Below, in pieces: positions 1-64,000 of a stretch of 64,000 nt of DNA. The DNA comes from Amanita rubescens (Eukaryota; Basidiomycota; Agaricomycetes; Agaricales; Amanitaceae), in NCBI GenBank assembly GCA_015039365.1, contig WION01000059.1:124001-188000 (forward strand), in the 5' to 3' direction. Numbering within the stretch: the stretch's first letter is position 1; each line of letters starts with the position of its first letter. Both the position numbers and the translations under genes were made by a program. The notes under the pieces are model-generated. The model saw only the letters and a program-made list of their open reading frames with translations, searched no databases and was not told the DNA's origin.

Positions 1-1014
1 TGCGTTTGGTTTAGTGTATTCGTTCAAATATCGATAGTCTTGGCAGGGTCGTAGTTTTTGTGCTTCTTTCTTCTCTACAAAGAAGAAAGGTGATGCCTGC
101 GGCGATTTCGATGGTCTGATGTAGCCTTTTTCAACATGTTCTTTGATCCATTCATCCAGTGTGTTCTGCTGTTTCGGAGATAAGGGATAGATTTTTCCTC
201 TTTTTGGTATGAAATCATCGCGAAGTTCTATCTGGTGATCCCAAGATCGGCTTTCCGGGAATCGTTCACTTGCTTTTTTCTCAAATACATCTTTCCATGC
301 CGAGTATTCAGGAGGGAGCGTGTAAACCTCCTCTGTTTGATGGTATTTGTGTTCCATTTGTTGAGCTGGTGTATATCGTGCGATAGTTATTTGGTCGTAT
401 TCGTCTTCTGACCAGCTTCCTATATCCTCAAATGTATGCGTGTTCCATCTGTGATCTGTCGTCTGTGATCCTTTGTGTGACATCAAATATCCGATGACGA
501 GATTTTCTTCCCATTCAGGCATAGCTATTCTGTCAATCTGTTGACAGATGCTCCGAAGTGATGCCTTGATTTTGTCCTGTTCAGAGTCTCGGAACTCTAG
601 AGTCTTTTCTCTCCAATTTACGTCAGGGTTATGCTTCTCTAACCAAGGAAGCCCCAGTATAACCGTTTGTTTTCCTATTGCTGATACGTAAAACCATTCA
701 GTCATGCGTTTTCCGTTCATTTCGAAGGTGATTAGACATTGTTCATCAATTTCTCCTTCTTTGTTTATGGTGCCATCGACGTTATAAACTCTAATTGGTC
801 GTAGAGTTTTTCGTTTTCTCCATTTGTGTGCTATCCTTTTGTCGATAAATATCCCTTCGGCTCCGCAGTCGACAAGGGCAACGAGGTTTTCAGTGTTGTT
901 TTCAGTTTCAACTTTGATAGGGACAGATAATCTTCGTTTCGAAATAGATTGTACTGTTACATGAGATATATCGAGAGTTGAATCTGGTGTGTCTGAGACT
1001 TCATCCACTGTCAT
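1..1014 (-). CDS. gypsy copy A: protease and start of reverse transcriptase (runs off the window)
   Basis: This is the 5' part of a Ty3/gypsy pol frame, read leftwards and cut by the window edge. The ATG at 1014 lies 11 nt past the gag stop, in the -1 frame relative to gag. The frame stays open to base 1. It contains a retropepsin-type site with D-C-G-A (Cys where Ser/Thr is usual) near 860-870, and then the leader into reverse transcriptase ending in a C-Q-D-Y-R-Y-L-N-type sequence at 1-30. The same region of the second copy (15267-16298) carries two stop codons that this copy lacks, so copy A may be the better preserved one. The RT palm, RNase H and integrase lie outside the window. Assignment to gypsy is firm; whether this copy is intact cannot be judged here. 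Confidence 0.85.
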   Translation of the reverse strand, partial: MTVDEVSDTPDSTLDISHVTVQSISKRRLSVPIKVETENNTENLVALVDCGAEGIFIDKRIAHKWRKRKTLRPIRVYNVDGTINKEGEIDEQCLITFEMNGKRMTEWFYVSAIGKQTVILGLPWLEKHNPDVNWREKTLEFRDSEQDKIKASLRSICQQIDRIAMPEWEENLVIGYLMSHKGSQTTDHRWNTHTFEDIGSWSEDEYDQITIARYTPAQQMEHKYHQTEEVYTLPPEYSAWKDVFEKKASERFPESRSWDHQIELRDDFIPKRGKIYPLSPKQQNTLDEWIKEHVEKGYIRPSKSPQASPFFFVEKKEAQKLRPCQDYRYLNEYTKPNA

Positions 1015-1025
1015 GAGTCCCACTG

Positions 1026-2084
1026 TCAAAAATCCTCGTTATCATCGGCAAGAGATAGTAATAGATCATTCTTTTCGTCGGTTGACATCCCTTTCATCAG
1101 CGCTCGGATGTTCTTGGTGTAATTTGGTTTAGACTCTCGGACTTCTTCTTCTTCCCAATTTCCGTCACCATCATTTGATGTGGCTCGAATGTGACGTTTG
1201 GGCGTGAATCCTCTTTTCCTCCCTCCTTTAAATCGGCCTTTCCCTTTGTTTCTTTTCTTCTTCGGGCATTGCCCTGACATGTGTCCTTTGATTCCGCAGA
1301 TAAAACATAAACCGTCTTTGATGTAGCGTTCTCTTTCTTCTTTGGACATAGATCTGATCATAAGTTCTAGTTCTGGGTCTTCTTCTTGTTCTAGAAATTT
1401 ATGATCGATCTGCATAGCCCATGATTCGTCGTTATGAGAGGATGATGAATGACCATTTCCAGATCGGGGGGAATAAGCGTATGAACGGGTTCGGATGTTG
1501 TCGAGTTTGATAGCAATGTCGTACCAATCTTGTAATGTTTTTGGGTTCATGAGCATTGCTTTTTCGAACTCGGGTGCTGTAAGTCCTTTTCCGAACATAT
1601 GGAATGCTGCTTCTCCTTCGATTCCTGCTTTCGTGATTTGTTCCTTGAACTGATTGACGTAATTAGGCAAGGTCATCTGTTTCTTTCCTTTCATGGACGA
1701 TCTGTTCTGTAGATTGAGAATTTTCGTGTATGCATTTCCGCTTGGATCAACTTCTCCCCAATCTGTCAAGAATGATAGTTTGAATGCTTCCCAGTCATCG
1801 AATAAAGCGGGTCTTGTGACGCCTCCTTCAACGGTAGCGCGTGATTTTCGTAACTCCGCTAATTTATTCTTTTTCCACTGTCTAGCTCCATCTGAGATCT
1901 TGTTCAGGGCAGCAAGGATCTTTAAACGGTCTGTATTCATCCGTTCAGGATTCATGTCAAAGAAGATTTCGATATCTTCTATGAACGTATTGGCATCCTT
2001 TCGCTTCCCTTTAAATTCAGGGAGATCTCCGATGAGACTAGGGGTTCGTGGGTTGGGTATAGGGTCTGTACTTCCTCCAGACAT
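1026..2084 (-). CDS. gypsy copy A: Gag with CCHC zinc knuckle
   Basis: Structural Gag protein of a chromoviral gypsy element, 352 aa from the first in-frame ATG. The middle holds a retrotransposon-gag-type domain (D-W-E-A-F-K-L-S-F-L around residue 100), followed by one zinc knuckle C-F-I-C-G-I-K-G-H-M-S-G-Q-C near residue 260 and a Lys/Arg-rich tail. It would package element RNA in the cytoplasm. The reading frame does not begin at this ATG: it is open upstream for another 228 codons, to position 2768, without any in-frame AUG (see the separate finding). A near-identical gag lies at 14200-15255 on the other strand. Confidence 0.92.
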   Translation of the reverse strand: MSGGSTDPIPNPRTPSLIGDLPEFKGKRKDANTFIEDIEIFFDMNPERMNTDRLKILAALNKISDGARQWKKNKLAELRKSRATVEGGVTRPALFDDWEAFKLSFLTDWGEVDPSGNAYTKILNLQNRSSMKGKKQMTLPNYVNQFKEQITKAGIEGEAAFHMFGKGLTAPEFEKAMLMNPKTLQDWYDIAIKLDNIRTRSYAYSPRSGNGHSSSSHNDESWAMQIDHKFLEQEEDPELELMIRSMSKEERERYIKDGLCFICGIKGHMSGQCPKKKRNKGKGRFKGGRKRGFTPKRHIRATSNDGDGNWEEEEVRESKPNYTKNIRALMKGMSTDEKNDLLLSLADDNEDF

Positions 2085-2768
2085 TCTTGGTGATGGTGGG
2101 GGTGATGGATCTCTGCGTGGTGGGGTTGGATCGGGTTTTAGTTCGTCTACTTCGATTCTGTCAGAGTCAAACGGGTCTTCTTCGTCCTTTTCTTCTTTAG
2201 GGTTCGAAGGATCTGATTCGGGATTGGTCGGTTGTTGGGCAGGTGTTGGTGTCGTTCCAACTGAAAGGTCACTGAGAAAATTAAGAGATAGATCGGGTTT
2301 TTGATCTGTTTCTTCTTCTTTCTCGGATTCACTATCGTTTAGGCCAAAATTTGCTTTCTTTTTGCCTTTTGTAGTTGTCTGTATGGAAAGGAGAGTTTTC
2401 GGTCTTAAGTTTTCCGGTAGAGCATCAACAGTCCCTTTTATCCAAGTAGGGGTGTTGAAGTATTCGTTAGGGACAAAGTCTTGTGTCTCGGATGCTATCC
2501 AACGTTCTGTGAGGTGATCGAATCTGATGTGTTGTTCCTGAAGATATAGATCTGTGAAGTAATAGTATGATTCGTTCGGAGGTCTAGTTTCTTTTTGTGG
2601 TATCCAGAATTCTTGTTCTTTTACTGGATTCCCTCCTGTATCTTCCCAGATTCGTTTTGCACCGTTTAGTCTGACGTAGTATCCGTCAAGAACGTAGTTC
2701 CCTTTACGATCTCGTGTAGCTCTATTTGGTGGAGCTCTCCAATCCGTTTTGACAACGTGGCCAGTAAC
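2085..2768 (-). other. gypsy copy A: open, in-frame, AUG-less extension upstream of gag
   Basis: The gag frame continues upstream of the ATG at 2084 to base 2768, where an in-frame TAG ends in an acceptor-like sequence. The 228 codons contain no stop and no in-frame ATG. The translated sequence looks like real protein, with W-R-A-P-P, a Tyr-rich stretch and then a Pro/Glu/Asp-rich linker. The equivalent region of the second copy (13520-14199) is alignable but has a 4-bp deletion near 13725. This could be a Gag N-terminal extension made from a non-AUG codon or from a spliced upstream exon, or a relic of an older start. The sequence alone does not decide. Confidence 0.5.
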
Positions 2769-2859
2769 CTACGGGCTGGCTTTCCGGAAGTTCGTCGAAG
2801 TGTGTGTTATCAAATGCCAATGAATCGATGTTCAGGCTTATTGATAAGTTCGACTTAAT

Positions 2860-3312
2860 TGTTACGAACTCATTAATCTCAACCTAAGTTGCAACGGCAA
2901 CTCTAGTCACGATTACAAGTCTTAAGTCAAACGTTAAGATTATAAGTTCAATACTAAGTCAAGACGTTGACTTAGGATCTGAGGACGATTGTGGTAGATG
3001 AGTTTAAGAGCAAGGTTATATTGTCAGACGACAATAAACAGCTAAGTCGAACTTAGGGTTCGACTCTAGAATACATGAGGTACTTATACTGGCAAGTACA
3101 AAGAGACGTACTAATTAATGAATAAAGGTAAGTACGAATGTAGGTATAAGGATGGCGTCATATGTGGAATAAGGAATGGTATAAGTAAGTAAACGAGCTT
3201 GTCCGTACGAATCGAGCATAAAGGGTAAGACGGATAAGGTATGCATAAAGAAAATAAACATGTCCGACGTATCATGTAAGCATAATGCGGGAGTCCGTAC
3301 CGTGTTGTAACA
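2860..3312 (-). repeat. gypsy copy A: 5' LTR
   Basis: A 453-bp LTR in reverse orientation. Read on the minus strand it starts TGTTACAACACGG and ends CGTAACA. It is nearly the same sequence as the LTRs at 12978-13428 and 33275-33725. It contains a TATA-like TATAA..TA box and a short stretch matching the primer site just downstream of the LTR. It is inserted in copia DNA: copia coding sequence begins immediately at 3313. The five bases CATGT at 3313-3317 are the expected target duplication, but the partner lies outside the window. Confidence 0.9.
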
Positions 3313-3314
3313 CA

Positions 3315-5156
3315 TGTCTCATTAAAGAGCAAGGTAATGGTTTTCTGAATTACTTACTCGCACAAGCAATTCCTGCCATTGATATTTCAAGAGATAATAT
3401 CAGAGAATATCAATACAAAGATATTCAAAAAGTCAAAATTACTGATCCCAAATCTTATGAACAATGGGAGACAGCAATGAATGATGAAATGAAATCATTG
3501 AATGATAGAAAAATCTGGGAGCTTACAGAATTACCTCATAATCGTACACCTATTAAATGTAGATGGGTATATGATATTAAATCTGACGGTCGAAAGAAGG
3601 CTCGACTTGTCGCTAAAGGATTTTCTCAAAGACCTGGACTTGACTATGATGAAACGTTTTCGCCAGTGGCAAGATATGAAACGATTCGCCTTTTGTTAGC
3701 AATATCTGTGCTAGAAAAATGGGATATTGAAGCACTAGATGTTAAAACAGCCTTTTTGTACGGAGATCTCGAAGCGGATATTTATATGCAACAACCAGAA
3801 GGTTATGTAGTCAAAGGCCAAGAACAAAAAGTTTACCAACTTAAAAAGGCAATATATGGACTTAAACAAGCCTCATATGCCTGGAATAAACAAGCTAATA
3901 AATCCTTAGAGGATTTAGGATTTATACGCTGTTTATCTGATTCTGGCGTATACGTCAGAAGAGAAGACGACACTATAATAGTGTGTATAGTATATGTCGA
4001 TGACATGCTTTTCATGGGTGACAATACACCAGAAATTCATAAAGTTAAAAATGCTTTTATGAAGAAATGGGAATGTCATGATCTTGGAAAAGTTAAAGAA
4101 TACTTAGGTATGCAAATCAATTACAATAAGAACATGGGTACTCTTATTATTGATCAACATGCATATGCAAAAAAGGTTGTAACAAGATTTGGTTTAGAAA
4201 ATTGTAAACCAACTCGTACACCTTTACCAACAGGATATATTCCAACTGCTGCTACAAAAGAATGTACAGCAGAAATGCGATCTTATTTTCAACAAATAAT
4301 AGGATCGTTGTTATATCTTGCATTAGGAACAAGACCTGATATTACTTATCAAGTAATATTAATGTCTCAGTTTTGTGCAAACCCAAATGAAGAGCACATA
4401 CAGAAAGCATTATACATAGTACGCTATGTTAATACCACTGTACAAACTAAAATAGTTTATAATGGTTTAAATAAAGAAGGCTTTGTAGCCTTTACTGATG
4501 CTGACTGGGGTGCTGACAAGATTACAAGAAAATCTGTCACTGGATATATAGTAAAACTCGCAGGAGGTGCTATATCATGGGTTTCACGAAAACAAAAAGT
4601 AGTGGCACTGTCTTCAACTGAAGCAGAATACATGTCAATGTCTGATACATCAAGACAAATAGTTTGGATTGAGTCACTTATGAGTGAACTTGATTTTCCA
4701 ATTAAAACTATTTTCTTATGTTGTGACAATCAAGGTGCAATGTTCTTAGCTAGTAATCCTGCACAAGAACATCGTTCAAAACATATTGATATAAGATTCC
4801 ACTACATTAGAGAATGTGTTGAAAGTGAGAAAATTAAACTCACATACATTCCTACCAATGAACAAGTTGCGGATATAATGACCAAAAATCTACCATATTC
4901 AAAATTTGTAATATTCCGAATGAAGATGGGATTAATCCTAGATGATAGTCAAATATCATTAAGCAATCATATTAAGGCATCACAAACTTTTGCCAATTAT
5001 ATTAAAAGTAAAACCCTTAATAAGTCCCCAGGACAACATAGTAAAATATTTGAAAGGATTCAAGATCTTGAAGTGCGAGGATATCTTGAAGAAATCTTTA
5101 AATACTATGAAAGAGAAAATGATAAATTGACTACCCTTTTGAAAGCTAATAAATAA
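3315..5156 (+). CDS. copia pol, C-terminal part: reverse transcriptase and RNase H (5' end separated by gypsy insertion)
   Basis: About 613 codons of an uninterrupted Ty1/copia polyprotein. Visible in order are the RVT_2 domain, beginning near I-W-E-L-T and R-W-V-Y-D-I-K-S-D-G, the catalytic Y-V-D-D near 3990, and the copia RNase H with S-S-T-E-A-E-Y near 4612 and the typical K-H-I-D-I-R-F-H-Y ending. The start is not natural: gypsy copy A (LTR end at 3312) has been inserted here, so Gag, protease and integrase should lie to the left of the gypsy element, outside the window. It is clearly related to, but distinct from, the full-length copia at 35779-43912. A purine-rich tract GCGAAGGGGAGTG precedes the 3' LTR. 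Confidence 0.9.
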   Translation, partial: CLIKEQGNGFLNYLLAQAIPAIDISRDNIREYQYKDIQKVKITDPKSYEQWETAMNDEMKSLNDRKIWELTELPHNRTPIKCRWVYDIKSDGRKKARLVAKGFSQRPGLDYDETFSPVARYETIRLLLAISVLEKWDIEALDVKTAFLYGDLEADIYMQQPEGYVVKGQEQKVYQLKKAIYGLKQASYAWNKQANKSLEDLGFIRCLSDSGVYVRREDDTIIVCIVYVDDMLFMGDNTPEIHKVKNAFMKKWECHDLGKVKEYLGMQINYNKNMGTLIIDQHAYAKKVVTRFGLENCKPTRTPLPTGYIPTAATKECTAEMRSYFQQIIGSLLYLALGTRPDITYQVILMSQFCANPNEEHIQKALYIVRYVNTTVQTKIVYNGLNKEGFVAFTDADWGADKITRKSVTGYIVKLAGGAISWVSRKQKVVALSSTEAEYMSMSDTSRQIVWIESLMSELDFPIKTIFLCCDNQGAMFLASNPAQEHRSKHIDIRFHYIRECVESEKIKLTYIPTNEQVADIMTKNLPYSKFVIFRMKMGLILDDSQISLSNHIKASQTFANYIKSKTLNKSPGQHSKIFERIQDLEVRGYLEEIFKYYERENDKLTTLLKANK

Positions 5157-5171
5157 CTTAGCGAAGGGGAG

Positions 5172-5855
5172 TGTTGAACTTATAATATACGATATACATA
5201 CAGTATATAGTAAATATAAGTGATATCATTAGTTTACACTAACTAATGTAATAACGCTCAGTTACTTACTCGTCTCTCAACCAATCATAATAGTGGATGA
5301 TTGAGTGTGAGATAATATATTGACATGAGAATATATTCGACATATTCTCATACTCATCTACCAATCATAATAGTGGATGATTGATAATAAGAACATATTC
5401 TGACATGAGAATATCCTAGCGATATTCTCATAAGATCATCCAATCATAATAGTGGAACTATTGATGATGTGAATATATGTTGACATGAGAATAGAAGACA
5501 TATATACGTTATGGTTATCAACCTATCACATTGAAGATTGATAATGTGATGAGTCAGTCAATATAATTGATGAGTCAAGTGCTGCGCAAAGCTATGCATT
5601 GCTGTGGAATGACGCCTTATGAGTCAAATACCTGTGACTCATACTGATAAGACTCTTTGTACTTATTTGTAGTTTAGTAGTATATAAACTGTACTCTAGT
5701 AGCGTCAATCCTTATCCTATTATCCTCTCTACTGTCTACTGTTGAGCCCCAGCTCCAGTAAGCTCTTAACAACTCCACACCACACTCGGTAAGTAGTACA
5801 TTTCATGTACTAGACTGCGCTGCTCGCTAGGGACTTGTTACCCCTAGTTTCAACA
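5172..5855 (+). repeat. 3' LTR of the interrupted copia element
   Basis: A 684-bp LTR starting TGTTGAACTT directly after a polypurine tract and ending TTTCAACA, so the ends form the short inverted repeat typical of LTRs. It carries a TATA-like TATATAAACTG around 5680. The next five bases, CGGTG (5856-5860), should be the target site duplication; the other copy lies beyond the window. The inner part contains three ~80-bp tandem repeats (separate entry). Confidence 0.88.
5281..5510. repeat. three ~80-bp tandem repeats inside the copia LTR
   Basis: The motif CCAATCATAATAGTGG recurs at 5281, 5361 and 5440, each time followed by a GACATGAGAATAT-type block and its inverted form ATATTCTCAT. The period is 80 then 79 bp. 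CCAAT boxes regularly spaced in an LTR U3 are suggestive of enhancer repeats; this role is inferred. Confidence 0.8.
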
Positions 5856-5928
5856 CGGTGGACCACAATTTACCTGCTGCCTTCAAAGAGCGAAGTCTTC
5901 GCCATCCACTGCTCGTTTTCAGCTTGGA

Positions 5929-6111
5929 TTGCCACACAGTTCGATGTGCCTACATGCGGATAGGGGCAGTCAATATGTCAATGAGAAGTTTACCTTATAC
6001 TTGGATGAAGACGATACTGAATATGAATTTACCGTGCATGGTACGCTGGAGCAGAATGGTGTTGCGGAAAGGTTGAATAGGACATTGATCGAGAGGGTGA
6101 GTGTTCGATAA
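5929..6111 (+). pseudogene. copia-type integrase relic
   Basis: A short frame with the C-terminal half of a retroviral-type integrase core: D-R-G-S-Q-Y-V-N followed by T-L-E-Q-N-G-V-A-E-R-L-N-R-T-L. The second match is the conserved helix around the catalytic Glu of copia integrases. The frame is lost on both sides. It lies just outside the copia LTR and is therefore an older fragment from a different insertion. Confidence 0.7.
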
Positions 6112-8048
6112 CACTGAATTAAATAGGCAGCTAACAGTGTCACAGGGAAACTGTATGAAGCCTCTATCGTCTGGGGGCTTCAAGACTAGCCGGTCGAGTT
6201 CCCAATTTGGCTGGTCGAAGGAATTGACCTACGAAAGGGAGGCAGACAAGAGAGCAGGCGGCATGAGGGCCACTGAGGGAGTAGGTGAGTGCAATTTCAG
6301 TCATACTATATCCAGGTCAGCTAGTGGAGTCAAGAGGTTGTTCAACCTCAATCAGAGCTGGTATGTCTACCAGCCTCGACAACTTCAACATGCTGTACGG
6401 AGCAACGTTCCTGGAACCCGCCATAAAACGAGAAAAACGGTAGGACTAACTTGATGACTGGGATAGATGCAACAATGTTGACCGAGCGCCGATCAATACA
6501 GATAGGACAATCCTCAGTTCGGTGTGACTAAAGAAATTCTAGTCCTCGCTCAGCACTTCATTTGACCGCAAACGGAAATGTGGGTACAGTTCTATTTACT
6601 TTCACGTAGAAACTTGTCCGCTCGCAGGCTGTTGCATTCAATGAAGGCGAATGCGGTTGCATTTACTGTATTAGCCATGTGAACTGACCACCACTTACTA
6701 GGACCCAACTTCGGAATGCCATTCCATGCTGAAACGTGAGTAGTATTCAGCTCAGGTTGAGTGGCATTCTTACTATAGCTGTAGATCTTGAACGCCTGTG
6801 TCTGGTGAGGGGTGGAGAATATGGATCATGGGAATGGTTGCACTGTGCGTGCAACTGCTACTCCTCCTTCCTCGCCGTCGTGCTAATAGAACCTTAGCTT
6901 GCATTCAATCTGCTTTACTATTATACAAACGATACCAACACCATCGAGAATGAGTTAGATGACAGCTATGACACCAATGAAGAAGACAACAGTTCTACTA
7001 AATGACTTGGCTACGCTCCCTGCACCCTCAGTCAACTGCCCCGAACTGAAGAAGACAACGGTTCTACTAAACAACTTGGCTACTCTCCCCGCACCCTCAT
7101 CAACCGCTCAGCACCGGCACTCCACTGCGCCCTTTGTAACCACCTCATAACCACCCGTGACCCTGCTCATTCAAAGATCAGAAGTGACAAAATCAGGCAC
7201 CCTGAGATGAGCCACGTCGATCCCTGCTTCACTGTTGCTGACCCACCACCCTCCCTCCCCCTCTACCACTCAACTTTGCCCCATTGCATCCTCCCACAGC
7301 CTTTAATGCCCATGGGCCACACCCTCTGCATCTAGGTAAGCCACATAAAAGCTCTTTTTGACGTAGCTGACCCACCACCCCCTCCCTTGCGCTCCCACCA
7401 CTCAACTACACCACGGTGCACCTCACTGCATCCACCTGCACCTTGTTGCACCCTGTTGAAACCCGGGTAAGCTGTGTAAACCCAAATTTTGACATTGCTG
7501 ACTGGTTAGCAGGCATGACTGGTCCTCGAATAATTGGCTATATCTTATGGGCTGTTCTGCAACCAGCTACGGTTACAGTTGGCCCACATTTAAGCCTGTA
7601 GCTGGACTTGACTGGGCTTAGATATGACATTGTAATGCTTGACAGTGCCTCCATGGATTGTAGAGTTTCTATTTTGGGACAGAGTATTACCATACACAAT
7701 AATAATTGTTTGTCTTACCATGCTTGAGCATATGAGAACATGCCCTATGCATCTTATCAAATCATGACTGTCTGAGAGTGCCTGATCAGAGGCACCATCC
7801 TGTCATCCAAAGAACAGCAATTAACAGTCTGATGCACATGATAAATCCCCTGATGTATTGCACTTTTTACAACTCATGGCTGCCTGGTGGTCCTTGACCA
7901 GAGGCACAATCAAACCAATTCTGGTATAATTAGGTAAAGCTGGATCAATGTCACCATCCTGCTATCATGTCTCATCTTCCCTGAGACAGTTGATAAATCT
8001 TATAGCTAATGGCTCAGAATTCTCATAGTTATTATTCCTGATCCAAAC
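6112..8048. other. gene-poor stretch with degenerate repeats
   Basis: No convincing gene. A 69-bp tandem duplication (starts 6979 and 7048, keyword GAAGAAGACAAC) keeps an open frame as a 23-aa repeat. From about 7218 to 7500 there are two to three diverged copies of a ~130-bp C-rich unit with the keyword CTGACCCACCACCC. From 7640 on the DNA becomes CpG-poor and contains variants of GATCAGAGGCACCATCC, also found at 11880-12140. The stretch 7977-8045 resembles 12339-12415 (both contain CCCTGAGACAG and TATTATTCCTGATC). Confidence 0.6.
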
Positions 8049-8353
8049 ATTAGGGTGTTTCAAACATGCCCGACTCAAGGACAACTCGTACCCCAACTCT
8101 CGCCCCGATTTGAGACTCAACTTGAGAATTGGGGACTTCCAAATTAGGAAATTCCGTCAAGTTGAGGTCAAAGTTGAGGTAACTGCAAGTCGGGCTCTTG
8201 AATCGAGCTCCTGAGCCCGATTTCAATTAGCAACTCCAGGCTCAACTTCGCGCCTCAACTTAGTTCCCCAACTCACTCGATTGGGGAAGAATTTGTTAAG
8301 TAGTAACGGCCTTCCTTTAGGGCGTGAGAAGTTTCCATCCTAACTCCCACATC

Positions 8354-9858
8354 ATGGGTCGGAAAAGTCGTGCAAAACCGAAGGAGGATGTCGATGCTCC
8401 CAGACCCAAACGCGCCCCCGATATCCAGTGGGCTAAAAACCCTGACTGGACATTCACGCTCATTGCATACCTTGGCGACCACGTTAGTTTTCGCCTAAAA
8501 TTGTTTTCTGATTCGACGGCAGATGCAGCCAAAGAAGGCCGTGCAAAGCATACAGCGAAGGAAGGCAAAGTCCAGCAGTATGCTGTTCTTGCAAAGCATA
8601 TCTTTGCCACTGAGCCCGGTCAAAGTGCACTCTACCTCCAAAACCCTGGCAGGTTTGGTACGGCAGTAGAAACCCGGCTTCGACGGTACGATCTTTTATC
8701 ACGCAAGGATTTTTGCAAGCTAACATGTTGTTCAAGCCTCAAAACTGAGTATGTGGCTCATCTAAAGATGCTCGGAAGCACTGGTGCGGGACTTGATCCT
8801 CTGACCATCACCAAAGGAAGCTCAATTGCGAACGTCATTGGTGCTTATCAACTTCATTGCTACACGGATTAAACTAAGACTTGTCACATAGCTGGTATCC
8901 GCAGTGAGTGGCCATGGTGGGACGATCTTCATGCATTCTGGCGTGAACTGCCCAACTACAATCCCCAGGGTGTACAATCATCAAAACCCGGGACAATGCA
9001 CGCTTCAGATGCAGCTGCCCTTTTTGCTGCTTCAGGGGATGAAGACCAAGCCAGTGCAGATAGTGAAGGGGGTGGAGACGAGCCGGATGTAGATGCGTAT
9101 GGTTCTAGGGAAGGATCACTGGTCGACGAGGGAAATGAGGACGCGATACTGGTAAGGTGTCTTCTTTTGTCAAAGGAAGCATTCTACTAATACAAATTCA
9201 GTGGAATGCAACCCCGCCACTTCGGACTGGACAACATGCTGTTTCGCTCTCCCCAGCACCATCCACTCCAAAATCTCAACACGCTGCTTCCCTCTCTCCA
9301 CCACCATGCACCCAACCCCGTCATGCAGCTCCCGCCCACCTAATCAGACAAAAAGCTGTGGCCACTCGACGTGGAAAGTCAGCCTCAGCGAGGAAAACAG
9401 CTGTTGACCGGTTTAATGATAGCCGCCAAGAAGAGACCCGCCGCCTTGGTCTGAAGCGGAAGATGGAACACGACGAGAAAATGGCATCGATTCGTCTCAA
9501 GAAGCACAAGTATGAACTCCGATATGGATCATCCCCTCAGACACCAAGTTCTACAGTAGCGGCGACTCAGACTAAAGAGGACAAGCAAATTGAGATTCTC
9601 CGTCTTCAGATAAGGCTAGCAGAACTGAACCGAGGAAGCTCTGCACATTCCTCGTCATCTCAAATGCCATCTAACCCCCTTGAAGAGGTGTCTACTCTGA
9701 GCAGTGGCATGTCGGGTCTATCCTACTTCAGCGGTTTTAGCGACAACTTGAACTTCGTTGACAATAACCATGTGACTTCTGAGGACCACTACCATGTCCC
9801 TGATGGCGACGCTTCTGATGTTGGAGTGGCCTGGCAAGATTATCATAGTACTATATAG
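8354..9858 (+). CDS. Harbinger Myb/SANT-like DNA-binding protein
   Basis: Second gene of the Harbinger element; in this superfamily it is needed with the transposase for DNA binding and nuclear import. Exons by splice sites and phase: 8354-8685, 8737-8840, 8892-9151, 9202-9858, with introns of 50-51 bp. The N-terminal third is a Trp-containing Myb/SANT-like helix region (W-A-K-N-P-D-W-T near residue 25). W-P-W-W-D-D-L-H-A-F-W follows across the third exon, then a Ser/Pro-rich linker and a basic, Glu/Arg-rich coiled segment. An upstream in-frame ATG at 8324 is possible; 8354 gives the usual M-G-R-K start. It converges with the transposase gene, whose stop is 220 bp away. Confidence 0.82.
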
Positions 9859-10078
9859 TTTATCACTTATATACTACCAATTTGTCGTTGAGTATCTGGT
9901 GAAATAGAATAGAAATTGAGCCAGATAAATAACAGTAAAGGGAGCATAAAGAGAGCGTAAAGAGAGTGAGAAACAAGAACAAAGAGAGGAAAAGAGAGGA
10001 AAAGAGTGTGTGTCAGAGCACGGGAAAGACACGTCGAAAGTCCAAGGTGTATTGAACACAATTGTAACAGAATGTAGG

Positions 10079-11604
10079 TCATACATATAGGCTCTCGAAT
10101 AACATCCTCTTGAGCTCAGTGCGTTTCCTCTGTCCCTGTGTCTCCCGCTGCGTGTCTGATGGTTCACTGTTTGCTTCAAGTATAACACCACCAGGTGCAT
10201 CTGTCCCTTCTCGCACTAATTCAGTGATGAACTCTCCATCTTCATCTCCTTCTTCGATGAAACTGATGAGTGTATGGATGATGACACAGGTTTTCACCCA
10301 TGCCAAGGCATGCTTGTGGTCAGTTGCGTCATCGATCTGCTGACGTAGCCCTCTGAGGGAGCTAAACCGACCTTTGAGATATCCCATTGCATGCTCAGAC
10401 TTGACACGGACCTATCCAACAATGAGAAGATCTCTGGGAACTGTAGTGATGGTTAACATACCCGGGATAGATGATAATTGAATGCTTTGTTTTCAGCTAC
10501 TGCGGTGTGGGGCTTCTTGTACGGTGTAATACACCAGCTGTCCAGCGCGTATGCTGAGTCGGCCCACATCCATTCATTTTCGTTGAACAAAGTACTGCTG
10601 TTCTGATATGTTCTCAAATCGTGAAAGACGGTTGAATCATGCGCACTTCCACAATGCCCAAGTACATAGTCGATTATGCGGAGATTTGGCAGGGTAACAA
10701 GCTGTACGAATCAGTCACGGCAGATACTAATGAAAATAAAATACAGTAAGTTTACCTGGAGATTCAAGGAGTAGTTGCTCTTCCTATCGAAATATGCCTC
10801 ACCATGATACCCTGGCTTCTGAAACAAAACAACAAGTGTTCCATCGACCATGCAGTAACCATCTCGCCATGCATAGCACGAGGCTACCTCCACCCACTGC
10901 TTTGACTGTTCCTTCTCATCTTCCGAAGGCCAACGGATGGCAGAGTCATGAAGTGCAAGAAATGCAATCATTACTCTGCATGTGTAATTTACAACACTAC
11001 CAGCACTGATCCCTGCCCACTGTGCAACTGCTTCAACAGAAGCTGCATTTCCGTCATGGCCAAACCGAAACATCGCAACCGCCAGTTGCTCAATTACTGG
11101 ACCCTGTGAGACATTTGAAATATTCACAAAAATTGGGTGCGTGTTTATCATTTCCAACAGGCTGTCAAATGTGCTTGGTGAAACTCGTAGATTGTGTCGA
11201 AAACGTTTTGGATCATCAAACTTGAAGTTAATAAGGACTAAATCCAGTTGAGAACACTTGGCGACTAGGTGGGGGTTGAGAACGCGCGTCTCTGCAATTA
11301 ACTGTAATAGGTCAGTAGCCGTACCCATGGCAATGGTGTGCTCTTCATCCGTGTCTGCACCGTCTACTGACATGAGTACATCCAAGCCAGATGACGAAGA
11401 GCTAGAGGAGCTAGAAGAGCTAGAAGAGCTAGAAGAGGATGAAGATGACTCGGACTCAGACTGTGATGAATCGGATAGCCATGAGTTGTCTGGATCTTCA
11501 ACGGATTCTCTGTCGAGGGCTATCCTTGAGAAGTAAGATATCTCTTCATTCGTAGCATGTAGAATTTCTTGGAGGAATGTTTGGCGTTCAGAGACAGTGG
11601 GCAT
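10079..11604 (-). CDS. PIF-Harbinger transposase (DDE)
   Basis: Nuclease that cuts and pastes the element. Exons: 10756-11604, 10462-10701 and 10079-10411, joined in phase (introns 54 and 50 bp), giving 473 aa. After an acidic poly-Ser tract near residues 45-75, the DDE_4-type core shows the first Asp in M-V-D-G-T-L-V, the second in G-S-A-H-D-S-T-V-F and the Glu in S-E-H-A-M-G-Y-L-K-G-R-F, the expected spacing and context for Harbinger. No stop or frameshift is visible. I chose the ATG at 11604 because it is the first one in frame. Confidence 0.92.
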
Positions 11605-11824
11605 CAAAACTTGGAAGTAAAATTTACGGTACTAAATTATGTGTACTCTACTATTCGGTTAGTGAAGTTGGGGCGGCATTGAGGTCTACACAAAATTGAC
11701 AAAAATTCGCGTTCAAACATGAGACCCCAACTTCAGCCCCAACTCTGGTCAAATTGGGATCGAGTTGGGGTCGAGTTGTGGTCCGAGTTGAGGGTCGAGT
11801 TGGGCATGTTTGAAACACCCTATT

Positions 11825-12972
11825 GACACATGATCTAACCCCCCAAACTGTGGCAGACCTTACAAACAGTGGCTGGCCTGACAGCACTGATCAGAGGTAT
11901 CATCAAGGGAACTCAGACAACTCAATGGCCAGCAAACAACAGGCTGACACTCAGTATCTGCCATCCCATGTCTTGCACATCTGATAACATTGTAACTCTC
12001 AGATGGCACATGGTCAGAGGTCCCTTTGCACCAATGATGGTATGGCCTGGTAGATATAGCTCAGTTAATACCTTCCTGTTGTTAGTGATATTCATGATCT
12101 GTCTGTGACATCATGAAAGAATTTGATCAGAGGCACCATCCTTGTAATGAGTGGGACATCTGGCTTTTTTTTGCTTATTCCAGCAGTCCTTATGTGAGTT
12201 AATATGTCAGGCATCTCATGACCTATGTATGTCACCCTTACACATCTTTGCAAGTTCAAACTACCAGTATCCATTGGTCAAACTCTGACATCTGTGATGT
12301 ACTGTGATGTAATATGCCATCACTACCGTGTCTTATCTACCCTGAGACAGCTGGTGGGTTTTCATAAATATTATACATAATTGACAAGAATTGTCATACT
12401 TATTATTCCTGATCATTAGATGATAGCCTTTTTCTCAGATAGTCCCACACTTGTGAAAGAGCCAATTCTGGGCTACCTTGTGAAATATACCAACCCTACC
12501 GTCCTTTATATTACATTATCAATCGATATATCAGAGTTGTATATATTATAGATTTTTTAGTTGTTATAAAGCTTTATATACCCTTATCCATTTTCAGACA
12601 TTTTCCTGATGGAGGGGTCAAAGCAACCCTGGGGGTTTACCCTCAAGGGTATAGCTAAAAGACATGATGTAGCTACCTGGAATAGTATCATTTTATTGTT
12701 ATACAATCACAACCCTCAACTTCACCATGAAGCCAAGCATACCAGCTGGTTTGTTGGCCATTCAACTGCTGTGGCTGTCTAAAGTAACCCTTGAGATGAA
12801 AATGACTGTCCTGCACTTGCAATACTAGTATCATTTTATTGTTATACAATCACAACCCTCAAATTCACCCTCATGCTCTGTTAGGGTGAGCTAGGGTATC
12901 CCAACTGTTAAACATGCCATACCCATACTCTATCCATAAGCATAGGGGTAGAGACAGAGGGGAACAATGTAG
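11825..12972. other. CpG-poor repeat-rich DNA between Harbinger and gypsy
   Basis: No gene seen. It contains variants of the GATCAGAGGCACC word shared with 7780-7920, a region homologous to the other Harbinger flank, and a direct repeat of about 36 bp (keyword AGTATCATTTTATTG) at 12684 and 12827, 143 bp apart. It looks like an older repeat block into which the Harbinger and the gypsy element have been inserted. Confidence 0.55.
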
Positions 12973-12977
12973 GATTG

Positions 12978-13428
12978 TGTTACAACACGGTACGGACTCC
13001 CGCATTATGCTTACATGATACGTCGGACATGTTTATTTTCTTTATGCATACCTTACTCGTCGTTCCCTTTATGCTCGATTCATACGGACTAACTCGTTAC
13101 TTGATTATACCATCCCTTGTTCCACATATGACGCCGTCCTTATACTTACTTTCGTACTTACCATTATTCATTAATTAGTACGTCTCATTGTACTTGCTAG
13201 TATAAATACTGCATGTATTCTAGAGTCGAACCCTAAGTTCGACTTAGCTGTTTATTGTCGTCTGGCAATATAACCTTACTCTTAACTCATCTACCACAAT
13301 CGTCCTCAGATCCTAAGTCAACGTCTTGACTTAGTATCGAACTTATAATCTTAACGTTTGACTTAAGACTTGTAATCGTGACTAGAGTTGCCACTGCAAC
13401 TTAGGTTGAGATTAACGAGTTCGTAACA
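12978..13428 (+). repeat. 5' LTR of gypsy copy B
   Basis: 451 bp, starting TGTTACAACACGG and ending CGTAACA. A TATA box, TATAAATA, lies at 13201; transcription would be expected to start around 13230, right at CCCTAAGTTCG. It differs from the 3' LTR at five positions, all of them CpG versus TpG/CpA. Confidence 0.95.
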
Positions 13429-13430
13429 AT

Positions 13431-13443
13431 TAAGTCGAACTTA
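13431..13443 (+). promoter_or_regulatory. self-priming type primer binding site of gypsy copy B
   Basis: Two bases after the LTR, TAAGTCGAACTTA is the exact reverse complement of TAAGTTCGACTTA at 13234-13246 inside the LTR. The LTR copy sits about 30 bp after the TATA box, that is, at the predicted 5' end of the RNA. I found no tRNA 3'-end complement at this position. This matches the self-priming arrangement known from Tf1/sushi-type chromoviruses. Copy A has the same pair. Confidence 0.7.
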
Positions 13444-14199
13444 TCAATAAGCCTGAACATCGATTCATTGGCATTTGATAACATACACTTCGACGAACTT
13501 CCGGAAAGCCAGCCCGTAGGTTACTGGCCACGTTGTCAAAACGGATTGGAGAGCTCCACCAAATAGAGCTACACGAGATCGTAAAGGGAACTACGTTCTT
13601 GATGGATACTACGTCAGACTAAACGGTGCAAAACGAATCTGGGAAGATTTAGGAGGAAATCCAGTTAAAGAACAAGAATTCTGGATACCACAAAAAGAAA
13701 CTAGACCTCCGAACGAATCATCTATTTCGCAGATCTATATCTTCAGGAACAGCACATCAGATTCGATCACCTCACAGAACGTTGGATAGCATCCGAAACA
13801 CAAGAATTTGTCCCTAACGAATATTTCAACACCCCTACTTGGATAAAAGGGACTGTTGACGCTCTACCAGAGAACTTAAGACCAAGAACTCTCCTTCCCA
13901 CACCGACAACTACAAAAGGCAAAAAGAAAGCAAACTTTGGCCTAAACGATAGTGAATCCGAGAAAGAAGGAGATACAGATCAAGAACCCGATCTATCCCT
14001 TGATTTTCTCAGTGACCTTTCAGTTGGAACGACACCAACGCCTGCCCAACAACCGACCAATCCCGAATCAGGTCCTTCGAACCCTAAAGAAGAAAAAGAC
14101 GACGAAGACCCGTTTGACTCTGACAGAATCGAAGTAGACGAACCTAAACCCGACCCAACTCCACCACGTAGAGATCCATCACCCCCACCATCACCAAGA

Positions 14200-15255
14200 A
14201 TGTCTGGAGGAAGTACAGACCCTATACCCAACCCACGAATTCCTAGTCTCATCGGAGATCTCCCTGAATTCAAAGGGAAGCGAAAGGATGCCAATACATT
14301 CATAGAAGACATTGAAATTTTCTTTGACATGAATCCTGAGCGGATGAATACCGACCGCTTAAAAATCCTTGCCGCCCTGAATAAGATCTCAGATGGAGCT
14401 AGACAGTGGAAAAAGAATAAATTAGCAGAACTACGAAAATCTCGCACCACCACCGAAGGAGGCATTACGAGACCTGCTTTATTTGATGATTGGGAAGCAT
14501 TTAAACTGTCATTCTTGACAGATTGGGGAGAAGTTGATCCAAGTGGAAATGCATACACGAAAATTCTCAATCTACAGAACAGATCGTCTATGAAAGGAAA
14601 GAAACAGATGACCCTACCTAATTACGTAAATCAGTTCAAGGAACAAATCATGAAAGCCGGAATCGAAGGAGAAGCAGCATTCCATATGTTCGGAAAAGGA
14701 CTTACAGCACCAGAGTTCGAAAAAGCAATGCTCATGAACCCAAAAATGTTACAAGACTGGTACGACATCGCTATCAAACTCGACAACATCCGAACCCGTT
14801 CATATGCCTATTCACCTCGATCTGGAAATGGTCATTCATCATCCTCCCACAACGACGAATCTTGGGCAATGCAGATTGATCATAAATATCTAGAAAAAGA
14901 TGAAGATCCAGAATTGGAACTTATGATCAGATCTATGACCAAAGAAGAAAGAGAACGCTATATTAGAGACGGTTTATGTTTCATCTGCGGAATCAAAGGA
15001 CACATGTCAGGGCAATGCCCGAAGAAGAAAAGAAACAAAGGGAAAGGCCGATTTAAAGGAGGAAAGAAGAGAGGATTCACGCCCAAACGTCACATTCGAG
15101 CCACATCAGATGATGGTGACGGAAATTGGGAAGAAGAAGTCCAAGAGTCTAAACCAAATTACACCAAGAACATCCGAGCGCTGATGAAAGGGATGTCAAC
15201 CGACGAAAAGAATGATTTATTACTATCTCTTGCCGATGATAACGAGGATTTTTAA
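14200..15255 (+). CDS. gypsy copy B: Gag with CCHC zinc knuckle
   Basis: 351 aa, nearly the same protein as copy A (1026-2084). The gag core domain is around residues 60-190, the CCHC zinc knuckle near residue 260, and the tail is basic. The frame is open upstream (13520-14199) apart from a 4-bp deletion near 13725 relative to copy A. Pol follows in another frame with its ATG at 15267, 11 nt after the gag TAA. It is inert in practice because pol is broken. Confidence 0.92.
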   Translation: MSGGSTDPIPNPRIPSLIGDLPEFKGKRKDANTFIEDIEIFFDMNPERMNTDRLKILAALNKISDGARQWKKNKLAELRKSRTTTEGGITRPALFDDWEAFKLSFLTDWGEVDPSGNAYTKILNLQNRSSMKGKKQMTLPNYVNQFKEQIMKAGIEGEAAFHMFGKGLTAPEFEKAMLMNPKMLQDWYDIAIKLDNIRTRSYAYSPRSGNGHSSSSHNDESWAMQIDHKYLEKDEDPELELMIRSMTKEERERYIRDGLCFICGIKGHMSGQCPKKKRNKGKGRFKGGKKRGFTPKRHIRATSDDGDGNWEEEVQESKPNYTKNIRALMKGMSTDEKNDLLLSLADDNEDF

Positions 15256-15266
15256 CAGTGGGACTC

Positions 15267-16298
15267 ATGACAGTGGATGAAGTTCCAGAAACATCAGATC
15301 CAACTCTCGATATATCTTATGTAACAGTACAATCTATTTCGAAACGAAGATTATTTGTCCCTATCAAAGTTGAAACTGAAAACGACACTGAAAACCTCAT
15401 TGCCCTTATCGACTGCGGAGCCGAAGGGATATTCATCGACAAAAGGATAGCACACAAATGGAGAAAACGAAAAACTCCATGACCAATCAGAGTTTACAAC
15501 GTTGACGGCACCATAAACAAAGAAGGAGAAATTGATGAACAATGTCTAATCACCTTCGAAATGAACGGAAAACGCATGACCGAATGGTTTTACGTATCAG
15601 CAATAGGAAAACAAACGATTATACTGGGGCTTCCTTGGCTAGAGAAGCATAACCCTGACGTAAATTGGAGAGAAAAGACTCTAGAGTTCCGAGACTCTGA
15701 ACAGGACAAGATCAAGGCATCACTTCGGAGCATCTGTCGACAGATTGACAGAATAGCTATGCCTGAATGGGAAGAAGATCTCGTCATCGGATATTTGATG
15801 TCACACAAAGGATCACAGACGACAGATCACAGATGGAACACACATACATTTGAGGATATAGGAAGCTGGTCAGAAGACGAATACGACCAAGTAACTATCG
15901 CACGATATACACCAGCTCAACAAATGGAACACAAATACCATCAAACAGAGGAGGTTTACACGCTCCCTCCTGAATACTCGGCATGGAAAGACGTATTCGA
16001 GAAAAAAGCAAGTGAACGATTCCCAGAAAGCCGATCTTGGGATCACCAGATAGAACTTCGCGATGATTTCATACCAAAAAGAGGAAAAATCTATCCCTTA
16101 TCTCCGAAACAGCAGAACACACTGGATGAATGGATTAAAGAACACGTCGAAAAAGGCTACATCAGACCATCGAAATCACCGCAGGCATCACCTTTCTTCT
16201 TTGTAGAAAAGAAAGAAGCACAAAAATTACGACCCTGCCAAGATTATTGATATCTGAACGAATATACTAAACCAAATGCATATCCATTACCCCTTATT
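15267..16298 (+). pseudogene. gypsy copy B: protease and start of RT, with two nonsense mutations
   Basis: Protease D-C-G-A around 15410-15425, then the linker and the first conserved RT sequence (F-F-F-V-E-K-K, L-R-P-C-Q-D-Y). Two stop codons interrupt it: TGA near 15481 where copy A has CGA (Arg), and TGA near 16249 in C-Q-D-Y-stop-Y-L-N where copy A again has CGA. Both are CpG to TpG changes. At 16298 the frame runs into the Plavaka-like element; the rest of pol resumes at 28910-28917. Confidence 0.9.
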
Positions 16299-16452
16299 CC
16301 CAGTAGGAATCAGTTCTCACAAAATCCAACGTTTTCTGAAAATTTCCGGCAAAGTCGGATTTTGAGGTAGCTCTGCGAGAAAAGTTCCAGTTTTTAGAAT
16401 TTTTTTCCCTTGTCTTCCGACAGTTCTCACGTTTTCCAACAAAATCCCATTT

Positions 16453-16700
16453 CTAGCCTACTATACACGCTTTCCCTCGCCTTCCCCCGCCCTCCCCCAA
16501 TTTCCCCCAATTTCCCCTGCTTCCCCCGCTTTCCCCCGCCTTCCCCCGCCTTCCCTCGCTTTCCCCCGCTTTCCCTCGCTTTCCCTCACTTTCCCCGTCC
16601 TCCCTCGCTTTCCCTCGCTTTCCCTCTCCTTCCCCCTCCCCTTCCCCCTTCCTCGTTCTCCTACTTATTTTCCTTCTTTTTCTTGTCCTCCTTCGCACTC
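16453..16700. repeat. C/T-rich low-complexity tract near the left end of the Plavaka-like element
   Basis: About 250 bp made of TTCCCCCGC / TTCCCTCGC-type units on the plus strand. Strong strand asymmetry; open frames across it are composition artefacts. Confidence 0.85.
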
Positions 16701-17054
16701 TGCTATAGAGTATTATATGTTAGAATGTAATTAGCAACAAAACAATAGAAAATACCTTCATCTCGATCTCCTTCTGCATCCAATGCTACGAGAAAAGATG
16801 AGAACAAAGAATACCAATGTAAAAAAATGACTAACTGCTTTCGTTTCTGCACCGAGATTGTTCCAATAATCCTTATATGTCTCTGCGAGCCCATCTGGAT
16901 TGCTTTGCAACCAATTCCTCGCGCAAATGTTCCTGAAGCCAAATCTGTAAGCTCGTGTAAGTTACCATCAGAAGTCGTACCTCGCAGTCATTGACTTTTC
17001 GGGCACCGTGAGTTTCTTTCCCTTCCGAGCCTTTGTGCCTACTAATAGGCTGCA

Positions 17055-19059
17055 TTAACTGATATACTCCGCATTGATCAAACTTTTACCTTTAGTTTTT
17101 TCGCCAGGTGACACCTCCGGTAATTTTTTGTCACATCCCGGCCCAATGTTCGATGCTGACGAGGATTGTATGGCTACTGCCGCCAAGGTTTTCAATCCCT
17201 GGAACGGCACATCGAGAGTGAAAGGGTCGGATGCCAGATCAGGGTCTGTTCCTGGTGTGTTGTCGCCAGCTGGACTCGGAGGTGCGCCTGGTGCGTCGCC
17301 GGCCGGGGCAGTGTCACTGGTTGAATTTACTACTGGTGCGTCGTTAGCTGGAGATCCAGGCACTGGGGCAGGAGGCGCGTTGCTGGTTGGAGACCCAGGT
17401 GCTGGGGATGCATCTGATTCCTGCGCATCGTTAACAGTCGGAGGCGTGTCACCGGTTGGAGACGCAGGCGTTGGGGTTGGGAAAGTTGAAGCCACGTCAT
17501 TGGCCGGAGGGGCAGAGTCTTTGACTGGACCCTGTGGATCCGAGTTGGTGGGAGGCGTCGTCTGGGCCAAGGATGCTGGGGCTGGGGTGATTGCGATACC
17601 TTTTTGCTTGGATGTACTAATGGTACGACAATTAGTCAAGTAGTAAAAGAAGTAGAAGGGCCTACATTGGATTCTTGATAACTTTCAGCTTCTTGACGGG
17701 TACAGGTGCTTCTGACTCATGACGGGGACGTTTCTTGGGCGCGGAAGTGTCAGCGCTGTCAGCATCGATGTTCGAAGAGCCAGGGTCAGTGGCAGCCATG
17801 GCAACGGCGTCATCGGGAGAGGGCCCGCGGCCGTGGGTTTCTTGGCCCTCTGAGTCTTCAACGCCATCGTCCCCATCACCCACTTCTCTCTCTTTCTTTG
17901 CTTTCTTCAACTTTGCACCTGGCTTGCCTCTCCAGTGCGAATACCACCTCGAAAGGATGTCATGAATCTTCCAACCCCCCTGGCATAGCGTAAAGAAGGG
18001 AAAACGAGTACTCATCTCGTTTTTGATGGCCTCTTGAAACACCTTATCCACTCTGCTCCAGGACGTGCTGAGGAGTGCTGGCATGTAGTGGTTCGTGTCA
18101 GCAAACGTTTCACGCAAGTATTTCAATATGTTGTTGTACATGACGATGTTGATAACTTCTCCATGTTCATCTTCAAGATAGTAATAGTGCCGGGGGACCG
18201 CGTTGCTAACCCAGCTGCGGTCCCAGCCTTTGATGCGTGGCTGTTTATTATGCCATTCATTCCAATCGTCGCGAGTCCAGAATTTGACGGCACTGTTATG
18301 GTCTCTGAGTAACTCGACCTTGTTATTTGCATTTGGGAATGTTAGTTGAATAAATTGCGAGCGTTGGGTAAAAAGATCAGTAAGGTTCGTTTCTGTGCGT
18401 GTCTGCAATAAGTTAACATTTGGTTTTTTGTCTTGCGATGCGACCGGCGGCTTCGAATCATTCACACTAACGGATTGGATGGTTAGTAACAACGCATACA
18501 CCCACTATATGCGGCGTACCTATCGTTTCGCTGCGCCAATTGCGCAGCCATCGTTTGCAGTTGCGTCCTACAATAGCGTTCAGAAGCAAATCATAGGAGA
18601 TGATATGAAAAACCTACTGTAGCATCATGAAACTCATTTGAAGTTGCGCAAAGTCAGCATTCTGGGTGGTGATGGGCCTGTTTGGCGTTGGAGCAGCGCT
18701 CGTCTGCTGCCCATTCATTGCTGAAGTAGTGGGCCCAGCCATGTACATCCTGTCTATAGTTACAGGAGCAGCCGTCGGAAGGCCGCTCGTCGTGAAAGGG
18801 AATTGGGGGAATTGGGGGAAGCTGTTATTTGCAAATGGCATATTATTTGTGGTATTATATATATTATTCTAATTCCATATGTGAATAAGTCTGGGATCCA
18901 TGAATGATTTTACTTCACCTGCGATTGTGATGGAAATACTGGCATGTATGCGGGATGTTGTTGCTGCGTAAAATTTCTATTTGGTACAGTATTTTCGAGT
19001 TCTGGTAATACAGGCGAGTCGGACTCATAATCTTGAGCGTGATTATCGAAAAATGCCAT
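17055..19059 (-). CDS. Plavaka-like element accessory protein of unknown function
   Basis: At least five exons read on the minus strand. The first is 18919-19059, starting M-A-F-F-D-N-H and ending at a GTGAAG donor. A Pro/Gln-rich exon around 18610-18856 and a short Gln-rich exon around 18530-18570 follow. The conserved-looking central exon (about 17662-18480) has many aromatic residues (W-T-R-D-D-W-N-E-W, S-R-W-Y-S-H-W-R-G-K), and the last Pro/Ala/Ser-rich exon ends at 17055. A basic segment P-K-K-R-P-R looks like a nuclear localisation signal. I do not recognise a family. It lies inside the transposon on the same strand as the transposase, so it is probably a transposition accessory factor. 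Exact joins of the last exons are uncertain. Confidence 0.6.
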
Positions 19060-19641
19060 GGCGAAACGAGTTAGCGTTTGAGAGCGTGGTATACGAGGTA
19101 TAAGTACAGGGGCAGGAGAAGTGGATAAAAATAGATGGGTTTAAATAAATAAGTAATTTACGCGATCGGATACAATAATTAAATTACGCGCCGCTTTGAC
19201 GCGTCAGAGGATTTGTTTTTTCGTCAAGAAACAGTCATGTAGTGTAACAGTATGTACATTATCAAGAATGGTATCAAGAAAAAGAACGGGGTCCATCAAG
19301 GATTTCGTTCAGATACGGTTTTCATCGACTTCATCGTCTCCCATCTCGACGTCTTCGTCAACCTCTCCCATTTGGATGTCTTCTTCTTCAATCTCTCCTC
19401 TTTCACCGTCCTCACCCCTTCCGTTGCCTTCATTAACCTTTGCCATTTTGACGTCTTCATCTCCTACTGGCGCAGAACGACATTGACAAACGTTGTGAAA
19501 TTAATGACGGCGACAGTAATTCACTCCTCCGACAGGGTCGATATGCGTAAAATTATTTCAAAAATGGCGTCACAGACGGTAACACTTTAAATCATTAGTT
19601 CATTAGTAGATGACGTTACCAGGATATACTAACTTACCCGT

Positions 19642-20895
19642 TCAAGACCATACAATACACTGGTAGTTACAAACCCTGTTCATTTGCTCAATTATCGTGA
19701 ATGGCTTGTTGAAAAGTATAAAACGTACTGCAACGAATATTTGTAAGCAGTCTAGAGCGTCAAAAAGATGTCTTGCAGATAATTTGATAGCATGATTGTA
19801 ATCGGCTTTATGTTCTGGGTGGCAGGCATTCAGACCGTTGAGTCGAATGAAAACGAGCATGAAAAGAAAAATGATGCAACAGAACTCCACTCCGCTTGCG
19901 AGAGCATGGAGTTCTTGCACCGTTCTGGAGGCACTGCTGCGTAGGTCGTATAATTGATCAATTAGTTGCTTGATCGTAGTGATAAATGCAGCTGGCGCAG
20001 AACTATATATTTCATTGACAGAGGACTGGGATGCTACTGTCCTGGGTGCATTTGGACGACCCTGTTCGAACTCGGTATCTGTTTCTGTGACAGACGATTC
20101 GGAGGCTGCTTGCTTGGGCGCATTTGAACGAAGTTTTTCAAACTCGGTATCTGTTTCCGTGACAGACGATTCGGAGGCTGCTCGCTTGGGCACATTTGAA
20201 TGAAACCGTTCAAATTCGGTATCCGTTTCCGTGACAGAGGACTCGGAGGCTGCTCGCTTGGGCGCATTTGAATGAAACCGTTCAAACTCCGTATCCGTTT
20301 CCGTGACAGAGGACTCGGAGGCTGCTCGCTTGGGCACATTTGGACGAAATTGTTCGAACTCTGAATCTGTTTCCGTGACAGACGATTCAGAGGCTGCTCG
20401 CTTGGGCGCATTTGGACGCAGTTTTTCAAACGCAGTATCTGTTTCCGTGACAGAGGACCCAGAGGCCGCTAGTCCGAGCTTCGAACGAAACACTTCGAAT
20501 TCCTGCAACCAAGATGGGGGAGGTCCCTGTGCCCAACGATGGAACTCCAATACAACTTCTGGCAACTCGACGTCGCTTTCCGATTCCCATGATTCTGATG
20601 TTAACTGAGACTGACTAGGCTCCTGTGACGTCGAGCTGTTCTGTGATACTTTTCGACATAAATCGGTGGCAGCGTCGATGAATTCATCTATTACTTGTAA
20701 TGTCTCTATTCCAAGTATGTCCCCATAATCGCTTCGGAAAATACTAGCTTGCATTTGAAGATAGGAAAGGACTGTTTGAAATTCAGGTAACATGTCGTTA
20801 AGCTGGGTGGCCGGTTGTGGGCACTGGAGAGTGTTGGTGCTGCACTGAAATGCTGAGACGAAGAGCACACGTAAATACGTCAAGAGACGTACCAT
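19642..20895 (-). CDS. Plavaka-like element ORF with 24-aa tandem repeats
   Basis: A 417-codon frame. Residues about 140-290 are six copies of a 24-residue unit (core A-A-S-E-S-S-V-T-E-T-D, ending N-A-P-K-R), that is, a 72-bp DNA tandem repeat at roughly 20030-20470. A hydrophobic stretch C-C-I-I-F-L-F-M-L-V-F-I follows near residue 340, so a membrane segment is possible. Its ATG overlaps the transposase stop codon as TGATG at 20893-20897. It may be a separate protein or further spliced exons. No family recognised. Confidence 0.5.
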   Translation of the reverse strand: MVRLLTYLRVLFVSAFQCSTNTLQCPQPATQLNDMLPEFQTVLSYLQMQASIFRSDYGDILGIETLQVIDEFIDAATDLCRKVSQNSSTSQEPSQSQLTSESWESESDVELPEVVLEFHRWAQGPPPSWLQEFEVFRSKLGLAASGSSVTETDTAFEKLRPNAPKRAASESSVTETDSEFEQFRPNVPKRAASESSVTETDTEFERFHSNAPKRAASESSVTETDTEFERFHSNVPKRAASESSVTETDTEFEKLRSNAPKQAASESSVTETDTEFEQGRPNAPRTVASQSSVNEIYSSAPAAFITTIKQLIDQLYDLRSSASRTVQELHALASGVEFCCIIFLFMLVFIRLNGLNACHPEHKADYNHAIKLSARHLFDALDCLQIFVAVRFILFNKPFTIIEQMNRVCNYQCIVWS

Positions 20896-22849
20896 CAGTC
20901 TGTATCTTCATCGTCTGAGTCATTGCCATCATTCCCTTCGATTGTAAGCTCAAAAAATGGCTTCTCCCCAACGTAAAAAAAGTTCTGATAACTTTCTTCG
21001 ACAGCTTCTTCTCTCCGTAACGGAAAGGGTATCATGGCGACGACTGATTGAATGGTCTTGACGTTGATGACGTTAAGCACATTTTCCCGCAGCTGGCATA
21101 CGTAGAGCGTTCCATGAGACTTTTGGAGAAGTCTGGGATCTGGGTTGGTGTAAGGACGAGTCATGGCTACTGGTATTTCGACGTCATTTACCAAGACCTG
21201 AAAGTAATATAGAACTTCGGCATAATAGGTTTTCTTACTCGTTTCGTCGATAAACTAGAACTAGTTAGCTTAATAAGTGGATGAACAAGTAGAGCGCACC
21301 TTAATATTTCGTGAATTCCTAAAATCTTGCTTTCTCTGCTTAGCCTCTTCTTTCCATGTACATCGTGCTTCCTGACCGTTTGGTAACCGTAAGCGCGCCC
21401 ACTTCCTGATTATGACCTCATATCTCGGAGCTGACTCGGAAGTGAGAAGTCGATGCTTTGAAAGGTACCGCAAGATGACAAGACGTTCCATTGGCGTTAC
21501 GGATCCATGATAGGTTTTCTCGCGAGCATGTAACAGGACAAAACCATCGCCCAACGAGCAAGAGGTCGGGGGAAGAGGTTTGTCGTTGCTTAGCCCCGGT
21601 ATCATTGAGACGAGCGCATTCGTTTGCGCTCGAAGTAAGCCACGCTGTGAGAGGTTCGCAAATGGGTTGGAGTGCTGGTGTACCTCGCGACCAAGGTTGC
21701 CCACAGTATTCTCCAGCGCCCACTGAGCTACCAGGTTCAAGGGGCCGCATCTGACTGTTTCCAGGGCCAAGTGAAGAACAGCATGAGTCGAAGGTCGCAC
21801 TAGGTATAAAAGTGCCTCGTTTCGTTGGTAGTAATATTCTTCAAATTCCTTGCTCCATTTGACTAGCATCCTGTGAGCTATGTTGACTTGTTCCCTCGTA
21901 ATTCGCCTTTGGAATACGATCCGGATCCCGCAGACAAGCTGGCAAAAGTGCGTCCATAAGTAATCTGGAAGAACGAGTCGGAAGACAGCGGGACCAAGTA
22001 CATAAAAATAGATGGTAAATTCCCATGCCTTGTAACCTGAGTTGACCTTTTCTGCCGGGTTTCGAGGTGGTCTGTTAAACGACGAAGGGAGGTACGGCCT
22101 TGCAGATGCGACAAGAGCGCCATGCGCTGCCCAAGCTTCGTCCGACTGCAGAACAATAAATGGACAATTATTCGGGAGGCGTGGCTTGACTGAATTGCGC
22201 CATATCTGTAGTAGATGCTGCGGGATGTTGAGACACGCCAGATGCATTGTATCTGGCGTGAAGCAGCGCGGAACGGACAATGTTCGACCAGGTTGAAACC
22301 CAAGGATAATGCTTGGACGGGTGGCACCAGTTGCGAGGCGGAGATGTTCGTAATTTGTATGCGTTGCAGTGAGAAGTGTATATATTGCTTGAGCATATTT
22401 TGAGCGACTGGGGGATGGTAGGTGGTCGACATCGACATCTGGATGGGAACTATTGGCGACGTGGTAGTTGATGGGCTTTAAGGCAGCTGGATAATACCTC
22501 GGTCCCCTCCGTCTACCTGGAAACCCACAAAAGAGGCGGCACCCCAAACGTCCTCCATGCCCAACTAGGCCACTCAGTGTGGTCAATCCTGGCGTGTCAG
22601 CTGTTCCAAAGAGCCAATAGGGATGTGCCGTATATTCTTCTTGTCTACGTCCATCCCATATCTTGAGGCCGTTTTTCTGAAGAGCTGAGAAATGTCGGAA
22701 GCTCGGGAGAAGGAAAGACTCAATAATGGTTGGCTTGTTCGGCCCTGGGACGAAGCCAGCGGGTATGATGTACTTCTTCTTGTATCGTAATTCTGGTGGA
22801 AGGTTGAGGTTAATCCATATAAAGAACCAGCAATCCGATGCCTTGTCTC

Positions 22850-25800
22850 TGGGTGCGCGCAATCGTTACCTAAAATAGACATATTTGTAAACATTCCCAT
22901 GGCCCTATACAGCCGCAAAAGTTGTCCCAGTTTACAAATACATTGCTACAGCATTCCTCTGCCCATGGATGGAAAAACTTTGAGTGACAAAAATGTTTTG
23001 AATTTGATTATCTTGAGATTGTTCTCAGCACAACCTTTGTTTTGTAAGTATCCATTGATATTTGGCCAAATTACTGACTTTACTGTCCTTAAATTGAATA
23101 AAAACAAATTTCTGCTGAGAACAATCTGATAAAAACATTAATAGAAGCATATATGTCCACCAAAATTAGTTGCAGAAATGCTTGTGGAACCTTCTGGCGA
23201 TGTATTTTAGAAATGATACATTTGGGTGGAGGTGGCTGTGCTGGAGGTGTCCAAATCGGGAATATTCGATTCAGCCTTGATTTACTCTCATCATCCTGCT
23301 AGATCCATTGCTCAGGGTGGGTGTCCAGATGGTCTGTGGACTAAAGTAAATGGTCTCCATGCTAAAATACATACATTAGGGCCTCAGAACTGAGGTTGCA
23401 GCCAGAAGTTCAAAACATTGCAATTTAATTTGCTGCTGCAGTGTTTTGCTATCTGGTAAGCATCTGTGGTATCTATTAAATGTAAATAAACTAATAGATC
23501 ATGGTGCATTGTGTTTCAATACAATAATGTAGTCCTATCTGTTCCTCCACTCTGAATTGGAGGAGAGATTGTGCTTTCTTTCTGCTACAATTGGCTTAGC
23601 CATATCTTGGTTCAGGTGAGTAATACTATGCATAATGTACATTTAGGCAACTAACAGTATATATTTAGCCTATATATATATCCTCTACCAGCTGTTTGAC
23701 TAGCTTCCAGTAAAATCTTGAAAGAATTGTGATTTAATCAGAATACCCCATCCTGTGAGCTCATAAAAAATCTGAAACCATGTAAACCACTCTGAAATAC
23801 ATTTTTCATGAACCTCAACCACAATAACAGCTTATTTTACTAAAAAAACCAAAACCTTGTCCTTCAAGTTCTTCCATATTCTTTGTTTTCATCAATGCCT
23901 CGTGGTGTTGCCCCCCCCAAAGGGCGTAAGAGATCAGTTGCACAGATTCAGAGTATGCAAAAAGCTAGACTTGCTTCTACTTCAGCAGCAAAGGAAGCAG
24001 CTATGGGTCATACCACTTCTGGTATTGTTGAAAAGCCTGTGGCTACTCAGGCTGGTGGATCTATTCACCATGACAAAAAACTTACTCTAGCAGAGCTTGT
24101 GGAGAGACTTTCTCTTAAAGAAGAGGAAGTACTGGAGAAAAATGTGGAAATTCTTGAACAGGGTATTGCATTGCAGACAGCAAAGATTTTGCTTGACAAA
24201 AGCCATGATAGTGTCCAGGCTGCTAAGGAGAGAGGAAATATGTGGCATAAGAAATACCGTGTAGATCATAAGAAGTTGCAGCGAACAGAGGTCATGAAGG
24301 AGCAGTTGAAGGAGCAACTTAAAATGGTGCAAGGCTTGCACCTAGCATCTCAGAAGGATGCTAATATAGTACTTCATGTCCTGGAGAAAAGCAATGAAGC
24401 CAATGCATCTACAACTGAACAGTTATCAGACCTCATGAGTGATTGTGCTTCTGAGGTATTATTCTGGAAGAAAAAATTAGCAGATTCCAAAACACTTGTT
24501 CGGAACCTGCAGGCACGCATAAACCGAGCACCTGAAACTCAGAAGAGAGCTGTTGCCAAAGCCCTTGGTCAACTACAAAAGGACCAGCATGTATATGACC
24601 TTGTGAAGAAAGGAGTTTACACTCCTCAAGCAAGGGCTTTAGCTCGTTCCCTGGTTACAGCTGGATGTTCACAAGAATTTGTTGGGATTTTGGTTCAAAA
24701 AATTTGTCAAACAGTTGGGGTAGATGTTCCACAGAGAATGAGCCGGCGGACAGTTCAACGAGCAATTACAGAAGGAGGCATTGCTGCAAAAATGCAATTA
24801 GGGATGCAGATAGCTCTTGCTACTGGCATTACTGGAAGCTCTGATGCAACAACTCATAGGCACACTGAAGTTGTTGCACATCACCTAAATTTTTTAGATG
24901 ATGATGGAAAGCATCGGAGTCATCTTCTTGGAGTCTACCCTGCTGTAGAGCACTCAAGCCAGGCTCAGTTGGACAATTGGAAGAAGCATGTTACTGAGAT
25001 CTCTGACATATTCTCCAGAAGCCCTTTGGCACAGCGATCCAATACTGCTTTGAAATATGAGGACTTTATAAAAAAACTCAAAGGCACCAATAGTGATCAT
25101 GCCAATGATCAGAAAAAGTTACATGAGCTCTTGAAGGACCTAAAGGAGGAATTGTCACTGCAGACACTAGGAGGGGAGAGGCTGGTGGAAATGCCTGTGA
25201 CAGAGCTTCACCAGCTGCTAGTGGCTGAGAATATGAAGAAAGTTGACAATGCTGGTGGATCCAATGCATGGAATGCACTTAGTGAGAAGGAAAAGCAGGA
25301 GTTAAATGATGACATGATGAGTGATTTGACTCATACCCTTGGTGAAGAAGTATATGAAGCATTGCCTGAGGCTGAGAAGCGGGATCTGGATCTATTTGTC
25401 TGGGCTGGGTGCTCAATGCACAAGGATCTTAACAGTGTTAAAGGTGGAAATAAAGCTATGATGTCATGGTGGTCTGAGAATGGAGAAACAGGCCCAGTTC
25501 GTTTGGCAAATAGAGACAATGCTGCTGTTCTAAATAATATGGCAACAGAGGATGTTCCAAATCCTGCTGAACGCCGAGCAATGGATGTCACAACCTGTGG
25601 TGGTGTGAAAGCAGCTAGTATTGCTGGACACATTTTCAGCAACAAAGATGACAAGAAGGGATATCAGGATTTACACAAAAGGCACTTTGAACCCATCACT
25701 GGAAAATGGGTGCGGTTCCCAGATACCTCAAATACACGGTATCAGTCCTTTAGTGAGGCTGCTGCAGAACTTCTGGTATATCGATCAGACTACCAGAATC

Positions 25801-27129
25801 TTATGGAAACTGTCCGACTTACCAAAATAAAACAAACTCTCAATCACATGGAGTCAAATCTGAAAGCTGCTTTGGATGATATTCCTACCTTAACTGAGCT
25901 TGCAGTTCTGACACTTTATGCTCAAGCAATAAGCCACCCATATATGAAAAAAGTTCGAGGACCAGGAACTGAGTACCTCAACATGCTGGACATGGGTCCA
26001 TTGCATGAAGAGGTCAAACAGCACATTCAGAAGATAATTGATGACCCAGATATTCTCCTTGGTGATGGTGCTTCATACCAACAAGATGCACTACATGGAC
26101 AGAAATGGCACCGACCAGATGCATTTGAAGCTGTGCATAAGCTATCCCCTCAGTTACCTCATTTAAAGCCAGTTCTTGTAGCCTTCTTCAAGGGTGCTCT
26201 GATAACCTTTGAGCGTTTCACCTCTGAATTTGCTCCAGGCAGTCCAATTGATCTTGCATCTGCCACAGAAAAGGAGTTGGCTTGGATGCCACCTACAAAT
26301 GATGTGAATGAAGGGGCTTTAGGTTCATACAGGCTTTACATTAGAAAGAAGCCCACCACAACAGTTCAGCAGTACAATGCTCTAGCAATGTTCAATTTCA
26401 ATGGTACAGAGGAGTGGATGGACAAAGGATTCACAGCAGAGGATCATCAATGGCTCATGGGAGAAGGGCGAAAGGCTGATAATGATCACAGTGAAAAGAA
26501 GTTTAGGGAAATATTGAGGGCAGATAAGCTTGCAAAGGCTGCAGTGGCAGCTCAGAAGGCACTTGATAGAGCAGCAACAGTACAGAAAAAGGCAGATGAA
26601 TTGGCAGTGGTGGTAAGAACAGAGACAATTGGAGTGCTCAAGGATTGGAATATGAAGGCTTTGGAGGATCAGCTACAGCTCTACAGAAATTTAGGAGTCC
26701 CCACCAATATTATTCCAAAATTCAAGAGTCATCTGAAGAATAATACAGCCAGATGGGAGGCCCTAAAAGCTGGCATTGATTGGTATAAATCTCAGTCCAA
26801 TAGCACTACAGAGCCTTCTGCAGAGGGTACCCCAGCCAATGCTGTGAGCCAAGACATAGGGGAAGACACAGGGGATGGGTATGGATCAGGGTCTGATTTG
26901 GACAATTAGGATATTTCATTTGGCCTCCTGAATCAATATATCACAGTTTGATTGACTATAGACATCTTTTACATGTACATACAGTATATTTACAGGGTTG
27001 AACACAAAAAGAATGAGCCAAAACCATCGAGAATTGCTCAATTAACAAGGTGGGACAATAAATGAGCTAAATTTGGACACTTTCCATAAAAGGAAGTCAC
27101 GTGACGTGAACCGGGATTGCGCGGCCCCA
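22850..27129. mobile_element. 4.28-kb DNA transposon of unassigned family, TSD TTGTCTC
   Basis: It starts TGGGTGCGCGCAATCG and ends with the complement of TGGGGCCGCGCAATCC, a ~15-bp terminal inverted repeat with two mismatches. It is flanked by the 7-bp duplication TTGTCTC (22843-22849, 27130-27136). Excision restores the Tnp2 frame. The inside is AT-rich and CpG-poor, unlike its host element. It holds one long intronless gene (23895-26909). 22880-23890 is noncoding. The combination of ends, 7-bp duplication and protein does not match a superfamily I can name with confidence. Confidence 0.92.
23895..26909 (+). CDS. putative transposase of the innermost element (~1,004 aa, unassigned)
   Basis: A single open frame fills most of the 4.28-kb element. 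Residues about 55-200 are Lys/Glu/Gln-rich and likely coiled coil. A conserved-looking core starts near residue 235 and includes T-G-S-S-D-A-T-T-H-R-H (~315), F-V-W-A-G-C-S-M-H-K-D-L-N (~505-518) and P-T-N-D-V-N-E-G-A-L-G-S-Y-R (~805-818). These Asp/His/Glu positions could form a DD(H)E-type RNase-H-fold active site, which is inference. The C-terminus is Lys/Ala-rich helix followed by an acidic Gly/Asp tail. The start is the first in-frame ATG, in M-P-R-G-V-A-P-P-K. Its place as the only gene inside clean inverted repeats argues for a transposase; I see no KDZ, hAT, Mutator or Tnp2 signature. Confidence 0.75.
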   Translation: MPRGVAPPKGRKRSVAQIQSMQKARLASTSAAKEAAMGHTTSGIVEKPVATQAGGSIHHDKKLTLAELVERLSLKEEEVLEKNVEILEQGIALQTAKILLDKSHDSVQAAKERGNMWHKKYRVDHKKLQRTEVMKEQLKEQLKMVQGLHLASQKDANIVLHVLEKSNEANASTTEQLSDLMSDCASEVLFWKKKLADSKTLVRNLQARINRAPETQKRAVAKALGQLQKDQHVYDLVKKGVYTPQARALARSLVTAGCSQEFVGILVQKICQTVGVDVPQRMSRRTVQRAITEGGIAAKMQLGMQIALATGITGSSDATTHRHTEVVAHHLNFLDDDGKHRSHLLGVYPAVEHSSQAQLDNWKKHVTEISDIFSRSPLAQRSNTALKYEDFIKKLKGTNSDHANDQKKLHELLKDLKEELSLQTLGGERLVEMPVTELHQLLVAENMKKVDNAGGSNAWNALSEKEKQELNDDMMSDLTHTLGEEVYEALPEAEKRDLDLFVWAGCSMHKDLNSVKGGNKAMMSWWSENGETGPVRLANRDNAAVLNNMATEDVPNPAERRAMDVTTCGGVKAASIAGHIFSNKDDKKGYQDLHKRHFEPITGKWVRFPDTSNTRYQSFSEAAAELLVYRSDYQNLMETVRLTKIKQTLNHMESNLKAALDDIPTLTELAVLTLYAQAISHPYMKKVRGPGTEYLNMLDMGPLHEEVKQHIQKIIDDPDILLGDGASYQQDALHGQKWHRPDAFEAVHKLSPQLPHLKPVLVAFFKGALITFERFTSEFAPGSPIDLASATEKELAWMPPTNDVNEGALGSYRLYIRKKPTTTVQQYNALAMFNFNGTEEWMDKGFTAEDHQWLMGEGRKADNDHSEKKFREILRADKLAKAAVAAQKALDRAATVQKKADELAVVVRTETIGVLKDWNMKALEDQLQLYRNLGVPTNIIPKFKSHLKNNTARWEALKAGIDWYKSQSNSTTEPSAEGTPANAVSQDIGEDTGDGYGSGSDLDN

Positions 27130-28909
27130 TTGTCTCGGTAGAGCTGAGCTCCATCAAGTGAAAACATACAGACGATATCATTTTCGCCGATATCACCTCG
27201 TCCAACGGCTTCTAGGTAGTCTTCGCCATGGTAAACATCCTCATACACTGGGATTTCGTCGTTGTCCTTTGCCAGTTGCTCCAATATTTCCCGAGTTTTG
27301 CGTGCACGGTAATGCATACGATCAGCACCGTCGGGTGACCTGTACATAGCCTGAAGTTGCGGTCCCAGCGGAATGGTGCAGAAACGTTGACGTGCAACAC
27401 GTTTCTGTGAGGTGGAATCTTCATAACGTGGCTCACCGCATTGAGTACAGGCTTGAAGCGAAGAAAAAGGCCCTGTATAAGCTAAACAGCTATTAATACA
27501 CATATCTGTGTCAATGGTTTTGACTCCAGTCATATCGCAAATTTTTTTTTTGACGATGTGGAGTGAATGGATCTCAACGGGTGGGTTGCGCCGTGCCAAT
27601 GCTTTTTTCGTGTTTCTGTATGACTCCTCAGACGCGTTTGAAAGTCCAAGATAGATATCAATAGACATTCTGGTCTTCTCGTCGATATCAGGAGGGGTGC
27701 GTGATGGGTTTTTAAGTGCTGATATCATCTCAGGATCCATGTCGTCACTGAATTGAGCATTTCGTATTGATGCAATGAACTCCTGAGACAAAGCTAACTT
27801 GATATGCGACGAGCGGGGACAGTCCGTAAATGTTGAATGGAAATTTTCATTATCAGAGTCTTCTTGTACCAAAGTGTTGCGATCTCCCTCGTCCAAATCC
27901 ATCTCATTGTCTATATCCTGTTCACCCTCCCCAGCTTCATCTTCTTGGCTTTGATCGCCGTGAGGACCATATTGCCAAACACCCCGATCACCTATATCTG
28001 GCAATGATCCAGCTGCGCTGCTCTCAAAGATGCCGTTGAGCGTTCCCGGAGGCACGTCGAGATCAGATTCCACGGGCGCGCCAAAGTCCCGAGATGGATC
28101 TTCCGATGTCTCGGAGCCAGACGCATTGCAACCACTTTGCAGCGGTCCAGAAGGATTAGGCAGCGTGTCCAGATCAGGTAGCGGCGGTTGCAAGGGTGCA
28201 CTGAGGCCCCCCGATGGTTCTGGTGAGCCGGACACATTGATATTATTGCGCAGCAGTTGGGGGGACACGCCAGAACGTGGTATGGACTGTGTACGAGGGC
28301 CCAAATGTATTATAAGCTAAACGGACACAATTGAAGTCAAAACGCACCTTTTGACGTGTCCGTGGATGTGTTGGATTATCCACTGTGCCAAACTGTGAGA
28401 CGAATTCGGAGAAGCGCACATCCTTGTCCACGTCACGGTATGGTGCATGCGCTAGGTACGTCTTGTACGAGACCCACTTGTCGCCACGGCATCTCTTAGA
28501 ACATGTGCAGCGGCGTTGGCCCTGTGCATTGACTTCTCCTTCCATGTAGCCTGTAGGCCTCCGCAGAATTAAGAAAAAAATTTTACTGGGTTACCTAGCG
28601 AATAAAATGACATACCTTCTGGTCGCAGTTCGACCAGTTGCTACCGTGGGAATAGGCTGATGCGCTGCCGCTGGGTTTGGCCTGCTTTGTCCAAACTCTA
28701 GCCCAATCAATATGCCAACGGGGTCGAGACACAAGCGTTCGGGTCAAAAAGTGGTATTGCAGTGCATCTTACTCGTGGTACATGTAAGGTACAATACCTC
28801 AGTACAAGGGGAACAAAGCGGACAGTGAGGGATTCAAAAAAGGAAACTGAGGGAGCGTGTGAGATTTGTGGGACATTGCCGGCGGATGTCAGAACCGGTT
28901 TTCACTGGG

Positions 28910-31484
28910 CCTTATTTCCGATCTTATGATCAAACTCAAAGATTCGGAATACTTTACGAAATTGGATATCAGATGGGGATACAATAACGTTCAAATCAAG
29001 GAATCTGACAGATGGAAAGCCACCTTTATCACCAATCGAGGTTTATTTGAACCTAACGTCATGTTCTTTGGATTACGAAATTCACCAGCAACGTTTCAAG
29101 CTATGATGGACGATTATTTCAGGGATTTTACAGAAAAAGGATGGCTCGTCATCTACATGGATGACATGCTAATACATGCGCGCACTAAAGAAGAACTCGA
29201 GATTCGAACAAAACAAGTACTTGAACGATTACAGAAACACGATCTTTACCTCAAGCTTGAAAAGTGTAAATTCGCTGCCAAAGAAGTTGACTTTCTAGGC
29301 ACCGTCATATCCAAAAATACAATAAAAATGGACCCGATCAAACTTGCCGGAATCAGGGACTGGCCAACCCCTTCTACCGTTAAACAAGTTAGATCCTTTT
29401 TAGGATTCGGAAATTACTATCGAAGGTTTATTTTCAGATTCGCCCACCTTGCACGACCCCTGCATGACCTAATGAAGAAAAACAAATTATGGACATGGAC
29501 CGCAGAATGCCAAGTCGCATTTGATCTATTAAAAGAACGCTTCACATCCGCACCTGTCTTAATGATGCCCGATGTCAATAAACCCTTTATTCTACAAATG
29601 GATGCATCAGACCGCGCTATCGGAGCAGTTCTCATGCAGAAAGATGACAATGGCGACTTACACCCATGCGGATACCTATCCCACGCCTTAACACCGACTG
29701 AAACACGATGGCAAATCTACGACCGAGAATTATTCGCCATTTACTACGCTCTTTACAATGAATGGAGATACCTACTCGAAGGAGCAGAACACCCTGTCAT
29801 TATTCATTGCGACCATAAGAATTTACTCTACTGTCAAGAACCACAATGTCTTACGAACCGCCAAGCACGATGGTGGAACGACTTGTCTCGATTTAATATT
29901 AAATTAACCCATGTCCCTGGAGCAAAACTAATAATAGCGGATACCCTATCCCGCCGACCCGATCATATGACAAAAGACGAACCAGAAGAGTTAATAACGA
30001 TGCTCCCAAAAGAACTCTTTGTTCAAACAATCGCCGAAGATCTCCGTGATAGAGCAATAGAAATAACTGTCAAAGACGAATTTGCTCAATCAATCAAGAA
30101 ATGTCTAAAAGAAAAAGGAACACCACCTTTACGCACCGCCCTTTCTGATTGGACCCTTGACGATGAATTAATCCTGTACAAAGGGAAATCCTTTATTCCC
30201 CCTGATGCCGATCTTCGCCGAGATATTATTAGAGATTTTCATGAATCACCAACAAGCGGACACCCCGGTTTCTTCAAAACACTCGCCTTATTAAAGGAAT
30301 ACTACTGGTGGCCATTGATGTCAAAAATGGTTAAACAATTCGTTGACGGATGCACGGCATGTCAACAAATGAAATCAAATACACACCCTACTGCCGCACC
30401 TCTGATGCCAATCAAGTCTCACGCACACCGACCCTTTCAACAAATAACTATGGATTTCATAACCGATTTACCCACAAGTAACGGTTTTGATTCTATCTTT
30501 ATCGTGGTCGATCAAGGACTTACAAAGGGAGTAATTCTCATGCCTTGTAATAAAACTATCACCGCCGATGAAACCGCCGACCTCTACATTCGGAATGTAT
30601 TCAAAAACTTCGGTTTACCCGACATCATGATCTCCGATCGAGGACCACAGTTCGCATCACACATCTTTAACGGCATAATGGACTCATTAAAGATCAAACA
30701 CAAAATGAGTACCGCCTTCCATCCACAGACTGATGGACAAACGGAGCGATATAACGCCGAATTAGAAGCTTATCTCCGAATATTCTGTGCCTATGAACCA
30801 GATACTTGGAACAAGATGATACCAATAGCACAATTCGCGCATAATTCACGCACTCACAGTGAAGCATTGAAACAATCGCCCTTTCAATTGATGTATGGAA
30901 CATCCCCGGTTGCACTTCCCCTTGTCTCAAATAAGACAAATACACCAACCGCCGATAACCGCATCAACTCCTTGTTTCGCGCACGAGAAGAAGCACTCGC
31001 CGCACATGATCTAGCACGAGCTAAGATGATGGAGAGAACAACGAGAAAGACTAAACCGTTCAAAGTCAATGACAAAGTATGGTTAGAGTCTAGGAACCTG
31101 AAGATTCCTTATCAGAGCAGAAAGCTCGCACCTAAACGAGAAGGTCCCTTTTCCATTAAAGAAGTCTTAGGACCAGTGACATATCGTCTCACGCTACCAA
31201 GACAATGGAAAATTCATAACGTATTCCACGCCGCCTTACTAACGCCATTCAAAGAAACTTCCTTTCATGGAATAACGGAATCGAGGCCCCCCCCCGATCT
31301 GATCGAAGGAGAACAAGAATACGAAGTAGAAGCACTGCTTGCACATCGCAAGTTTAGAGGAAAATTACAATTTCTTGTAAAGTGGAAAGGCTATGACACC
31401 AGCGAAAACACATGGGAACCAGAAAATAACTTGACGCATATGGAAGACCTCCTTCTAGAATATAAAAGACGAAGGAAACTCTGA
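28910..31484 (+). CDS. gypsy copy B: RT, RNase H, integrase and chromodomain
   Basis: 3' part of pol, open from the insertion scar (the first codons after it are I-S-D-L) to TGA at 31482. In order: RT with F-G-L-R-N-S-P-A-T-F and catalytic Y-M-D-D near 29154; RNase H with D-A-S-D near 29602; the integrase zinc-binding region (S-G-H-P-G...C-T-A-C-Q-Q); and the integrase core with M-D-F-I-T-D, D-R-G-P-Q-F near 30637 and H-P-Q-T-D-G-Q-T-E. The chromodomain (L-V-K-W-K-G-Y, W-E-P-E-N-N-L) lies at about 31320-31460, which marks the element as a chromovirus. No internal stops. Confidence 0.93.
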
Positions 31485-31485
31485 G

Positions 31486-33234
31486 ATGTCATTCACATAC
31501 CAAGTTACTATGCAGAATGGAAATGACACCACCGACGCCGTTCAGCACTTCCCCTGGTCCGAATTTTATGCTGGAGAGACTATCGACACCCAATTCACCA
31601 CTTCCGCTAGACCCCACCGACCTCGACTCGTTCTCCATACCACCGACACCGACGAAGAAGACGCTGACCCGAACGACTTCGTTGATGTTCCCCACGGATC
31701 TCCCGATCAAACCTCGTCTCAGACGATCCCGATCACTCCCACCGAAACCCAGGAAACCCACCACGGAACATCAGAAACTCTGGCTGTACCTGGACGAATT
31801 ACGGAAGATCGCAATAGCCGACCGATCCCACCTAGAAACGCTGAAGACATTAGCGTTACCTTACATAGAGAAACGGCACTTGCCGGTCACGCTTCGACTC
31901 AATCTCATAACAAATCTATTCGAGGCAACGACCAGAGTCACGGTACAGATGGGACTAACCGCGATATGGCTGGCCCCATCATACAAACCACCCCCGATCT
32001 CTATCTCAGTTATCATGGAATTACTACTTACACCAAGGTTAGAGACCGCGTCACTCTGATCTGTAACGCCGCTAGACTACAGGTCAACATCTTTGACCAA
32101 GAAAGGATAGCTCGAGTCTGGCGACTCCTCATGGATTTCCGAACCGCCACTACCCTTGCCGGTCAAGCCCGAGATCAGTACAACTATCACTGTGCCGATT
32201 TAATCGAAACGTTTGTAAACGTTACGTCACTATATTGGGAAGACGTTCATCCGAAAGGAGGAAACCTAGATCAACTGGCGATAGATCTACTACGACGACT
32301 TCTCACAGCTGACGTCGAGCGCTATATCATCCTTGCTATAGAAAGCATTGACGACCAAAGGTTTGGACTAAAAATACAGCCTCACGATCAGAATAACCGA
32401 ATCGCTGTCAACCACTGGTTTCGCGCTACCAAAGCTACACCCGACCGACACCGAGCAACTAGATGCATTATGGAGACAGATCGTAAATCAAGAGAAATCT
32501 GGTGCCTCACCGGAAAGATCCGAGACCTCTTGTCCAGTATCCAAGGAGACACGGAATGGACCACAGCCGAATTCGCAGATGGAGTTCCCTTGCATCAACT
32601 CACTAGCGACCACATTGCGCAGATCAATAATGCGATCAGCGATCTCGATCTTCATCGCCGAATCCGTACAACAGGCGATCTCATTGAGGAAGAACCGAAA
32701 CGAGATAAGAAGGCTCCTCCTCCTCCTCGATCCGCATCACCCCCAACCACCACCGTTATTCGCCACGGAGTCTGGAATATTCCTGTCCCCACTACTCGAC
32801 GAAACGACACTCCGCCTTCTCGACGACCTACGACCCGCAGTATGACTAATGCCGCCAATCAACGCCCCCATCGTTACAACCGCTGCATTCACTGCCGAGG
32901 CAAACATGCCTCTGAGGATCACCATCTTGCTACTGCAATTCCTCCTGTGTCTACTCTATCTACACGCGCTCCCACGCGCCGACGTGATCCGACGCCCGAT
33001 CCTCCCACTAAGAAGAAAGGACGTTCTCAAACTACCACAAATACCCCCGCTTCCACTAGCCGCCGCCCTCATCAGCCGAAGAAGAAGGGAAAGAAGAAGG
33101 CACACCACGCGTCACAGTGTCAGGCATGCGTCAATGGACGACAGTGCGACGGAGCTGACGACGACGCCTGCGACCTTTATGGCGACTACGGCTATCAGCA
33201 CAACGACGTTGCCATGCACAACATGAACACCTGA
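31486..33234 (+). CDS. gypsy copy B: third ORF in the env position, unknown function
   Basis: A 582-codon frame starting one base after the pol stop (TGA-G-ATG) and ending 40 bp before the 3' LTR. The N-terminal 150 residues are Thr/Pro/Asp-rich. A more structured, helical-looking middle runs about residues 165-400 (V-W-R-L-L-M-D-F-R, L-L-R-R-L-L), followed by a Pro/Arg-rich tail. Two Cys/His clusters stand out: C-I-H-C-R-G-K-H-A-S-E-D-H-H near residue 468 and C-Q-A-C-V-N-G-R-Q-C near 545. No signal peptide or membrane helix is visible, so it does not look like an envelope protein. It may be a nucleic-acid-binding accessory protein. The frame is intact although pol in the same copy has nonsense mutations. 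Confidence 0.75.
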   Translation: MSFTYQVTMQNGNDTTDAVQHFPWSEFYAGETIDTQFTTSARPHRPRLVLHTTDTDEEDADPNDFVDVPHGSPDQTSSQTIPITPTETQETHHGTSETLAVPGRITEDRNSRPIPPRNAEDISVTLHRETALAGHASTQSHNKSIRGNDQSHGTDGTNRDMAGPIIQTTPDLYLSYHGITTYTKVRDRVTLICNAARLQVNIFDQERIARVWRLLMDFRTATTLAGQARDQYNYHCADLIETFVNVTSLYWEDVHPKGGNLDQLAIDLLRRLLTADVERYIILAIESIDDQRFGLKIQPHDQNNRIAVNHWFRATKATPDRHRATRCIMETDRKSREIWCLTGKIRDLLSSIQGDTEWTTAEFADGVPLHQLTSDHIAQINNAISDLDLHRRIRTTGDLIEEEPKRDKKAPPPPRSASPPTTTVIRHGVWNIPVPTTRRNDTPPSRRPTTRSMTNAANQRPHRYNRCIHCRGKHASEDHHLATAIPPVSTLSTRAPTRRRDPTPDPPTKKKGRSQTTTNTPASTSRRPHQPKKKGKKKAHHASQCQACVNGRQCDGADDDACDLYGDYGYQHNDVAMHNMNT

Positions 33235-33274
33235 ACGTTTTGTTGTTGCGGTCAACAACGTAGGGGAGAGCTAG

Positions 33275-33725
33275 TGTTACAACACGGTACGGACTCCCGC
33301 ATTATGCTTACATGATACGTCGGACATGTTTATTTTCTTTATGCATACCTTACTCGTTGTTCCCTTTATGCTCGATTCATACGGACTAACTCGTTACTTG
33401 ATTATACCATCCCTTGTTCCACATATGACGCTGTCCTTATACTTACTTTCGTACTTACCATTATTCATTAATTAGTACGTCTCATTGTACTTGCTAGTAT
33501 AAATACCGCATGTATTCTAGAGTCGAACCCTAAGTTCGACTTAGCTGTTTATTGTCGTCTGGCAATATAACCTTACTCTTAACTCATCTACCACAATCGT
33601 CCTCAGATCCTAAGTCAATGTCTTGACTTAGTATCAAACTTATAATCTTAACGTTTGACTTAAGACTTGTAATCGTGACTAGAGTTGCCACTGCAACTTA
33701 GGTTGAGATTAACGAGTTCGTAACA
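33275..33725 (+). repeat. 3' LTR of gypsy copy B
   Basis: 451 bp, TGTTACAACACGG to CGTAACA, preceded by the purine-rich GTAGGGGAGAGCTAG and followed by the target duplication GATTG at 33726-33730. Five differences from the 5' LTR, all at CpG positions. Confidence 0.95.
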
Positions 33726-33730
33726 GATTG

Positions 33731-34565
33731 AACCAAAGATGTACTCTTCATTTTGCTTTAACTCTACTTGTTGAATGTTATCTCTGCCACTAGTGTACAA
33801 TCTTTACCAATTTATCACTATGTTTGACAGTTATATCATCCTGCCTTTCCACCCTGGATCTGACAGCCTCCTCAATCTTGAATCAACCAAGGGGAATGTT
33901 GCCATTTACATAGATTTCACTCCACATGACATTCCCAATGATTGATGTGTGATGAATAGCATTCAGCAATAACCCTCAGGCTGATCAAGATAGACTGGTA
34001 CCTTTGTAGAGGGGTAAATGATGAGTGATAAATCTTGGAGCATTGCAATAATCCTGAGGCTGATCAAGATAAACTTGTACCCTTGTAGAGGGGTAAATGA
34101 TGAGTGATAAATCTTGGATTATTTAGATTATTTTGCTGAGCTATATAGGTATGGGTGCCATGTCACATGTTACTGTGACACTTAAGCCAAGACCCCTTGG
34201 GGGTGAGGGTCAGATCCAGGGGTAGGGGTTGAGAGGGGGTCAGACCCATGCAACCCCTACCCCTACCCCTGGCTGACCCCTCCCAAAACCCCCAGGGTTG
34301 GGCCAACCCCTGGCAATCACTAGGTACGCCCAAACTCAAACGAATCATAGTTTTACAAGGTCTGCAACTCTGAGTTTAGAGCAGTCCCTGTTCTATCTCG
34401 TTAACCCTCGAGTCCAGGTTTATCAAGCAGTAGTGGATACGCGCGATGTGCAGCGTGAGGAGGTAAGTGTATCTGAAGTGGGCTACTAGTGCTATCAAGC
34501 ACAGCGACCGTCGAATAATTTGTATGTCCGTTGTGGGCGTGGTAGTGTTAAGAGTCTTACGATTA
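33731..34565. other. CpG-poor stretch with tandem and inverted repeats
   Basis: No gene seen. It holds an ~82-bp tandem duplication at about 33967-34130 (keyword GTAGAGGGGTAAATGATG, twice). It also holds a G/C-rich hairpin whose arms are CCAGGGGTAGGGGTTG (34216-34231) and CAACCCCTACCCC (34251 on). The latter looks like part of a small non-autonomous DNA element ending near GGCAATCACTA at 34322. Confidence 0.55.
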
Positions 34566-35283
34566 TGTTAGGAGGTGATCCTGACACAACCACTAAGACA
34601 CTCAAGATCGAACGCAAGAATGGGAAGTGAGACTAGATTGCGTCTATGGACGACAGAAACAATCGTAAGACTAAGGAATACATAGGTAGACTTTGGTATA
34701 TATACTCTGACTCATTACTCCCACGCCGTCGTTCCGCGGAATCCTTATGTAAGCATGGGAACTTCTTGTAAATAAAAGAAAAGAAAAGGAAAAGAAAAGA
34801 TAATGAAATATCAACCGTTACACGATGCCTGCCAAGTTCTTCCAGAGATACCACAACTATACGGATCCGCCAGTACATAAAAAACTGTTTGGATGGGAAG
34901 ATGGAAAGTTCGACGAAGGATACCTGAAGAATATGAATAAGAAGTGGGCGGAGTGGAAATACATGAGGAAAATCGTGGAGGAGAATGATGATGATTCTCG
35001 GGACGAGAATCTTAAGGAGGGGGTGATGTAACGGTTGATATTTCATTATCTTTTCTTTTCCTTTTCTTTTCTTTTATTTACAAGAAGTTCCCACGCTTAC
35101 ATAAGGATTCCGCAGAACGACAGCGTGGGAGTAATGAGTCAGATTATATATACCGAAGTCTGCCTATGTATTCCTTAGTCTTACGATTGTTTCTGTCGTC
35201 CAGAGACGCAATCTAGTCTCACTTCCCATTCTTGCGTTCAATCTCGAGTGTCTTAGTGGTTGTGTCAGGATCACCTCCTAACA
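34566..35283. repeat. inverted pair of 257-bp LTRs around a 204-bp core
   Basis: 34566-34822 and 35027-35283 are near-perfect reverse complements of each other, each 257 bp, with LTR-like ends TGTAACGG...CCTAACA. The core between them ends in the purine-rich AAGGAGGGGG directly before the right LTR, as a polypurine tract would. It encodes 34825-35031, a 68-codon frame resembling the C-terminal end of a gypsy polyprotein. No flanking target duplication is evident. It is best read as the 3' end of a gypsy element plus an inverted LTR copy. Confidence 0.8.
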
Positions 35284-35464
35284 CCCTGGCTTATAATGGC
35301 AAGCCCTGGCTTATAGTGGCAAGCCCCAGCTTATACCAAGCCCTGGCCTGAGCCCAAGCTGGGCCTGAGCCAGCCGTAAGCCCTCTACTAGGGCCCAGCT
35401 TGCGTTTCTTACAAGCCCAAGCTGGGGCTTTTGAGCCGAGCTCAAGGCCCTGCACATCACTACC
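35284..35464. repeat. remnant of a small non-autonomous DNA element
   Basis: Packed with CCCTGGCTTATAATGGCAAG-type tandem repeats (about 22 bp) and with AAGCCCAAGCTGGGGCTT-like palindromes. It ends with GCACATCACTA, reminiscent of hAT-like termini in mushrooms. Only one end can be placed. Confidence 0.4.
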
Positions 35465-35778
35465 ACTGGGTAACTCTCCATAACATTTACAGCAATAGAT
35501 TACTTTCTAAATCCTTAAGCGAGCGGAGTTGAAAAATTTGAAGTTTATGTTTCCAAACCATAACCATCGTTTGAGATATACCTAGATACCGGATATAGAT
35601 CATCGACTATCATTCCCATCATTCAGCAGATATTGAGAGATCTCGTCATCGCTGGACAACAGAATTAGCTACACGGACTGAGTCGGAGGGTCATTGGACT
35701 GGAAATGAATATCACGAAGGTGAGAGGGGGCAAGGAGGGGATGATGTAGAGGAATCCGAAGCTGAAGAAGATCTAAAT

Positions 35779-36185
35779 TGTTAAATATAGAATTATATTT
35801 ATAGAATGATTAACTACTGATTGACTACAATCAATGTTACTCATATCGCTCGCGTCATCCTTTATGTATGACATAGAGATGACATCATAATGACATCATT
35901 ATGATATCATAGTGACATCATGATAGACTCATGATCACATCTTATGGTGTGCTTAGCACGCCATATCTTCTCATCTATACTATATGCTTACACATATGTA
36001 GATACATATTTGTTCTCTCTTAGTATATAAACCTGTCCTGTATCGTACAATAGGACAATCCATTCTCTTCCTCTTACTATCACTACTACGCCGAAGGGTA
36101 GTGCTAAGATCATATCGCAATAGGTAAGCTATTGCACCTGCTCATGCTGTGGACACGCTCTCGCGTAGACCTGTCTTCTTCGTCA
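35779..36185 (+). repeat. 5' LTR of copia
   Basis: 407 bp, TGTTAAATATAG to CTTCGTCA. U3 carries three TGACATCAT words (35879, 35891, 35913), CRE/ATF-like and partly palindromic. The TATA box TATATAAACC is at about 36021. A consensus 5' splice site GTAAGC lies at 36124, inside the LTR and downstream of the predicted transcription start. Confidence 0.93.
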
Positions 36186-36197
36186 GGTTATGGGCCC
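36186..36197 (+). promoter_or_regulatory. copia primer binding site, half-tRNA-iMet type
   Basis: GGTTATGGGCCC follows the LTR directly. Its complement, GGGCCCATAACC, matches the anticodon stem-loop of initiator Met tRNA (GGGCTCATAACC) with one mismatch. Priming from the internal half of tRNA-iMet is known for Drosophila copia and yeast Ty5. The match to this host's own tRNA is inferred. Confidence 0.65.
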
Positions 36198-37082
36198 CGC
36201 CGTCGATATTGCCAGGACCCACATCGCCGCTCGCTTGCTCGTCATCCGACATGATGTCCCACTGGTATAGTATCGCAGCGAGCCTGATATGGTCTTATCA
36301 TCTTGATATCACTAATCCTTGATATGGCATATGTGCTAATGACATGCGCCCGGACCCTAGGGCTTTAGGGGGATCTCCTAGACACCCAGGGATAAGGGTA
36401 CCTCCTATGTTTCTCGACGCTGGCATGGCAACGTCGGCCCCCACAGAGTTATACTTGCCCTCTGTGATGTGACTGGGGTATTCATGCACGATATAACATC
36501 ATAAGCCCCTAGAGGCTTTATAATACAATATGGCTCATATATAGAAACTTCTAGTATAAAGGACGTGCTGACACCTCATTGTGGGTGGTACACACAGTCT
36601 ATTAAGGATGCGCCCTTAGGGACTCCTTTAGTCGGAATGATCGTTAGGATCATTCTAAGTTTGGGCTCTATGGTGATCCCATAATCCCATTTAGAAGTTT
36701 CATATTGATTACCGGTCGTGCTTACATAATGGTCTGGGGGGTTTATGGACCAGACATTATTTCTATTTACAATCGCAACGGGTAAAACCGTGGTTCGCCC
36801 AAGAGCACTTGAGCCAGCGATTGATTTTGCATGTCATTTACAGCATTCAGGGATAATCCGAGCTTTCAAGACCGAGTGGACCTGTGGACCTGAGCTTTAT
36901 CTAAGCTTGGCTTGTAACTAAGTTACTCAGGGTCGGTTGGTTTAACCGAATATGGACTGTACTCGTAACCGAGGAACTCTATATAGTCTGACGTTCTAGT
37001 CTATGGCACCCTGATAACTTAATAAAGACGAATTAAACTTTTAGCTTTAATTAAGCTTTAAGCTCATTAAATTCTCTTTTAG

Positions 37083-37634
37083 GAAAGAAAACTGGATTCC
37101 GAAACTAGTACTCCGTTACCAGTTTACGAAGCCGAAGGAGAATCATTTCCTCCTACCCGGAGATTACCTCCTTCTTACGACGCTCCAATCCCACCGTTTC
37201 CCTTAATCCTAGGGGACCGAACTTTTATTGATACACCGGCACCAATTCCATCTTCGTCCTATTCCAGGACGATAGTTCGTGTTGTCAACCCTGACACCAG
37301 ATTCGGTGTCACAACTCGTGGACCTGTCACAGTTCACGATCGAAGAGATCACTTCCTAGCTGCGCGACTTACAAACGGCCGCACCTTACAAGACGAAATA
37401 ATACATCGTCGTAGACAGGAAGCTATCGAAGAAGGTGTTCCGCCCACCTTAGATCTTTGGATTCCACCCAGGGGCACTTCAGTAGCCCAACACATAGCAA
37501 ATAGGCGTACACGCCGTAATCTCGAAAGAGATAATCAAGAGGTTGAAAACCTCGAAAATCAAAGAAACTTCCGTTTCTTTTGGCGTCTTCTAACCGCCTA
37601 TATCATAATCTTCACCTCTGCCTTCCTCGTCTAA
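37083..37634 (+). other. copia leader: open frame with membrane-like C-terminus and no AUG
   Basis: 183 codons without a stop, starting right after an acceptor-like CTCTTTTAG whose TAG closes the frame upstream, and ending 2 nt before the gag-pol ATG. The composition is protein-like: a Pro-rich N-terminus, a helical Arg/Glu-rich part, and a final hydrophobic stretch (A-Y-I-I-I-F-T-S-A-F-L-V). There is no ATG in any frame in the whole 554 nt. It would be expressed only by splicing to an upstream exon or by a non-AUG start. It may equally be a leader kept AUG-free to let ribosomes reach gag. Confidence 0.45.
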
Positions 37635-37636
37635 AA

Positions 37637-40600
37637 ATGTCTAACGACTTGACGATTCCTAGTTCCATTCCCGTCTTAAATGGAACTAACTATAAAGAAT
37701 GGGAACGCATGATGCGTTTCCTATTACAAACTAAGGGACTATTTCAGTACCTTAAAGATGATTACGTTCATCCACGACGGATTACTCCGTTAGAACAATT
37801 CTTCATTGATACAGGTGTTCGTGCAGCCATAACTGCACAACCTGCGGTAGCAGCAGTTGCCGCGCATGGTACACATGCAGCAATACCTGCAATCCCAGCC
37901 GTTCAGGGTGAACCGGCTATCACCCAACAAATGGTTGATGATGCAAAGGCCGTAAAAAAGGCTTTTGAAGATTGGGTTGTCGAGGATGATCGCATCCTCG
38001 GATCCATAAATATGAAATGTTCTGCTACTATCCAGCAGATCAATTCAGAAGTAAATGCCGCAAGAGTCTTATGGCGGAATTTAGCAAATCAATACGGTGT
38101 AACAACGTCTGCCGGTATTTATAATGACTTCCAATTAGCCGTTACTTGGAAGTTTCAAGATAGAAAGGATCCCACACAATCCTTAAACGACCTCCTTGCC
38201 ATTATAAACCGCTTATCATCTAGCGGAATCGTATTGCCTGAAAATGTGCAGGCAATGATTGTACTTTCAGCTGTCCCCCGTCATTGGGACAATTTTGCCG
38301 CTGTGGTTCTTGCCACAACAGAACCATCGGATCTTACGATCCAAGGGATACTTCCCTTAATCCAGAATGAGTGGCGCCGAAGGCACCCTGAATCTGCTGC
38401 GACGGCTAATACGTCGCAACAACAGCAGCAACCATGGCAACAAGTACGTGGTCGAGGACGAGGACGTGCTCGTGGACGTGGCCGCGGAGCAGGTCGTGGA
38501 CGTGGGGGGAGGCCTTATTCTAGGCCTCCACAAGGCGCTCAAACACCGGCTCCTACTGCTCCTCCGGCAAATCAAAATTGGCCGGGTAAAGTTGAGGGCC
38601 AAACCCGTGGTCCTAACTGGGAGAGGAACCGAGAACGCCGAAAGGCAGATGCAGCTGAGAAGAAGGCTGCCAAAGCCGCAGAACATACTATGAGTTCTGC
38701 ACATACCGTTGCCCGTATTGGGCCTTATGACATCACTGAGCCAGTTGCCGGCTCTAGCAAAGGCAAACAAAGAGAAAAGGATGAACTGGACTTTGAGTCC
38801 TATAAATCGAACCGAGGAATGGGGATATCGTCAGACGATATCGATTATAAAAATATGGATATAGATCAGGAAGCTGAACTATATTACGACGATTATTACT
38901 ATGAAGATAACGGCGAACAATGGTATGAAACCATTAAGAAATTGGAAATGGCTAACTTTCTCTTTATAGAGGCAGCGATGAAAATGGTGTTCCCTAAATT
39001 GGGACATCATCGTCGTACTATAAATTCCTTCTTTGAACAATCTGTACTATATGATAGTATAAATTATAAAGAAAATTTAGACGAAAACTGCCTCGTAAGA
39101 GATAAGTTGTGTGATACAGCCATTTATAATGCAAATATGATTGAGCGATCATATAATATTGGTAACATGTTTAAGAAACCTTTTACATGTTTAGCGGTCA
39201 ATAAAAGAAAATTCAAGGATAAAGTACATCCGACATGTCCCTGTCCGGAATGTGTTGAGAAACGTACTGGAGATACACTATGGATGTGTGACTCCGGTGC
39301 ATCCGATCACTTTACCTTTAGTAGGAAAGACTTCTCTGAATACAGAGAATTTCCTGCAAATGAAAACCACAGTGTTAAAACTGCTAATGGTTTAGACCGT
39401 CTTGAGGGACTTGGCACAGTTATTCTTGAACACAAGTTATCCACAGGAGAAGTAACTCTCGTAAAGCTCTTCCCGGTATTATATATGCCACAGGCAACTG
39501 CACGCTTGATTTCAAACGGCAGATTGATCCGACAAGGATTATCTTGTAAACAAGATGAAAAGATGGTAGTCTTTTCCTTTAAAGACACGGGTAGAACGTG
39601 TATTGAAGGACATTACCTTATGCCCGAAGATACATTAGTTTACGCTCGTGGAAGGATCATTATAATGAATCCTACACTGGTTTCCGGTCCTGGCTTAGCC
39701 AACAGGAATTCAAAATTAATTCTTGATAGACCGACAAAGAAACCAAACGCAGAGTCTATAGAAAAACTATTGGACTACGAGACCTGGCATAAACGTTTTG
39801 GCCATCCATCTAACGAAGTCTTCTCGAAGATACCGTTAAATGTTAATGGATGGAAAGAAGTTACACTTCCAGAAGGAAAACTACGTTGTGAAGGTTGTCT
39901 AAAAGGCAAAATGAAGGCAAAACCTTATAAACTGTCTTCAAAGAGAGCTACTCGTCCCTTTGAGTTACTCCATATGGATCTTATGACCGTACTGGCCATA
40001 TCTTACCACAAATACAAATATATTGGTGTTATCGTTGACGATTTCACCTCGTATACGTGGATTGGTTTACTTAAAACCAAAGATCAAACTCTAGAATATT
40101 TTACCGGATGGTATAATGAGTTTGTAGATCCTAAACAACCTATTTCTCACCTCCGTTCTGATCGAGGGGGGGAATTTGTAAATAAAGCCTTTGAAGAATT
40201 CCTTAAATCCAAAGGAATTAAACATCAACAGACAGCTCCTTACACCCCACAACAAAATGGTCGCGTTGAACGCATGAATCAGACTTTGTCAGACAAAGCT
40301 GAGGCTATGCGGTTAGACGCAGGATGTCCGAAATCTTGGTGGGAGTTCTCATTCAGAACGGCTGTGCATGTCTACAACCGCACTCCCCTAAAACGGACTA
40401 AATGGAAGACCCCTCTGGAAAATCTTCTTAATAAAAAACCAGACGTATCATACTTTCGAGTATTTGGATGTGAAGCCTGGGTATTTATCCCTGATCAACG
40501 GAGACCAGATAAGCTGTCCGAGAAATCCGTTTTATGTACTTTTGTAGGATATGAATCAGGAACCAAAGGCTATAGGTTCATGACGTCGACAAACACACTG

Positions 40601-43483
40601 GTCATATCCTCCCAGGCTACATTCTTTGAAAACAGGTTTCCGCGCAAAGGAAAGACTGCAGATATAATTACTGAAGATCTTGGTCCGATCTGGGAGGCGA
40701 TTCCTCAAGAGGAACCTAACCGCCCTCCACAAAATTTGGATTTAGATGACTTACTCCCAGAGAACCGTAGACGTTCTCCGAGCTGTAGACGCTCACCAAG
40801 TTTGGATCGAAGGGGTGCATCTCCTGATCGACAGCAGTCAGACCCTTCTGATGATTCAAACGATGATGATGACGGTGATGAATTTGCCGATCGTCGAAGA
40901 GATTTTTTAGATGATAATATCCGAAGGCAAAGGGAAGATAGAGAACAAGAAAGACGTGACAATTATCATAGACAACGCGATGATTGGAAAAAGGGTCAAG
41001 GAATTGATAAACAGTCTCGTTTACGAGATCAATTCAAACGTCAAATGAGTGATATGTTTAAGAAACTTAAAACTCCTGAACCCTTTAGACGTACTCCCTC
41101 TCCACAAATTAAAGAGGAGACTCCTGTTCCTTCTAGGCCTATAACACCGATACCATATGTATCTAGGCCACCTTCTCCTCGTAGTCCTATGGATGAAGAT
41201 AATCCCTTCTCTTTGAATCAAAGAGATCGAGATGAAATAGAAAACCCATTTATGACGGATCGAGAATTTGATCAATTTGAACAACGTCAAAGAGATCGTT
41301 TTAGAGAATTTGCTCAGAGACCTAGACCTCCTCCACCGATCATATCTGATCCTGGTCCACCCTCTGTACAAATAGGTCCTCGCCGTTCTGGTCGTTTTCC
41401 AGTTCCAAGGGTACAAAGAGACAACGCGTATGGAGATAAAACTCCTGCACAGATAGAAGCGGAAATTCAGCAAAAGCGAGATGCTTTACGAGAGCAGTTA
41501 AAAGATAAAACTCCGAGTTCTTCAACTCAGGATCCACCGTCAGCAGACAGGAACCCTGATAGAATGAATGAATCTGCTTCTCTACTTAAAGAGATCTTCG
41601 CGTTAAAGTCTGAATTAAAATCCGCAGAACATGATCATTTAACCCGAATGATTAATGAATCTGGAAATGAATTCCTTCATTTTCTTCTAAAAGCGGCTGT
41701 TCCCCTTGTTGATAATATTCCATATGACTATAGAGATATATCTAAAATGCGCTCCAGTAATCCTCAATTGTATAAACAATGGAAGATTGCAATGGATGAC
41801 GAATTTAAATCTCTTCAATCTAGAGATATTTGGGAGTTAGTTGATCTTCCAAAAGGACGAAACCTAATCAGATGTCGTTGGGTTTTCGACTTAAAAACCG
41901 ATGGACGCAAAAAAGCTCGCGTCGTAGCTAAAGGTTTTAGTCAACGTCCCGGATTAGATTACGACGAAACATTCTCGCCTGTAGCGAGATATGAAACAAT
42001 CCGAATACTTCTGGCCACATCAGTGCTTGAAAATTGGGATATACAAGCCCTAGATGTAAAAACTGCCTTCTTATATGGCGATCTTGATGAAGATATTTAC
42101 ATGGCCCAGCCAGAAGGTTTCGTTGTAAAAGGACAAGAATCTAAAGTATATAGGCTGAGGAAAGCCATATATGGATTGAAACAGGCATCATATGCCTGGA
42201 ATAAACAAGCTGATAAATCGTTGAAATCATTGCATTTCGAGCGATGCTTGTCTGATTCTGGCGTTTACGTTCGTAAAGGCAAGAATACCATCACGATATG
42301 CATATTGTATGTCGATGATATACTCTTTATGGGAAATGACGATTCCACCATCGTATCCATTAAAAAGAAATTTATGGAGATGTGGGAATGTCGTGATCTT
42401 GGAAAGATCAAAGAGTATTTACGAATCCAAGTCAATTACAACCGTGATTTAGGATTCTTAGTCATAGATCAAGGACCTTATGCCTTGAAGGTTGTTAAGC
42501 GATTTGGACTTGAAAATTGCAAGTCTGTACGCACACCGTTACCTGCTGGGTATGCTCCTATAAAGAATGAAGGAGAATGCACACCACAGGAACGTTCTTA
42601 TTATCAACAGATAATAGGATCCCTTCTATATCTCGCCTTAGGAACTAGGCCTGATATAATATATGCAGTAATTTTGATGTCCCAATTTTCATCAAACCCG
42701 TCCCAAGAACACATTCAAAAAGCCTTGTATATAGTCAAATACATTGCTCATACCTTAAACGTCAAAATCGTTTATAGCGCCAAAGGCAATAATAAATTTA
42801 GAGCCTACGCTGACGCTGACTGGGCCGCTGATCGTAATACACGACGATCTATAAATGGTTATGTCTTAATGTTAGCTGGTGGTGCGGTAGCTTGGACGAG
42901 TAGAAAACAAAAGACTGTAGCTCTGTCTTCGACTGAAGCAGAATACATATCTTTATCAGATGCTGCAAGACAAATTGCATGGGTTGAAAATCTATTTTAC
43001 GAAATAGGTGCACCCATTAAAAGCATCTTACTTAGCGTAGATAATCAAGGCGCTATATTTTGGGCACAAAATCCTGCACAAGAACATCGTTCCAAACACA
43101 TTGATATTCGCTATCATTTCGTTCGCGAGTTGATCGAGACTAAAAAGGTAGTCCTCGAATATATACCAACAAACGAGCAGAATGCGGATCTCATGACTAA
43201 GAATTTATCCTTTGAAAAGGTCAAATTCTTTAGAGAACGATTGGGACTTTCCTTAGAAGAATATCCGACTTCTACAAATGCATTAATCAAAAGACCAGAT
43301 CGATTAGAGACTGAGGAAATCCGTGATCTGACGAAATTTATTCTTGATTGGCAAAATCTTGAATTAGATGGAATTGATCGTCTATCACACAGGAAGTTGA
43401 TGGAACTTCTTGATGGTCTTATTGATCAACAGGAATCGGATATAGATCCCTTCTATGATGAAAACATCATAGACTTTAAATAA
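37637..43483 (+). CDS. copia Gag-Pol polyprotein
   Basis: 1,948 aa. The first ATG (AAAATGTC) is chosen because the frame has no earlier ATG. Order: a UBN2-type Gag (about 1-260), an Arg/Gly-rich box (about 265-300), protease D-S-G-A-S near 553, and the pre-integrase H-H-C-C zinc region (~718-760). The integrase has V-D-D near 798 and S-D-R-G-G-E-F near 840. A long Arg/Asp/Pro-rich disordered linker (~1020-1300) follows, then reverse transcriptase with Y-V-D-D near 1557, and RNase H with S-S-T-E-A-E-Y near 1763. Gag has no CCHC knuckle; the RGG-like box may take over RNA binding (inference). No stop or frameshift. Confidence 0.96.
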   Translation: MSNDLTIPSSIPVLNGTNYKEWERMMRFLLQTKGLFQYLKDDYVHPRRITPLEQFFIDTGVRAAITAQPAVAAVAAHGTHAAIPAIPAVQGEPAITQQMVDDAKAVKKAFEDWVVEDDRILGSINMKCSATIQQINSEVNAARVLWRNLANQYGVTTSAGIYNDFQLAVTWKFQDRKDPTQSLNDLLAIINRLSSSGIVLPENVQAMIVLSAVPRHWDNFAAVVLATTEPSDLTIQGILPLIQNEWRRRHPESAATANTSQQQQQPWQQVRGRGRGRARGRGRGAGRGRGGRPYSRPPQGAQTPAPTAPPANQNWPGKVEGQTRGPNWERNRERRKADAAEKKAAKAAEHTMSSAHTVARIGPYDITEPVAGSSKGKQREKDELDFESYKSNRGMGISSDDIDYKNMDIDQEAELYYDDYYYEDNGEQWYETIKKLEMANFLFIEAAMKMVFPKLGHHRRTINSFFEQSVLYDSINYKENLDENCLVRDKLCDTAIYNANMIERSYNIGNMFKKPFTCLAVNKRKFKDKVHPTCPCPECVEKRTGDTLWMCDSGASDHFTFSRKDFSEYREFPANENHSVKTANGLDRLEGLGTVILEHKLSTGEVTLVKLFPVLYMPQATARLISNGRLIRQGLSCKQDEKMVVFSFKDTGRTCIEGHYLMPEDTLVYARGRIIIMNPTLVSGPGLANRNSKLILDRPTKKPNAESIEKLLDYETWHKRFGHPSNEVFSKIPLNVNGWKEVTLPEGKLRCEGCLKGKMKAKPYKLSSKRATRPFELLHMDLMTVLAISYHKYKYIGVIVDDFTSYTWIGLLKTKDQTLEYFTGWYNEFVDPKQPISHLRSDRGGEFVNKAFEEFLKSKGIKHQQTAPYTPQQNGRVERMNQTLSDKAEAMRLDAGCPKSWWEFSFRTAVHVYNRTPLKRTKWKTPLENLLNKKPDVSYFRVFGCEAWVFIPDQRRPDKLSEKSVLCTFVGYESGTKGYRFMTSTNTLVISSQATFFENRFPRKGKTADIITEDLGPIWEAIPQEEPNRPPQNLDLDDLLPENRRRSPSCRRSPSLDRRGASPDRQQSDPSDDSNDDDDGDEFADRRRDFLDDNIRRQREDREQERRDNYHRQRDDWKKGQGIDKQSRLRDQFKRQMSDMFKKLKTPEPFRRTPSPQIKEETPVPSRPITPIPYVSRPPSPRSPMDEDNPFSLNQRDRDEIENPFMTDREFDQFEQRQRDRFREFAQRPRPPPPIISDPGPPSVQIGPRRSGRFPVPRVQRDNAYGDKTPAQIEAEIQQKRDALREQLKDKTPSSSTQDPPSADRNPDRMNESASLLKEIFALKSELKSAEHDHLTRMINESGNEFLHFLLKAAVPLVDNIPYDYRDISKMRSSNPQLYKQWKIAMDDEFKSLQSRDIWELVDLPKGRNLIRCRWVFDLKTDGRKKARVVAKGFSQRPGLDYDETFSPVARYETIRILLATSVLENWDIQALDVKTAFLYGDLDEDIYMAQPEGFVVKGQESKVYRLRKAIYGLKQASYAWNKQADKSLKSLHFERCLSDSGVYVRKGKNTITICILYVDDILFMGNDDSTIVSIKKKFMEMWECRDLGKIKEYLRIQVNYNRDLGFLVIDQGPYALKVVKRFGLENCKSVRTPLPAGYAPIKNEGECTPQERSYYQQIIGSLLYLALGTRPDIIYAVILMSQFSSNPSQEHIQKALYIVKYIAHTLNVKIVYSAKGNNKFRAYADADWAADRNTRRSINGYVLMLAGGAVAWTSRKQKTVALSSTEAEYISLSDAARQIAWVENLFYEIGAPIKSILLSVDNQGAIFWAQNPAQEHRSKHIDIRYHFVRELIETKKVVLEYIPTNEQNADLMTKNLSFEKVKFFRERLGLSLEEYPTSTNALIKRPDRLETEEIRDLTKFILDWQNLELDGIDRLSHRKLMELLDGLIDQQESDIDPFYDENIIDFK

Positions 43484-43505
43484 AGGATATCTAAGCGAAG
43501 GGGTG

Positions 43506-43912
43506 TGTTAAATATAGAATTATATTTATAGAATGATTAACTACTGATTGACTACAATCAATGTTACTCATATCGCTCGCGTCATCCTTTATGTATGACA
43601 TAGAGATGACATCATAATGACATCATTATGATATCATAGTGACATCATGATAGACTCATGATCACATCTTATGGTGTGCTTAGCACGCCATATCTTCTCA
43701 TCTATACTATATGCTTACACATATGTAGATACATATTTGTTCTCTCTTAGTATATAAACCTGTCCTGTATCGTACAATAGGACAATCCATTCTCTTCCTC
43801 TTACTATCACTACTACGCCGAAGGGTAGTGCTAAGATCATATCGCAATAGGTAAGCTATTGCACCTGCTCATGCTGTGGACACGCTCTCGCGTAGACCTG
43901 TCTTCTTCGTCA
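43506..43912 (+). repeat. 3' LTR of copia
   Basis: 407 bp, apparently identical to 35779-36185, preceded by the purine-rich AGCGAAGGGGTG and followed by the target duplication TAAAT. Confidence 0.95.
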
Positions 43913-43917
43913 TAAAT

Positions 43918-44314
43918 GACTTTGAGGAACAGGAGATTCGGATGGTGGATGAAAAGGCCGATGAATATGAGGAATTTTTCACCTGGCAAGCCATAGTTGA
44001 GTTACAATGTCAGCGATCCAATGATGAGCGCAGGCAGGAGGCAATCGCCATAGCTGGACTCGTTGCGTATGGACTGGGAGAAGCCGAAAGGCTCCGTGCA
44101 GAGCGTCGCCGTGAGCGTCGACTATATCTTCAATGTACAGGATGATCTCCTCAAAACTCCACGGGAAGCTACGCCGTGGCAAGCTCTCAATAGCAGCAAA
44201 AATGACCGGGCATTCATTACTACAATGGGCTTCGATGTTGCTACATTTGATTTGATCCGTTATATCATCTCTCTCTTTCCAGCGTCGCGGGGACAGGGAC
44301 AAGGCTGGAGATAA
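43918..44314 (+). pseudogene. transposase fragment in the Harbinger-like element
   Basis: Coding-like sequence continues across the copia insertion (S-E-A-E-E-D-L-N joins D-F-E-E-Q-E-I). It shifts frame near 44110 and ends with S-S-K-N-D-R-A-F-I-T-T-M-G-F-D-V-A-T-F, a sequence typical of the N-terminal part of fungal DDE endonuclease/Harbinger transposases. The catalytic part is missing. Confidence 0.6.
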
Positions 44315-44583
44315 GATAAATAAGGGTTACAGTCGTAAGCGAGATCGTCCTTCGTCGCGGGCGATGAAATGTGCTGACAAAGCTCGCTTAACGTCTAGAA
44401 ACGCTCGCTTAGCTCTGGTTGGGGGGGGTGGAGGGGTCCTCCAGACTTAAGGTTTGAAAGAGGTCGTTTTTTGAAGTCCGATGATGGCTCTGACCCATTT
44501 GGCAAACACGTAATTCGGCTAACCTCGCTTAAGGCATTTAGAAAGTAATTTATTGCTGTAGACGTTATGGAGAGTCACCCACT

Positions 44584-45049
44584 CACCCTCCAGACTCTGG
44601 TCCTGGACTCCATTTCTGGACTCCAGAGCCTTCTCCAGAAGTTTAGGCAAGATGCACATTAGCACAGTGCAGCTTGCACACCAAAGACTAGCCTTTCCCC
44701 ACTCAGTCCCAGACTCCATTATACTCCATCCTTCCCCATCCGCAGCTTAGTTCCCAGGCTCCATCCCAATTAGGATCACCATCCTTACACAACCTGGCAG
44801 TGCAACCAGCAGTCTGGTTGTATTCCAGCCTTAGATTCTAGAATATTCCTTCTACAAATAGTAATATTTAAATATATATTTATCACTACATATCATGTTC
44901 CTGTTGAATGCACTTTGGATGACATACTAGTAGGCAATGTTCAATAGTAATTCACTTGTAGAGGTCATTTATTCCCAAAATTTCCAGACCTTTTTTCTGC
45001 AATTATTATTTTTGAAAGTATTGTTATTTTATATTACACTATATGATAT
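44584..45049. other. intergenic, no gene seen
   Basis: Repeated CCAGACTC/GGACTCCA words between 44590 and 44720, then AT-rich DNA leading to the 3' end of the TMEM242-like gene. Confidence 0.5.
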
Positions 45050-45678
45050 TTAATTAAATTTATTTCTTAATTTATTTTCTTGTATTAATTCATTATCTAA
45101 TTGTTTTACCAAATTTTCTAATTCCGGATCAGATATGTGTTCGTCCGGGGTTTCAGGTATCCGGTAAAGGTTTTCGGAGAGGCTGGGTAGGTGAGTTTGG
45201 ACCAGCTGTTTTGCAAGACAACCAAAGTCGTGCATCTGAAGCATAGAGTTGGTGAAATTGACAAAGAAAAACGAGTGTTACGCACGTTATCAACGCCCGT
45301 CGTTGTTTTTACAGTCCACGTTATCCCAACCCCGCCCAAAGCAACGAGGAGCGTTGCGATTCCAAAGGCTTTTGCGGCGAAAAGAGCCGTTGACGTGTCG
45401 GCGTGAGAGAGGGCGGTGAACAGGGATGGATGTTCAGATGAAGATTCTGTAGGTTCCGGGGCTGGAGAGGATGCAGATGTAGTAGGCGCGCGCAAGCCGC
45501 GAGCAAAGTGGACAGCAGAGAGGGCAGTGGGAGCGAGAGTCGTCTGAGTTTGATGAGCTAGTGCACGGCCACGTTGCCTTCGCAACCAGAACAGAGGGAC
45601 GATAAGCGCAGCGGATGCACCTGCGATAAAGGCAAATGGTGCCCATTGAGGGAGTTTTTTGTTCGTGGTGGTGGACAT
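45050..45678 (-). CDS. TMEM242-like mitochondrial membrane protein
   Basis: 192 aa from two exons, 45286-45678 and 45050-45235, with a 50-bp intron (GTGCGT...CTTCAG) in phase 0. Two hydrophobic segments (about residues 14-30 and 100-120) are followed by T-G-V-D-N joined to M-H-D-F, which resembles the L-G-V-x-S-M-x-x-F end of animal TMEM242. That protein assists ATP-synthase c-ring assembly in the mitochondrial inner membrane. The region between the helices is Ser/Pro/Thr-rich and less conserved. The NF-YB gene ends only 37 bp upstream of its ATG. Confidence 0.72.
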
Positions 45679-45715
45679 GAGACAAGTTTGATTGGCTACA
45701 TAACAAAATATATAA

Positions 45716-46198
45716 CTAATCGTCCATATCCCGCTGAGGTAACTCCCTCGTGGAGAGCGTTGCCGCTTGAGCGGCGGTGGTGGTGCTCTGGTGTTGTCTA
45801 AGTTTTGCGAGATGAATTTTAAGGGTTTCTGAGTAATTATCAAAACCGAGGGTTGCCATGGCGTAGAGAATGTCCTCTCCGCCGATGGTCTTTCGTTTTT
45901 CGAGTTGACATTTCTCTGCTGCTTCTGAAGTGATAAAGGATATGAATTCGGATACACATTCTTGGACGCATTCTTTTGCGTCCTTTGCGATTTTTGCGGT
46001 AGGGGGTACGGAAGATTTCATGATACGAGAGACATTGGCGATCTAGTGGGAGGTGAGCTACTAAAAGTCGAATATAGCTTGAGAACTAACAGGTAAAAAA
46101 CGATCTTGTTCTCTATATTCACCGACCTCTTGGTCAGTGATGGGAGCAGGTTCTGGACTTTCATTTGCTTGTACTGGAGTGGAAGCGTCTGAAGCCAT
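45716..46198 (-). CDS. HAP3: NF-YB/Hap3, CCAAT-binding factor subunit
   Basis: 144 aa; exons 46091-46198 and 45716-46042, intron 48 bp, phase 0. The histone-fold domain begins across the intron (Q-D-R-F-L-P joined to I-A-N-V-S-R-I-M-K) and includes [13 protein letters not shown] and the DNA-contacting [10 protein letters not shown], all hallmarks of NF-YB. It dimerises with NF-YC and recruits NF-YA to CCAAT boxes in the nucleus. It is divergent with the F-box gene, whose ATG is 36 bp away. Confidence 0.96.
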
Positions 46199-46234
46199 TT
46201 TTACTTAGTAACTTCTCCCACGACGACGACGACG
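46199..46234. promoter_or_regulatory. 36-bp bidirectional gap between NF-YB and F-box start codons
   Basis: Only 36 bp separate the two divergent ATGs. No TATA box fits; a GACGACGACG run lies next to the F-box ATG. Promoter elements must lie inside one or both coding regions. Confidence 0.6.
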
Positions 46235-48128
46235 ATGTCAGAACTTCCAGCTGAAATTTGGGGCCACGTCTTTTCAAGGATTTTAAAACCATCAGACCTT
46301 CTTCGAGCAGCGCTTGTTTGCAAAGAATTTCATTCTATTGCATTACGGTCGTTGTATCGAGATATAATTTACAGGGAACCAAAACAATTCTTGGCTAATA
46401 TCGGTTATTGGAACGACGCGCTCGCACTCGTACCAGAATCACTCGTACTCTCAATTTCTTACCTCAGTGAAACTGCTTTCTCTCGGTATGACCCATCTAT
46501 AGCACTAGTCGACCCAGACGGTAACGTCGACTCGGCTCATCCAGCAGCCAACGACCCAGATGACCCACGTCCTCCTCAATTCTTCGCTTCAATTGCACTC
46601 TACACCAGAATCGCAAATCATGTCTCTCGGTTTTCTCTCCTAACAGAACTCGTCTTTCACAATGCTAACCTCCCACCTCAAGTTTACTCGATAATCAAAA
46701 ACTTTCCCCTCCTCGAAAATCTCTTCTTTTACGACTGCTTCCTTCCTGTCAAATCAAAGGACCTCAATGCTTTGGACGTCCTCCCTACCGCTCCAATCAA
46801 GAGATTAGCCTTGTGGAATGTCAGGAACGAACTTGACCATTTCGCGCCCAGCGTCCGCTACGCTCTTCGCCTCGCAACCATCCCCACCATCCGCGTCCTC
46901 CACATTGACTGGAGTCACGAATCCGCATCTTATTTCAACAATCTAGCCAGGGGTGTCTTACCCCCCATCACAGATCTCTCCGTCCGTATGCCGGCCCAGT
47001 ACGCTTGGCCTGCAGACCTCAACACAGCCCGTACCAGGCTTGTCGACCCTCTTATCGTCTTCCTCAACACCGTCCCCACCGTAGAACGTCTCTCCGTCGC
47101 CAACCGACTTCCGTTTTGTTCCCTCCACCCTCACGCACTACCTCACCTCTCTATTTACTCTGGTCCGCACACCTCCATCCTCGACATTGCAACCTATCGC
47201 AACCTGACTCACATCGAGTTTCGGGATGATGATAAAAAGTCGATTGATGTCATTACGGTTCTGCCGGATTTGAAAGAAGTCGCGCCGGGATTAGAGTCGT
47301 TGAGTCTACCGCTAAGAAAGTGGGACGAGGAAATTATGTATCCGACGACGGATTTCTTTCCAAAGTTGAGAAAGCTCAAGATTTTGTACGACGAAGGGCA
47401 TCCGAGCGAGGTACGTCGTCCGTTATTCAAGTGATTTCAGTTGTACTAAAGTCTTTTTGCAGTATAGCATACTAAGCCTTGGAGCGAGGTTCCTTCTCAA
47501 ACTACCGGACCTACACACGTTCCAACTCTACAATCCTCTCTACAGCTATGCCTTCCCACCTCCTTCATCTCCCAAATCATCTCCTCCAGCGACGTCAACG
47601 TCACGGCCCCACTTTATCGCCGCATACGGCAACCAACCTACCTCTACCAATTTTGAAGATCTCGCTTTCCCCCCTTCACCTATCTTACATATATCTCACA
47701 AGTTGACGCGCCCCATGCCGACGTTACACACCAGAAGGTTCGTGTACGTCGGTGCTGCGGCGGGTCCTGTCGCCGCTCCAGCCAACGCCCTCCTCCAGGC
47801 ACAACAACAACAGCACCACCACGCCCACGCGGGCCTCCACGCTTTCCTCTCTCAACCTTCCCAGCTCGCTCCGACGTCATATAAATCTCCCCCCGGAAAT
47901 CCCGTCTTACCACCCCGGTTTGGAACCGAGTCGACGTTGGGCCCGCAAGCCGGTCCCACGCGAGAAGTCCTCGGATACCTCGCGGCGTGGAGGAAACATT
48001 GTAAAAAACTTCGTAAAGTGCAATTTGTTAAAGATTACATGTGGAAAAGGCTTGATGAAGAATTGCCTTGGGTTGGCGTTGTCGTGGATGAAGAAAACGC
48101 AATCAAGTTCGTGCAAGGTTATATTTAA
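46235..48128 (+). CDS. F-box protein
   Basis: 613 aa from exons 46235-47410 and 47463-48128 (52-bp intron, GTACGT...TTGCAG). The F-box is at the very N-terminus (L-P-A-E-I-W-G-H-V-F, then L-L-R-A-A-L-V-C-K-E-F). The remainder is a Leu-rich, LRR-like region usual in mushroom F-box proteins, ending in a Pro/Ser-rich tail. It is a probable substrate receptor of an SCF ubiquitin ligase; the substrate is unknown. The stop codon overlaps that of EXO70 on the other strand. Confidence 0.85.
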
Positions 48129-50365
48129 TTAAATATACTCTTTAATTGTGATTCTACCTCGTCTGGCGACATTTTGATATCTAGTAGTAGTATGCATATA
48201 TATAAGAGTTATTTTCTTGGTCCAATCAATGATATACGTACATTTCTGAGGATCTAAAAGAAGGAGATTGTTAGTAATGAATCCCGGGATAAAAAACCAC
48301 GCAACTTACTCTTGCTAAACTCACGATCCTTCATCCGTTGTACGAATCTTCTAAAAGCGGGTACGACCAATTTGCACGCTTCCTCCGCGATACCCTCTCT
48401 CCCAAGCTCAGACAACTCATCCATATCCAAAACCCGCACAACGCGATGTCGTTCCAAAACTTCCTCCAACAATTCATAAAACCTCGTAAAACGTTCTTTC
48501 CCAGCCGTTCGTCCCTCCTTTGGGTCATCCGACAAGGCTTGCATCAAAGGCCCGAAATTTGAATCAAAGTATCCCGCTTTCGCCGTACGTTGATTGCGCG
48601 CGAGCAAATCCTGAGTCGGTTTGGCCATCATCCCAGGTAAACTCGGGTCAGAAGGCGATTGCAAAAGATGGGCGTTGAGGTAATGAATGTTGTTGATCAA
48701 AAAAGTCCCCGCTACAGGCGGTCTCCTCGAAGCTTTCGAGAGCGCCGTGACGGAAGCGATAGTCGTGGTGATCACGTCGTGAATGTAATGTTCCAAAATG
48801 GTTTGTTCGGCGTCCCCTCCTTCCCCGCCTAGCGGTAATTTGGAACCTTTCCCAACTTGCACGCCTTCTCCCATTTTCCAATTTCCGTCTCCGAGAGAAA
48901 GGAGGGCGGATCCTACGGCACCTTTGACGATGGGGAGTTTGGAGAGGTAGGTCACCGTTGATTGCGTGAAATCCGTCACGGCTCCCGTATATTCTGCCAA
49001 ACCGGCATTGTTCTTTGACGTTGCGCCCGATTTGATATCCGCGATAAGTTCCGGGAAGCTCCGAAGGCAGACCGCCCTCAACGAGTTTAGACCTTCCTTG
49101 ACTTCGTTGCTCCCCCCTCCTCCTTCACGTAGATTGAGGAGACTCTCCCATCTCGGTAATAGCTTGAGGAGGGCCTCGTACGTCGATAAAGCCAAAAAAG
49201 TGTGTTTATGCAACGATCGTTTGATAAGTCCAATCAACGACCCCAGCGTCGTCCCAAAGAGTCCCAAAATCGGCGAGAGCAACGCCCCGTAAGCTTGTGC
49301 GACCAATTGTCCTGACGTCAATGGAGCCAAATCGCAAAGAAGGTTATATTCGTCCTCGGCAACGGTCAAGACCAACTCGACCCATTTTCCAAACGATTTG
49401 CCGGCTTCGACTCCGTCTCTTCTCGCTTTTGTCGTGGAGCTGCCGATTTCGTAGCTGCCCCCTCCTTCGTTGTAAGAGGTGGCCTCGTCTACGACGTTTT
49501 TGGCGAGGGGTGATAGACATTTTTTAGACCACGCTCCGCGCATGTCTGCGTACCCTTTTTGGGCGTCGACGAGGACGGAGCGGATCCCTTGAGCGGCGGG
49601 GTGGGTTGGGTGAGTTGCCGGTAAAGGCAAGGTCCTCAAAAACGAGACTAGAGGACGTAAAGAGGCGAGTAGATCAGCGGGGAAGGGCAAGATGGTGAAT
49701 TCGATGGATGTTCCTCCTGGGGGAGAGCCAGAGGAGCCTTCCGCGACGAGTTTGGTATAAAGGAGGGTTAGCTTCTTGGCGCCGGTTTCGACGAGCCGCG
49801 CAGGGGCGTCGTGATGGTCTGATGATGGGGATTTGAAAGTGATGAGAGCGTTGAGACGTTCGATGGCGGATTTGTAGGTGTCGAGCTGGCCTGGTTGGGG
49901 TCTGGAGGGCTAGTGAGACAACGGGATGAAGAGGGGATGGTGGAAACTCACCCGCGTAAGATCAAGGCTTCTTCTGCGTCTAGATCTTCATTTTGGCTTC
50001 CTACTTCGTCAATTTTCAATAGGGTCTTGTCAATGTCTGAGGAAGCGTTAGCGGTTGTTCCAATAGAGGCAGAGTCACGCCACGTACTCTGAGTTCGACG
50101 AGTGAGTACCTGAGCCGAGGTATACAGTGGTAGGATAGATTTTTCAAGTTTCGCCAGTCGGGTATCAAAGCTATCGAGAACGGCTGGCTGATCCGTTCAG
50201 CGTCGGGTGAAAACAAGAAATAGTCGTAGTCGTACATATCATTCGTCGTGAGATTTGGTGAGTTTTGTTAATGTTCTGTTCGAGCTGTGGGCGGTACTTT
50301 CAGAAGATGTCTAGTACGTGGACATGATTTCTCACCAACTCGATTTCGGCGCTTTCATCGTCCAT
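48125..50365 (-). CDS. EXO70: exocyst subunit Exo70
   Basis: 639 aa from seven exons: 50336-50365, 50236-50284, 50088-50183, 49952-50036, 48310-49901, 48242-48253 and 48125-48180. All joins are in phase with GT-AG introns of 50-61 bp. The N-terminal helix has L-D-S-F-D-T-R-L-A-K-L-E. The C-terminus reads E-F-S-K-N-P-Q-K-Y-I-K-M-S-P-D-E-V, the conserved Exo70 end that binds PI(4,5)P2 and tethers secretory vesicles to the plasma membrane. That end is recovered only if a 12-nt exon (48242-48253) is spliced in. The last codon overlaps the convergent F-box gene. Confidence 0.93.
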
Positions 50366-50433
50366 GATGACGGTAAAAGGGAGAGTTACTTATTTAGGAA
50401 ACTAATATATTATTGCTACTAATACAACTCGAA

Positions 50434-52004
50434 CTAATCTCCAACTCGTCTGCTCGACGTACCATTACTATCGTCAGTGGAATCAAGAAGACTAGAGGGA
50501 GAGGTTAGATTGCGTGATGATAATCGGAGTAAGGTACCCACTTGTACTGCTTGACGAGGGCGCATTCACCGCCGTTGTCGAGGTCGATGTTATATAGATA
50601 AAAGTATCCTTCAGATGAAATAACCATCACCTGAGGCATGGTTCTAAAAGAGCCGTAAATTGGAGAAAAATTGTGAAAGATTGAAACATACGGGCTTAGC
50701 GCGACGATGCTTCGCGTCCCGCTGGTTGGTAACCTCAAGTATGCGAAATCTCGTACGGGCTCCCACATCTCCGTCAACGTGGGCGGTAAATACTCTCCTA
50801 CCGAATGCCCGAGTGTCTTGGTCATTTGCAACGACTTTCTCCTCAAAATCGATCTATAACAACTCGTCAATTACCAGGATTCGTTACGCGCGCCCACTGC
50901 CACTTACGATACGCTCGTCTTCTTCTTTTCCTTTTCCAACATTGCCTCGTACCCACCCTCATACTCTTCCCGACTATCCACCGAATCCGGCGGACTCGTC
51001 GCTCCAGAACCCGACGACGACGAGGATGGCCCGCTTCCTTTATTCACTCCCAGCTTGAATATGTGGACCGTATCATGTGCCGAGCTAACCGCTAATAGCG
51101 TCGACATGGGGTTGAAATTCATAGAATATATCACTGCTTCCCTCGTCCCCCGTCTGAATTGGTATAGTTTCTCTGCACTGGGTATGTTCCATACGCGGAT
51201 GACGGTGCCTTTTTCCGAGGCTGTGGCGAGAAGGGTGCCTGTTGAGTTGATGGAAAGGAAGGATAAAGGCGTTTTGTGCGCTTGGATGGCGTTGACGACG
51301 GTTAAGGAGCGGGTTGAGAAGATGTGGACGTCGCCGTTCTGGGGTGGTGAGGTAGATGGGGGTGTTGGTGCCGAGGATGTTGCGGAGAGGGAAGTAGATG
51401 GTGAGGGAACGGGGGAGGGGTAAACAAGATAAGAGTTGTCGGCAGACGGTGATAGAGCGCAAACAGCTAAAAGTACGATGAGAACGAGTCAGAAAGTCAG
51501 GTAGAGGACGCTCACCGTCAGGATTTGGGGGAGTTTCGATAACGTGAAGAAGACGCATGTTGGAAATGTCATATGTATAAATTTCGGTTTCCAACACGAT
51601 AACTAGAGTCTTCCTGTTCATCTTGACAGAGAGAATAGATGAAGGAAAGAGTAGCTCGCAGATGACGGATTTGCGCTTGCTGCCAATGAGTGTAATGTAA
51701 ACTAGTAGGATTTGGATGGCTCACCTTGGTATTGACGATCTGAAGTTTCCTTGGACTTGATTGAGGTTGATCTGGAGCGCCTACGAGAGCCAAAAGTGAA
51801 GTTGTAAAGAGCATTTCTACGATTCCGCGTGCTCCATCGGTAGTTGAAGTGACTCTACCAAATGGGTCACAATTGATGATGGTATATCCCTTGCGAGTAC
51901 CAATTGAAATACATCTTAAAAGTTATTAGAATTATATTTGTTTGAGAGTTATAAACGTACGAAAAATCTTGATTGAAGTTTGCAAAGAGCATGTCGTTGA
52001 CCAT
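50434..52004 (-). CDS. ATG18: Atg18, PROPPIN autophagy protein
   Basis: 424 aa from seven exons: 51961-52004, 51725-51914, 51516-51675, 50908-51466, 50692-50853, 50542-50643 and 50434-50491. Introns are 46-54 bp and phases are consistent throughout. It is a WD40-type seven-bladed propeller with the lipid-binding F-R-R-G motif near residue 233 (Y-Q-F-R-R-G-T). A Ser-rich loop sits in blade 4, and the C-terminus has the family's L-L-D-S-T-D-D. It binds PI3P/PI(3,5)P2 at the phagophore and vacuole. The start is 34 bp from the divergent tRNA ligase ATG; the EXO70 start lies 68 bp beyond the stop. Confidence 0.95.
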
Positions 52005-52038
52005 GATGAGGGTCGGAGTTAGCTTGACTCACCGGTTC
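52005..52038. promoter_or_regulatory. 34-bp bidirectional gap between ATG18 and tRNA ligase start codons
   Basis: Divergent ATGs at 52004 (minus) and 52039 (plus). No TATA or CCAAT box fits. If the tRNA ligase used an upstream in-frame ATG (51991 or 51973) the coding regions would overlap head to head. Confidence 0.6.
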
Positions 52039-54705
52039 ATGTCTCGTTCTGACTCTCAACTCATCGCGACTCTCGTCGCACTCGAAAAATGTTCTCCAAA
52101 ACTCGTAAAATCTTCAATTTATCCAGCACCAGCAGAACCAACAACTCTAGTTCGTAGTTGGAAGATGAACGAATTCAAATACTACGATATTCCTTCTCCT
52201 TTTCCAACTTACGCTCGTGGTCTTTTTACCATCGATGACCGTATCGTCGTACGTGGATACGACAAGTTTTTCAATATCGGAGAAGTTCCTTGGACTGAGG
52301 TCAGTAAATTCGTTACTATCACCTTCAACTCTCACTCTACTTTCAGTGGTCTTTTCTCGAGTCTCATACTCGCTCTCCTTACATTCTCTCTCTCAAATCA
52401 AATGGATGCATTATCTTTATCGCAGCACTCTCTTCATCAAAGCTTGTCGTTACTTCAAAACATTCCCTTGGTCCAGTCACAGGACAAAGCCAAGCTCACG
52501 CTCTGGTTGGTGATGTCTGGCTGAAACGCTATCTGGAACAAAAAGAAAAGACAGAGGCAGATCTCGCAAAGCATTTATGGGATAACAACTGGACCGCAGT
52601 TGCCGAGGTACGCGTCATCGTCGTGTTTTGTTCTTTCCAACTCATCCTTAACCCCTATAGCTCTGCGATGACTCGTTCGAAGAACACGTCCTTCCATACC
52701 CACCAGGCAAAACAGGGTTATACCTCCACGGCATCAACACCTGCACAAAAGAATTCTATACCCTCCCTCCAGAGGCCGTAGATGCTTTTGCCGACGAATG
52801 GGGATTCATCAAGACAAAATACATCACGCTGGACTCGATCTCAAAAGTCCGCTCATTCACAGACGATATCCGCAAGACCGGAACTTGGGAAGGCGAACCA
52901 CTAGAAGGATTCGTCGTCCGTACCCATATCACGGAACCTCCCGCATCCGCCTCCCGTGCCGATAAAGCCACGGCGGGCATGTTACCTTATACCCCCGGCT
53001 CAACCTTTTTCTTTAAAATCAAATTCGACGAACCCTACCTCATGTACCGCGATTGGAGGGAAGTAACAAAATCCCTCCTAACCATGAATGCGAAAAACGG
53101 GACTATGAATCCGAGTAAATTGTCAAGGTCAAAGATGCTTCGGCCAGAGACGAAAGTTTATGTGGATTGGGTTATCAAGGAAATTAAACAGAATCCGAAA
53201 GCGTTTGAGCAGTATCAGCATAACAAGGGGATTATCAAGACGAGGGAGATGTTTTTGGTGTGGCTGGCATCGAACGACGGGAAGAAAGTAACTGAGGAAC
53301 CAAAAGTCGAACAACAACAACAGCCCCAGCCTCGGTTCACGAAAACGATCATTGTTCCAATTGCTATTCCCGGGTGCGGAAAAACCGCCGTCTCAGTCGC
53401 CCTCACTCACATCTTCAAATTTGGACACACTCAAAGTGACGACGTCCGCGCCAAAAAAGCCGGTCCCGCCTTTGTCAGAAACGTGATGGAGTTGTTAAAG
53501 TCTCATGATGTCGTCATTGCAGACAAGTACGTACTATATGCGTACTCTTTTAGCTAAAACTCTAACTCTCTCTGCAAAGAAACAACCACCTCCGCCAACA
53601 CCGCACCGTTCTACGCGAAGAATCTTTCAACCTATTCAAAAAACAAAAGAAAAAAGCCTCCAAAGCAGGGAACGACCCAGATCCGGCTGACGAGGATACC
53701 TCCCGAGCTAGGCTCCTTGCTCTTCACTGGGATTCCTCCTCCCAACCCCCCGCTACGATCTTCACCACATGCGCTGAACGCGTCCGTTCACGAGGGACTA
53801 ACCACCAAACCCTCCGCGCACCCCCACAAGCGCGTCCCCCCTCTCCCTCTCCCTCTCTCTCTTCCAACCTATACGAAGACGTGATTTGGAGATTCATAAG
53901 AGAGTCGGAGGATCTCCTCCCTTCAGAAGTAGACGCGATCATCGACATGCCTATAAGCGAAGGGTTAGAAGAAAGCGTGCGTCGTGCCGTAAACGGTATC
54001 GTAAAAGAGCTTGGTCTGACTATGCCAAGCGAGGAAAAGGTGAAAGAGGGGATCGAGAAAGTCAAGGCTTACAAGGTTGCGGAGAAGGCTAAGAAGCCTG
54101 ATCCTCCTCCTCCCGTTGAGCCCTCTGGTGGTGGTGCTGCACGGTCTGCTGGCACTACAGCGCGGTATTACGCCTTTTTACCGGATATCGATCTAGAGAC
54201 GGTGTTGGAGCCCGTGTTTGCGTCGTCCAATGACGAGTTTTGGGCGCATTTGAAGAAGGGCCGGTTGGCGTTTAAACCTCACGTGACGATCGTACACCGT
54301 AAAGAGTTGCCGGTTTCTCAACTGTTGTGGGAGAGATGTGAGAAGCTCGTGAACGAGAATGCGGGTGCGATGTTTGGTTTGAGAGTGATGAATGTCGTGT
54401 GGGATGGGAGGGTTATGGCGCTTACTGTGGATGGCGTCATTCCGTTTGAACTCGACGGCAAACAGGATGGAGAAGACGGGCGAGCATATAAGCTTGCGAA
54501 GGAGTTTGTGAAGGAGTTGCCAGACGAGGAACGGGAGCGGTTACACATTACAGTTGGAACGAAGGATGCGGGGATTGTGCCTCTTGAGGCAAAGGCGCTC
54601 GTCATGGGTTGGAGGAAGGGGGAGAAGAATGAGGCGCTGAAGGTGCTGGACCTGGGTCCTAATGGAATTACAGTCAAGGCGAGGATAAGTGGGATGTGGT
54701 CTTAG
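52039..54705 (+). CDS. TRL1: fungal tRNA ligase (ligase, kinase, cyclic phosphodiesterase)
   Basis: 837 aa from exons 52039-52299, 52347-52607, 52661-53526 and 53580-54705 (introns 47, 53, 53 bp). It seals tRNA halves after intron removal and HAC1-type mRNA. Visible parts: an adenylyltransferase domain with the lysine in W-K-M-N-E-F-K-Y near residue 42 and A-R-G-L-F-T; a polynucleotide kinase with P-loop I-P-G-C-G-K-T near 411; and a 2H phosphodiesterase with H-V-T-I-V near 697 and L-H-I-T-V near 783. All three activities look intact. The last ~260 bp recur as a diverged copy beyond the next gene. Confidence 0.96.
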
Positions 54706-54745
54706 TGGTTGTTCATCATTGACACTCGTGTATTCCTAGCATTAA
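54485..54745. repeat. 3' end of tRNA ligase gene, copy 1 of a flanking duplication
   Basis: This stretch, from CATATAAGCTTG in the CPD domain through the stop codon to CATTAA in the 3' UTR, is repeated at 56068-56332 in the same orientation, with mostly transition differences and two small indels. Confidence 0.9.
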
Positions 54746-55023
54746 TGCAACCACGGCAGTTTATGTCTCGTGAATTGCTTGGGTGTCTCGCGTATCGCCG
54801 TGGTCTCGGGAAACTTCGGAACAACTCACGTCGCCACTAGGCGCGTCTAAGCTCCGCTTGGGAAAGTCAGCGTTGCGTCGACCAGAAAGACGCATACAAC
54901 TTTGCATAAAATACTCGAAATCAAACACGCCCTCTTCTCCATTAGAGCCTGCAGATATCGGAGAAGCACGTGAGATGGATGACGCACGGACGCAGACTTG
55001 TCACCCACATTTCAACATCCAAC
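54746..55023. other. gap between tRNA ligase and HNH gene
   Basis: About 280 bp with no recognised gene. It is the likely promoter region of the HNH gene; nothing specific seen. Confidence 0.4.
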
Positions 55024-56082
55024 ATGGCCGCCATCGTTGAGCTTCAGATGCCAATTGATGGTGAATACCAGCCTGCGCTATCCATTCCTGTTGAGACGTG
55101 TCAGCGCTTCTCATTGCACCCTCTTAAGTGGCTGCGGTATGTCGGGTTTACGATCTATGGCACCAAAGGCCAAATCTCCCGGTCTGCCGCTGGCCTGGCA
55201 GCGGTCCAGTATTCTGAGGTTGATATACAGGCTGGTGTTTATTACTATATACCCGACTCACAAGGCAAGTTATATTTCGGCGTCCAAGGACCCCTCAATG
55301 CTCATTCAATATCAGATCCGTTTCTGCTTGACCCTGATTTGATGGACGACAGGACTTCATATTCATCAACTATCTCCACTCGCCAGGCTGATTTCGCACA
55401 GAGCGTGACTGATCGCGACGGAACCTGTCTGATGACTGGTGCGACATCAAACTTTCAGGCGTGTCATATCATTCCTCACGCAAAGGGAAGCCAGGTGTGT
55501 TCTTAATATTTGAATCACTCCCAGTTCTCATTCCAGGCCCAGTACATTACTGGTCTTGCCGATCATAGGAATGAAGTTTTGGATCCACCCTTGGATGACA
55601 TCAACGATCCACGTAACGGAATCCTGCTTTCCGTACAGCTACACAGGCCATTTGGGGCCTCTATCGTCGCTTTTTTGCAAGTTAGTTATTGTCTTCCATG
55701 TGGTTGAACTAATTCGTAGTAGACCCCCAATTTCGCAATGTCTATCACCGACGTGGCCCGAGTCATGCAACCCATAGGCTTCAATCCATCGCTCGCAGTC
55801 AGTCGCCTCACGTTTCAGCACTTCAATGCCCCTGATGTTGTCACCACGTACGTGGCACCTCACAACTCGGATGCGAGGCAACGTGTGGACCATGATGATT
55901 GGCCACCACCTCTTCTCTTCGACATCGCCTATGGTTGTGCTGCCCTCAACACCTGGGGGGTGCCTCAATTTGTGAACTTGGCCCGACAACGCACCAGGCA
56001 TATTTACTATGACGGGGAGCCAGATGATGTATCGGGCGTTGATCAGAAACGTCGCCAGGAGAGCAATCATATAAGCTTGTGA
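55024..56082 (+). CDS. HNH-domain protein, fungal type
   Basis: 324 aa from exons 55024-55494, 55537-55680 and 55723-56082 (42-bp introns, the second ending TAGTAG). The HNH-type core has V-T-D-R-D-G-T-C-L-M-T-G, then A-C-H-I-I-P-H-A-K-G-S before the first intron. L-D-P-P-L-D-D-I-N-D-P-R-N-G-I-L-L follows after it, the layout of the HNH_2-like proteins abundant in mushroom genomes, whose function is unknown (a nuclease is likely). The last codons and the stop lie inside the duplicated tRNA-ligase sequence, read in another frame; the TGA depends on a C-to-T difference from copy 1. The ATG at 55024 fits a good context; one at 54970 is possible. Confidence 0.8.
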
Positions 56083-56332
56083 AAAAGTTTGTGAAGGAGT
56101 TGGATGAGGAATGGGAGCGGTTACACATTACAGTTGGAATGAAGGATGTAGGGATTGTGCCTCTTGAGGCAAAGGTGCTCGTCATGGGTCGGAGGAAGGG
56201 GGAGAAGAACAAGGCACCGAGGGTGCTGGATCTGGGTCCTAATGGAATTACAGTCAAGGCAAGGATAAGTGGGAAGTGGGCTTAGTGGTTGTTCATCTTG
56301 AGATGCATTGACACTCATGTATCTAGCATTAA
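56068..56332. repeat. diverged second copy of the tRNA ligase 3' end
   Basis: Same orientation as 54485-54745, roughly nine in ten bases alike by eye. It still ends with the ligase frame's TAG and shares 3'-UTR sequence (TAGTGGTTGTTCATC). It carries the last codons of the HNH gene at its left edge. As a gene piece it is promoterless and dead. Confidence 0.9.
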
Positions 56333-56628
56333 CAAGTTGGCACCCTGTCATGGATCCTGTACTAACATAAAATAGTAATAATTTTGTATGTTCAATAAGT
56401 ATTAATGTTAAGATACATGTCCAGGCAGATGACTTGTCATCAAATGTAAGTGTCACCAAGAAGTGAAGTGTGTAGGGAGCATAACTGTCCTTCAAATCTA
56501 ACTCAACTTGCATTCATAGTACAGCAGAGGCAATCCTGACCAGACACATGTACATAGGTCAAGAATAATATTTCAAAATACTATACATACAGTACATCCT
56601 ACTGATGTATCAAGATTTGGAGCTTGTT
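56333..56628. other. gap between the tRNA ligase duplicate and the GTPase gene 3' end
   Basis: About 300 bp of CpG-poor DNA with no recognisable gene; probably the 3' UTR and downstream region of the GTPase gene. Confidence 0.4.
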
Positions 56629-59600
56629 TCATTGGCACATGCAAACATCTGAGGAAATGTTAGGCAAGGATGGTGGGAAGTCCAGAGAGGGCAGGTGACT
56701 TGAAGGGCTGAGAGGTTTTCCAATGGACTTTGACTTAATGCAAGAGGCACAGCATCTGCACAAATCAGGACTCAGATGCCAGCAGCTACTATTACTATGG
56801 ACTCCTACAATTTCCATTAATGGCTCATAATTATGTAGCTGCCATTCTTTTACTTGCATCCAACCTGTGTCCCTGCCAAATGTATTCCCAACAATGACAT
56901 ATGTATATGTATGTTTACATTAAAAAGAAAAATTGAGACAGATGCATGAATAACAAAAGAGAGGCATATGAGAAGTGATCTGTGTACAGATAAATATGAT
57001 CTCAATGCAAATGCAATGCAGCCAATAAATCACCTGAATATCCAATGCCAGGTGTTTCACCCTGCCATAAATTGTTCATAAGTAATGCATGACTATACAA
57101 AGAACCTACCATCAATGTGAGTCACCTGCCTATAGAGTAATGTGACCATATCTTGATAACCAGAGTGCAGAAATTCAGCAGTGATTTCAGTCTTCAGCTT
57201 CTGAGCATAGCAGTTTTGCTGGTATTGATACAAGGCTTGTGTAACAGATGGCAGAAATGCTCTGTTGATCCAAAAGGATAGCTTGGCAATGACAATAATT
57301 GCTTCAAAGTTTGAGCATAAATACAGTAAATGAAAAGGAATAATTTACAAACTAAGATCTGGCAACCAGTAGGCTTGTTGCAATGGTATCAGTTGCATAT
57401 CATTCAGAAAGGAAAGATCAAATACCATGATGGCAAAGTGCCGTTTCCTGTCTCCAAACATGGAGAAAAGTTCATCCTAGTTAGTGTGAGATTAGTGTGA
57501 CAGTAAAACACCCAATGTATCATCAAACCTACACACTAGCATGCAAACTAATGTGAAAATCAATGTCTCATTAACCACCATCACTTACCTAGAAGTAATA
57601 TAAATGACAACAAAATTATCACATGAGGTGGAAGTGGGTGGGCTGAAGTGAAATCTTACAATCTACGATGATAATAATGTAAAAGGAAGACATGGAAAAG
57701 ATATGGCAATATGCTCACTTTCTGATATATGTATGTAAGATGTGATGGGACTCCCTTTCACAAAATGTGCAACATCACTCACTTCCTGTTGGTCATAGGA
57801 AAAGCTGTGATGGGACTCCCTTTCACAAAATGTGCAACATCACTCACTTCCTGTCAGTGATAGGAAAAGATGTGATGAGTCCACTTTTCACAAAATGTGC
57901 AATGTCACTCACAAGCTGTTGGTCATAGGAAAAGATGTCATGGTCATGAGACTGCCTTTCATATAATGTGCAATGTCACTCACTCCCTGTTGGTCATAGG
58001 AAAAATGTGATGAGACTGGCTTTCACAAATGTGCTGGTCACTCACAAGCTATTGGTCATAGGAAAATGTTTGATGAGACTGGCTATCACACAATGTACAT
58101 TGAATGTCACTGACTCGCTGTTAGTCATAGGAATTGAAAGGTGTCATGAAACTGGCTTTCACAAAATGTGCAATGTCACTCACAAACTGTTGGTCACAGG
58201 AAAAGATGTGATGGGTCTACCTTTCACAAAATGTGCAATGTCACTCACTCCCTGTTGGTAATAGGAAAAGATGTGATGAGACTGGCTTTCACAAACTGTG
58301 CAATGTCACTGACTCGCTGTTGATCATAGGAAAAGAGTCTGCCTTTCACACAAATGTGTAATATTACTCACAACCTCCAAGTTGGTAGGAAAAGATGTGA
58401 TGAGCTCATCGCCTTTCATAAGATGTCCAATGTCACTCACAAACTGTTGGTCATAGGAAAAGATGTGATGAGACTGCCTTTCACATAGTATGCAATGTCA
58501 CTCACTCCCTGTTGGTCTGATGTGATGACTGCTTTTCATAAAATGTGCAATACAACTCACCCCCTGTTGGCCATAGGAAAAGATGTGATGATATGTACTG
58601 CCTTTCACAAAATGTACAATAGCACTCACTCCCTGTTGGTCATAGTAGGAAAAGATGTGATGAGATTGTCTTTGACAAAGTATACAATTTCACTCACTCC
58701 CTGTTGATCATAGAAAAGATGTGATTAGACTGCATCCACAAAAATCTTCAATGTTGTCACTCACATCCTGTCAGGAATAGGGAAAAATACTTAGAGTAGT
58801 TTTCTAGAAATATTTGCAATGTTACTCACATACTGTAGGTCACAGGAAAATTTTGGAAAAGATCATCTTTGAGACAAGCTGGCATGACACTGACCTTCTA
58901 TAGGAAAAGATGTGATTTCACTGCTTAGTACTCACAATATCACTCACAATCTGTAGAACATGAGAATGTCTCCAGAGTGTCTTGCAGCAGAGCAGCTAGC
59001 AACACTCACTTCCTTTAAGAATTAAATTAGCATAATGAGTTGGGAATACAGAAAACAATGGCACTGACTCTCTTTTGCCATAGTATTTCATATGATGAAT
59101 TCAAATCTCACAAAAGTATCACATACATCCTGTTTGTGTTGCAATAGCTTGTCAAGAGGAATTGGGAGGGGGGAGATATTGATATTTACTGTCTGTTGTT
59201 TTGGGACAAGATGTAATGTTTATAATCAGACAGAGGGAAATGTCACTTACTTCCTGTTATTAATACAATGAAGTTTGCTGAGCATTGATTTCAAATAACA
59301 GTAAGTCACCCAACTTTCTATTGTTCATTGAATTATGTAGAACTTGGGCAACATCAATGTTGCTTACTTTCTTTAAGCAGGTTAGATGTGGTGTGAGGCA
59401 GTGTTGTGTTACTCACTCCCTGTCCATGAAGGATTGACAAGTCTGCTTACAAAGATGGAGTAACTTACTTGCTGTTGGTCACCATAGGATCATTTACCAA
59501 AAATCAAAATTGGGTCATGTCACTCACTTCCTGTAGAGTATTGGAGATAAGACTGCTGATGGTGAAAGGACACATTGCTCACAAACTGTTGTCATGAGAA

Positions 59601-61262
59601 AATATATCAGATCTATGCCAGTTCAATGCCACTCACCCACTGATATTAATGTCATCAGATCCTGCCAGCAAGAATATGGTGACAACTAACCTCTGTTTCA
59701 CTTAGTTGTTGATTAGACATCTGAGGTATGACTGGTTTTTTTTTTTCATTTGAAGGCAGTGGAGTGTTACTTACCTCCTGATGAACTTTTTGCAAGTCTT
59801 TGTCATTCCATATGAAGGCCACCTACCTCCCTGTCAACCTATTGACATTATAACTTTTCCTATACTAATGTGCAGTTTGACCAAAATGCATACCCAGAAA
59901 TGTGGAAATTTTGAAAAAACTATGATGATGACATGATCCCATGTCAAATGTTGATGTTTCAGAACATGTCTGAACATTGTCAATGTTAGTAAGTGACATT
60001 GTGAATTTGACCCTCACTGAAGTGCAGATTTAACACAAAGGTCAAGATTATTCATCTGAGTTGAAATAAACAGCTGGTGCATGCTATCACTATCTATGAC
60101 ATCAGCAGTTGTCTGAGTCAATTCAGCACAATCATTCTCTGGTAAATCCAGATCTATAAAAGAACATCACTCCCATTTTCAAGAAGAAATACTCATCATT
60201 CTCACCTTCAAACCGCACAAATGCCTTGGGAGGATAGTTCACTTCCAAAACTTTAGGAAGATAAACTTGCTGAAAAGTGATTTCAGCAATGTTCCTGGCT
60301 CTCTCCCACTTATCTTCATCATTCAAGTTTGTATCAGTCAAGTTGACAAATGCACTTGCTATTTGACCATCAAATTTGGTGAATATAACCACCAAAGGAA
60401 CTATAAAGGAAATATTTACTAGTCAGTACTAGTAGATTTGTGGGAAGTTTGCCAATGGAAAGGAGGTACAATAGTTAATCCAGCAAGTGCAACAAGATGA
60501 GATATGAATTCATTAGGACTTGCCTCTGCCTGTCCCTTTATTGAAGAATTCAAGTTCAGCAGGTAGAATGGGACGAGGGTCATCCATGGGTATACAGTAC
60601 CTAGAGGCAGGTCAGCCAGTATTGTAATGGGATAAAGCAAGATACCAAATTGCATGCAGCTGGTTTTTCAGCTCAGTTTCTGCAGACTTCTTTTCAATGA
60701 ACTTCCAAGTAATCCCCAATTCCTCAGTTGAACCAGATTCAAAACCCAGAGAGTCATGGAAGATAAAGTTACTTCCAGGGTATGTAATTTGATACTCAAT
60801 ATCATGTTTGCCTCTCTGTTATCCACTGCATGTGAATAGGTACATCTACACATTGGTCTGAGTCACCTCAAGTGATGGCATGATTTGAATCCGTTGTCCA
60901 AGCTGATTACCTGCAAGGAACTCAACAGCTAAAGGAAGCACAAAACTCAGACCAACTTACTACCATAATATATGATGGGCCTTGTCCCCCTTGCTACACC
61001 ACAAACCTTCTCAAGGATAGTTGTCTTGCCTGCATTAGCCCTCCCCATGACAAGAATGCGCAAGTGTGGGCATAGATAGTATTCCCTGAGCATTTGAACA
61101 TCTGTCTCATCCACATCTGATGGTATATGTCAAGGATCAGCCACCATGCTGAGAAACATAAATTGGCCTACCCGCACTAGGAGTTGCAGTTGCCATCATA
61201 ATTGATGTTGTGTTAGGATCAGATAGCTGGGTGTGTGAATCAAGAACTTGAAGCTGTGACAT
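56629..61262 (-). CDS. G-domain GTPase gene with a micro-exon array
   Basis: Basidiomycete G-domain protein. Exons E1-E8: 61172-61262, 60961-61116, 60867-60910, 60646-60815, 60524-60600, 60206-60400, 60018-60153, 59894-59969, all in phase. The intron at 60401-60523 is GC-AG. GTPase motifs: G1 G-R-A-N-A-G-K-T, G3 H-D-S-L-G-F-E-S-G and G4 T-K-F-D-G. E7 has the family's closing N-N-L-D-L-C-V-K. After E8 come exons of 4, 3 and 2 nt, then 33 exons of exactly one codon each (57660-59639), then exon 57353-57476 (D-E-L-F-S-M-F-G-D). Probable exons follow at 57126-57301 and about 56629-56875 with TGA at 56629. The last joins are uncertain. GTP binding is secure; the downstream role is unknown. Confidence 0.8.
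57477..57659 (-). other. 183-bp intron with an internal AG|GTAAGT site
   Basis: From the last one-codon exon to exon 57476 the DNA reads as one intron, or as two introns (57589-57659 and 57477-57588) with a zero-length exon at TTCTAG|GTAAGTG. Such AG|GT points allow stepwise (recursive) removal. Confidence 0.55.
57660..59830 (-). other. array of 46-82-bp introns separated by single-codon exons
   Basis: Reading the minus strand, each unit is donor (mostly GTGAGT, also GTAAGT, GTCAGT, GTATGT), a 46-82-nt body, acceptor (mostly CAACAG or CTACAG), then three exon bases and the next donor. One-codon exons sit, for example, at 59637-59639, 59583-59585, 59528-59530, 59469-59471, 59417-59419, 58830-58832, 58561-58563, 58184-58186, 57913-57915 and 57660-57662. 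The first exons are 59827-59830 (4 nt), 59775-59777 (3 nt) and 59691-59692 (2 nt), summing to nine. None of the 33 codons from 59639 on is a stop; Gly (7), Glu (5) and Lys (4) are commonest. Confidence 0.85.
57719..58767. repeat. ~63-bp minisatellite, about 17 units
   Basis: On the plus strand the unit reads through TTTCACAAAATGTGCAATG, TCACTCAC, a variable triplet, CTGTTGGTCATAGG and AAAAGATGTGATGAGACT. Unit length is 55-71 bp. It coincides with the 3' half of the intron array. Related but strongly diverged units continue to about 59830. Confidence 0.93.
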
Positions 61263-61870
61263 GTGTGTAGGACTTGACAGAGGTAAGGGATCCCGGATAG
61301 TACGTGTCCGAACTGTGGATTAAGAGGTCAGCACAGCCGGGCCCTGACTCGAAGTTCAATGGCTCGGACGTGGTCTGACCTGGTATGTGAAATTGCGCGA
61401 GTCGAGATCAAAGAGATAGTGGTGCGACAGATAACCGTGCGACAAGCGACGGCTAGTTAGAAATGATGTGTTTGGTCAACTTGACTTGAGAGCGCACACG
61501 ACACAGCTAAGATGCGAGTGTACTGTGTGGCACAGCGCGCACGGCGGGTACGAGCAAAATCCGTGCAAAGGGTCGAGAGCACTGGAGCGAAATCGAATGG
61601 TGCGTCTAGTCAAAGAGTCGAGAGCGTGCAGGACCATAAGGCTGTATTGACCCCAGGAACCAGGGGTGGAGTTATACATATTTGGATAACTTCTCCCGGA
61701 TGTGGCGTCTCACTGGCGCCTCACCCCGTCTTCCTTCCATTCTAGCTCTTGCTCGAAACTGCGGATTCTCAGGCCTGTGATACAACAATAAGGACGGGCG
61801 CTCGCTTACGAAGGTTCGCTGATCTGCTTCCACACTGGGCTACAAATTGACCACGCTGTCCAACCACCAT
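61263..61870. other. upstream region of the GTPase gene, no gene seen
   Basis: CpG-rich, in sharp contrast with the CpG-poor gene. It contains a diverged repeat shared with 63765-63865 (keywords GCAGGACCA, AGGAACCAG, ACATATTTGGATAA at 61630-61690). Confidence 0.45.
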
Positions 61871-62771
61871 CATGCTTCTGTCCGCGTCCGATCCGTCAAT
61901 TCATCGCGACTGGTGCCAGATCGTCAACATCCACCATGGCCTGGAAATATGCGGCGAACACTAAGCGAGAGATCATGCGTCCTACAAAGCAAACGATGGG
62001 ATATTCTGGCTGTCCAAGCTATACGGTGTAAGGGTGGAAAACGACAGAGACAGACAGAAGGATCCAACACTTACGAAGGTGCGTTCATCCCTTTCTGTAT
62101 ATACCTTTCACTGACCCCCTTCCGCAAGCCTCAGATCTTCATGCAGGCAGCCAACATCCTTGATCCACGCCTAGCGCCCATCTACCACCCAAATGCGACC
62201 TCAACGTTTATAAACTCCACATCGGCGCCATCTCCCAATTCGATAAGTCCCAATTACAGCCCATCGACAAACGTCAGGATATCCAAGTTATTTGGAGATT
62301 TTCTAATTTTACCGAGTTCCGAAACCACTCGTAGGTTCATGGCTGATATGCACCTTTTCTTGGAGACAAGAAGCCATATTACAGGTTTCACTGCGCGGCA
62401 GCAGTCTTGTATGGGCCGCGTCCTAGCACACAAATCGTCCACGATAGCTTTTCCACGTCATTCACGTCTCTAATTCGGCTAGTTTTTGCAAATGTGTATG
62501 ATATCTCGATGTTGCTGTCGAACGACGCTGGCAACACCGATAAGGCAAAGTGTTGAACTCTATTGCACTGCTATCACAGTATCCTTCGTCACCTGTCAAT
62601 GTAAAGACTGGTACCGATCAAGAGCGCTTATATGTGATAGTGATCAGGATGGTCCTCGTGATTATGCATAGGCCATTCGATCCCAAGGCTGGGCCATGCA
62701 TCCCTCGCATCGCACCATCGTTGCGCGCGCGTCCGGCAATGATAACGTTGACTGCGTCTTGGCATCACTAA
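61871..62771 (+). pseudogene. fragments of an unrecognised protein-coding gene
   Basis: Protein-like pieces appear in different frames: D-W-C-Q-I-V-N-I-H-H-G and G-I-F-W-L-S-K-L-Y-G-V-R-V-E-N-D (61895-62060); D-L-N-V-Y-K-L-H-I-G-A-I-S-Q-F (62195-62300); F-A-N-V-Y-D-I-S-M-L-L-S-N-D-A-G-N-T-D-K (62480-62545); then L-N-S-I-A-L-L-S-Q-Y (62552 on). Some shifts could be short introns, but stops and frameshifts suggest decay. No family recognised. Confidence 0.35.
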
Positions 62772-64000
62772 GGATATTCAACTCAAAACGCACACTTAGC
62801 CCAGGAATGGTGGGCATAGGACCAGCGCGCGACGAAATAGGTCGCATGGCTGTATATTTTCAACTACGGATGTGGTGCTGTGCATGTGCTAAAAACACGC
62901 AGTACGGTACAGATTGCAATAGATTATGGAGGAATGGAGCCAGCTGTACGAAAATATGCAGTGATTGGGTCATAACGAAGAAAACGAAAAATTAGCAACT
63001 GAAGATTCCTCAACGCTGTGGTGCGTTTTTCGGCACCGTTGAAATTCCATTCGGCATCCTAGCTTCTCTGCCTCGTCTGGATCAGGAATAGGAGCCCCGA
63101 TAGACGAAAAGGGGCTACCTTTGGTAGGCGAGGTGAGGTCGTTTCTTCGCTACACGCCTACTACCAGGGGGGGCAGTAGTCCGACCACGAGCTTCAGGGG
63201 ACCCGCCTACGGCGCGTCACTCGCTTCGCTCGGACTGCGGCCTTCGTCTCGCCCCTGCAGCTCGCCGGGGGCTGCGCCCCCAGACCCCCCATAAATCCCA
63301 TTAATTAGTTTAGTGTTAAATCAATATAATTGTTTTCATTGTTAGTTTAGTAGTAATCGATCCTGGTGCTCTATTCCAGTCAGTGCAGCGCCGACATGGT
63401 GAAGTTGCGAACCTGTGCATCACTCGCTTCGCTCGGACGCACGGACGGTTCGCCCCTTCACCATGTCGGGCGCTGCACCTCGTTGCCGTGGTCGGCGAGT
63501 GAATGCCGCAAAAGCCGTGTGATTGCCACGGGAGCCGAGCGATAGCCGGGCACTCACCACGTGGTTTCTTTGGATATAGAAGGAAACTCACGTGGATTAG
63601 CCGAAATAAGCGACGCGTATCGGGGCTTGATCTCAGTTTCCCACCTTCGTCCGCTAATATTATAGATAAGGTACCTACTCAGACTCTACACAGTCGCAAT
63701 CTCGTCGGCGTAAGAGTCTCCTCGCCTGAGGATGTGTACTGTATGGCACGGGGACCGGGGTGCGTCAAGAGCGCGCAGGACCAATGATCAGTTGACTGAC
63801 GCCTAGGAACCAGATTGATCATCTTGGCAGGCCCATTGACAACATATTTGGATAATTTCTCCATTGAGTCAGCAACGTTGGTACTCCCGGCCCGGAATCT
63901 TAGGCAAGGCGGTGTAGGTGCTATGCGTATGAGAGTCCTCGAGATGCCAAGCTGGGCACGTCCATTCCGCTCCTACACACGCAAGACGCGCTCAGGTCGC
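62772..64000. other. repeat-rich end of the window
   Basis: No gene seen. Two copies of the hairpin-forming CACTCGCTTCGCTCGGAC (63219 and 63421), a long inverted repeat (next entry), and a G-run/C-run segment near 63160-63300. A diverged copy of the 61.63-kb repeat lies at about 63765-63865. Confidence 0.45.
63383..63478. repeat. GC-rich inverted repeat around CTCGCTTCGCTCGG
   Basis: GTGCAGCGCCGACATGGTGAAG at the left is mirrored by CTTCACCATGTCGGGCGCTGCAC at the right, with a small self-complementary loop between. It could fold into a cruciform; its origin is unknown. Confidence 0.8.

Follow-up and report, generated by a model that had tools for sequence, protein, structure and literature searches.

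A gene predicted on the minus strand of an Amanita rubescens contig raises the question of whether dozens of successive codons can each occupy an exon of their own and, if so, how such an arrangement is spliced and what maintains it. The window, a stretch of 64,000 nucleotides, contains a GTPase-family gene modelled with 47 exons in a single stop-free frame of 431 amino acids. The original claim that upwards of 30 one-codon exons follow each other in series was upheld, with strong support, as a prediction: 34 of the exons consist of one codon and 33 of these form an uninterrupted run. As judged from the DNA, it is very likely that these 34 codons each lie in their own 3-nt exon. Single-codon arrays are present in many genes of one GTPase family in this genome. 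The explanation favored here, which we hold with considerable confidence, is that the array is coding and that its introns are probably removed one by one; the near-identical introns would then serve as homology spacers for the codon-wise shuffling of the protein.

The gene begins with two exons (61199–61172 and 61116–60961; all window coordinates are on the minus strand) that encode the N-terminus and a GTPase P-loop (GRANAGKTT), as indicated by the stop-free spliced model and by homologues. The Pfam family MMR_HSR1 matches this region weakly (E 0.0019, below the Pfam cut-off), and the Pfam search returned two GTPase matches only, both sub-threshold. In the spliced model, the remainder of the GTPase domain is encoded by exons 3–7 (60910–60867, 60815–60646, 60600–60524, 60400–60206, and 60153–60018), with an intron of the GC-AG type following exon 5. 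Exon 8 (59969–59894), the last ordinary exon upstream of the array, ends in SKFPHFW in phase 0. The first eight exons had been predicted to reach the array in phase 0 with 945 coding bases; the phase was confirmed, but their modelled sum is 882 nt. The array is entered through a 12-nt exon, VDRE (59838–59827), which is placed by the occurrence of VDR or VGRD after FPHxW in P0002, P0003, and P0035, a single-codon exon, GAG (E, 59777–59775), from the spliced model, and a 30-nt exon, MSNQQLSETE (59720–59691), which aligns together with the subsequent codons to VTNEQLSETK of P0002 (E 1e-13). An automatic parse that gave GGAG for the 12-nt exon and AG for the 30-nt exon was rejected on the cDNA-like sequences of relatives. 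Downstream of the array, the spliced model continues with an exon encoding DELFSMFGDRKRHFAIM (57476–57426), a 25-nt exon, PTGCQILV(S) (57373–57349), comparable to PTACQVLIS in P0129, and a C-terminal exon beginning IIVIAKLSFWINRAFLPS (57301–57110); the model ends before the last exon or exons and the stop.

The uninterrupted run of 33 single-codon exons extends from TGG (59639–59637) to ATT (57662–57660) and falls into two blocks. A conserved block of 15 single-codon exons (59639–58830) reads W F E Q G K K E T D R E I K Y, and a variable block of 18 (58767–57660) reads D G G G G F V R G F R L G L E E K I. The introns of the array had been described as unlike one another, which is true of the first block; the variable block lies mostly within 58733–57737, which Tandem Repeats Finder identifies as a diverged ~65-bp tandem repeat. 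Introns between the single-codon exons are 46–68 nt in length. Acceptors of the 34 units are CAG or TAG in 30 cases and AAG or GAG in four (59370, 59071, 59012, and 58374), while 23 of the 34 donors are GTRAGT and the other 11 are variants such as GTCAGT and GTTGGG. Because most introns possess their own strong donor and acceptor, splicing could proceed intron by intron with little help needed from the 3-nt exon. Ordinary splicing would probably remove each intron and thereby join the codons into an in-frame peptide that links the GTPase domain to the conserved C-terminal domain. A stwintron, or nested twin intron, in which one intron interrupts a splice site of another, was set aside, since every array unit in the window is equipped with a donor and an acceptor of its own and a codon stands between them. 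The 183-nt intron that follows the array (57659–57477) contains an internal AG^GTAAGT junction (57589/57588), a motif that could act as a zero-nucleotide 'recursive' site. Such candidate ratchet sites, in which AG is directly followed by GTRAGT, occur toward the 3' end of the array in eight of 20 parsed loci, including that of the window.

The original prediction had proposed a comparison of orthologous loci in related mushrooms; the comparison made here drew on paralogues within this genome and on fungal proteins from other species, and it revealed codons kept by position and residues that are contiguous in intronless open reading frames (ORFs). Approximately the first 15 codons are kept between paralogues while the introns that separate them are unlike each other. 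In 12 loci aligned from W-F-E/D/Q, which makes positions 1–3 alike by selection, G5, K6, D10, R11, and E12 are each specified by one codon in 11 of the 12, and the intron bodies are 0.67–0.79 identical. Introns at the same position share an identity of 0.733, compared with 0.507 at different positions (L055, L058, and L059 were excluded here and from the 12-locus alignment). Within one locus, first-block introns are 0.505 identical, against 0.480 for shuffled sequences. This codon-by-codon conservation bears on the possibility that the single-codon exons are real and that their chief significance is alternative splicing, with in-frame skipping of any subset generating many isoforms per mycelium. 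All 34 units are in phase 0, so that any skip would keep the frame, and flatworm micro-exon genes are said to vary through skipping (PMC7653826). However, constant skipping would not be expected to favor the conservation of the 5' block, and introns this short, each bearing its own splice sites, favor the joining of neighbor to neighbor. We regard this alternative as unlikely, although it is the strongest of those considered.

In the variable block the pattern is one of shared introns and differing codons. An identical 62-nt intron occurs 200 times in seven loci, after 21 different codons. At the five loci where near-identical unit pairs number more than 300, introns differ at 0.4–5% of sites and codons at 33–65%, the intron figure being lowered by the selection of pairs at an intron difference of at most 10%. 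The near-identical arrays L050 and L055 are one whole 65-nt unit apart. Between L058 and L056, differences affect nine of 170 codon sites, where ATC to CGA is one example of a swap, and 11 of 3,557 other sites; there are also seven indels of 1–3 nt. These observations are consistent with near-identical introns acting as homology stretches, across which unequal exchange and gene conversion would add, drop, or swap codon-intron units. Exchange of whole units would preserve the frame and alter a single amino acid per event. Selection would maintain diversity among the codons as the introns are homogenized, and the repetition of introns may allow unusually fast replacement of single amino acids in these genes.

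Codon choice in the arrays differs from that in ordinary exons. Among units of the form YAG-triplet-GTRAGT, a restriction that leaves out the majority of the conserved AGA codons, CAG accounts for none of 92 Gln codons, versus 63 of 134 in the ordinary exons of the same genes; in the full parse, CAG is absent from 115 Gln codons and AGA accounts for 22 of 139 Arg codons. Array codon choice avoids acceptor-creating triplets. Both C-ending and G-ending codons are avoided, and splice-site avoidance leaves the avoidance of C-ending codons unaccounted for.

Many different codons beside near-identical introns could also result from a burst of introners, i.e., from a mobile intron family inserted after every codon of a pre-existing exon, the codons being remnants of that exon, and introner-like elements are documented in fungi (PMC4457414). 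The difference in codon usage between arrays and ordinary exons argues against this origin, as do the exact 3-nt, phase-0 spacing, which insertion does not explain, and the two near-identical arrays that are one whole codon-intron unit apart. The genomic placement of the sites examined is likewise unfavorable. As determined with 98 of 150 listed C-terminal anchors, all 51 rare-spacing and stop sites lie upstream of the C-terminal exon of the GTPase family on the same strand, as do 89 of the first 100 listed 3-nt sites, the other 11 being in the second C3 array. An introner burst is considered improbable.

The 3-nt spacing prevails across the loci read. In 20 loci, the nearest YAG lies exactly 3 nt upstream of 821 of 873 GTRAGT donors, compared with about 3% of random positions, and the original claim that this spacing exceeds chance is thereby sustained. 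Genome-wide, the exact motif YAG-NNN-GTGAGTGACATTG occurs at 1,570 sites, whereas gaps of 2, 4, and 6 nt occur at 13, 6, and 31 sites, respectively. Of the 31 sites with a 6-nt gap, nine include another YAG and could also be read as 3-nt sites; the remaining 22 are unambiguous exons of two codons, none of them holding a stop. The longest arrays were parsed into about 80 single-codon exons. None of the 821 triplets spaced at 3 nt is a stop; with two allelic copies (L055 and L059) removed, the count is 0 of 695, where 45.7 would be expected from positional base frequencies, although array units share descent and the triplets are therefore not independent trials. In the genome-wide exact motif, a TRA stop was found once (C537:2928) and TAG never. 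A first automatic parse gave five TGA triplets at three independent places, of which two are in fact two-codon exons (CGAGCA and CTTCAA); at the third, in L050/L055, GAA|GTGAGT fits equally well.

A further line of evidence comes from intronless database ORFs in which array residues are contiguous. These are short 'jgi' contigs, which were taken for transcripts though their source is silent on the matter, and all but perhaps P0108 apparently come from other species; over 135 residues, P0108 shares 97% identity with an A. rubescens gene model. P0129 is collinear with window residues 162–427 across both borders of the array (286 columns, E 5e-88), and despite these aligned borders its array codons match poorly, at six of 17. 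P0002 agrees with the window array at 14 of 17 residues, P0014 with C737-type arrays at 14 of 17, and P0022 and P0027 with the L011 array at nine and eight of 17, respectively. For P0014, P0022, and P0027, the loci with matching arrays also provide the best fit to the GTPase exons; for P0002, P0029, P0035, P0108, and P0129, the best-matching array is not that of the best GTPase locus. A protein search with the array and C-terminal part alone gave no scored match. Because these amino acids run together in the cDNA-like sequences of relatives, it is probable that splicing removes the introns and yields one peptide.

These findings weigh against reading the array as non-coding, a tandem repeat within one large intron that has inherited its 3-nt spacing with the repeat unit. 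The 65-bp array called at 57737–58733, the nearly identical units of some arrays, and the A. rubescens gene model P0064, where the C-terminal domain follows FPHYW with no array residues in between, all fit such a repeat. However, the first 15 introns are barely alike, yet they are spaced one codon apart and conserved in position across loci, and different codons stand beside identical introns; together with the lack of stops and the contiguous residues of the intronless ORFs, this makes a non-coding repeat very improbable. An assembly artefact or dead gene copies, which might be suspected from the proneness of repeats to mis-assembly, from the rule-breaking 2-nt and 4-nt exons of L018 (C13) and C749, and from the C3 locus that is split by a copia-like element, can hardly be credited when the frame is held at 1,570 exact sites, near-identical locus pairs on separate contigs agree, and W-F codons are present in the arrays of 38 of 42 loci with an FPHxW exon (some of them allelic pairs; eight repeat loci excluded). 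L056 also contains one 4-nt exon.

The product of the gene is predicted to be a GTPase with what may be an IRG/septin-like fold, with a helix followed by a hypervariable linker. The array-encoded part lacks confident structure, and the linker is probably disordered. The product differs from immunity-related GTPases (IRG), dynamin-like proteins, and septins, with 10–12% identity and TM of about 0.3–0.4, and it is fungal. A role for the linker in recognition, whether of non-self or of a pathogen, is a guess from its variability and the weak fold resemblance. The broader proposition, in which introns serve as recombination spacers, so that homogenized repeats spanning thousands of units in one mushroom genome allow in-frame insertion, deletion, or replacement of exactly one amino acid at a time in the non-repetitive proteins of hypervariable, probably recognition GTPases, is advanced with moderate confidence.

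TAL effectors are likewise encoded by near-identical DNA repeats that differ chiefly in a codon or two, although the TAL effector repeat is translated and the repeat described here is predicted to be spliced out. In the hnwd WD-repeat non-self recognition genes of Podospora anserina, recombining repeats diversify recognition (PMC2873952). The combination of homogenized repeats and hypervariable codons is found here as well, in the preselected unit pairs described above; in hnwd the repeat itself is protein, whereas here it is a predicted intron, and only one codon per unit would reach the protein. Introner-like elements are near-identical spliceosomal introns in many copies; the sites examined here differ in lying at a constant 3-nt spacing within the arrays of a single gene family. 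Isolated micro-exons as short as 1 nt are known from APC11 of Arabidopsis and CYP621A of Fusarium, and exons of 1–3 nt can be spliced, including in a fungus (PMC4674806, PMC12940212); these are single events in ordinary genes rather than arrays.

A close parallel is provided by the micro-exon genes of schistosomes and tapeworms, which contain runs of in-frame tiny exons and for which micro-exons coding for one amino acid, and proteins that differ by one amino acid through skipping, are mentioned. Such genes are defined operationally by exons shorter than 70 nt and divisible by three, with at least seven exons, at least half of them micro-exons, and a run of at least four (PMC7653826). With 34 exons of 3 nt and others of 12, 30, and 51 nt among its 47, and a run of 33, the window gene as predicted from DNA falls under this definition, and if any run of in-frame micro-exons counts as a micro-exon gene, the array would belong to that kind. 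It differs in that its array exons are nearly all one codon, its family is a fungal GTPase family, and its introns are partly homogenized tandem copies. Titles and abstract openings retrieved from an open-access library contained no coding array with one codon per exon and no introns acting as homology spacers, and those concerning Amanita microexons, or Amanita GTPases and introns, held nothing relevant. Because this search found no report of one, the one-codon-per-exon array is regarded as a new kind.

Such arrays place exon-intron structure at a limit, with a peptide segment split at each codon dozens of times in succession, and they test the spliceosome on tiny exons. They offer a route for repeats to drive the diversity of a protein that is itself non-repetitive, and a natural system for the study of intron homogenization, of how splicing constrains the choice of codons, and of rapid evolution. 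Gene finders miss part of these genes: most of the A. rubescens and A. brunnescens models examined end before, at, or shortly past FPHxW, and P0064 skips to the C-terminal domain.

The window gene, a minus-strand member of the GTPase family, was assembled by hand as 47 exons comprising 1,294 nt and 431 residues in a single stop-free frame, a model that ends short of the final exon(s) and the stop codon. Eight upstream minus-strand exons reach ..SKFPHFW in phase 0, as had been proposed, although their modelled total is 882 nt instead of the 945 originally counted. They are followed by a 12-nt exon (VDRE), a single-codon exon (GAG), a 30-nt exon (MSNQQLSETE), and then by 33 consecutive single-codon exons encoding W F E Q G K K E T D R E I K Y D G G G G F V R G F R L G L E E K I, all on the minus strand; the ordinary exons downstream of this array, also on the minus strand, encode DELFSMFGDRKRHFAIM, PTGCQILV, and ..AKLSFWIN... 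Complete intron-like sequences of 46–68 nt succeed one another from 59.84 to 57.66 kb, separated by 3 bases in the array proper, and the 34 single-codon exons of the gene have a YAG acceptor in 30 cases and a GTRAGT donor in 23. The original prediction of more than 30 one-codon exons in a row is reproduced in one stop-free frame by a model predicted from DNA. The nearest protein is from A. rubescens (97% identity, 65% of the query covered). The intron after exon 5 starts with GCAAGT (60523, minus strand) and is of the GC-AG type.

The constant 3-nt spacing, which had been thought not to be expected by chance, extends well beyond this gene. Within the array spans of 20 loci, the nearest upstream YAG lay exactly 3 nt from 821 of 873 GTRAGT donors, compared with ~3% at random positions. 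None of these 821 triplets was a stop; with two allelic copies left out, 695 triplets contained no stops against 45.7 expected, although the triplets are not independent trials because units share descent. The remaining 52 donors included 22 with AAG exactly 3 nt upstream and eight zero-length AG^GTRAGT junctions. The latter lie towards the array's 3' end in eight of the 20 parsed loci (window 57589/57588 on the minus strand, L009, L010, L011, L012, L016, L017, and L054) and are candidate recursive splice sites.

A search of the 75.7-Mb assembly (786 contigs) for YAG-NNN-GTGAGTGACATTG with at most one mismatch found 1,575 + 1,486 places, versus 3 + 4 for the reversed control; exact matches numbered 1,570 versus 0. 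By spacing, exact matches numbered 13 at 2 nt, 1,570 at 3 nt, six at 4 nt, and 31 at 6 nt. Nine of the last group contain a second YAG and are ambiguous, while 22 are clean two-codon exons with no stops. Genome-wide, the 3-nt slot held TAA or TGA once (C537:2928) and TAG never. The 20 parsed loci yielded 1,092 triplets alongside 414 exact motif matches, and scaling this ratio to 1,570 gives a rough figure of ~4,000 single-codon exons in the genome, with both haplotypes counted and the underlying loci picked by the motif itself or by family exons.

The arrays consist of a conserved first block and a variable second block. The W-F codons that open the first block were found in the arrays of 38 of the 42 loci with an FPHxW exon, the last ordinary exon before the array, and were absent from those of L012, L026, L027, and L028. 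When the 30 loci that had 12 or more parsed codons, some of them allelic or near-identical, were aligned from W-F, K6 was kept in 27, E12 in 26, D10 in 25, and G5 in 22. Intron identity in the first block of 12 loci was 0.733 at the same position across loci versus 0.507 at different positions, 0.505 inside one locus, and 0.480 after shuffling. The ~15 introns of this block are scarcely copies of each other, yet they lie one codon apart and are common by position to paralogues, a pattern that a repeat artefact would not be expected to produce.

Array residues are also found joined in database ORFs on short 'jgi' contigs, which have no introns across the array region and are taken here as transcripts, a status not stated by the source. 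P0002 carries VTNEQLSETKWFEKGKKESDREIEYD (E 1e-13 against the window array codons); P0035 aligned to array codons at E 2e-8, and the L011 array to P0022 at E 9e-6. P0014 carries WFAEAKKQADGEREYFQ, of which 14/17 residues match C737-type arrays (WFADAKKQADKEREYFE), and C737-type loci are also the best fit to its GTPase part. Similarly, L011 is the best match of P0022 (9/17) and P0027 (8/17) in both array and GTPase part. P0002 agreed with the window array at 14/17 residues and P0035 with the L029 array at 13/17, but their GTPase parts fit best to loci other than the window and L029, respectively. Agreement with any array read was lower for P0029 (9/17), P0108 (10/17), and P0129 (6/17). An alignment of 286 columns between P0129 and residues 162–427 of the window protein (E 5e-88) crosses both array borders. 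P0108 is 97% identical to an A. rubescens model over 135 residues and places on C46 and C124. In the A. rubescens gene model P0064, FPHYW is followed by the C-terminal domain, with no array residues in between.

In the second block, introns are alike within a locus (mean 0.53–0.975) and codons vary from locus to locus. One identical 62-nt intron occurs in 200 copies after 21 different codons in seven loci, two pairs of which are allelic and near-identical, respectively. Among unit pairs picked for intron difference of ≤10%, five loci with >300 such pairs differed at 33–65% of codon sites versus 0.4–5% of intron sites; seven other loci had 1–24 pairs and ratios of 3.4 to 10.3. L050 and L055 (5,738 aligned nt) show a single substitution, an indel of 7 nt outside codons, and a difference of one entire 65-nt unit. 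Between L052 and L059 there are four substitutions, including a CGA/CAA change in a codon, and an indel of 3 nt. The L058/L056 pair has differences at 9/170 codon sites versus 11/3,557 other sites, among them the codon changes ATC to CGA and GCA to CTA, as well as seven 1–3-nt indels. These patterns would be explained most simply if whole units were exchanged between introns that resemble each other and selection favoured diverse codons.

Codon choice in YAG-triplet-GTRAGT units is distinct from that in ordinary exons of the same genes. Gln is encoded by CAA in 92/92 cases (CAA 71 and CAG 63 in ordinary exons), Arg by CGA in 82/88 (versus 6/98), and Gly by GGA in 76/82 (versus 24/122). In the full parse AGA makes up 22/139 Arg codons, a share that is due to its use for the conserved R. 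The scarcity of AG-containing codons in these units is expected if such codons would make false acceptors; C-ending codons are likewise scarce, and false-acceptor avoidance gives no account of them.

One-nucleotide exons are known from Arabidopsis (PMC4674806) and Fusarium (PMC12940212), translated WD repeats are shuffled in Podospora hnwd genes (PMC2873952), and introner-like elements multiply introns in fungi (PMC4457414). Micro-exon genes are defined in a tapeworm paper (PMC7653826), and the predicted window gene falls within that definition. Among the matches listed in open-access literature, there was no description of a tandem array of one-codon exons.

Several arrays are irregular. The arrays at C749:2130-4147 and on C13 (L018:4548-5717) contain several 2-nt and 4-nt exons and together hold 13/13 of the exact 2-nt and 4/6 of the exact 4-nt matches, with 10/13 and 3/6 on C749 alone; they may be copies in decay or the result of sequencing errors. 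In this genome the GTPase family is a very large one (285 GTPase-exon matches to P0002; 150 matches for the C-terminal exon) and includes many near-identical pairs on separate contigs, which may represent the two haplotypes. At C3:121500-140000, two arrays (L013/L014) have no GTPase exon upstream within the stretch read. A copia-like reading frame precedes the first, and a same-strand GTPase exon lies at C3:115105, an arrangement suggestive of an element inserted into the gene. Long frames with the look of copia- or gypsy-type polyproteins, recognised by eye, are also present at 3285–5156, 28866–31484, and 37580–43483 of the window.
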